IMG/VR virus record: IMGVR_UViG_3300001097_001238
Location: 1 to 24,281 of that record
Length of the DNA: 24,281 nucleotides
Direction: 5' to 3' (one strand)
DNA from: a virus
Both the position numbers and the translations under genes were made by a program. The notes beneath the pieces are model-generated. The model made no database searches. It worked only from the letters and a program-made list of their open reading frames with translations, and was not told where the DNA came from. Positions 1 through 24,281 of the stretch are shown here, piece after piece. Each line of letters starts with the position of its first letter. Within the stretch, counting starts at the first letter, position 1.

Positions 1-1
1 A

Positions 2-58
2 AAAATCGGTACTATCAAACAAAGTGTTAGAAAGGATGAATTTGGCAGGTATATATGA
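2..58 (+). CDS. possible 3' end of a gene entering the window
   Basis: The frame starting at base 2 is open from the window edge to a TGA at 56-58 and reads KIGTIKQSVRKDEFGRYI, a plausible C-terminus. The frame starting at base 3 is also open, to 172, but it would run through the tRNA-Phe gene, so I prefer the first. Too little is visible to suggest a function. Confidence 0.3.
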   Translation, partial: KIGTIKQSVRKDEFGRYI

Positions 59-123
59 TACCACCAATAACCAACCGAACATTCCGTTTAGAGGTTTCGG
101 AACTGAAAATAAAAACCTATACG

Positions 124-143
124 GGTCCCGTAGCTCAGGGGTA
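124..143 (+). other. 5' half of a second tRNA fused to tRNA-Phe
   Basis: The stretch GGTCCCGTAGCTCAGGGGTA looks like a tRNA 5' end (acceptor strand, TA, D arm). Its D-loop bases GGGGTAG are at the same time the acceptor strand of the tRNA-Phe that follows. No 3' half follows directly. The orphan 3' half after the endonuclease gene (1039-1062) could pair six of seven acceptor positions with it. It is probably a remnant of a tRNA split by insertion or recombination. Confidence 0.35.
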
Positions 144-210
144 GTAGCAAAGTTGGTCATTGCGTTGGTTTGAAGCACCAAAGATGTAGGTTCGATTCCT
201 ACCTACCCCA
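138..210 (+). tRNA. tRNA-Phe (GAA)
   Basis: The acceptor strands GGGGTAG and CTACCCC pair perfectly. The D arm is GCAA/TTGC and the anticodon stem TTGGT/ACCAA encloses loop TTGAAGC, so the anticodon is GAA. The T arm GTAGG-TTCGATT-CCTAC is perfect and the discriminator is A. CCA is not encoded. The start is set by the acceptor pairing and not by the more upstream tRNA-like 5' end. Confidence 0.88.
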
Positions 211-304
211 CTTTATGTTTTTGGTAGAACACTAAACTTTTTACTTAAAATCCACCTTTTTTATAAAAAATCCATACTTATATATAGTAACTAAGTGTAA
301 TGAA

Positions 305-1033
305 ATGAAAAAATTAAAAGTAAAAAAGGAGTGGGAACTTGTAAATGGTAAATATAGATGTCCATATTGTAAGAGTGAGTATTCTAAATTTGGAATTACT
401 ACTCATATATGGAGAATGCATGGTGATGGTAAAGCACATGACCCTAATAATGGATATTTAAATAAATCACGGAGTAGTTGGAATAAAGGAAAAACTAAAA
501 TTACAGATAAACGCATATTAAAGCAAGCTAATACATTAAGTGATAAATATAAATCTGGTGAATTGATACCATCTTTCACGAACAAAAAACATACCGATAA
601 AACAAAATCTATTATTTCTAAAAAACTTAGTAAAAATAATAACGGTGGTAGATGTAAATGGTATAACTTTAAAAAAAGTTCTGGGGAAATTGTTAAAGTT
701 CAAGGAACTTGGGAATATAGATTTGCTAAAGTGTTGGAGTTTATTGATGTTGATTGGATTAAAATAAAAGCAGAAAAACATCATTTATATGAATGGGTGG
801 ATGATATTGATACAATCCATCATTACACACCTGATTTTTACAGTCCTAAATTAGATAAATATTTTGAAATTAAAGGCTATTGGTGGGGAAATGATAAGAT
901 GAAAATGGAATATGTAAAAACCCAATATAATAATGTAATTTTTGATGTAATACGAAAAACTGAATTACTAAAATACGAAAAATTATTCAATACAATCACT
1001 ACCAATGAAGAACTAATTAAAAATAAAATATAG
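305..1033 (+). CDS. zinc-finger PD-(D/E)XK homing endonuclease
   Basis: This is a 242-residue putative free-standing homing endonuclease. An N-terminal C2H2 finger uses Cys19, Cys22, His34 and His39. Residues 55-110 are basic and contain an SSWNKGK segment typical of NUMOD3-like DNA-binding modules. The C-terminal domain shows a nuclease core of the PD-(D/E)XK type: Glu137 in GTWEYRF, Pro-Asp177-Phe, and Glu188-Ile-Lys190 in FEIKGY. It lies between tRNA-Phe and an orphan tRNA 3' half that begins at its stop codon, which fits insertion into a tRNA locus. It is related in plan, but not closely in sequence, to the protein at 4460. The enzyme is expected to nick or cut tRNA-region DNA of rival phages. 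Its target and activity are inferred, not visible. Confidence 0.82.
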   Translation: MKKLKVKKEWELVNGKYRCPYCKSEYSKFGITTHIWRMHGDGKAHDPNNGYLNKSRSSWNKGKTKITDKRILKQANTLSDKYKSGELIPSFTNKKHTDKTKSIISKKLSKNNNGGRCKWYNFKKSSGEIVKVQGTWEYRFAKVLEFIDVDWIKIKAEKHHLYEWVDDIDTIHHYTPDFYSPKLDKYFEIKGYWWGNDKMKMEYVKTQYNNVIFDVIRKTELLKYEKLFNTITTNEELIKNKI

Positions 1034-1034
1034 T

Positions 1035-1066
1035 CGTTGGTTCAATTCCAACCGTGACCGCGCCAC
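1035..1066 (+). other. orphan tRNA 3' half (T arm and acceptor)
   Basis: A perfect T arm (GTTGG-TTCAATT-CCAAC) is followed by CGTGACC and then GCGCCA. No D or anticodon arm precedes it, because the endonuclease stop codon lies immediately upstream. The acceptor strand fits the 5' fragment at 124-130 at six of seven positions. The RNA-like sequence may instead continue downstream in T-arm-first order, but I could not build a convincing D arm there. Confidence 0.5.
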
Positions 1067-1198
1067 AGTCTGATTCCGATGCATAGGATAAGAATCGAAG
1101 CCCGTGAATGATGGATTTATGTACATAACTCCAGCCAATCATCCAAAACGTAAGTTGGCTAAGTTGGTAACTCTTAGGTGTAACTAAAAGTTACAAAT
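1067..1198 (+). other. structured spacer with D-arm-like repeats
   Basis: No gene is seen. The spacer contains an inverted repeat GATTC/GAATC (about 1078-1095), a larger stem made of TGATGG and CCAATCA around the palindrome TTATGTACATAA, a direct repeat AAGTTGG ... AAGTTGG that resembles tRNA D loops, and a perfect hairpin GTAACT-AAA-AGTTAC just before tRNA-Asn. It may hold damaged tRNA-like RNA. Confidence 0.4.
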
Positions 1199-1270
1199 GG
1201 TTTGGTAGCTCAGAGGCAGAGCAATTGGCTGTTAACCAATAGGTCGAGATTTCAAAATTCTCCCAAATCG
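1199..1270 (+). tRNA. tRNA-Asn (GTT)
   Basis: Acceptor GGTTTGG pairs with CCAAATC with one G-U. The D arm is GCTC/GAGC. The anticodon stem ATTGG/CCAAT holds loop CTGTTAA, giving anticodon GTT. The T arm GAGAT/TTCTC has one mismatch around loop TTCAAAA. The discriminator G is the base expected for Asn. Confidence 0.88.
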
Positions 1271-1289
1271 CAAAATAGTTACCCTGCTT

Positions 1290-1352
1290 GTTCCGTATGG
1301 GGTTATAAAAGTTTACAGATTAACGGAACCCGAAAACGGTTGAGATATAACC
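1290..1352 (+). ncRNA. possible pseudoknotted RNA between tRNAs
   Basis: GTTCCG (1290-1295) can pair with CGGAAC (1324-1329), and GGTTATA (1301-1307) with TATAACC (1346-1352). The order A-B-A'-B' is that of an H-type pseudoknot. A small AACC/GGTT hairpin lies inside. No promoter is obvious and the segment would be cotranscribed with tRNA-Asn and tRNA-Arg. It could also be a processing signal or chance. Confidence 0.3.
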
Positions 1353-1392
1353 TTATATATCTAAAATGTATGTATATACTAACTATTTTTTA

Positions 1393-1466
1393 GGACACGT
1401 AGTTTAACTGGATAAAACTTCTGGCTACGGACCAGACGAGTGAGGGTTCGAATCCTTCCGTGTTCA
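1393..1466 (+). tRNA. tRNA-Arg (ACG)
   Basis: GGACACG pairs with CGTGTTC. The anticodon stem TCTGG/CCAGA holds loop CTACGGA, so the anticodon is ACG. The T arm is GAGGG-TTCGAAT-CCTTC and the discriminator is A. A34 would need deamination by host TadA to read CGU, CGC and CGA. Confidence 0.9.
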
Positions 1467-1479
1467 CAAAACAAAAAAC

Positions 1480-1553
1480 GCCCATTTAACTCAGTAGGTC
1501 AGAGTGTCAAGCTTATATCTTGGAAGTCACAGGTTCAAGTCCTGTAATGGGTA
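1480..1553 (+). tRNA. tRNA-Ile (TAT)
   Basis: GCCCATT pairs with AATGGGT. The stem TCAAG/CTTGG holds loop CTTATAT, so the anticodon is TAT. The T arm ACAGG-TTCAAGT-CCTGT is perfect. Bacteria normally read AUA with a lysidine-modified CAT tRNA, so a direct TAT reader is notable and suits an AT-rich phage that uses ATA heavily. Confidence 0.85.
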
Positions 1554-1560
1554 CAGCAAA

Positions 1561-1642
1561 TGCGTTATCTTTGGGTGTGGTGAACCTAGCCTCGCAATGG
1601 AGTGAGGTGCTTTTATAGATAAGGTTGAAACGATATTTTTTT
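1561..1642 (+). ncRNA. possible small structured RNA
   Basis: TTATCT (1565-1570) pairs with AGATAA (1617-1622), and CGTT with AACG further out. Inside is a hairpin AGCCTC/GAGGTGCT (1588-1593 with 1604-1611) with one bulged T and a GG-containing loop like a D loop. A run of T follows at about 1636. It could be a small RNA or a remnant of a tRNA 5' half. No homologue is recognised. Confidence 0.35.
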
Positions 1643-1682
1643 ATTTGATGTGCACAGAAAAATAAATTAAGTATTAAAGTAA

Positions 1683-1751
1683 GTGTGATATAGTTTTAAT
1701 TTCTTGATCAGAAATGTAATTATATTGCAGGTTCGAATCCCCAATGGCGCA
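1683..1751 (+). other. degenerate tRNA-like sequence, GAT in the loop
   Basis: A perfect five-pair anticodon-like stem ATTTC/GAAAT encloses TTGATCA. GTGTGAT can pair with ATGGCGC at six of seven acceptor positions, counting two G-U. Only nine bases lie where a D arm should be, the T stem has only two good pairs, and position 37 is C. I read it as a decayed or recombinant tRNA, not a confident functional gene. Confidence 0.35.
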
Positions 1752-1759
1752 CAATATTA

Positions 1760-1831
1760 ACTCATATAATACAACGGTAGGGTACTTTCCTGATAAGAAA
1801 GCGGTTATAGGTTCGAGTCCTATTATGAGTA
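1760..1831 (+). tRNA. tRNA-Ile (GAT)
   Basis: ACTCATA pairs with TATGAGT. The anticodon stem CTTTC/GAAAG holds loop CTGATAA, giving GAT. The T arm ATAGG-TTCGAGT-CCTAT is perfect. The D stem is short (about three pairs) but the D loop keeps GG. Discriminator A agrees with Ile. Confidence 0.82.
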
Positions 1832-1839
1832 CAATTAAA

Positions 1840-1913
1840 CCCCGTATAGCTCAGCACGGTAGAGTAGGAAACTGATACTTTCAAGGTCATAGGTTCAAAT
1901 CCTATTTCGGGGA
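1840..1913 (+). tRNA. tRNA, probably Ile (GAT)
   Basis: CCCCGTA pairs with TTCGGGG except at one position. The D stem GCTC/GAGT, the T arm ATAGG-TTCAAAT-CCTAT and canonical spacing put loop CTGATAC, anticodon GAT, in the anticodon arm, where the outer pair of the stem is mismatched. A Glu reading (CTTTCAA) further along is rejected because it leaves no variable loop. Confidence 0.65.
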
Positions 1914-2041
1914 CTTTTTAGTTGCTTTTTGTACTATTTAAAATAGTATAAATTCGAGTAATATACCGATAATAGATATAACGCTCGAATAAGTACTAAA
2001 GTCTTTGATTACACATTGACGCATTGTAGATGTTAACTAAA
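1914..2041 (+). other. spacer with two inverted repeats
   Basis: No gene is seen. The 17-base near-palindrome TACTATTTAAAATAGTA (1932-1948) is followed by ATTCGAG (1952-1958) facing CTCGAAT (1984-1990). Either could be a processing or termination structure between tRNA groups. Confidence 0.4.
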
Positions 2042-2126
2042 GGTAGATTACTCAAATGGAAAAGAGGCTTGTTTGCTAAACAAGTAGGGTGTAAAAGCTA
2101 CACGGGTTCGAACCCCGTATCTACCG
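2042..2126 (+). tRNA. tRNA-Ser (GCT)
   Basis: GGTAGAT/ATCTACC acceptor, anticodon stem CTTGT/ACAAG with loop TTGCTAA (GCT), a long variable arm as in class II tRNAs, and T arm ACGGG-TTCGAAC-CCCGT. All stems are perfect and the discriminator is G, as in bacterial Ser tRNAs. Confidence 0.92.
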
Positions 2127-2142
2127 CTAAAATTCAAAAATT

Positions 2143-2427
2143 ATGGTTTTAATTATTATTAGTTTAACGGTTGTATTGATTATATTAGTTAATCAGTATT
2201 TAAATAGAAAAAAACGATTTCAAGATAGTAATAAACTTGAACAAATTTGGAGATATAGATATTATTTAAAAATACCGTTTTTTTGGTGTTATTATATAAC
2301 TAATAATGCAGATATATCTAAACGGACTTTATGGGGATTATTGAAAGGAATTGAACAATCAAATATGAATTGGATGTATACGATGGATGAAGTTTCAGAC
2401 CACTTCAAAGAAAAATATAAAGAATAG
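2143..2427 (+). CDS. small membrane-anchored protein
   Basis: A 94-residue protein that I do not recognise. Residues 2-17 form one strongly hydrophobic segment (VLIIISLTVVLIILV), followed by a basic patch NRKKRF, so it is likely a single-pass protein with a cytoplasmic C-terminal domain of about 75 residues rich in aromatic residues. It sits alone between tRNA-Ser and tRNA-Met, starts 17 bases after the tRNA and has no promoter of its own, so it is presumably translated from the tRNA transcript. The reading frame and lysine-rich C-terminus look real. Confidence 0.6.
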   Translation: MVLIIISLTVVLIILVNQYLNRKKRFQDSNKLEQIWRYRYYLKIPFFWCYYITNNADISKRTLWGLLKGIEQSNMNWMYTMDEVSDHFKEKYKE

Positions 2428-2464
2428 TGTAATATATTACACTATTAGTGTTAAAATAACAAAT

Positions 2465-2536
2465 GCCGATATAGTTCAGGGGTAGAACAACTCTTTCATA
2501 GGGAGTGGGTCATTGGTTCGAATCCAATTATCGGTA
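2465..2536 (+). tRNA. tRNA-Met (CAT)
   Basis: GCCGATA pairs with TATCGGT. The stem ACTCT/GGAGT holds loop TTCATAG (CAT). The T arm ATTGG-TTCGAAT-CCAAT is perfect. First-pair G-T and lack of the initiator GC triplets suggest elongator Met. A lysidine-type Ile(CAT) cannot be excluded. Confidence 0.85.
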
Positions 2537-2559
2537 CTTTTACTTGGTAGAAAAATAAA

Positions 2560-2657
2560 AAAGATAACAACAATAGTTAGAAAGTGGAGTTCGAATCTCT
2601 CCCGAAGGTCTTAACGGACATCGGTTATTAGTTAGGATGGTATGACTTGTTATTTTA
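2560..2657 (+). ncRNA. tRNA-like RNA in T-arm-first order (Y RNA or permuted tRNA candidate)
   Basis: The ends pair: ATAACAA (2564-2570) with TTGTTAT (2647-2653), extended by AAAA/TTTT around one bulged G. Inside, the order is a T arm (GGAG-TTCGAAT-CTCT, 2586-2600), a short hairpin closing the acceptor side (CCGA with TCGG, GTC with GAC), then a D arm AGTT/GACT (2630-2647) whose loop carries GG. This order is the reverse of a normal tRNA. Two readings fit: a permuted tRNA, for which the loop ATTTTAA would give a Lys TTT anticodon, or a YrlA-type Y RNA, where the terminal helix binds Ro60. The variable segment is too long and the acceptor pairing too poor (about five of seven) for a good tRNA, which favours a Y RNA. 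Confidence 0.45.
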
Positions 2658-2660
2658 AAT

Positions 2661-2733
2661 GCCCATATGGTGAAACGGTAAACACAACAGGTTTAAGCCC
2701 TGTACACTGTCGGTTCGACTCCGACTATGGGTA
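2661..2733 (+). tRNA. tRNA-Leu (TAA) with a short variable loop
   Basis: GCCCATA/TATGGGT acceptor, a Leu-like D arm TGGTGAAACGGTAAACAC, stem ACAGG/CCTGT with loop TTTAAGC (TAA), and T arm GTCGG-TTCGACT-CCGAC. Only about five bases separate the anticodon and T stems, whereas bacterial Leu tRNAs carry a long variable arm, as the Leu(TAG) gene at 7986 does. Confidence 0.82.
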
Positions 2734-2797
2734 CAATATTAGTCATTGACGTTTATTAACGCTATGATACACGAGGGTTCGAACCCCTCCACCTCCA

Positions 2798-2981
2798 CTA
2801 TGAGAAGTGGACCAAAATTTCTGACCCTTTTTAAAAGTCAGGACTTAGGGTACTATTTAATTCGTATGCTCTTTAACCATGTGTTAATAGAGTGCTGATG
2901 GAACTTATGGTTTCCTCAATTGTTTATTTTACCAACGGTAAAATACTGGTTTTTGTGGTTGGACCTTATCAACCACGTCGA
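2798..2981 (+). other. intervening segment of the permuted tmRNA
   Basis: This segment links the encoded 3' end of the tmRNA to its 5' end and would be cut out. It contains a stem CTGAC/GTCAG, a stem ACGGTAAA-type half site near 2935, and GTGGTTGG facing CCAACC-like bases (GGTTGGACCTTATCAACC) just before the mature 5' end. At about 184 bases it is long compared with what I recall for bacterial permuted tmRNA genes. No coding region is seen. Confidence 0.6.
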
Positions 2982-3040
2982 GGGGGTGACTTGGATTTGA
3001 CATTGTAATCGTAAGTAGAAAGAGATTGATATTAAAGATA

Positions 3041-3067
3041 AGTAACAATTATCAACTGGCAGCATAG
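3041..3067 (+). other. tmRNA tag reading frame, ...SNNYQLAA-stop
   Basis: The codons read Ser-Asn-Asn-Tyr-Gln-Leu-Ala-Ala-TAG. The tag of Bacteroidota tmRNAs is typically GENNYALAA, so NNYxLAA is conserved, including the terminal degron. The resume codon is not certain; ATA at 3038 could precede Ser. The stop is followed by TC, as in cellular tmRNAs. Confidence 0.75.
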
Positions 3068-3134
3068 TCGCTGTTGAGTTTTCTATTTCAAGGAAACAGA
3101 AGATTCACGTCTCCCGGAACGTTATTCGGGAAAT

Positions 3135-3207
3135 GCCCTCATAGCATAAATGGAAATGCAAGATCCTTCTAAGGTCTCGATTGGTGGTTCGAATCCACCT
3201 GGGGGTA
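3135..3207 (+). tRNA. tRNA-Arg (TCT)
   Basis: GCCCTCA pairs with TGGGGGT including two G-U. The D stem is GCA/TGC. The stem AGATC/GGTCT holds loop CTTCTAA, giving TCT. The T arm GGTGG-TTCGAAT-CCACC is perfect. It begins directly after the tmRNA coding part, so both are probably cut from one transcript. Confidence 0.88.
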
Positions 3208-3280
3208 CAAAATTAAATACGAATAAATTAGGATATTGCATTTCCATTTCGTACATTTGCAATGTAATAAAAAAGATACG
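3186..3280 (+). repeat. 95-base direct repeat, copy 1
   Basis: From GGTTCGAATCC to AAAGATACG this matches 5132-5226 with a single C/T difference (3254 against 5200). The repeat joins the T arm and 3' end of tRNA-Arg(TCT) to a promoter and leader. Copy 2 follows a homing endonuclease gene and a tRNA fragment. Confidence 0.92.
3228..3259 (+). promoter_or_regulatory. phage promoter, TACATTTG box
   Basis: TTAGGATAT (3228-3236) lies 24 bases upstream of TACATTTG (3252-3259), an exact match to the Bacteroidota TAnnTTTG box. The conserved leader CAATGTAATAAAAAAG follows. It drives the gene at 3283. Confidence 0.78.
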
Positions 3281-3282
3281 AT

Positions 3283-3477
3283 ATGAAATATACATTACAT
3301 AATAGAAATGGAGATTATATGGAAGTTCAATCACGTAGTTTATCCGTGATGAAAGAAAAATGCAATTCAACGGCATATGATTCAGTTGTATGTGAAGAAA
3401 AATTATTACCATCACCTTGGGATAGTAAAAAATTGACAAAACATGGTGTTGAAGTTTATAGAAATTTTAAAGTTTAA
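3283..3477 (+). CDS. hypothetical phage protein
   Basis: A 64-residue soluble protein with no recognised domain. It begins with ATG at 3283, 24 bases after a clear promoter box, which is the best evidence that it is real. It is charged and contains two cysteines (residues 27 and 37) and a YDSVVCEEKLLPSPW segment that might be a small fold. It ends 16 bases before the next promoter, so it forms a single-gene unit. The opposite strand has a longer open frame, but that is the reverse complement of tRNA and promoter sequence. Confidence 0.6.
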   Translation: MKYTLHNRNGDYMEVQSRSLSVMKEKCNSTAYDSVVCEEKLLPSPWDSKKLTKHGVEVYRNFKV

Positions 3478-3493
3478 AATAATTAATTTTTAA

Positions 3494-3526
3494 TTAGGAT
3501 ATATGGATTTATTTTTCATATATTTA
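3494..3526 (+). promoter_or_regulatory. phage promoter, TATATTTA box
   Basis: TTAGGATAT (3494-3502) and TATATTTA (3519-3526), followed by a variant leader CTGTGAAATAAAAAA, stand before the 37-residue gene at 3549. Confidence 0.72.
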
Positions 3527-3548
3527 CTGTGAAATAAAAAAATAAATT

Positions 3549-3662
3549 ATGTGTGAAGATGATTTAGACGATAATGAAGGTACTACAAGGTGGTGCGAGT
3601 CATGCCAAGTGTTCAGTACTTTTAATGTTGATAATCCATACGGTACTTGTATGTGTAGTTAA
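3549..3662 (+). CDS. 37-residue cysteine-rich miniprotein
   Basis: The frame reads MCEDDLDDNEGTTRWCESCQ and continues to ...NPYGTCMCS. An acidic N-terminus is followed by CxxC (residues 16 and 19) and a C-terminal CxC (residues 34 and 36), which could bind one zinc. A promoter of the shared family ends 22 bases upstream, and the stop is followed by the next promoter, so the short frame is likely genuine. No family is recognised. Confidence 0.55.
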   Translation: MCEDDLDDNEGTTRWCESCQVFSTFNVDNPYGTCMCS

Positions 3663-3683
3663 TTTAAATTAACTACGAATAAA

Positions 3684-3715
3684 TTAGGATATTATATTCC
3701 CAGTTCGTATATTTA
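3684..3715 (+). promoter_or_regulatory. phage promoter, TATATTTA box
   Basis: TTAGGATAT (3684-3692) and TATATTTA (3708-3715) are spaced by 24. The ATG of the secreted repeat protein is only four bases downstream of the box, so its mRNA has almost no leader, or starts slightly inside the frame. Confidence 0.65.
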
Positions 3716-3719
3716 CGAT

Positions 3720-4052
3720 ATGAAAAAATACCTATTAATATTACTATTTATAATCCCCACCGCAATTTATTCTCAAAGAATATTTTCAGTTGATTATAAA
3801 TCTCAAAGTGATGTTAAATTATTCGTAGTAGATTATGAATCACAGTGTGATTTGAAAGTATTTAAAGTAGATTATAATTCACAAGCAAATGGAAATAATG
3901 GATTATGGTATTTTGTAAATTACAAATCCCAATCAGATAAAAGCATTTTCTTTGTTGATTATAACTCTCAAAGTGATTTAAAAATATATTTTGTAAAATA
4001 TAAATCACAAGCTGGGTGGAAAAATAAATCCAAACAGTATTTATTAAATTAA
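3720..4052 (+). CDS. secreted repeat protein (DUF6150-like)
   Basis: The 110-residue product starts with a signal peptide (MKKYLLILLFIIPTAIYSQ), cleaved probably after YS. The rest is six short repeats of about 15 residues built around F-x-V-D-Y-x-S-Q-x-D-x-K, ending in a basic tail WKNKSKQYLL. From memory this is the pattern of the Bacteroidota family DUF6150, whose function I do not know. The protein should be exported to the periplasm or beyond. A secreted protein in a tRNA cluster is odd for a phage and suggests an acquired host gene acting on the cell surface during infection. It lies just before tRNA-Trp. Confidence 0.78.
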   Translation: MKKYLLILLFIIPTAIYSQRIFSVDYKSQSDVKLFVVDYESQCDLKVFKVDYNSQANGNNGLWYFVNYKSQSDKSIFFVDYNSQSDLKIYFVKYKSQAGWKNKSKQYLLN

Positions 4053-4057
4053 AAAAT

Positions 4058-4128
4058 GCGGGTTTAGTGTAGTGGTAACACAAATGCTTCCAAACCATTT
4101 TTCAGGGGTTCGAGTCCTCTAGCCCGTG
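4058..4128 (+). tRNA. tRNA-Trp (CCA), possibly Gly (TCC)
   Basis: GCGGGTT pairs with AGCCCGT using two G-U. The D stem GTGT/ACAC is perfect and the T arm is AGGGG-TTCGAGT-CCTCT. Canonical spacing puts TTCCAAA in the loop, so the anticodon is CCA, but the closing pair of the stem (C-C) is mismatched. Shifting by one would read TCC (Gly) with a much worse stem. Confidence 0.72.
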
Positions 4129-4139
4129 CAAAAGTAAAG

Positions 4140-4345
4140 AGTAATTAACTTTACAAAATGGATGGTTGCAACTATCCGATTAGTTATGGTGTATTGGTGC
4201 ACAACCGAAGGGAGTAAATTGCATTAAAGCAATGAAAGCGGACGTGGGATAGGGGTTCAAGTCCTCTTTAACTAACTAAGAAAATAATTGAGAACCTGAA
4301 TCCATTTAGAGTAATGGTAGTTTAAAATATGACTCCCAATCTTAA
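4140..4345 (+). ncRNA. complex tRNA-like RNA region with T arm before D-like arm
   Basis: A hairpin GGATGGTT/AACTATCC (4161-4178) is followed by CCGAAGGGAGT. A hairpin ATTGC-ATTAAA-GCAAT (about 4219-4234) and a perfect T arm AGGGG-TTCAAGT-CCTCT (about 4250-4266) follow. A D-like segment containing AATGGTAG comes next, then CTCCCAA in a weak stem. GGGAGT can pair with ACTCCC (about 4332-4337) and so enclose the T arm and the D-like segment. The CCGAAGG motif recalls the Ro-binding strand of animal Y RNA. No ordinary tRNA can be drawn. It could be a Y RNA candidate or damaged tRNA genes. Confidence 0.35.
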
Positions 4346-4427
4346 ACAGGTAGTAACGGAGTATATCAATTATTATTTAAAAACATATCGCGAGTTGGAG
4401 AAGTTGGTATCTCACCTGTCTCTAAAT
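4346..4427 (+). other. tRNA 5' half ahead of the endonuclease gene
   Basis: CGCGAGT TG GAGA-AGTTGGTA-TCTC A CCTGT CTCTAAA has the exact spacing of a tRNA 5' half (4389-4424). Its anticodon-stem strand CCTGT has a perfect partner ACAGG upstream (4346-4350) and none downstream, again the reverse of normal order. No T arm lies between the two. It could be a damaged or permuted tRNA-like RNA. Confidence 0.4.
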
Positions 4428-4437
4428 TTTTTTATTT

Positions 4438-4445
4438 TATATTTA
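4438..4445 (+). promoter_or_regulatory. endonuclease-type promoter box
   Basis: TATATTTA is followed by TAATAAAG before the ATG at 4460. The same TTATATTTATAATAAAG precedes the endonuclease gene at 6704, while the general promoter's leader is absent. Confidence 0.55.
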
Positions 4446-4459
4446 TAATAAAGAAATAA

Positions 4460-5098
4460 ATGAATTGTAAATATTGTAATATTGAATATAAACTCAAACG
4501 TGCATTAATTCAACACGAAATACGATGTTATTCAAACCCATCTAAAATTAATACAAATAGATCAGAGGAAACTAAACAGAAAATACGCAATACATTCAAG
4601 GAAAAAAATATCAACAATCAAGTGATATGGAATTCTGAAATGAAATTAAAGGCATCTGAACGTAGTAAAGTTACAAATTTAGAATACTGGAACGATATAA
4701 CACGAAAGAAGCAATCCGATATAATGAGAAAAGTTGTTCGTGATAACCCAGAATCATATTCAAGTAATAATGTAAGTGGTAGAGTTAAAACTATTACATA
4801 TAATGGATTTAAATTAAAAGGAAATTGGGAATTATTGGTTGCAAAATGGTTGGATGATAATAACTATACTTGGACTAATATTTTTGAACCATATGAATAC
4901 AATTGGAATAATTCAATTCATTTATATTTTCCAGATTTTTATGTATATGAATTAAATTTATATATTGAAGTTAAGGGATATCAGAGAGAACGGGATTTAG
5001 CAAAATGGAAATCTTTATCAAATTTAATAATAATAAAAAAATCAGAAATAACCCATATTAAAAATAATACATACAATATAAATCGCGTTAAGGTGTAA
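4460..5098 (+). CDS. zinc-finger PD-(D/E)XK homing endonuclease
   Basis: A 212-residue putative homing endonuclease. Residues Cys3, Cys6, His19 and Cys23 form a finger. Residues 33-95 are charged and helical, with SEETKQKI and ASERSK repeats typical of NUMOD-like DNA-binding segments. The nuclease core has Glu124 in GNWELLV, Asp159 in FPDF and Glu170-Val-Lys172 in YIEVKGY. The architecture is that of the protein at 305, with low direct identity, so the two are related but not recent copies. It interrupts tRNA-like sequence: a tRNA 5' half ends 33 bases before it, and a T arm lies 35 bases after its stop. The target is likely in this tRNA locus (inference). Confidence 0.82.
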   Translation: MNCKYCNIEYKLKRALIQHEIRCYSNPSKINTNRSEETKQKIRNTFKEKNINNQVIWNSEMKLKASERSKVTNLEYWNDITRKKQSDIMRKVVRDNPESYSSNNVSGRVKTITYNGFKLKGNWELLVAKWLDDNNYTWTNIFEPYEYNWNNSIHLYFPDFYVYELNLYIEVKGYQRERDLAKWKSLSNLIIIKKSEITHIKNNTYNINRVKV

Positions 5099-5154
5099 AG
5101 GTTGCATGGGACTCTCATAAGGACTACGGGGGGTTCGAATCCACCTGGGGGTAC
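5099..5154 (+). other. tRNA fragment with CAT loop and T arm
   Basis: CTCATAA resembles a Met anticodon loop but has no complementary stem. It is followed by GGTTCGAATCCACC and TGGGGGTA, identical to the 3' end of tRNA-Arg(TCT). The T stem is mispaired because GGGGG replaces GGTGG. It appears to be a recombination product at the T arm. Confidence 0.5.
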
Positions 5155-5226
5155 AAAATTAAATACGAATAAATTAGGATATTGCATTTCCATTTCGTAT
5201 ATTTGCAATGTAATAAAAAAGATACG
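5132..5226 (+). repeat. 95-base direct repeat, copy 2
   Basis: Nearly identical to 3186-3280, with one substitution inside the promoter box (TATATTTG here, TACATTTG there). It supplies the promoter for the genes at 5245 and 5448. Confidence 0.92.
5174..5205 (+). promoter_or_regulatory. phage promoter, TATATTTG box
   Basis: TTAGGATAT (5174-5182) and TATATTTG (5198-5205), 24 bases apart, followed by CAATGTAATAAAAAAG. Both boxes lie within repeat copy 2. Confidence 0.8.
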
Positions 5227-5244
5227 CTACTAAAACTTAATAAA

Positions 5245-5433
5245 ATGGAAACTAAAACAATATATGGTTATACAGATATATTAGAAGTGGGTGATCGTGT
5301 TAATGTTAGACAAACGGATCATATATCAACCATTTCGGAAGTTATACGAAAACCACATTGTTTTATTTATAGACTAGATAATCCAGAGTGGGATTTGAAT
5401 TGGCATTTTAGAGCATATCTTATAAAACTGTAA
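5245..5433 (+). CDS. hypothetical phage protein
   Basis: A 62-residue protein starting METKTIYGYTDILEVGDRVN. The frame is open upstream to 5182, but that extension runs through the promoter box, so the ATG at 5245, about 39 bases after the box, is chosen. The sequence is mostly predicted beta (VGDRVNVRQ, FIYRLDNPEW) and resembles small SH3-like or KOW-like folds in general pattern only. It is followed after 14 bases by the HNH gene and is probably cotranscribed with it. No family is recognised. Confidence 0.6.
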   Translation: METKTIYGYTDILEVGDRVNVRQTDHISTISEVIRKPHCFIYRLDNPEWDLNWHFRAYLIKL

Positions 5434-5447
5434 AAACATAAAAAGTT

Positions 5448-5957
5448 ATGAAATATAGACAAACATTACTATTGGATTCAAGTTATTTACCAAAAAATGT
5501 AATTGATTCAGGTCGTGCATTCGTAATATTTATGAAAGGTAATTGTGAAATTGTAAAACACTACCCAAAGAAATTTGGATTGGTTAGAAAAGATGTAGAT
5601 ATTTACAAACCAGCAGTAATACGAATTAAAGAGTATATAAATATTGATTATCATTCCGTTCCATTAAATAGGGATAATATATTTAAAAGAGATAATCACG
5701 AGTGTGTATATTGTGGTCGTAGAGATTTGGATAAAAAATCATTGACAATTGACCACGTTATACCACAATCACATGGTGGTCCAAATACTTGGGAGAATTT
5801 AGTTACGGCTTGTAAAAAATGTAACGGAGAAAAATCCAATTTAACATTATTAGAATATGGTAAAGCAATCCCAAGTCCTAAACGACCACACTATTTAATG
5901 TTAATGAAAAAAGTTGATTATATTCCAAATGAATGGAAAGACTACTTATTCTTTTAA
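5448..5957 (+). CDS. HNH endonuclease, McrA-like family
   Basis: A 169-residue protein of the widespread bacterial and phage HNH family that begins with a segment like LLLDSSYLPKNVIDSGRAF. Zinc ligands are Cys86-x2-Cys89 and Cys122-x2-Cys125. The nuclease core is Ile-Asp102-His103-Val, followed by SHGGPNTWENL with Asn117, and Lys129 after the second knuckle. In this family His103 is the expected general base. Length and motif order are standard and complete. Members occur both as host DNA-processing enzymes and as phage nucleases, so homing is possible but not shown. It is the second gene of the 5245 transcript. Confidence 0.85.
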   Translation: MKYRQTLLLDSSYLPKNVIDSGRAFVIFMKGNCEIVKHYPKKFGLVRKDVDIYKPAVIRIKEYINIDYHSVPLNRDNIFKRDNHECVYCGRRDLDKKSLTIDHVIPQSHGGPNTWENLVTACKKCNGEKSNLTLLEYGKAIPSPKRPHYLMLMKKVDYIPNEWKDYLFF

Positions 5958-5958
5958 A

Positions 5959-6422
5959 ATGAAAAAACCAAATTTAAATTACCAATTAGGAATATATGTT
6001 GGTGAACATATAGTATCACAGTACTTACCAACACTGTCTACAGATGTCTGAAATCTAGGAATGTTATTGAATTATCAGTAGAAGATACTACAAAATGTAA
6101 TATTCTTAATAAAGCATTAACAGATTCATATAGATGGAATGGTGGTACGGGCGATAGAGACGGTACAGGTCCTATATTACACAAAACGTGGTTGGCACAT
6201 CAAAATAAGATGGCTGATAAATACCTACCACAAATATTAGAATGTCTAGTACCAAAGGTACATCCAACTAAAATGTCAGAATTCAAACTTGGTATAATTG
6301 AATCACTTTGGGATTGTGATTTATGTTGGTATAGTATAAATGCAGATGATATTGAATTTGTACAAACCGATAAATATGCTTGGTGTACAAAAATATATTT
6401 AAAATTAGATGTAAATAATTAG
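5959..6422 (+). pseudogene. frameshifted hypothetical protein gene
   Basis: The frame from ATG 5959 reads MKKPNLNYQLGIYVGEHIVS... and stops with TGA at 6049-6051. A second frame is open from 6006 to 6422 and continues naturally (LKSRNVIELSVEDTTKCN, then WNGGTGDRDGTGPILHKTWLAHQNKMADKYLPQ). Joining them by a shift of -1 near 6046-6048 gives about 154 residues without a gap. No slippery heptamer or downstream stem is obvious, so an indel, in the genome or the assembly, is more likely than programmed frameshifting. The product is unknown; it is soluble and mixed alpha/beta. Only one base separates ATG 5959 from the HNH stop, so the two are cotranscribed. Confidence 0.6.
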
Positions 6423-6450
6423 GTTACATCATTTATATTATGTATCTTAG
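6419..6450 (+). promoter_or_regulatory. promoter for the RNA at 6463
   Basis: TTAGGTTAC (6419) lies 24 bases before TATCTTAG (6443-6450). The same TATCTTAG variant precedes tRNA-Leu(TAG). No coding start follows closely, so transcription would begin with the structured RNA. Confidence 0.6.
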
Positions 6451-6462
6451 TGAAAATGAAAA

Positions 6463-6613
6463 AATAATATCAACGTATTGGAATTTAAACTTCGTTAGGC
6501 TCTGATATTATTATAACATAACAGATCGTGAAATCCTAAACCAATTCAAAAGTCAGCACAGACTAGGATAAAAGCCGATGGGAGTATAGGTAACTCCTAT
6601 TATTGTTATGTTA
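6463..6613 (+). ncRNA. structured non-coding RNA with its own promoter
   Basis: Two perfect ten-pair helices stand in tandem: AATAATATCA (6463-6472) with TGATATTATT (6503-6512), and TAACATAACA (6514-6523) with TGTTATGTTA (6604-6613). The second closes a domain with ATCCTA/TAGGAT (6533-6538, 6564-6569) and a hairpin GGAGT-ATAGGTA-ACTCC (6581-6597) that looks like a tRNA D arm with GG in the loop. An element CAGACTA resembles part of a group I intron core, but no partner TAGTC is placed correctly. The tRNA-like pieces make it a Y RNA candidate; otherwise it is an unknown class. Confidence 0.6.
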
Positions 6614-6682
6614 AATGGTGATAGTAGATTACATTTTTGTTAATAAATTTTCCATTTTTAATGGTTCGATTTCGTTTTTGAT

Positions 6683-6690
6683 TATATTTA
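6683..6690 (+). promoter_or_regulatory. endonuclease-type promoter box
   Basis: TATATTTA followed by TAATAAAGGG, like the site before the gene at 4460. The ATG of the HNH protein lies 13 bases further. Confidence 0.55.
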
Positions 6691-6703
6691 TAATAAAGGG
6701 AAT

Positions 6704-7366
6704 ATGAACATCGTTGAAAAAAAGAAATATATTTTTAATTGTAAAAAATGTGGGAATGTGTATTCACTTATATTAAGTAATACTGAATATACTAAATCAA
6801 AATATAAAAAGAATTGTTCTTTAAAATGTGCAAATAGTAGAATTCAAACTAATGAAATAAATAAGAAACGGTCTAATACATTATTCAATAAAGCAGAGTG
6901 TATTAAAGAAATTAGATACTGTAAGGAATGTGGGACATCATTTGAAACTAGAATTAAACGTAATCAAATATTTTGTAATCATAAATGTAGTTCAACTTAT
7001 AATAGTAGAGAATATGTAAAACGAACAAATCTAAAAAAAGATGAATATGAAATATATAGAAAAGAATGTAAATTCAAATTCAATATATATGAATATCCAA
7101 ACTATTTTGATTTAATATTAATTGAAAAATTTGGTTGGTATGCGGCATTTAACCGTGGTAATAATTTAAACGGAATAAGTAGAGATCATAAAATTTCGGT
7201 TCTATATGGTTGGAATAATAATATTGATGCATCAATAATCTCGCATCCTGCAAATTGTGAATTAATTAGACATAAAAAAAATCAAAGGAAAAATAGAAAA
7301 TGTAGTATTACATTGGATGAATTAAAAAAAGAAATTACTAAATGGATTAGTGCCCGAGTGGTCTAA
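6704..7366 (+). CDS. HNH homing endonuclease with zinc knuckles
   Basis: A 220-residue protein. Two cysteine clusters (Cys13, 16, 38, 42 and Cys73, 76, 91, 95) form zinc knuckles spaced like FCS/treble-clef fingers and probably recognise DNA. The C-terminal nuclease core has Arg160-Asp161-His162, then GWNNNIDASIISHPANCELI with His181 and Asn184, and KKNQRKN. Asp-His, His-Pro-Ala-Asn and the closing Lys-Asn are typical of phage HNH homing enzymes. The last 23 bases of the gene, including the stop, are also the 5' end of tRNA-Cys. This overlap suggests that the gene inserted exactly at the tRNA and borrowed its sequence as a stop. Confidence 0.82.
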   Translation: MNIVEKKKYIFNCKKCGNVYSLILSNTEYTKSKYKKNCSLKCANSRIQTNEINKKRSNTLFNKAECIKEIRYCKECGTSFETRIKRNQIFCNHKCSSTYNSREYVKRTNLKKDEYEIYRKECKFKFNIYEYPNYFDLILIEKFGWYAAFNRGNNLNGISRDHKISVLYGWNNNIDASIISHPANCELIRHKKNQRKNRKCSITLDELKKEITKWISARVV

Positions 7367-7417
7367 GGGAGTTGTTTGCAAAACAAATGTTCGTGAGTTC
7401 AAATCTCACCTAATCCT
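7344..7417 (+). tRNA. tRNA-Cys (GCA)
   Basis: GGATTAG/CTAATCC is perfect. The D stem is CCC/GGG. The stem GTTGT/ACAAA (one mismatch) holds loop TTGCAAA, giving GCA. The T arm GTGAG-TTCAAAT-CTCAC is perfect. Discriminator T is the identity base for Cys. The 5' part overlaps the end of the upstream endonuclease frame. Confidence 0.9.
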
Positions 7418-7594
7418 CAAAATATAAGGTAAACCCTAGGAAACGAAGGCTGAGAAAGTTTTCACGATCACGTGAGTAAGTACGAATTCAACGGATAGTT
7501 GCAAAGTAGTCCACTAGAATAAAGATGAAGGACCTAAGAACATATCTCTCAAAACCTAAATATTTTTATTATTTAATAATTTAAAACCAAAACT
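7418..7594 (+). other. spacer after tRNA-Cys with hairpins
   Basis: No gene is seen. It contains ACGAAGGCTGAG, a hairpin TCACG-ATCA-CGTGA (7462-7475) and AAGTAGTCCACTAG. The CGAAGG motif recurs in other structured RNAs of this window. It may hold a small RNA. The last 40 bases are A/T-rich and carry the leader of the gene at 7595. Confidence 0.4.
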
Positions 7595-7780
7595 ATGAAG
7601 CGTAAACCTGCGAGTGGAGTACTGGTATCTGTAAGAAGAACAAGTGCATTGCACCGATTACAAGAGCAATTAAAACGAGGATCTAAACCATCTAAGGAAA
7701 CTAAAGAACAAATTCCTTTAACGGATAAGGATAAAACCAGGATTGAAAAGGAGATATCCATTTTAAAATCCAGGGGATAG
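7595..7780 (+). CDS. small basic protein
   Basis: A 61-residue, lysine- and arginine-rich protein beginning MKRKPASGVLVSVRRTSALH. The segment RLQEQLKRG...TRIEKEISILKSRG is probably two short helices. It has no hydrophobic segment. It overlaps the following frame by one base (TAGTG), which suggests translational coupling. The next protein shares the pattern R-L-Q-x-Q-(L/M)-x-R followed by a T-R-(I/L) segment, so the two may be tandem relatives. Function unknown; binding to nucleic acid would fit the charge but is only inferred. Confidence 0.55.
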   Translation: MKRKPASGVLVSVRRTSALHRLQEQLKRGSKPSKETKEQIPLTDKDKTRIEKEISILKSRG

Positions 7781-7911
7781 TGGGACATACGAATAAAACT
7801 AAAAAGATTAAACGGTTGCAATTGCAAATGAATCGGTATGTGGATAACCCAATCAAGCAAGAACACACTAGATTGAGAATTCAAGCATTGAAAAAATCAA
7901 GTGAAAAATAA
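7780..7911 (+). CDS. second small basic protein, GTG start
   Basis: A 43-residue frame starting with GTG inside TAGTG, whose TAG ends the previous gene. It reads MGHTNKTKKIKRLQLQMNRY and ends IQALKKSSEK. Its layout resembles the upstream small basic protein and no ATG lies nearby except an internal one (7828). Confidence is limited by length. Confidence 0.45.
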   Translation: MGHTNKTKKIKRLQLQMNRYVDNPIKQEHTRLRIQALKKSSEK

Positions 7912-7922
7912 ATGAAAATAAA

Positions 7923-7954
7923 TTAGGATATGAAATTTTTATTTTGTATCTTAG
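7923..7954 (+). promoter_or_regulatory. promoter before tRNA-Leu(TAG)
   Basis: TTAGGATAT (7923-7931) and TATCTTAG (7947-7954) are 24 bases apart. Transcription should start near 7961 and cover tRNA-Leu and the HNH gene. Confidence 0.68.
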
Positions 7955-7985
7955 TAAAACTAAAAATAAAGAAAACGTATTTTTA

Positions 7986-8065
7986 GCCCGTGTGGTGGAA
8001 TTGGTAGACACGTATGTTTTAGGCACATATGCTACGGTGTGAGGGTTCGAATCCCTCCATGGGTA
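7986..8065 (+). tRNA. tRNA-Leu (TAG)
   Basis: GCCCGTG/CATGGGT with two G-U, a D arm typical of Leu (TGGTGGAATTGGTAGACAC), stem TATGT/ACATA with loop TTTAGGC (TAG), a long variable arm, T arm GAGGG-TTCGAAT-CCCTC and discriminator A. Confidence 0.92.
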
Positions 8066-8118
8066 CTAAATTAGTAAACGTTCTATTTAGTTTTTAAATA
8101 AGTTTAATACTTATATAC

Positions 8119-8580
8119 ATGAGAACAGATATAATAAAACGATATGATGAAATTGTAAATTGGGTTAAACAGCATAAAACTAAAAGTTTTATGTATAATG
8201 AATTAAAATGTCAACCTGAAACATTAGAGTATCATTTAAAAAAACAGAATTTAAATTATAGCGGCAATCAAGGTAGAAAAGGAGAACCATCCTCACTAAA
8301 AATAACAGCAGATGAATTAATCAAACGTGGAAGGGTTGGTGGTTACATCACTTCACACCGTTTACGAATTAAACTCATTGAAGATGGCATAAAAAAAGAT
8401 GAATGTGAAATTTGTAAAATTTCCAAATTTTGGAATAATAATCCAATTTCATTACAATTACATCATGTAGATGGTAATCACAAAAACAATGAAATAAAAA
8501 ATTTACAAATTCTATGTCCTAATTGCCATTCTCAGACTGAAAATTTTTCTGGAAAAGGTAAACGAAAAAAAATAAAATAA
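8119..8580 (+). CDS. HNH endonuclease, homing type
   Basis: A 153-residue protein. Residues 1-45 look like a helix-turn-helix (NWVKQHKTKSFMYNELKCQPETLEYHLKK is spread over two helices). The C-terminal HNH fold has Cys96-x2-Cys99, the core LQLHHVDGN (His115, His116, Asp118, Asn120), Asn128 in KNLQ and Cys133-x2-Cys136-His137-SQT. This LHH-DGN...NLQ-LCPNCHSQT pattern is common in free-standing phage HNH genes near tRNAs and structural genes. It is complete. It stands downstream of tRNA-Leu in the same presumed transcript. Confidence 0.85.
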   Translation: MRTDIIKRYDEIVNWVKQHKTKSFMYNELKCQPETLEYHLKKQNLNYSGNQGRKGEPSSLKITADELIKRGRVGGYITSHRLRIKLIEDGIKKDECEICKISKFWNNNPISLQLHHVDGNHKNNEIKNLQILCPNCHSQTENFSGKGKRKKIK

Positions 8581-8611
8581 AAACAGTTAGAAACTAAAAT
8601 TAAATATAATT

Positions 8612-8875
8612 ATGAACAATTCAATTGCAATTTATAACACAAAAAAATTAGAAAACTCAAAAGTATGGCTATTGTTTCTTCTATTGGGATGGTCATATGG
8701 TAGTATGGATGATATGGGAAAACAGATATTTTTCTATTTAACAGTTGGAGGGCTTGGGGTATGGTTCTTATATGTTTTATTTACTCTAAATGGGAAAATT
8801 ATAAAATATAATAAAAAAATGGCAATCGAAGCTGGGGTAAAATCTGATGATTTACTAAAACTTGGATTGATTTAA
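8612..8875 (+). CDS. small two-helix membrane protein (TM2-like)
   Basis: An 87-residue protein with two membrane segments, about residues 18-30 (VWLLFLLLGWSYG) and 39-58 (IFFYLTVGGLGVWFLYVLFT), separated by a short DDMGK turn. A short N-terminal part and a basic C-terminal tail (KIIKYNKKMAIEAG) flank them. The phrase GGLGVWFLYVLF and the two-helix layout are like TM2-domain proteins, but the diagnostic residues between the helices are reduced, so the assignment is tentative. It starts 31 bases after the HNH gene and is the last gene before a long RNA-like region. Confidence 0.6.
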   Translation: MNNSIAIYNTKKLENSKVWLLFLLLGWSYGSMDDMGKQIFFYLTVGGLGVWFLYVLFTLNGKIIKYNKKMAIEAGVKSDDLLKLGLI

Positions 8876-8902
8876 GAAGTATGTAAAGATAGTCAAATAC
8901 AG

Positions 8903-9045
8903 AGGGGGAGTTGAAAGAGACAATTGAAACTTTGCGACCGAACAATCAGACTATGGATTAACACAGTATTTAATATGCGTAAATATGTTGGATAGATGTA
9001 GGAATAAAATTTCGGATTGTGAATCGACACATAAGAGTTCCCCCT
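8903..9045 (+). ncRNA. possible large structured RNA
   Basis: The ends AGGGGGAG (8903-8910) and GTTCCCCCT (9037-9045) pair over eight positions. Inside are CGA/TCG and ACAATC/GATTGT (8942-8947 with 9015-9020), and a nested stem AACA/TGTT plus TATTTA-ATATGCG-TAAATA (8967-8985). CCGAA and TTCGG offer a competing, pseudoknot-like pairing. The G and C runs stand out in AT-rich DNA. It precedes tRNA-Thr. No promoter box is obvious, so it may be cotranscribed with the gene at 8612. Class unknown. Confidence 0.5.
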
Positions 9046-9081
9046 GATAACACCGAATTGCCTATGTTAAATACTTAATTC

Positions 9082-9154
9082 GCCTTTATAGCTCAATAGG
9101 TAGAGTGCATTCTTGGTAGGAATGAGGTAGTGAGTTCGAATCCCACTAAAGGCT
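9082..9154 (+). tRNA. tRNA-Thr (GGT)
   Basis: GCCTTTA/TAAAGGC is perfect, the anticodon stem CATTC/GAATG holds TTGGTAG (GGT), and the T arm GTGAG-TTCGAAT-CCCAC has one mismatch. Discriminator T is less usual for bacterial Thr. Confidence 0.87.
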
Positions 9155-9223
9155 CAAAATATATTTAATTTTTTACTGTTAAAAATAACGTTTGGTAAAT
9201 TTTTATATATTTATATATAATAA

Positions 9224-9296
9224 GCGGGTATAGCTCAACTGGTAGAGTGTCAGATTTCCAATCTGAATGTTGTGGGTTCGAGTCCCATTACCCGCT
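9224..9296 (+). tRNA. tRNA-Gly (TCC)
   Basis: GCGGGTA/TACCCGC is perfect, stem TCAGA/TCTGA holds TTTCCAA (TCC), T arm GTGGG-TTCGAGT-CCCAT, discriminator T as in bacterial Gly. A TATATTTA-like box lies just upstream (about 9206-9213). Confidence 0.92.
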
Positions 9297-9300
9297 CTTT

Positions 9301-9373
9301 AGAATACATTACACCCCGTGTTGCGAAGGCGTATATGTGGTAAGATTCCACAACGTGGTAAATGGTGTATTCT
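9301..9373 (+). ncRNA. small hairpin RNA after tRNA-Gly
   Basis: AGAAT and ACACC at the 5' side (9301-9305, 9311-9315) pair with GGTGT and ATTCT at the 3' side (9364-9373), leaving a five-base bulge. Inside are GTTG/CAAC and the hairpin TGTGG-TAAGATT-CCACA (9336-9352). It contains TGCGAAGGCG. It might be a small RNA or a processing site for tRNA-Gly. Confidence 0.45.
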
Positions 9374-9380
9374 TAAAAAC

Positions 9381-9452
9381 AATAAAGTGGTAAGTAAATG
9401 AGTTACTTCGAAAAAGATTCAAAAAACACTCACATACGAATTTCCCTTTATT
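9381..9452 (+). ncRNA. pseudoknot RNA element, copy 1
   Basis: Outer helix AATAAAG/CTTTATT, then GTGGT-like bases, a hairpin AAGTAA-ATGAG-TTACTT (9392-9408), CGAAA, and CTCA (9429-9432) that can pair with loop TGAG. ACGAATTTCC precedes the closing strand. Nine T follow directly, so this copy could also terminate transcription. Confidence 0.72.
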
Positions 9453-9467
9453 TTTTTTTAAAAGCAT

Positions 9468-9548
9468 AATAAGTGGTAAGTAAATGAGTTACTTCGAAAT
9501 AAACTATAAATATTCTCAAAAACCAACTCACTACGATTTTCCCTTATT
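9468..9548 (+). ncRNA. pseudoknot RNA element, copy 2
   Basis: Outer helix AATAAG/CTTATT, hairpin AAGTAA-ATGAG-TTACTT (9478-9494), CGAAA, and CTCA (9527-9530) facing loop TGAG. ACGATTTTCC precedes the closing strand and a T run follows. The 5' half is almost identical to copy 1, the linker is not. Confidence 0.72.
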
Positions 9549-9560
9549 TTTTTATTATTA

Positions 9561-9592
9561 TTAGGATATGTGAATTTAATTTCGTATATTAG
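9561..9592 (+). promoter_or_regulatory. phage promoter, TATATTAG box
   Basis: TTAGGATAT (9561-9569) and TATATTAG (9585-9592), spacing 24, upstream of the gene at 9620 and then tRNA-Met. Confidence 0.7.
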
Positions 9593-9619
9593 AAATATAA
9601 ACTTTAAAACTTTAAAATT

Positions 9620-9811
9620 ATGGCTTTTGATTTCGGAAAAATTACCAATGTGATGGTTGAAGGTATTGATCATCGTGATTGTCCAGATTATTGTGATGCA
9701 TTTATAGCATCAGCAGATTATGATGGAGTTGAAATGAATGAAGAATTATTAGATGAATTAAATGATTGTGGGGATTTTGTTCACGAATCGGTTTATTCAC
9801 AAATATATTAA
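9620..9811 (+). CDS. small acidic conserved phage protein
   Basis: A 63-residue acidic protein beginning MAFDFGKITNVMVEGIDHRD and containing CPDYCDAFIASADYDG and LLDELNDCGDFV. The phrase GIDHRDCPDYCDAFI...SADYDG is, from memory, a recurring small phage family without a known function. The pattern of Asp and Glu residues could bind metal or mimic DNA; neither is shown. Its ATG is 27 bases after the promoter box. The stop is eight bases before tRNA-Met(CAT), so both are on one transcript. Confidence 0.75.
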   Translation: MAFDFGKITNVMVEGIDHRDCPDYCDAFIASADYDGVEMNEELLDELNDCGDFVHESVYSQIY

Positions 9812-9818
9812 AATACAT

Positions 9819-9898
9819 CGCGGGGTGTTGTAATGGTAGCATGAAGGGCTCATAACCCTCCGGTCCGGTTCGAATCCGGCGACCGCCACTAAATAAAT
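9819..9898 (+). tRNA. tRNA-Met (CAT), irregular acceptor
   Basis: The stem AGGG/CCCT holds CTCATAA (CAT). The D loop AATGGTA and T arm CCGG-TTCGAAT-CCGG are canonical. The acceptor pairs poorly: CGCGGGG against GACCGCC gives about four good pairs. Either the ends are shifted or the gene is decaying. It could encode Met, initiator Met or lysidine-type Ile. Confidence 0.7.
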
Positions 9899-9943
9899 GT
9901 TATTTTCCAATATGGAAATAAACAATACGTTCTTTAAAATATT

Positions 9944-10012
9944 GGTAAGTGGTAATAAACAGAGTTACTTCGAAATGGATTCAAAACACACTCTTTTAAC
10001 CATTCCCTTACC
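9944..10012 (+). ncRNA. pseudoknot RNA element, copy 3
   Basis: Outer helix GGTAAG/CTTACC (two G-C pairs replace A-T pairs of the other copies), hairpin GTAA/TTAC (9952-9955, 9965-9968), ACTTCGAAA, and CTCT (9991-9994) facing loop AGAG. These are compensatory changes relative to TGAG/CTCA. No T run follows. Confidence 0.72.
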
Positions 10013-10020
10013 TACATTAC

Positions 10021-10138
10021 AATAAGTGGTGAGTACGTGAGATACTTCGAAAACAATTATAAACAGAGATCCTGAAACATGGGTCATTAGACTAATTAAC
10101 TGATTCAATAATCCCTCACATACGTTTATTCCCTTATA
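10021..10138 (+). ncRNA. pseudoknot RNA element, copy 4, with insertion
   Basis: Outer helix ATAAG/CTTAT, hairpin AGTA-CGTGAGA-TACT (10032-10046), ACTTCGAAAA, and CTCAC (10115-10119) facing GTGAG in the loop. About 45 extra bases lie between the hairpin and the pseudoknot strand. TACGTTTATTCCC precedes the closing strand. No T run follows. Confidence 0.7.
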
Positions 10139-10145
10139 GAAATTT

Positions 10146-10234
10146 GATGATGATTAGGGTCAGTACATCGGTGATATCCATGTATATGATACCATAGTGA
10201 GTTAAGTATGATTTGACTTACAATAATCATCATC
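10146..10234 (+). ncRNA. structured RNA closed by an 11-pair helix
   Basis: GATGATGATTA (10146-10156) pairs perfectly with TAATCATCATC (10224-10234). Inside, GTCA (about 10159) can pair with TGAC (about 10214), with TAAGT/ACTTA as an alternative, and a GGT...ACC hairpin fills the middle. Long terminal helix, internal bulges and TTTGAC on the 3' strand resemble Y RNAs in outline. It is the structured RNA nearest the Ro60 gene (about 0.87 kb upstream of it). Identity as a Y RNA is inference. Confidence 0.5.
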
Positions 10235-10243
10235 TATAATATA

Positions 10244-10281
10244 GGGGGTTAATGCAGTAAAATGTGTTAATCCCTTTTTTA
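10244..10281 (+). terminator. intrinsic terminator
   Basis: GGGGTTAA and TTAATCCC form a stem with one G-U, extended by GCA/TGT-like pairs, followed by six T (10275-10280). It ends the RNA region ahead of the promoter for the Ro60 operon. Confidence 0.75.
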
Positions 10282-10291
10282 TTTAAAATAA

Positions 10292-10323
10292 TTAGGAAAT
10301 GTGAATTATTTTTCATATATTCG
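10292..10323 (+). promoter_or_regulatory. promoter of the HD-Ro60 operon
   Basis: TTAGGAAAT (10292-10300) and TATATTCG (10316-10323), 24 bases apart, directly after a terminator. It should drive the genes at 10351, 10559 and 11099. Confidence 0.68.
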
Positions 10324-10350
10324 TAGAATAAACGACTAAAAATTTAAAAG

Positions 10351-10533
10351 ATGAAGTATCCACCACTAAATGAAGTTATAAATGCTAGTAGATATGATAT
10401 TTGCAAATGGCATCGGTTTTTAAGATCCCCGGAAACGGAAAGAGAAGTAGAGATAAATACTAGGATGTTTGAACGATGGCAGGAAGTAGGAGGATTTACT
10501 CCAGAAATTTCTAAACAACTAGGTTGGAATTAA
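10351..10533 (+). CDS. small conserved phage protein
   Basis: A 60-residue protein starting MKYPPLNEVINASRYDICKW, then HRFLRSPETEREVEINTRMF, and ending GGFTPEISKQLGWN. From memory the pattern SRYxLCxWYRFLxSPxT...GGFTPEISKxLGW is a common small family in T4-like and other large phages with unknown function. It is first in the operon with the HD hydrolase and Ro60, 27 bases after the promoter box. It lacks a membrane segment. Confidence 0.75.
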   Translation: MKYPPLNEVINASRYDICKWHRFLRSPETEREVEINTRMFERWQEVGGFTPEISKQLGWN

Positions 10534-10558
10534 AAACAATACAAACGATTAAAAAGTT

Positions 10559-11077
10559 ATGAATGAAACAACGGAATTTAAAGAATATTGTATAAAGCAA
10601 CATGATGTGGAGTGCAACCAAAAATACGATAAAACATTACCATATTCATTCCACTTAAATTTAGTTGCAATTCAAGCCAACAAGTGGAATCATCTACTAT
10701 CAGATAGTGATGAAAAATTAATTACGGAATTGGGTGCGTGGGGTCACGATTTAATTGAAGATGCACGAGTAACTTACAGTGATGTTTACCGAATTAGTGG
10801 GCAGGATGTTGCTGATGTTATTTATGCTTGTACTAATGAAAAAGGGAAAGATAGACGTAGGAGACACAATATTCAATTTTACAGGGTTTTGAGAGAAAAC
10901 CGATTGGCAGTATATGTGAAGTTGTGTGACCTAATTGCAAATATAACATATTCATTGTTAACGAATTCTTCAATGTATCTAAAGTATCAGTCCGAGTTCC
11001 CGCATTTGCGGAACGAGATATATAGAAGTGAATTTGATCAAATGTTTGAGCACATTGAAGAACTATTAGAATTATAA
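10559..11077 (+). CDS. HD-domain hydrolase, SpoT/MESH1-like
   Basis: A 172-residue protein with the metal-binding HD pattern of (p)ppGpp hydrolases: His32 in YSFHLNLVA, His63-Asp64 followed by Glu67-Asp68 in WGHDLIEDA, and Asp124 in VKLCDLIANI. HDxxED is characteristic of the SpoT hydrolase domain and of the small hydrolases MESH1/SAH, which remove the 3' pyrophosphate from ppGpp using Mn2+. Length suits a stand-alone hydrolase. The later Asn-rich helix deviates from KLADRxHN, so another nucleotide substrate is possible. It is the second gene of the Ro60 operon, and a synthetase-like protein lies at 13063. Confidence 0.78.
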   Translation: MNETTEFKEYCIKQHDVECNQKYDKTLPYSFHLNLVAIQANKWNHLLSDSDEKLITELGAWGHDLIEDARVTYSDVYRISGQDVADVIYACTNEKGKDRRRRHNIQFYRVLRENRLAVYVKLCDLIANITYSLLTNSSMYLKYQSEFPHLRNEIYRSEFDQMFEHIEELLEL

Positions 11078-11098
11078 ACGAATAAAAATATAAAGATT

Positions 11099-12718
11099 AT
11101 GTCAAAATTTAACAAAACAAAATTACCAGTTGTACCAACAATGGTAAATGAAATGGGTGAAAAATCTTATGCTTTAAAAGCAAAAGAAGAATTAATTGCA
11201 ACGTGTTTAACAACATTCTTGCAAAAATCATATTACGAATCGGAATCTGAAATCGTAAATAGAATCAAATCTGCGGCAGGGGATGTGGATGAAGATTTCG
11301 TGGCTAAATTGGCTATCTATTTAAGACGTGATGCAAATATGCGTTCCGTAACACACTTACTATCAGGTGAATTAGCACCAAGATTAGCAGGTAAAACATA
11401 TGCATCAAGGTTCTACCAAAAAATAGCACAAAGACCTGATGATATGAGTGAAATATTGGCATACTACTTCTCAAAAGGAAATAGAAAAATTGCCAACTCT
11501 ATTAAAAGAGGTTTCAAATCAAAACTGGAATCTATGGATCCATACCTAATTGATAAATACAAAATGACTAAGAAAGAAATTTCTTTAATTGATTTGGTAA
11601 ACTTAATGCACCCAAAAGGAACACAAAGTAACGCCGAGGCATATAAGAGATTAATGTCTGGTCAAGACTTGGATGGGTTATATAGTACCAAAATTCTTGA
11701 AAAGGAAATGTCTAAAGCAGGTAAAATTGCTAAAGATACCGGTGTTGATGTTAAGGAAACCAAAAAAGAAGCTATTACTTCGGTAGTAGAAAATGTAAAA
11801 GGTATGCCGATGATGAACTTGGTGAGAAACCTAAGAAATATCCTATTGTTAGCACCAGATAAAGTAGATGATGCTGTTGCACAATTAACCACACGTGGTA
11901 AAGTTTTAAATTCTAAACTACTACCTTTCAGATTTGTTTCGGCATATACTGAAATTGAAGCAGTTGGGACTAAATCTTATAATAAATCTGAAATTCAATT
12001 TGAATCTGATGTGCTACCGGATATGAGTGAAATAAAGGATAAAATATTACGAGGTCTTGAAACCGCTTTGGAATATTCTGTTGAAAACATTCCATCATTG
12101 ACAGGTAACACCGCTGTTTTAATTGACCATTCAGGTTCAGTACGTGGAGATAATTATGGTGCATCAAAAGTATCAGCATTTTCAAAAACCACATCAGCAA
12201 TGATTGGAAATCTGTTCGGTTCAATGTTGGCATACTCACAGAGGGATGTTTACGTTGGTTTGTTTGGTGATAGGTTAATCCCTGTACCAATGGACAGAAC
12301 CAGGGGGTTACTTGAACATAATAGTAATTCATTCAAACTGGGTGGATCATGTGGAGGTGGAACTGAAAATGGATTATACATATTCCTTAATGATGTTGTA
12401 AAAAACAAAACCAAAGTTGATAACCTAGTTATATTTTCGGATATGGTTATCGGAAGTGGCGGTAAAGGCGGATGGGATGGATCATCAAGAGCAGGTTTGG
12501 GTTCATTCCAAGAACTGTTTAAAAAATTCAGAGTAGTAAACCCACAATGTAATACCATTAGTGTAGATATGAGACAAACAAGTGGAAAATCGGTATTTGA
12601 TAGATCATTAAACATTCTGCAAATCGCAGGATGGTCAGATAAAATCTTCAACTTAATTGATAGTAACTGTAAAGGTTATGATGCTTTAATAAAGGAAATT
12701 GAATCTATTGAAATTTAA
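11099..12718 (+). CDS. rsr: Ro60/Rsr, TROVE-domain RNA-binding protein
   Basis: A full-length 539-residue Ro60 homologue. Residues about 20-330 form the TROVE HEAT-repeat ring (for example LAIYLRRDANMRSVTHLLSGELA and LVRNLRNILLLAP across the ring). Residues about 335-539 form a von Willebrand A domain with an intact metal site: Asp343-His-Ser345-Gly-Ser347, Thr422 in GGGTENG and Asp448 in FSDM. Ro60 rings bind misfolded or 3'-frayed RNAs in the central hole and Y RNA on the outside. In bacteria Rsr works with PNPase in rRNA and tRNA turnover. Here the likely clients are phage or host structured RNAs. It is the last gene of its operon, followed by a hairpin terminator. No RtcB or PNPase is present in the window. 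Confidence 0.93.
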   Translation: MSKFNKTKLPVVPTMVNEMGEKSYALKAKEELIATCLTTFLQKSYYESESEIVNRIKSAAGDVDEDFVAKLAIYLRRDANMRSVTHLLSGELAPRLAGKTYASRFYQKIAQRPDDMSEILAYYFSKGNRKIANSIKRGFKSKLESMDPYLIDKYKMTKKEISLIDLVNLMHPKGTQSNAEAYKRLMSGQDLDGLYSTKILEKEMSKAGKIAKDTGVDVKETKKEAITSVVENVKGMPMMNLVRNLRNILLLAPDKVDDAVAQLTTRGKVLNSKLLPFRFVSAYTEIEAVGTKSYNKSEIQFESDVLPDMSEIKDKILRGLETALEYSVENIPSLTGNTAVLIDHSGSVRGDNYGASKVSAFSKTTSAMIGNLFGSMLAYSQRDVYVGLFGDRLIPVPMDRTRGLLEHNSNSFKLGGSCGGGTENGLYIFLNDVVKNKTKVDNLVIFSDMVIGSGGKGGWDGSSRAGLGSFQELFKKFRVVNPQCNTISVDMRQTSGKSVFDRSLNILQIAGWSDKIFNLIDSNCKGYDALIKEIESIEI

Positions 12719-12742
12719 AAACTTCAATTTAATTTAAAAAAA

Positions 12743-12778
12743 CAATGGGGTGTTCTTATAGGATATCCCATTTTTTTG
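12743..12778 (+). terminator. intrinsic terminator overlapping the next promoter
   Basis: ATGGG (about 12745) pairs with CCCAT (about 12767-12771), with TC/GA pairs inside, and seven T follow. The 3' strand (GGATATCCC) is also the upstream promoter element of the next gene, so termination and initiation signals share bases. Confidence 0.6.
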
Positions 12779-12789
12779 TTATATATTTA
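12758..12789 (+). promoter_or_regulatory. phage promoter, TATATTTA box
   Basis: ATAGGATAT (12758) and TATATTTA (12782-12789) are 24 bases apart. The conserved leader CTATGTAATAAAAAGAGAGA leads to the ATG at 12814. Confidence 0.78.
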
Positions 12790-12813
12790 CTATGTAATAA
12801 AAAGAGAGATATT

Positions 12814-13044
12814 ATGGACATTAAGAATTTAGACACCGAATACAAGAATTTACAAAATACAATGCGTGATTTATCTAATAAAATTACAGAACATCTAAAA
12901 AGTAGATTTGATAATAAATTAAGTGATTATAGTTCTTGGGATGGTTTTTTGGAAGATATAAATGATTATGCTGGTGATACTTTCGGAAAACTAATGTACA
13001 TAAATCACGCAAAAAACATCTTTGAATCGTTAGGAAAAAAATAA
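12814..13044 (+). CDS. small coiled-coil-like protein
   Basis: A 76-residue protein starting MDIKNLDTEYKNLQNTMRDL. An in-frame ATG at 12745 would place the terminator and promoter inside the gene, so ATG 12814, 24 bases after the promoter box, is chosen; the gene at 13829 has the same leader-to-start layout. Residues 5-35 form a heptad-like amphipathic helix, followed by SSWDGFLEDINDYAGDTFGK. No family is recognised. The stop is 18 bases before the RelA-like gene, which has its own box. Confidence 0.6.
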   Translation: MDIKNLDTEYKNLQNTMRDLSNKITEHLKSRFDNKLSDYSSWDGFLEDINDYAGDTFGKLMYINHAKNIFESLGKK

Positions 13045-13048
13045 ATAT

Positions 13049-13056
13049 TATATTTA
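13049..13056 (+). promoter_or_regulatory. promoter box giving a near-leaderless mRNA
   Basis: TATATTTA lies six bases before ATG 13063. In Bacteroidota initiation occurs about seven bases after this box, which would put the mRNA start at or next to the ATG. Confidence 0.5.
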
Positions 13057-13062
13057 TATTAT

Positions 13063-13755
13063 ATGATACGACTTACATCACTTTTACTTGAAAAAAATAT
13101 AGCTCTTGAACTTGACAAGATGGTCCGAAAGTTCGCTGCATTAAAGAATAAGAACGATGAAAAACATAACATTGATGAACTTACCAAGATAATTAATGCG
13201 CATATTGATGAAATCCAAAATGTTGAAAAGAAATTCAGTAGCATAATTAAAAAGGCATTACCCAAGAAACATTTAAAAGGAAAAGTTAAATTTTTTCATC
13301 AAATAAAAACAATTTCATCTATTGTTAATAAAGTTATTGTTCGTGGAAAAAAATTGGTTGAGTTAACTGATTTAGTTCGTGGTGCAGTATTATTTGATGA
13401 AAAAGAAGATATGGATGAATTTATTAAAAATTTCTCACGGAAAAATAAGTCAATAATAACAGATATTGATAAAAAAACAGGTAAGGGAGATTCATTAGGA
13501 TATTTTGGTAGTACCCATTTTGAATTATCTATTGATGGGTTTGATGTTGAACTACAAATAATGCCAATGCGTCTATGGAATTATAAAGAAGAGGCACACG
13601 GAATTTATGATAAGTGGAGAGATAATTTATCAAACCTACCTAAAGCTGATGCGAGTTTATCAAGAAAACTATTCTCAACCGGTAATCAAAAACGATCTTA
13701 TAAAAAGGAAAGTTATATCAGAGAAAATTACGAAGAAATTAAACATTTCTTTTAA
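13063..13755 (+). CDS. RelA/SpoT-type nucleotidyltransferase-like protein
   Basis: A 230-residue protein. Residues about 72-190 match the synthetase fold of RelA/SpoT: KTISSIVNKV (the R/K-x-SI-x-K segment), LTDLVRGAVLFD (Asp103 and Arg106, the DLxGxR motif), GYFGSTHFEL (Tyr147 and His152, the GYxSxH motif) and VELQIMP (Glu163, the EIQIRT motif), then EEAHGIYDKW. In small alarmone synthetases these residues bind ATP and the acceptor nucleotide. Some relatives pyrophosphorylate tRNA instead, as in toxSAS toxins. The arginine-rich parts are weaker than in RelA, so activity is uncertain. Residues 1-70 are a helical, phage-specific extension starting MIRLTSLLLEK. Confidence 0.72.
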   Translation: MIRLTSLLLEKNIALELDKMVRKFAALKNKNDEKHNIDELTKIINAHIDEIQNVEKKFSSIIKKALPKKHLKGKVKFFHQIKTISSIVNKVIVRGKKLVELTDLVRGAVLFDEKEDMDEFIKNFSRKNKSIITDIDKKTGKGDSLGYFGSTHFELSIDGFDVELQIMPMRLWNYKEEAHGIYDKWRDNLSNLPKADASLSRKLFSTGNQKRSYKKESYIRENYEEIKHFF

Positions 13756-13771
13756 AATTTTAATATAACTA

Positions 13772-13803
13772 TTATGTTATCTCATTTATTTATTGTATAT
13801 TTA
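13772..13803 (+). promoter_or_regulatory. phage promoter, TATATTTA box
   Basis: TATATTTA (13796-13803) with a degenerate upstream element TTATGTTAT (13772). The leader CAATGTAATAAAAATGAGAG is almost the same as the one at 12790. Confidence 0.72.
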
Positions 13804-13828
13804 CAATGTAATAAAAATGAGAGATAAC

Positions 13829-14236
13829 ATGCATACTGACGACTTAAAATTACAAATTGAAAATGAAACTTGGTATATATCGTTAAGTGATACTGGTGAA
13901 GTATCTTTTGCGTACTCTATACCATATGAAAAATCAAATGAATGTTTAAATCCATTATGGCACGATTGGGATTATAGTCCATATGTACCTGAGAAATCAT
14001 GGAGTATGAATGGTGTTACGACTAACACTTCACCCTTTGTATTAAAAAGGAAACTACTAAACTCAGTAGCTCGAATAATCAACAAATCCAAAGTGGAATT
14101 CTTTTATTTCACACCAACTGATACGCAACGAGGTAAAATTTATTCTAATATAGTTAATCTATTGATTAGTAAATTGAACGGTGAATGGAATACTCAAATA
14201 ATTAATGAAACTTGGTTTTATTTTCAAAAACGATAA
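13829..14236 (+). CDS. hypothetical phage protein
   Basis: A 135-residue protein starting MHTDDLKLQIENETWYISLS. Upstream ATGs at 13793 and 13817 are in frame, but the first precedes the promoter box and the second lies in the conserved leader; by analogy with 12814 the start is placed at 13829. The N-terminal half is predicted beta with several Trp (WHDWDYSPYV). The C-terminal part FVLKRKLLNSVARIIN...FFYFTPTDTQRGKIYSNIV is alpha/beta, and its FYFTPT-x(3)-R-x(2)-IY pattern is, from memory, seen in other large-phage proteins. Function unknown. Confidence 0.65.
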   Translation: MHTDDLKLQIENETWYISLSDTGEVSFAYSIPYEKSNECLNPLWHDWDYSPYVPEKSWSMNGVTTNTSPFVLKRKLLNSVARIINKSKVEFFYFTPTDTQRGKIYSNIVNLLISKLNGEWNTQIINETWFYFQKR

Positions 14237-14351
14237 GATATGGAAAGCACTTAATGTTCACTTTTTTGAAGATTTAAACCAAGAAAAAGATGAAATGCCA
14301 ACACACTAAAACAATTAAACTATAAATATTAAACAATTAAAATTTAAAAAC
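14237..14351 (+). other. spacer before the TonB receptor gene
   Basis: No clear promoter or hairpin. An open stretch without a start codon reads IWKALNVHFFEDLNQEKDEM and stops at about 14309, which may be the tail of a lost gene. The remaining 40 bases are almost pure A/T ahead of ATG 14352. Confidence 0.35.
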
Positions 14352-16358
14352 ATGAGAAACTTACTATTATTATTGATTATGCTTATTTCGGTAAGTATGT
14401 ATTCACAAGAAGTTGTCCTAATGGACACGATAAGTGTAAATGGTATTCGGGCAGATGTTAAAACCCCCGTATCACAAAAAACCATTACTGCCGCTGATAT
14501 ACAGAGGGTGTATCATGGGCAGGAATTACCAATATTATTAAATACAACACCATCAATCACTTCAAACACCGATGGTGGGCACGTACAAGGATATACTTAT
14601 TTTAGATTGAGGGGGATTGACCAGACACGAATTAACATGACATTAAATGGTGTACCCTTAAATGAACCCGAAGATCAAGGGGTTTACTTTTCTAATTATC
14701 CAAACTTCGCTAAAAATATACAATCATTACAAATACAACGTGGAGTAGGAACTTCTTCAAATGGAGTATCATCTTTTGGTGGCTCAATAAATTTCATCAG
14801 TAAGTTTGGTAGAAAAAATAAAACTGAGGTTGAACTGGAATATGGTTCGTTTAATACAAAACGATTTAATTTTACACATTCAACTGGCTTATCTAAAAAT
14901 GGTAGAGTTTCAGCGTATGTAAACCTAACTGATTTTGAAACAGATGGTTATAAATATCACTCCGGGAACGATGGTCGTTCTGCCTTTATAGGTGGGGCAT
15001 ATTATGGAGATACATACACATTAAAGTTTACCGGCTTTACTGGCAATTCGCACAATCAAATGAGTTGGCTCCCCGTTTCAGAAATTGATATTGCAGATGA
15101 CCCCCGTACAAACTATAATCACGAAAATGCTGATGATAATTTTTCACAAACATTGGCAATGTTAGAATATAAGAAACGGTTTAATTCTGAAAATACATTA
15201 AGTACAACTGTATTTTATAATAGATTAGATGGTGAGTGGGATTTATATGTAGGTGATATGTTGAATTTTGGCTTGGGTTCAAATTTTTACGGTATGGTTG
15301 GAAACTATAATTATACACCTGAAAACTATGATATAAATTTGGGTATTAGTACAAACAGATATGATAGAAATCATACAATGTCATTTCCACTTGAAAATTT
15401 AGATTTAGATTTTAAATGGTACGATAATACGGGATTTAAAAATGAATATAGTGGATATCTAAAAGTAAAACGAGATATTGATATTCTTACTGTTTATGGT
15501 GATTTACAATACCGTTATGTAACATTTAAATATGATGGTGATGTTGAAATGGAAGCACAAGATTGGTCATTCCTAAATCCCAAAGTTGGTTTAATGTTTA
15601 ATTTAAATAAAGAAACCAATTTCTACGCATCTTTAGGATTATCACATAGAGAGCCAACCCGTTCTGATATGTTCGGTTCATATGATAGGGATGAAAACGG
15701 TAAAATTTTAAGTTATATAAAGGGAGGTGGACTTAATTCTGGAGCAGATAATTTAGAAGGGTTAATACCCGTTATACCAGAACGAGTAATAGATTATGAA
15801 GTTGGTATAAATCAAAAAATGAAAGATTTTACATTACAAGGAAACTTCTACTATATGGATTTTAAAAATGAAATTACATTATTAGGTTCTTTGGGTTCAT
15901 ATGGATTACAACAATTCGGTAACGTAGAGCAGAGTTATAGAATGGGATTGGAACTTGATGTTGCATACAATCTTAATAAAAATGTAACATTGAAATATAA
16001 TGGAAATCTTTCAGAGAATAAAATTACAGATCAGGGAATTTCATTTGAACCACTATATACACCAACCGCAATACAAAATTTATCCATTAACTTACACAAA
16101 AATGGGATATTTTTAGAATTAAGTGGAAAGCACCATAATGAATCATATTTAGATTTCTCTAATGAAAATATAACACCATCATTTGTAATCACTAATGCAC
16201 TTATAGGAATTGAAACCGATTCATATGGATTTAAAGTATCGGTACTGAATGTATTTAATACTGAATACTTTACTAATGGTTATATGGTTGGCGGGGTAAG
16301 ACACTTTTATGTTAATGCACCAACAAGTGCTTACGGAACATTAACTTATAAATTTTAA
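14352..16358 (+). CDS. TonB-dependent outer-membrane receptor
   Basis: A complete 668-residue receptor. Residues 1-18 are a signal peptide (MRNLLLLLIMLISVSMYS). A plug domain covers about 20-160, with FRLRGIDQTRINMTLNGVPL, NEPEDQGVYFSNYPNFAKNI and the LQIQRGVGTSSNG...FGGSINF motif. A 22-strand-type barrel of aromatic-rich strands follows, ending YGTLTYKF with the C-terminal Phe needed for outer-membrane assembly. It lacks the N-terminal carboxypeptidase-like domain of SusC types and resembles BtuB/FecA-type receptors in size. It would use host TonB-ExbBD. It is the first gene of a run leading to pnuC and nadR, which suggests a nicotinamide-nucleoside or related precursor as ligand. Being the receptor of a competing phage is an alternative. 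Confidence 0.93.
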   Translation: MRNLLLLLIMLISVSMYSQEVVLMDTISVNGIRADVKTPVSQKTITAADIQRVYHGQELPILLNTTPSITSNTDGGHVQGYTYFRLRGIDQTRINMTLNGVPLNEPEDQGVYFSNYPNFAKNIQSLQIQRGVGTSSNGVSSFGGSINFISKFGRKNKTEVELEYGSFNTKRFNFTHSTGLSKNGRVSAYVNLTDFETDGYKYHSGNDGRSAFIGGAYYGDTYTLKFTGFTGNSHNQMSWLPVSEIDIADDPRTNYNHENADDNFSQTLAMLEYKKRFNSENTLSTTVFYNRLDGEWDLYVGDMLNFGLGSNFYGMVGNYNYTPENYDINLGISTNRYDRNHTMSFPLENLDLDFKWYDNTGFKNEYSGYLKVKRDIDILTVYGDLQYRYVTFKYDGDVEMEAQDWSFLNPKVGLMFNLNKETNFYASLGLSHREPTRSDMFGSYDRDENGKILSYIKGGGLNSGADNLEGLIPVIPERVIDYEVGINQKMKDFTLQGNFYYMDFKNEITLLGSLGSYGLQQFGNVEQSYRMGLELDVAYNLNKNVTLKYNGNLSENKITDQGISFEPLYTPTAIQNLSINLHKNGIFLELSGKHHNESYLDFSNENITPSFVITNALIGIETDSYGFKVSVLNVFNTEYFTNGYMVGGVRHFYVNAPTSAYGTLTYKF

Positions 16359-16361
16359 ATT

Positions 16362-16661
16362 ATGAAACTAACAGGGAAGTGTAAAGAAGATTTTAGAAAT
16401 TATCTAACCGAATTCGTAGGTGGGGGTATCAAAGTATATCCGTATAAGGTTTTCAGAGAGTTGGAAATATCTATGCAATACGGGGTATATGTCGATTTCT
16501 TTGATCACCATGGTATTTGTATATCGGGATTACCATATACTCTAATAATCAATGAGGGTAGCATACAAAGATTCAAAATAAACTTTGGAGGATTTGAACG
16601 GTATGAAGGTAGGTTAATGGCAATTGAAAAAGCAAACGAAATATATAATAATAACCTATGA
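16362..16661 (+). CDS. small phage protein with MKLTGKCKEDF start
   Basis: A 99-residue soluble protein starting MKLTGKCKEDFRNYLTEFVG, three bases after the receptor gene. The middle (MQYGVYVDFFDHHGICISGL) is predicted beta; the end is helical (AIEKANEIYN). The N-terminal module MKLTGKCKEDF is, from memory, shared by otherwise unrelated small phage proteins and is repeated exactly at 16819. The stop overlaps the next start (ATGA). Function unknown. Confidence 0.65.
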   Translation: MKLTGKCKEDFRNYLTEFVGGGIKVYPYKVFRELEISMQYGVYVDFFDHHGICISGLPYTLIINEGSIQRFKINFGGFERYEGRLMAIEKANEIYNNNL

Positions 16662-16822
16662 AAAATATAAAAATTAAATTCCGGTTACTTGGAGTATTTT
16701 TACGTTGGTGTTGGATGTTTCCCGATGACATTAAAGAAAATTATCATGATATAAAAACACGATATTTCTTTGAGACTGACAAGGAAATGAAACAGTTAAT
16801 GAAAGAAATAGATGAATTATGA
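16658..16822 (+). CDS. 54-residue hypothetical protein
   Basis: It overlaps the previous gene by ATGA and reads MKNIKIKFRLLGVFLRWCWM then FPDDIKENYH..., ending MKEIDEL. The N-terminal 20 residues are basic and hydrophobic and could sit on a membrane; the rest is charged and helical. The stop overlaps the start of the leader peptide at 16819 (ATGA). No family is recognised; the double ATGA overlap supports translation. Confidence 0.5.
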   Translation: MKNIKIKFRLLGVFLRWCWMFPDDIKENYHDIKTRYFFETDKEMKQLMKEIDEL

Positions 16823-16866
16823 AACTAACAGGGAAGTGTAAAGAAGATTTTAACAAAATTATATGA
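16819..16866 (+). CDS. 15-residue leader peptide coupled to pnuC
   Basis: The frame reads MKLTGKCKEDFNKII and stops within ATGA, whose ATG starts pnuC. The first 33 bases equal the start of the gene at 16362. It is either a truncated copy of that gene or a functional leader that delivers ribosomes to pnuC. ATGA links on both sides make a translationally coupled chain from 16362 to pnuC. Confidence 0.5.
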   Translation: MKLTGKCKEDFNKII

Positions 16867-17423
16867 ACTTTAATTATTTAGAAATAGCTGCCGTTATTTC
16901 CACACTATTATGTGTAATACTATTAAACAAGAAATATGTTTTAGGGTGGCCTGTCGGCATATTGGCTGCTGGATTATACATTTTGGTTTTTCAAAATCAA
17001 AACCTATATGCCCAATCATCATTACAATTGATATTCATAATACAGTCTGCATATGGTTGGTACTTATGGAATGGTGATAGTGGTCAAGAAATAAAAATAG
17101 TCAAAATAGATTATTGGATTTTATTTACTCACATTTTATTGGTAGTGGTAATTTCACTTTCTATATATCCGTTAATAGGGGATCTAGGTGGGGAGAATTC
17201 CTTTTTAGATATTTTAACAACATTACTTGCACTACTCGCTAACTACTATTTGAGTAAAAAAATATTACAATCTTGGTTGGTTTGGGGATTAGTGGATGTT
17301 TTATTATTAGGATTATTTGCCATGTTCGGATTATGGTGGTCGTTTGGATTATACATCATATTAACAATTATCGCAATAAACGCATATTTAACTTGGAATA
17401 ACGATTATGAAAAACAAATTTGA
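16863..17423 (+). CDS. pnuC: PnuC, nicotinamide riboside transporter
   Basis: A 186-residue, seven-helix inner-membrane protein of the PnuC family. Diagnostic segments are GWPVGILAAGLYILVFQNQN, LYAQSSLQLIFIIQSAYGWY-LW and SWLVWGLVDVLLL. The conserved Trp and Asn/Gln residues of the substrate site are present. PnuC moves nicotinamide riboside by facilitated diffusion, trapped inside by phosphorylation. Relatives transport thiamine or riboflavin, but the NadR two genes downstream points to nicotinamide riboside. The start at 16863 overlaps the leader stop; the end overlaps the next gene by 17 bases. Confidence 0.92.
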   Translation: MNFNYLEIAAVISTLLCVILLNKKYVLGWPVGILAAGLYILVFQNQNLYAQSSLQLIFIIQSAYGWYLWNGDSGQEIKIVKIDYWILFTHILLVVVISLSIYPLIGDLGGENSFLDILTTLLALLANYYLSKKILQSWLVWGLVDVLLLGLFAMFGLWWSFGLYIILTIIAINAYLTWNNDYEKQI

Positions 17424-17655
17424 CCTTAGAGAATTATCTAAAAAACCTATTCTACGAAACGATCAAGCATTGGAATTTATGAATAAAATGACAGATGAAG
17501 AAATCATAGAATATGATAAATCAGTAGAATTACTCTTAGATAAGAGGGGAGTTCCTGAATACTTTCCTGATAGAAATTCTGCACGATTATCACAAAATAT
17601 AGATGATGAAATTTTATATACAATATTAAAACAAGCACTTGATGAAAAAATTTAA
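17407..17655 (+). CDS. small hypothetical protein between pnuC and nadR
   Basis: An 82-residue acidic protein starting MKNKFDLRELSKKPILRNDQ. It overlaps pnuC by 17 bases and nadR by 14. Predicted helices (ALEFMNKMTDEEIIEYDKSVELLLD and DDEILYTILKQALDEKI regions) suggest a small helical bundle. Its place inside the NAD genes hints at a linked role, but nothing in the sequence shows one. Confidence 0.6.
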   Translation: MKNKFDLRELSKKPILRNDQALEFMNKMTDEEIIEYDKSVELLLDKRGVPEYFPDRNSARLSQNIDDEILYTILKQALDEKI

Positions 17656-18655
17656 GCATGGTATGGTACTTGGAAAGTTTTTTCCGCCACACAACGGACA
17701 CCTATACTTAATTGAAGAAGCATTTAAACAATGTGAAACAGTTGATGTGTTTGTATGTTCATTAAAGAGCGAATTCCCAGCAGGAGAAATCCGAACACTT
17801 TGGATGCATGAAATTTATAAGGATAATTACGATATATCCATTATACCTGTTAATGATGAACTGCCACAAACTCCAGAGGAATATGGTGATTTTGATGGAT
17901 TTTATAAAATTTGGACAGACGTGGTTAATTCAAGAACTAAAAATTTAGATGTAATATTCACATCAGAGAGTTATGGTGATGAATTTGCCGAAAAACTTGG
18001 TATAGAGCACGTTTTAGTTGATAGTGAACGGCTAACATACCCAGTATCAGGAACATCCGTTAGGAACGAGCCTGTTGAGAACTGGGAGTATATACCACAG
18101 GCAGTAAGGGGGTTTTTCAAAAAACGGGTTGTAGTATTAGGTCCTGAATCAACTGGTAAAACTACGTTGGTTTCAAATTTGAGTAAGCATTTTGATGGGG
18201 ATGTGGTTCACGAATTTGGTAGAGATTATACCGATGATATTCCTGGTCCGCAATTGGTAACATCTGATTTTGATGAAATTGCAATCGCACATGATATGTT
18301 CATATATCAGGTAACTAATCAGACTGGAACTAAACCCATGGTATTTATAGATACCGATGCAATCACTACTAAATTATTTGGTGAAATGTATTTAGGTGAT
18401 GATTTTCATTCTAAAATAATTGATGATATAATTGATGATCAAGATTTTGATTTGGCACTTGTTTGTAATATTGATGTACCTTGGGTTGATGATGGCACAC
18501 GAGATTTTCCACTGGAAGGTGATAGGCAACGGCACTTGGATAAAATTATAAAGGAACTTGAATCAAATGGACAACCATATAAAATGATTTATGGGGATTA
18601 TGATAAACGATTGGCTATGGCAATACGATATGTGGAAGAAGTTAGCAAAAAATAA
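17642..18655 (+). CDS. nadR: NadR, NMN adenylyltransferase / ribosylnicotinamide kinase
   Basis: A 337-residue bifunctional enzyme. Residues 1-155 are the nucleotidyltransferase domain with GKFFPPHNGH (11-20) and the closing SGTSVR (136-141). Residues 160-337 are the kinase, with P-loop GPESTGKTT from 167, EFGRDY and DTD segments and FPLEGDRQRH. The kinase turns nicotinamide riboside into NMN; the first domain turns NMN plus ATP into NAD+. The N-terminal DNA-binding domain of enteric NadR is absent, so no repressor role is expected. ATG 17642 is preferred over an in-frame TTG three bases earlier. With pnuC it makes a complete salvage route, closed by a terminator. Confidence 0.94.
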   Translation: MKKFKHGMVLGKFFPPHNGHLYLIEEAFKQCETVDVFVCSLKSEFPAGEIRTLWMHEIYKDNYDISIIPVNDELPQTPEEYGDFDGFYKIWTDVVNSRTKNLDVIFTSESYGDEFAEKLGIEHVLVDSERLTYPVSGTSVRNEPVENWEYIPQAVRGFFKKRVVVLGPESTGKTTLVSNLSKHFDGDVVHEFGRDYTDDIPGPQLVTSDFDEIAIAHDMFIYQVTNQTGTKPMVFIDTDAITTKLFGEMYLGDDFHSKIIDDIIDDQDFDLALVCNIDVPWVDDGTRDFPLEGDRQRHLDKIIKELESNGQPYKMIYGDYDKRLAMAIRYVEEVSKK

Positions 18656-18665
18656 ATGAAGTCTG

Positions 18666-18700
18666 TTTAACTTTATACAAAAAGTTAAATTTTTCGTTTT
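18666..18700 (+). terminator. intrinsic terminator after nadR
   Basis: TTTAACTTT (18666-18674), loop ATACAA and AAAGTTAAA (18681-18689) form a perfect nine-pair stem, followed by TTTTTCGTTTTTTT. It closes the receptor-pnuC-nadR unit. Confidence 0.82.
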
Positions 18701-18731
18701 TTTAATAAATTAAAACTAATTAGTAGTTAAT

Positions 18732-18762
18732 TTGGACATTACAATATTTTTTTGTACATTTA
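18732..18762 (+). promoter_or_regulatory. phage promoter, TACATTTA box
   Basis: TTGGACATT (18732) and TACATTTA (18755-18762), leader CTATGTAATAAAAAGATAA, then ATG 18787. Confidence 0.74.
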
Positions 18763-18786
18763 CTATGTAATAAAAAGATAAACCAC

Positions 18787-19128
18787 ATGGATGCAATGAT
18801 TAGGAAAAAATGGAAACAATTACCAGTAAAAACTCAAAACAGAGCAATTTGGAAAGATAGAGCACACCAGTACTTTGATTTAATTTGGCAGCATAGACAT
18901 TACGCCGAAAGGAGTGATGTGTATATTAGTTTTCAAATGTTTTTAGGGATATCCGTTGATGAATCCCACATGAAAAATATGAGTAATAATATGTGTAAAA
19001 AAGTTATAAAATGGAGTATAGATATATTGAATGGTGGTATGATGATTGAAAATAGATTGGGAGTTAGTGTGTACGCTTTTGTTGAATATCCTGATTATTT
19101 GGAATTATCTGATAATTCAGACGACTGA
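18787..19128 (+). CDS. DUF3268-like protein
   Basis: A 113-residue protein. The middle (KDRAHQYFDLIWQHRHYAER then SDVYISFQMFLGISVDESHM, KNMSNNMCKKVIKW) follows the pattern of DUF3268 domains: AHxxFDxLW, R-x(2)-VYxxLxxxLGI, ECHIxxM, CxxVI. DUF3268 proteins usually carry an N-terminal zinc finger, which is missing here. Function is unknown; they are frequent in phages. It has its own promoter and stands alone. The stop codon lies inside the following hairpin. Confidence 0.65.
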   Translation: MDAMIRKKWKQLPVKTQNRAIWKDRAHQYFDLIWQHRHYAERSDVYISFQMFLGISVDESHMKNMSNNMCKKVIKWSIDILNGGMMIENRLGVSVYAFVEYPDYLELSDNSDD

Positions 19129-19134
19129 ATTATC
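19111..19134 (+). terminator. perfect hairpin at the gene end
   Basis: GATAATTCAG, loop ACGA, CTGAATTATC form a perfect ten-pair stem that contains the TGA stop of the upstream gene. A T tract does not follow (TTAAAATAAG), so it may protect the mRNA end instead of terminating transcription. Confidence 0.5.
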
Positions 19135-19154
19135 TTAAAATAAGTAGTGATATT

Positions 19155-19186
19155 GTTGTATTATTAAAATAATTTTCGTATATTTA
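19155..19186 (+). promoter_or_regulatory. phage promoter, TATATTTA box
   Basis: TTGTTGTAT (19155) and TATATTTA (19179-19186), then CACATAATAAAAAAAC, a shortened form of the usual leader, before ATG 19212. Confidence 0.72.
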
Positions 19187-19211
19187 CACATAATAAAAAA
19201 ACATAATAACT

Positions 19212-19526
19212 ATGGATATTTCAGATGTTAATAATTTTATAGAAACCGTTCAGAATCTTGTGACAGAAGATACAGTTACCAATTACAGTTCACTTACCCC
19301 CGCGGTCATATCTGTAACAGAGGGTGGTAAATATTTTAAAGTGATTAGTGGCGGCAGTTGTTGGGGATTCATTTCCAAATATGATGGTCACTTCAAAGGA
19401 ATACCAATTAAAGTTGGAGATTTGATGAAGGGGGCAAATTGGAGTTCGCCCGCAAAACATAGTAGAGGTAATATACTTGATGGAACTGCCAGTTATGGTG
19501 TTCACGGTCCAACTTATTTAAAATAA
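19212..19526 (+). CDS. hypothetical phage protein
   Basis: A 104-residue soluble protein starting MDISDVNNFIETVQNLVTED. After an N-terminal helix the sequence is beta- and glycine-rich: AVISVTEGGKYFKVISGGSCWGFIS, HFKGIPIKVGDLMKGANW, and the ending GTASYGVHGPTYL. It is probably a small beta fold. From memory, similar proteins with the WGFISK...GDLMKAASWxxPAKHARGNI pattern occur in large phages without assigned function. First gene of a unit running to 20793. Confidence 0.68.
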   Translation: MDISDVNNFIETVQNLVTEDTVTNYSSLTPAVISVTEGGKYFKVISGGSCWGFISKYDGHFKGIPIKVGDLMKGANWSSPAKHSRGNILDGTASYGVHGPTYLK

Positions 19527-19541
19527 AACTAATAACTTCAT

Positions 19542-20018
19542 ATGAACATATTTATACTTGATGAAGATTTTGAAACATGTGCAGAATATCATTGTGATAA
19601 ACACGTGGTTAAGATGGTAATAGAATACGCACAGATGTTGAGTACAGCAGTTCGCATGACAACTGATATTGATATTGGGTATCGTATTACGCATAAAAAC
19701 CACCCATGTACAGTATGGGTACGAGAGTCATTGAGTAATTGGAAATGGTTACGAGAATTGTCAAAGCAATTGAATAACGAGTATAGACATCGTTATAATC
19801 ATGATGTGAATCACAAATCATATGATATGATACTATCATTGCCGTTACCGAATATTCCCGATGTTGGATTAACAAAATTCCCACAGGCTATGCCGGAATA
19901 TTGTAAAGATGAAAATACAATAGTGGCATATAGGAATTATTATAACAAAGAAAAACAACAAATCCATAGTTGGAAACATGGGAGAATACCAAATTGGATA
20001 GAATTACAAACAATATAA
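19542..20018 (+). CDS. conserved phage protein with HCDKH motif
   Basis: A 158-residue protein. Conserved parts are EYHCDKHVVKMVIEYAQML (Cys and two His near the N-terminus), THKNHPCTVWVRESLSNWKW, FPQAMPEYCKDENTIVAYR and a C-terminal KHGRIPNW. I recognise this as a widespread phage and bacterial family in which the HCDKHV and NHPCxxWxRxS motifs are near-invariant; they could make an active site or metal site. I cannot assign a function with confidence. The length is typical and the gene is complete. Confidence 0.75.
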   Translation: MNIFILDEDFETCAEYHCDKHVVKMVIEYAQMLSTAVRMTTDIDIGYRITHKNHPCTVWVRESLSNWKWLRELSKQLNNEYRHRYNHDVNHKSYDMILSLPLPNIPDVGLTKFPQAMPEYCKDENTIVAYRNYYNKEKQQIHSWKHGRIPNWIELQTI

Positions 20019-20033
20019 TAAAAAACAAAAAGT

Positions 20034-20321
20034 ATGAGTACAAAAAGAATCACCACAGAAGTTGTAGATAAAGCGGGGGACCATAGAGTTAACCAAAAAT
20101 CTTCAAATGGAAATATCACACATGCCAGTACTGAGGGGTATAAGAATCTACAGGATTTGAGAAATAATGAAATTGATAGTGCAATTGCAATATTGGAATT
20201 TTATTCAAAAAAATTAACATCTGAACAATCGGATGAATTGGGTAGAGTTGCATTGAAGGTTGTAAGTGGACATATCAATAGGCTCACACGTTCGGTAAGA
20301 GACGGTAATGAAACATCATAA
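20034..20321 (+). CDS. YegP/DUF1508-like small protein
   Basis: A 95-residue protein. The stretch WxxK-type core is reduced, but RVNQKSSNGNITHASTEGYK-NLQDLRN matches the DUF1508 repeat (xxxSxNGxIIxxSTEGYKNxQxxxxxI). A single repeat is followed by a helical tail with ILEFYSKKLTSEQSDELGRV. DUF1508 proteins form small alpha/beta dimers of unknown function. Its stop overlaps the next start (ATGG region at 20321). Confidence 0.6.
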   Translation: MSTKRITTEVVDKAGDHRVNQKSSNGNITHASTEGYKNLQDLRNNEIDSAIAILEFYSKKLTSEQSDELGRVALKVVSGHINRLTRSVRDGNETS

Positions 20322-20551
20322 TGGAAAATGAAGATGAATATGAGTTAGAACAAGATGCATCTTACAAGGGTAGTAGAACACCAACACAAATTATGGAACA
20401 CGAATTATACATTGTTCATGGTGGCAATTATAAAAGTTATTTAAATTCAATAGAATGGGACACATGGTTACAACCATATGAACCAGGAGAATTAGCGAGA
20501 GTGTTGGAAGAAGCTGCAATAAAAAGTCACCCATTTAATAAATTTTTTTAA
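20321..20551 (+). CDS. hypothetical acidic phage protein
   Basis: A 76-residue protein starting MENEDEYELEQDASYKGSRT. A segment HELYIVHGGNYKSYLNSIEWDTW is followed by an acidic helix GELARVLEEAAIK. It overlaps the previous gene by one base and is followed two bases later by the next, so it is part of a coupled group. Not recognised. Confidence 0.6.
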   Translation: MENEDEYELEQDASYKGSRTPTQIMEHELYIVHGGNYKSYLNSIEWDTWLQPYEPGELARVLEEAAIKSHPFNKFF

Positions 20552-20553
20552 TT

Positions 20554-20793
20554 ATGTATGAATTTGAATATAATATTATCATCGACAATATATCAGATAG
20601 GTTTTCAATGGATGTGGATGATGCATCCAGAGCAAAAATGATTAACGTATATGAGAATGTAATAGCGGGATTGCATTACAATATAGAATTTGAGGTTTTA
20701 TGTGAACGCATTATAATCGAAGCATATTTAGAACAAACCTATCCGGAAATGGGAGTATTTCAAAGAGTATTCTTGACACAGAATCAAAATTAA
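20554..20793 (+). CDS. hypothetical phage protein
   Basis: A 79-residue protein starting MYEFEYNIIIDNISDRFSMD. It is rich in Asp, Glu and Ile, mainly helical (FEVLCERIIIEAYLEQTYPEM is spread over one long helix). Two bases separate it from the upstream gene. It is last before a strong terminator. Not recognised. Confidence 0.6.
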   Translation: MYEFEYNIIIDNISDRFSMDVDDASRAKMINVYENVIAGLHYNIEFEVLCERIIIEAYLEQTYPEMGVFQRVFLTQNQN

Positions 20794-20813
20794 TTTTAAA
20801 CAATTATTAAAAC

Positions 20814-20848
20814 AAAACCGGGTTTCATTGTGATTCTCGGTTTTTTTT
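20814..20848 (+). terminator. intrinsic terminator
   Basis: AAAACCG (20814-20820) pairs with CGGTTTT (20838-20844), followed by a T run to 20848. The run leads straight into the next promoter box. Confidence 0.8.
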
Positions 20849-20858
20849 CGTATATTTA
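20827..20858 (+). promoter_or_regulatory. phage promoter overlapping the terminator
   Basis: TTGTGATTC (20827) and TATATTTA (20851-20858), then CCATGTAATAAGAAAC. The upstream element lies in the terminator loop and 3' strand. Confidence 0.74.
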
Positions 20859-20898
20859 CCATGTAATAAGAAACACGTAAACTAATCCAAAAAAATTT

Positions 20899-21213
20899 AT
20901 GAAACGAAATCGTGAGGTGTTACAAGGAACGGATATTTATTGGATAGTATCAGAACCCAGAAAATGGGAAATCAACCACCCACCTGGTCCTAAAGTATCA
21001 ATAGAGATTTCTAAAAAGGCTAATTATTTATTAGAACTTGAAATTTCAAGTTTATATTGCCCTAATGTATATGTAATACCGACAACGGTATCGGGTGAGG
21101 TATATAGAGAAATGTTATATGTGGAATATGATATTTCAAGATATGGGTGTTATGAATATACCTTAAATCACAATTCAGAATTATATACAATAATATTAGT
21201 AAATAACGATTAA
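20899..21213 (+). CDS. hypothetical phage protein
   Basis: A 104-residue, mainly beta protein starting MKRNREVLQGTDIYWIVSEP. It contains PPGPKVSIEISKKANYLLEL and YVIPTTVSGEVYREMLYVEY. No signal peptide or membrane segment. First gene of the transcript that runs to about 22917. Not recognised. Confidence 0.6.
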   Translation: MKRNREVLQGTDIYWIVSEPRKWEINHPPGPKVSIEISKKANYLLELEISSLYCPNVYVIPTTVSGEVYREMLYVEYDISRYGCYEYTLNHNSELYTIILVNND

Positions 21214-21222
21214 AATACAAAA

Positions 21223-21711
21223 ATGATACGAGAATATGTAAGTAAGAAAAATGGTCAACCAATACACCTATTCAATAAAATTTGGAAAATAGGGAAACTA
21301 AATCAGATGAAGAAAACAAAACGCGAACATTGTGTTATTCATTCTCCTGAAAATAAGGAGTATCATGTATATGATGAAGATGCGTTAGACTTATGTTTGA
21401 ATATTTGGAACAGAAGTGATATTCAAATCCGGACAAGGCGTATTAATCCAGCAAAAGTTAAAATATACATCCTAACACATATATTGGATAGTCCAGAAAA
21501 TTGGTCAAGTGTATTTGATGATGTTCCCATACGTAGTACAAATAAGATATCTGTTATTTTTGATAATGGTACAATTATGACAACTAATGCCCAGGAAGCT
21601 GGCTGGATACGTAGAATCCCACAAAATTGGTTTTCAGAGTATGGTGAAAAACTAAAATGTGAGGAACAGAGGTTTAAAAATATTGTACCAGTTTATTGGA
21701 AATTATTATAA
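21223..21711 (+). CDS. hypothetical phage protein
   Basis: A 162-residue basic protein starting MIREYVSKKNGQPIHLFNKI. It has an alternating pattern (EHCVIHSPENKEYHVYDEDA; RRINPAKVKIYILTHILD) and a C-terminal WFSEYGEKLKCEEQRFKNIV. Nothing catalytic is evident. It follows the previous gene after nine bases and is followed by a SWIM miniprotein after one base. Confidence 0.6.
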   Translation: MIREYVSKKNGQPIHLFNKIWKIGKLNQMKKTKREHCVIHSPENKEYHVYDEDALDLCLNIWNRSDIQIRTRRINPAKVKIYILTHILDSPENWSSVFDDVPIRSTNKISVIFDNGTIMTTNAQEAGWIRRIPQNWFSEYGEKLKCEEQRFKNIVPVYWKLL

Positions 21712-21712
21712 T

Positions 21713-21895
21713 ATGAAGCATTTGTATATAGAAATGGGTAGTAAAAATAAGAAAACTGGAAAGTTATCATACTATCAAGTAACATTAGAAAACGGAGTAA
21801 TAAACGACTGTGGGTGTCCAGCGAGGAATTTTCACCCATATTCACCGTGTAAGCATATGAAACGTTTACACGCAAAATTAGGACACAAATTATGA
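21713..21895 (+). CDS. SWIM zinc-finger miniprotein
   Basis: A 60-residue protein starting MKHLYIEMGSKNKKTGKLSY. It carries a nearly minimal SWIM finger, C-x-C-x(n)-C-x-H, in DCGCPARNFHPYSPCKHMKRLH. SWIM domains chelate one zinc and mediate DNA or protein binding in recombination proteins, transposases and SWI2 ATPases; here the finger makes up almost the whole protein. The frame extends upstream to 21659 inside the preceding gene, but ATG 21713 directly after that gene's stop is preferred. It overlaps the next gene by ATGA. Confidence 0.72.
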   Translation: MKHLYIEMGSKNKKTGKLSYYQVTLENGVINDCGCPARNFHPYSPCKHMKRLHAKLGHKL

Positions 21896-22200
21896 AAGAT
21901 GGGTTATTAGAATACATCAATGAACGGATAGAGTTGTTAACTGCCAATTTAGAGATGAAATCAACGAATGAATGTATTCAAGATGAGGCTATCATCTATG
22001 AATTGAAACTGGTAATTGGTAAAATAAACAAGTTAACCGAAACTGACGAAGGAAAGGTGGCAAAGGCAGGGGATTATATTTGGTTGGGTTCACTTAGTAG
22101 AGTAATTAGACTTGAAGAGGGGGATCGAATGAATTTGATGTATAATGAGTGGTTTGCAACAGATGAACAAATTAAAGAATATACTAATAAATTAAAATAA
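21892..22200 (+). CDS. hypothetical phage protein
   Basis: A 102-residue protein starting MKDGLLEYINERIELLTANL, coupled to the SWIM gene by ATGA. The first 50 residues form a long helix or coiled coil; the rest contains GDYIWLGSLSRVIRLEEGDR and MYNEWFATDEQIKEY. No family is recognised. Confidence 0.6.
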   Translation: MKDGLLEYINERIELLTANLEMKSTNECIQDEAIIYELKLVIGKINKLTETDEGKVAKAGDYIWLGSLSRVIRLEEGDRMNLMYNEWFATDEQIKEYTNKLK

Positions 22201-22204
22201 TATT

Positions 22205-22384
22205 ATGTCAGAAGAATTTAAAATGTGGTTAATTGGAATTTCCGTAGTATTCGTGTTCGCAGTGTTACTGTTTATCATAGCAAGTGTAATGTCACCAGAA
22301 CACCATATATCATTATTTGAATCATGGGGACTTGTACTAACAGCAGTTGTACTAACAACCGGACTTCAAGGATACAATAACTAA
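22205..22384 (+). CDS. 59-residue two-helix membrane protein
   Basis: The frame reads MSEEFKMWLIGISVVFVFAV then LLFIIASVMS, PEHHISLFES, WGLVLTAVVLTTGLQGYNN. Two membrane helices (about 8-28 and 41-55) flank a short loop with His-His. It starts four bases after the previous stop. It resembles small phage inner-membrane proteins such as holin-like or superinfection-exclusion peptides only in layout. Confidence 0.55.
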   Translation: MSEEFKMWLIGISVVFVFAVLLFIIASVMSPEHHISLFESWGLVLTAVVLTTGLQGYNN

Positions 22385-22394
22385 TAAATAAAAG

Positions 22395-22643
22395 ATGGTA
22401 AAACTATTTGTAAATAAATTACAACCGATACAGTATATAAATAAAATACCATATGTACTACATGGATTGATTCCAATATCACTGGTTAAGGATGCTAATG
22501 ATGTTAAAGCGTATTTGGGGTGTGATGTTGCTTTTAAAAATACGAAAGATGGATTTTATTATTTTTGTGAGACAATTCCCGATACTGAATTTGAGGAAGT
22601 TATAGAAGAGTCTGTTCCAAAAATAACTGAAACTGATGTTTGA
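22395..22643 (+). CDS. hypothetical phage protein
   Basis: An 82-residue soluble protein starting MVKLFVNKLQPIQYINKIPY, with VAFKNTKDGFYYFCETIPDT and an acidic C-terminus. It overlaps the following membrane protein gene by eight bases. Not recognised. Confidence 0.58.
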   Translation: MVKLFVNKLQPIQYINKIPYVLHGLIPISLVKDANDVKAYLGCDVAFKNTKDGFYYFCETIPDTEFEEVIEESVPKITETDV

Positions 22644-22917
22644 GTATATTGGTAATCCTTGGTATATCGCACTTATTATTATGATTACTCAATATGTATT
22701 TTTATATTTGAGAACTCTAAATGTGATTTATGTAGCGGAAAAGAAAATAACACTTGCATTACTAACAGGGGTATCTATTAGTGTATGTTGGTTGATTGCG
22801 ATAACATTCAGTATAAATGCAATTTCAAACCTACAATGGCAACCCATAATCGGGTATTTAGTTGGGGGACTCTTGGGATCTTGGCAAGCATTGGTGTTTA
22901 ATAAAAAACAAAAATAA
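22636..22917 (+). CDS. small three-helix membrane protein (DUF5698-like)
   Basis: A 93-residue protein with three hydrophobic helices at about 10-25, 40-62 and 70-88. NVIYVAEKKITLALLTGVSI and IIGYLVGGLLGSWQAL resemble DUF5698/UPF0316-type membrane domains of unknown function (LRTxNVxYxxxRxxxxAxxxG...YxLGxxxG). The match is by pattern only. It ends the transcript from 20851. Confidence 0.55.
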   Translation: MFEYIGNPWYIALIIMITQYVFLYLRTLNVIYVAEKKITLALLTGVSISVCWLIAITFSINAISNLQWQPIIGYLVGGLLGSWQALVFNKKQK

Positions 22918-22964
22918 AATATGGTTGAATTACTCCAATTCAAATAACAAGAATATTTTTATCT

Positions 22965-22972
22965 TATATTTA
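22965..22972 (+). promoter_or_regulatory. promoter box giving a leaderless mRNA
   Basis: TATATTTA lies five bases before ATG 22978, like the site at 13049. Initiation about seven bases after the box would fall on the start codon. Confidence 0.5.
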
Positions 22973-22977
22973 TTTAT

Positions 22978-23715
22978 ATGAAGTATAGGAAACCATATAA
23001 GAAACTTTCAGATTTAAGAAATACATATCCTGTTAGTGGGAGTGGTGTGGTAAACTATCATGAACAATTCACAAGTGATTCCACTTCTATTAAATATACA
23101 GGGAAGTATCCAGAAAACTTTATAGTTTTTGAAAGTATTCCAAATTATGCAGTAAATCTTAATACAATATCCACGGTTAATTCTGAAAAATTAAGGTTTA
23201 TAGTTCAATTGATTGACGGCACATCCGTAGATGAATGGACATCTACTTCGTTTCAAAAATCTTTAGAAGAAGCAAAGGCTAATAATAATCCATATTTCAA
23301 TAAAGGTAGAGTTACCGTTGCTCAAATAGATTACGGTAAACTTAAAGATTATCACAATGTGTTTGCAGAAAAAGAAGCATACGCCCAAGTAACTGTTAAA
23401 TCCACAATACAATCCAAAGAAGATATTATTAAACATATAATTTGGATGGTTGATGGTGGTGAGAATGATGAAATCCGGACTGCTTCTGATTTTGGAAGTT
23501 GGGAAGTTAATAGACCCATACAAGTTGGAGTTGAATTTATCACAGGTTCAGTACAACAACCAATAGAAAGTGATAGAGTTAATTCCACAATAGATGATTT
23601 GGTAAAAATAGATTATTCACCATTTGGTATTCCAGGTAGATTTAATGGTGATGAAAGACATATAGGAGAAGGGTCTACTTACAGGTGGACGAGTACTAAT
23701 TGGCAAACACGATAA
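22978..23715 (+). CDS. hypothetical phage protein, possibly virion-related
   Basis: A 245-residue soluble protein starting MKYRKPYKKLSDLRNTYPVS. It is beta-rich, with NFIVFESIPNYAVNLNTIST, RFIVQLIDGTSVDEWTSTSF and FGSWEVNRPIQVGVEFITGS, and ends RWTSTNWQTR. The composition (Ser, Thr, Asn, Val) and mixed beta pattern are usual for phage structural or adhesion proteins, but no domain is recognised and no structural genes are nearby. It is followed after three bases by the gene at 23719. Confidence 0.6.
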   Translation: MKYRKPYKKLSDLRNTYPVSGSGVVNYHEQFTSDSTSIKYTGKYPENFIVFESIPNYAVNLNTISTVNSEKLRFIVQLIDGTSVDEWTSTSFQKSLEEAKANNNPYFNKGRVTVAQIDYGKLKDYHNVFAEKEAYAQVTVKSTIQSKEDIIKHIIWMVDGGENDEIRTASDFGSWEVNRPIQVGVEFITGSVQQPIESDRVNSTIDDLVKIDYSPFGIPGRFNGDERHIGEGSTYRWTSTNWQTR

Positions 23716-23718
23716 ATT

Positions 23719-24075
23719 ATGTTAAACAAAACAGTTTTCTCAAAAGTGGGTTGGAGAAAGTACCTTGACCCAACGGATAGCCCAAGGGTTAAGAAATTCT
23801 TAAAATCAAGTGGTCGTAAGGTGCTTACACAAATAGTTGATGGAATACAAGATGCAATAGAAAATGATGTAGCAGAACTCGTTATTTTAGTTCATCCAAA
23901 TGTATCATCGGTAGTTGTTGTACCATCTGTCGAGTATGATGATGTGCTAACACATTCCTTACAGTTTTTCAAAAGTCTTGAAGAATATAACCAATGTTCT
24001 AAAATAATCAAAATCAAAAAGAAATTAAAATTGCCAACGGAAACGCCAAAAGAAAAAGTTAAAGTAGTACAGTAA
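23719..24075 (+). CDS. hypothetical phage protein
   Basis: A 118-residue protein starting MLNKTVFSKVGWRKYLDPTD. A central alpha/beta segment (VLTQIVDGIQDAIENDVAEL, VILVHPNVSSVVVVPSVEYD) is followed by a basic, proline-containing tail KIKKKLKLPTETPKEKVKVV. No catalytic motif is evident. It is cotranscribed with the gene at 22978. Confidence 0.6.
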   Translation: MLNKTVFSKVGWRKYLDPTDSPRVKKFLKSSGRKVLTQIVDGIQDAIENDVAELVILVHPNVSSVVVVPSVEYDDVLTHSLQFFKSLEEYNQCSKIIKIKKKLKLPTETPKEKVKVVQ

Positions 24076-24147
24076 TGCATTTAATATAAATGTATAATAA
24101 ACAATTTGTTACATAAATTTTTATTTTTATTAACCTAACTAAATAAC

Positions 24148-24281
24148 ATGGCAACAGAGAATATCAATAAATTAGTACCAAAAGGAAAAATCAAATTTGA
24201 AATAACTCTTTCTGATGAACAAAAGGTAGCAAAATCCGAGATTTTAACTCACCCGTATAATTTCATATCAGGAAAAGCAGG
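24148..24281 (+). CDS. phoH: PhoH-like ATPase, cut by the window end
   Basis: Forty-four codons are visible, starting MATENINKLVPKGKIKFEIT and ending LTHPYNFISGKAG at the edge. LSDEQKVAKSEIL...FISGKAG matches the start of phage PhoH proteins, where GKAGSGKT is the Walker A loop; only GKAG is inside the window. PhoH-like ATPases are common in large phages, possibly as RNA helicases or nucleases. The rest is not visible, so a related P-loop helicase cannot be excluded. Confidence 0.7.
   Translation, partial: MATENINKLVPKGKIKFEITLSDEQKVAKSEILTHPYNFISGKA

Follow-up and report, generated by a model that had tools for sequence, protein, structure and literature searches.

What does a phage gain, and from where, when its tmRNA gene lies with its 3′ half in front of its 5′ half? 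We address this for one locus in a viral DNA stretch of 24,281 nucleotides (IMG/VR record IMGVR_UViG_3300001097_001238, positions 1 to 24,281; hereafter the window), in which the 3′ half of a tmRNA (2735-2797) precedes the 5′ half and tag (2982-3067) in gene order, bracketed by tRNA-Leu and tRNA-Arg (Table 1).

A tmRNA gene with its halves in permuted order

Direct reading of the sequence bears out the anatomy that the original prediction had drawn. The coordinates that it gave for the T arm, the 3′ acceptor strand and the 5′ end are correct; the claimed pairing of the two acceptor strands is seen at all seven positions (GGGGGTG/CACCTCC), G3-U70 included; and a tag frame does lie 3′ of the tmRNA 5′ end, reading ATA AGT AAC AAT TAT CAA CTG GCA GCA TAG from 3038 to 3067. 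The G3-U70 pair is the main alanine identity element of tRNA-Ala and tmRNA. Among features by which tmRNAs are recognized, the window has the TTCRA T-loop, the GG..TTGAC D-loop element and the P2 helix, and has no room for the pseudoknot PK1 upstream of the tag; CCA is not encoded after A73 (2797). The locus is very probably a circularly permuted ssrA of a T4-like Bacteroidota phage, the RNA of which would mature to two pieces and rescue ribosomes with host factors.

Table 1. Features of the permuted tmRNA locus and the adjoining tRNA genes, in window coordinates.
Feature	Position	Strand	Basis
tRNA-Leu(taa)	2661-2734	+	ARAGORN, Rfam tRNA
Acceptor piece (tmRNA 3′ half): outer-helix strand, P2 3′ strand, T arm, 3′ acceptor strand, A73	2735-2797	+	Sequence, RF04321 alignment, covariation
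Outer helix 5′ strand, AATATTAGTC, partner 3024-3033	2735-2744	+	Consensus and unaided folds
P2 3′ strand, TATGAT, partner ATTGTA 3002-3007	2763-2768	+	Covariation
T arm, GAGGG-TTCGAAC-CCCTC	2773-2789	+	Sequence; stem covaries in seven orthologs
3′ acceptor strand, CACCTCC (2790-2796; U70 = 2794), and discriminator A73 (2797)	2790-2797	+	Sequence
Intervening sequence, 184 nt, predicted multi-hairpin, presumed excised	2798-2981	+	Folding; 20-492 nt in orthologs
Coding piece (tmRNA 5′ half)	2982-3134	+	Sequence; R1 match includes 2911-3067 (model R1 was built with the window sequence included)
5′ acceptor strand, GGGGGTG, G1 = 2982, G3 pairs with U70 as G-U	2982-2988	+	Sequence
P2 5′ strand, ATTGTA	3002-3007	+	Covariation
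Outer helix 3′ strand, GATTGATATT, ending 4 nt 5′ of the resume codon, at the expected PK1 site	3024-3033	+	Folding
Tag frame, ISNNYQLAA and TAG, resume codon ATA	3038-3067	+	In register with six orthologs
Post-tag hairpin of the coding piece	3073-3107	+	Consensus fold with covariation
Terminal hairpin of the coding piece, ending 3 nt before tRNA-Arg	3112-3131	+	Consensus fold, covariation
tRNA-Arg(tct)	3135-3208	+	ARAGORN, Rfam; 3′ of the tmRNA in all seven orthologs

The Rfam search that had been proposed as a check gave a hit below threshold: under relaxed settings, RF04321 (tmRNA_permuted) aligns in permuted order to 2738-3030, and its score of 35.3 bits (E 2e-5) falls short of the gathering cut-off of 47 bits, probably due to the 184-nt intervening sequence. 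In related phages, genes with shorter intervening sequences are over the cut-off (60.0 bits in contig G007 and 61.8 bits in G009). The Rfam scan returned no tmRNA family at its gathering cut-off in the window, the one-piece RF00023 included, and ARAGORN reported no tmRNA at the locus, only the flanking tRNA-Leu and tRNA-Arg. The unaided fold of 2735-3134 contains the T arm, the outer helix and, bridging the intervening sequence, the acceptor stem of 7 bp; its minimum free energy is −110.1, versus −91.7 ± 5.8 in shuffles (z −3.2).

Conservation in related phages

The TROVE-domain protein of the window led to four related contigs (75-82% identity), of which those carrying loci L012 and L014 span the tRNA cluster and have the same tmRNA arrangement immediately 5′ of tRNA-Arg(tct). 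Further orthologs were found through MCP (major head protein) relatives of the contig of L014 (L131) and through a pattern for the acceptor piece (L138, L141 and L143); a sequence pattern with a gap of 170-200 nt gave no matches. The resulting set comprises seven genes, that of the window and these six, each with tRNA-Arg(tct) immediately 3′. Their acceptor pieces measure 63-64 nt, their coding pieces 153-159 nt (207 in L131) and their intervening sequences 20-492 nt.

In all seven the acceptor stem pairs at seven of seven positions despite differing sequences (for example, GGGGGTG/CACCTCC, GGGGAGG/CCTCTCC, GGGTCAG/CTGATCC and GGGGCCG/CGGCTCC), with G3-U70 and A73 invariant. Consensus folding of the joined pieces with RNAalifold yields the acceptor stem, the T stem, a long P2 and the outer helix, which joins the 5′ end of the acceptor piece to the segment right before the tag; in the post-tag region, the consensus has two hairpins with covariation. 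Standard pairs fill 95.4% of 280 pair cells, slid controls being at most 49.6% paired, and double (compensatory) changes occur in 15 of 40 pairs, compared with a shuffled mean of 7.8. The outer helix is 98% paired but variable on one side only across the T4-like clade, and is backed more by constancy than by covariation. The aligned sequences and their covariation show that the halves are permuted, that the tRNA-like domain is intact and, like the tag, conserved, that tRNAs adjoin the gene and that PK1 has too little space. On these comparative grounds, the six orthologs from related contigs settle that a genuine permuted tmRNA gene is present at the locus.

The longest intervening sequence, 492 nt at L012:2356-2847 (IMGVR_UViG_3300009408_000003), contains an open frame with similarity to endonuclease VII/HNH proteins (PHROG E 6e-12) that extends into the tmRNA 5′ half.

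In register, the tags read ISNNYQLAA (window), INSNLKLAA, VKDNFAIAA (twice), IKFNTLQVAA, VKDNFAFAA and ANGNFAIAA, and a frame of 9-10 codons with an AA end and stop is kept in all seven. The tag of the window has been called Bacteroidota-like. Its end is of the tmRNA type, a hydrophobic residue followed by Ala-Ala and stop (LAA), but it begins with Ile, whereas Gly, Ala or Asp comes first in the host one-piece tags of the genes sampled. Several points count against our best explanation: ATA as an unusual resume codon, the RF04321 score under the cut-off, the missing ARAGORN call, the lack of room for PK1, the want of a phage hallmark gene in the window and the one-sided variation of the outer helix. 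A GGC resume codon at 3058, considered by analogy with the crAss-like phage cr272_1, was rejected: its frame stays open into tRNA-Arg with no AA end, and the orthologs set the tag in another frame, 20 nt earlier.

The phages and their hosts

The 180-kb contig of L014 (G007) encodes a T4-like terminase (TerL), portal, MCP, sheath and baseplate, as well as a T4-like clamp loader, DNA polymerase and ribonucleotide reductase. The contig of L012 has TerL, portal and MCP in common with it (44-52% identity), and that of L143 the clamp loader, polymerase and exonuclease (39-45%). No phage hallmark gene was found in the 24-kb window fragment, which is placed in the T4-like clade by its TROVE protein, tRNA order and tmRNA; by these sequence links, it probably belongs to a large T4-like phage infecting Bacteroidota. 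The Bacteroidota connection drawn in the original prediction finds support in the isolate nearest to the contig of L014 by MCP, Flavobacterium phage immuto (53%), and in the mostly Bacteroidota homologs of a TonB-dependent receptor of the window.

This receptor (14352-16358) is complete, with plug and barrel; its best homolog (49%) is in a metagenome-assembled genome labelled Deltaproteobacteria, followed by one of Flammeovirga (41%). The TROVE/Ro60-like protein (11099-12718) shares 52-55% identity with proteins encoded by crAss-like cr111_1 and by gut phage csAssE-Sib. A crAss-like placement of the window through this gene (55% to cr111_1) is contradicted by the ortholog contigs: none of the crAss structural and replication genes tested against G005 and G007 matched, and GroEL alone did.

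Bacteroidota hosts have the one-piece form, as had been supposed: RF00023 is over its cut-off in 362 of the 395 genomes sampled. RF04321 is over its cut-off in one of the 395, and that genome has a one-piece gene too. Its permuted tmRNA (L186:9745-10142, minus strand; tag GKVIQMNNAPVRLAA) is on a 1.6-Mb contig, beside tRNA-Met and tRNA-Ile among phage-like genes, and is probably part of a prophage. No SmpB gene was found in the 17 phage records searched, so the SmpB of the host would be used.

Comparison with other tmRNA genes

The window is not a lone case. Permuted tmRNAs that ARAGORN already calls are present in the crAss-like phages cr10_1 and cr272_1, in Chryseobacterium phage MA9V-3 and in L018; that of L008 was recognized by manual reading. 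RF04321 is over its cut-off in cr10_1, MA9V-3, L018 and L008, and below it in cr272_1 (40 bits). The GenBank features of the cr10_1, cr272_1 and MA9V-3 genes say merely tmRNA or SsrA. These three share with the window the permuted order, a resume codon close to G1 (62-66 nt) and a match to R1; they differ in that their tags begin with Gly and, for cr10_1 and cr272_1, in belonging to the order Crassvirales, unrelated to the T4-like clade. We found no discussion of permuted tmRNA in Bacteroidota phages in the literature searched, which lay outside subscription journals and supplements, and the tables behind PMC9004378 or PMC11915505 may still list some. The permuted tmRNAs of these phages form a wider set that is apparently undescribed.

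What these genes have in common is a short distance from G1 to the resume codon, 57 nt in the window and 55-66 nt in all 13 permuted genes of the Bacteroidota-phage group (the seven T4-like genes, MA9V-3, cr10_1, cr272_1, L008, L018 and L186). Ten permuted phage tmRNAs whose tags are different have 84-145 nt at this place, Pelagibacter phage Mosig has 79 nt and Caulobacter 82 (PMC1168896). The marine phages Melnitz and Mosig likewise carry a permuted ssrA; the Melnitz gene has been assigned to the alphaproteobacterial lineage (PMC9004378), and that of Mosig differs further in encoding CCA.

One-piece tmRNAs, found in Bacteroidota and in phages G013, G014 and G015 of the same T4-like clade, are alike in tRNA-like domain and function and differ in their linear gene and, for 19 host genes, in a resume codon 93-102 nt from G1. 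In three one-piece tmRNAs of Bacteroidota-type phages (L009:8373-9133, minus strand; L135:1503-1871, minus strand; L005:369-728), the tags are 22 to about 35 amino acids, apparently unusually long.

PK1 matters in E. coli tmRNA. In the T4-like clade there is no room for it, because P2 and the outer helix take up the whole pre-tag strand. Contiguous equivalents of the outer helix, of 8-9 bp, are found in L018 and L186, with no clear equivalent in cr10_1, cr272_1, MA9V-3 and L008, where duplex energies are not better than those of shuffles. The two-piece tmRNAs of alpha- and betaproteobacteria and cyanobacteria (RF04321) resemble the phage genes in having the 3′ half first, an excised intervening sequence, pieces joined at the tRNA-like domain and the tag in the coding piece. 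The phage genes differ from them in the resume-codon distance and missing PK1 space, in the outer helix of the T4-like clade, which stops 4-5 nt before the resume codon, and in pieces that abut tRNAs, with intervening sequences of variable length (20-492 nt). For cyanobacteria, the two-piece structure compared is that given in a review. Two-piece coding RNAs typically contain PK1 and PK2, and plastid tmRNAs have fewer or no pseudoknots, so that PK1 is not strictly defining (PMC3985003).

Origin of the permuted form

Permuted tmRNA genes are known from three main bacterial clades and organelles (PMC11915505), and the original prediction read the present one as an independent permutation. For the Bacteroidota phages we consider this plausible, the chances being about even. 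In its favour, too little sequence precedes the tag to accommodate PK1, which points to a separate lineage. The tRNA-like domain, with 68 columns, is too short for its tree to separate the groups and to demonstrate an independent permutation. In full, the proposal, on which we are evenly divided, is that a further bacterial-type permuted tmRNA lineage arose in Bacteroidota phages independently of the alphaproteobacterial, betaproteobacterial and cyanobacterial ones, with a helix between acceptor and coding pieces replacing PK1 and outer ends made by processing of the adjoining tRNAs, in hosts that have the one-piece form.

The same locus could instead descend from a two-piece ssrA acquired from alpha- or betaproteobacteria, cyanobacteria or their phages, with PK1 lost later, a history that we regard as a real possibility if the lesser one. 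Hosts among the proteobacteria and cyanobacteria have permuted tmRNAs, as do many marine phages (PMC9004378); the 68-column tree is compatible with such a source; and R1 also gives matches of 35-42 bits to other permuted tmRNAs, in the tRNA-like domain. Against acquisition speak the resume-codon distances (55-66 nt in all 13, versus 79-145 in the 11 other permuted phage genes and 82 in Caulobacter), the occurrence of the short distance in unrelated phage groups and the equivalents of the T4-like outer helix in L018 and L186. The absence of PK1 is plausibly a trait of a separate lineage, and its loss after acquisition from a known lineage fits equally.

In the MCP tree, the one-piece phages G013-G015 are placed beside the branch of permuted G007 and G009, and permuted G005 is far off; permuted and one-piece phages are intermixed with weak deep support, and the number of gains is not readable from it. 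The tmRNA form is thus patchy, and gain, loss, replacement and transfer of the tRNA cluster are all possible. In the other MCP relatives tested, mostly fragments, R1 found no permuted tmRNA.

Function and alternative readings of the locus

For the permuted ssrA of the window, we infer transcription, processing, charging, tagging and a benefit to the phage as follows. The tmRNA would be transcribed together with the flanking tRNAs, and host tRNA-maturation enzymes would produce an acceptor piece of 63 nt and a coding piece of 153 nt. The acceptor piece would gain its 5′ end when the 3′ end of tRNA-Leu is processed (the outer helix starts at 2735, right where tRNA-Leu ends), and the coding piece its 3′ end when RNase P cuts at the 5′ end of tRNA-Arg. 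The intervening sequence would be removed at the tmRNA acceptor stem, by RNase P together with 3′ processing, and the two pieces would stay paired through the acceptor stem, P2 and the outer helix. The host would supply CCA, its AlaRS would charge the RNA by way of G3-U70, and its SmpB and EF-Tu would carry it to stalled ribosomes, where translation would resume at ATA 3038 and add ISNNYQLAA as a proteolysis tag. The benefit to the phage would most likely be extra ribosome rescue during infection. Within the sequences compared, function is best supported by the fact that divergent phages conserve the identity elements and the tag.

It is improbable that the RNA acts as a decoy, which would block trans-translation in the host by binding its SmpB or the ribosome. 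The lack of room for PK1 would suit it, phage RNAs can inhibit tmRNA (PMC4131195, PMC11915505) and a decoy role has been suggested for the tRNA-domain-only RNA of mycobacteriophage DS6A (PMC4131195), but a decoy would not need the 9-10-codon tag, stop and AA end that all seven orthologs conserve. Less probable still, and very much so, is a dead remnant of a tmRNA, as the score under the Rfam cut-off and the missing ARAGORN call might suggest, given the compensatory changes, intact tags and synteny kept over seven genomes.

That the locus is a linear one-piece tmRNA with other, better-pairing ends, the case that the original prediction had named against itself, or an assembly artefact, is hardly credible: the flanking gaps (38 nt from tRNA-Leu to the T stem and 67 nt from the tag stop to tRNA-Arg, the latter with no T arm) are too short for a linear form, no model matches one significantly, the RF00023 match at 2501-2800 (20.3 bits) crosses tRNA genes and is comparable to sub-threshold matches of 20-29 bits in tRNA clusters of related records, and the identical permuted order is found in seven separate contigs.

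Surroundings of the locus

Several other features of the window were observed. Between tRNA-Met and tRNA-Leu, a T-arm-like stretch with no called tRNA (2575-2612, gtggagttcgaatctctcc) is possibly a degraded or split tRNA. Genes for endonucleases, HNH and others, lie within the tRNA cluster (305-1033, 4460-5098, 5448-5957 and 8119-8580), which suggests invasion by homing elements. The motif TAYATTTRC-N-ATGTAAT recurs on the plus strand at 3252, 5198, 12782, 13796, 18755 and 20851, and is a possible phage promoter family, though the total of 11 pattern matches exceeds the 6.4 of chance only modestly. A PnuC-like transporter and a NadR-like enzyme near each other (16863-18655) form an NAD salvage pair, and 13063-13755 has weak similarity to the RelA/SpoT domain, below the Pfam cut-off (E 3e-4).

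Discussion

What is new here is a T4-like lineage of permuted tmRNA and the short resume-codon distance common to the Bacteroidota-phage genes. Annotation tools overlook permuted tmRNA genes or fail to flag them as such. One phage clade holds both one-piece and permuted tmRNA genes, and within it the intervening sequence ranges from 20 nt up to one with an endonuclease-like open reading frame. If Bacteroidota phages of unrelated groups do keep a separate, PK1-less form, they would offer a natural experiment on the permutation of ssrA and on the role of PK1.
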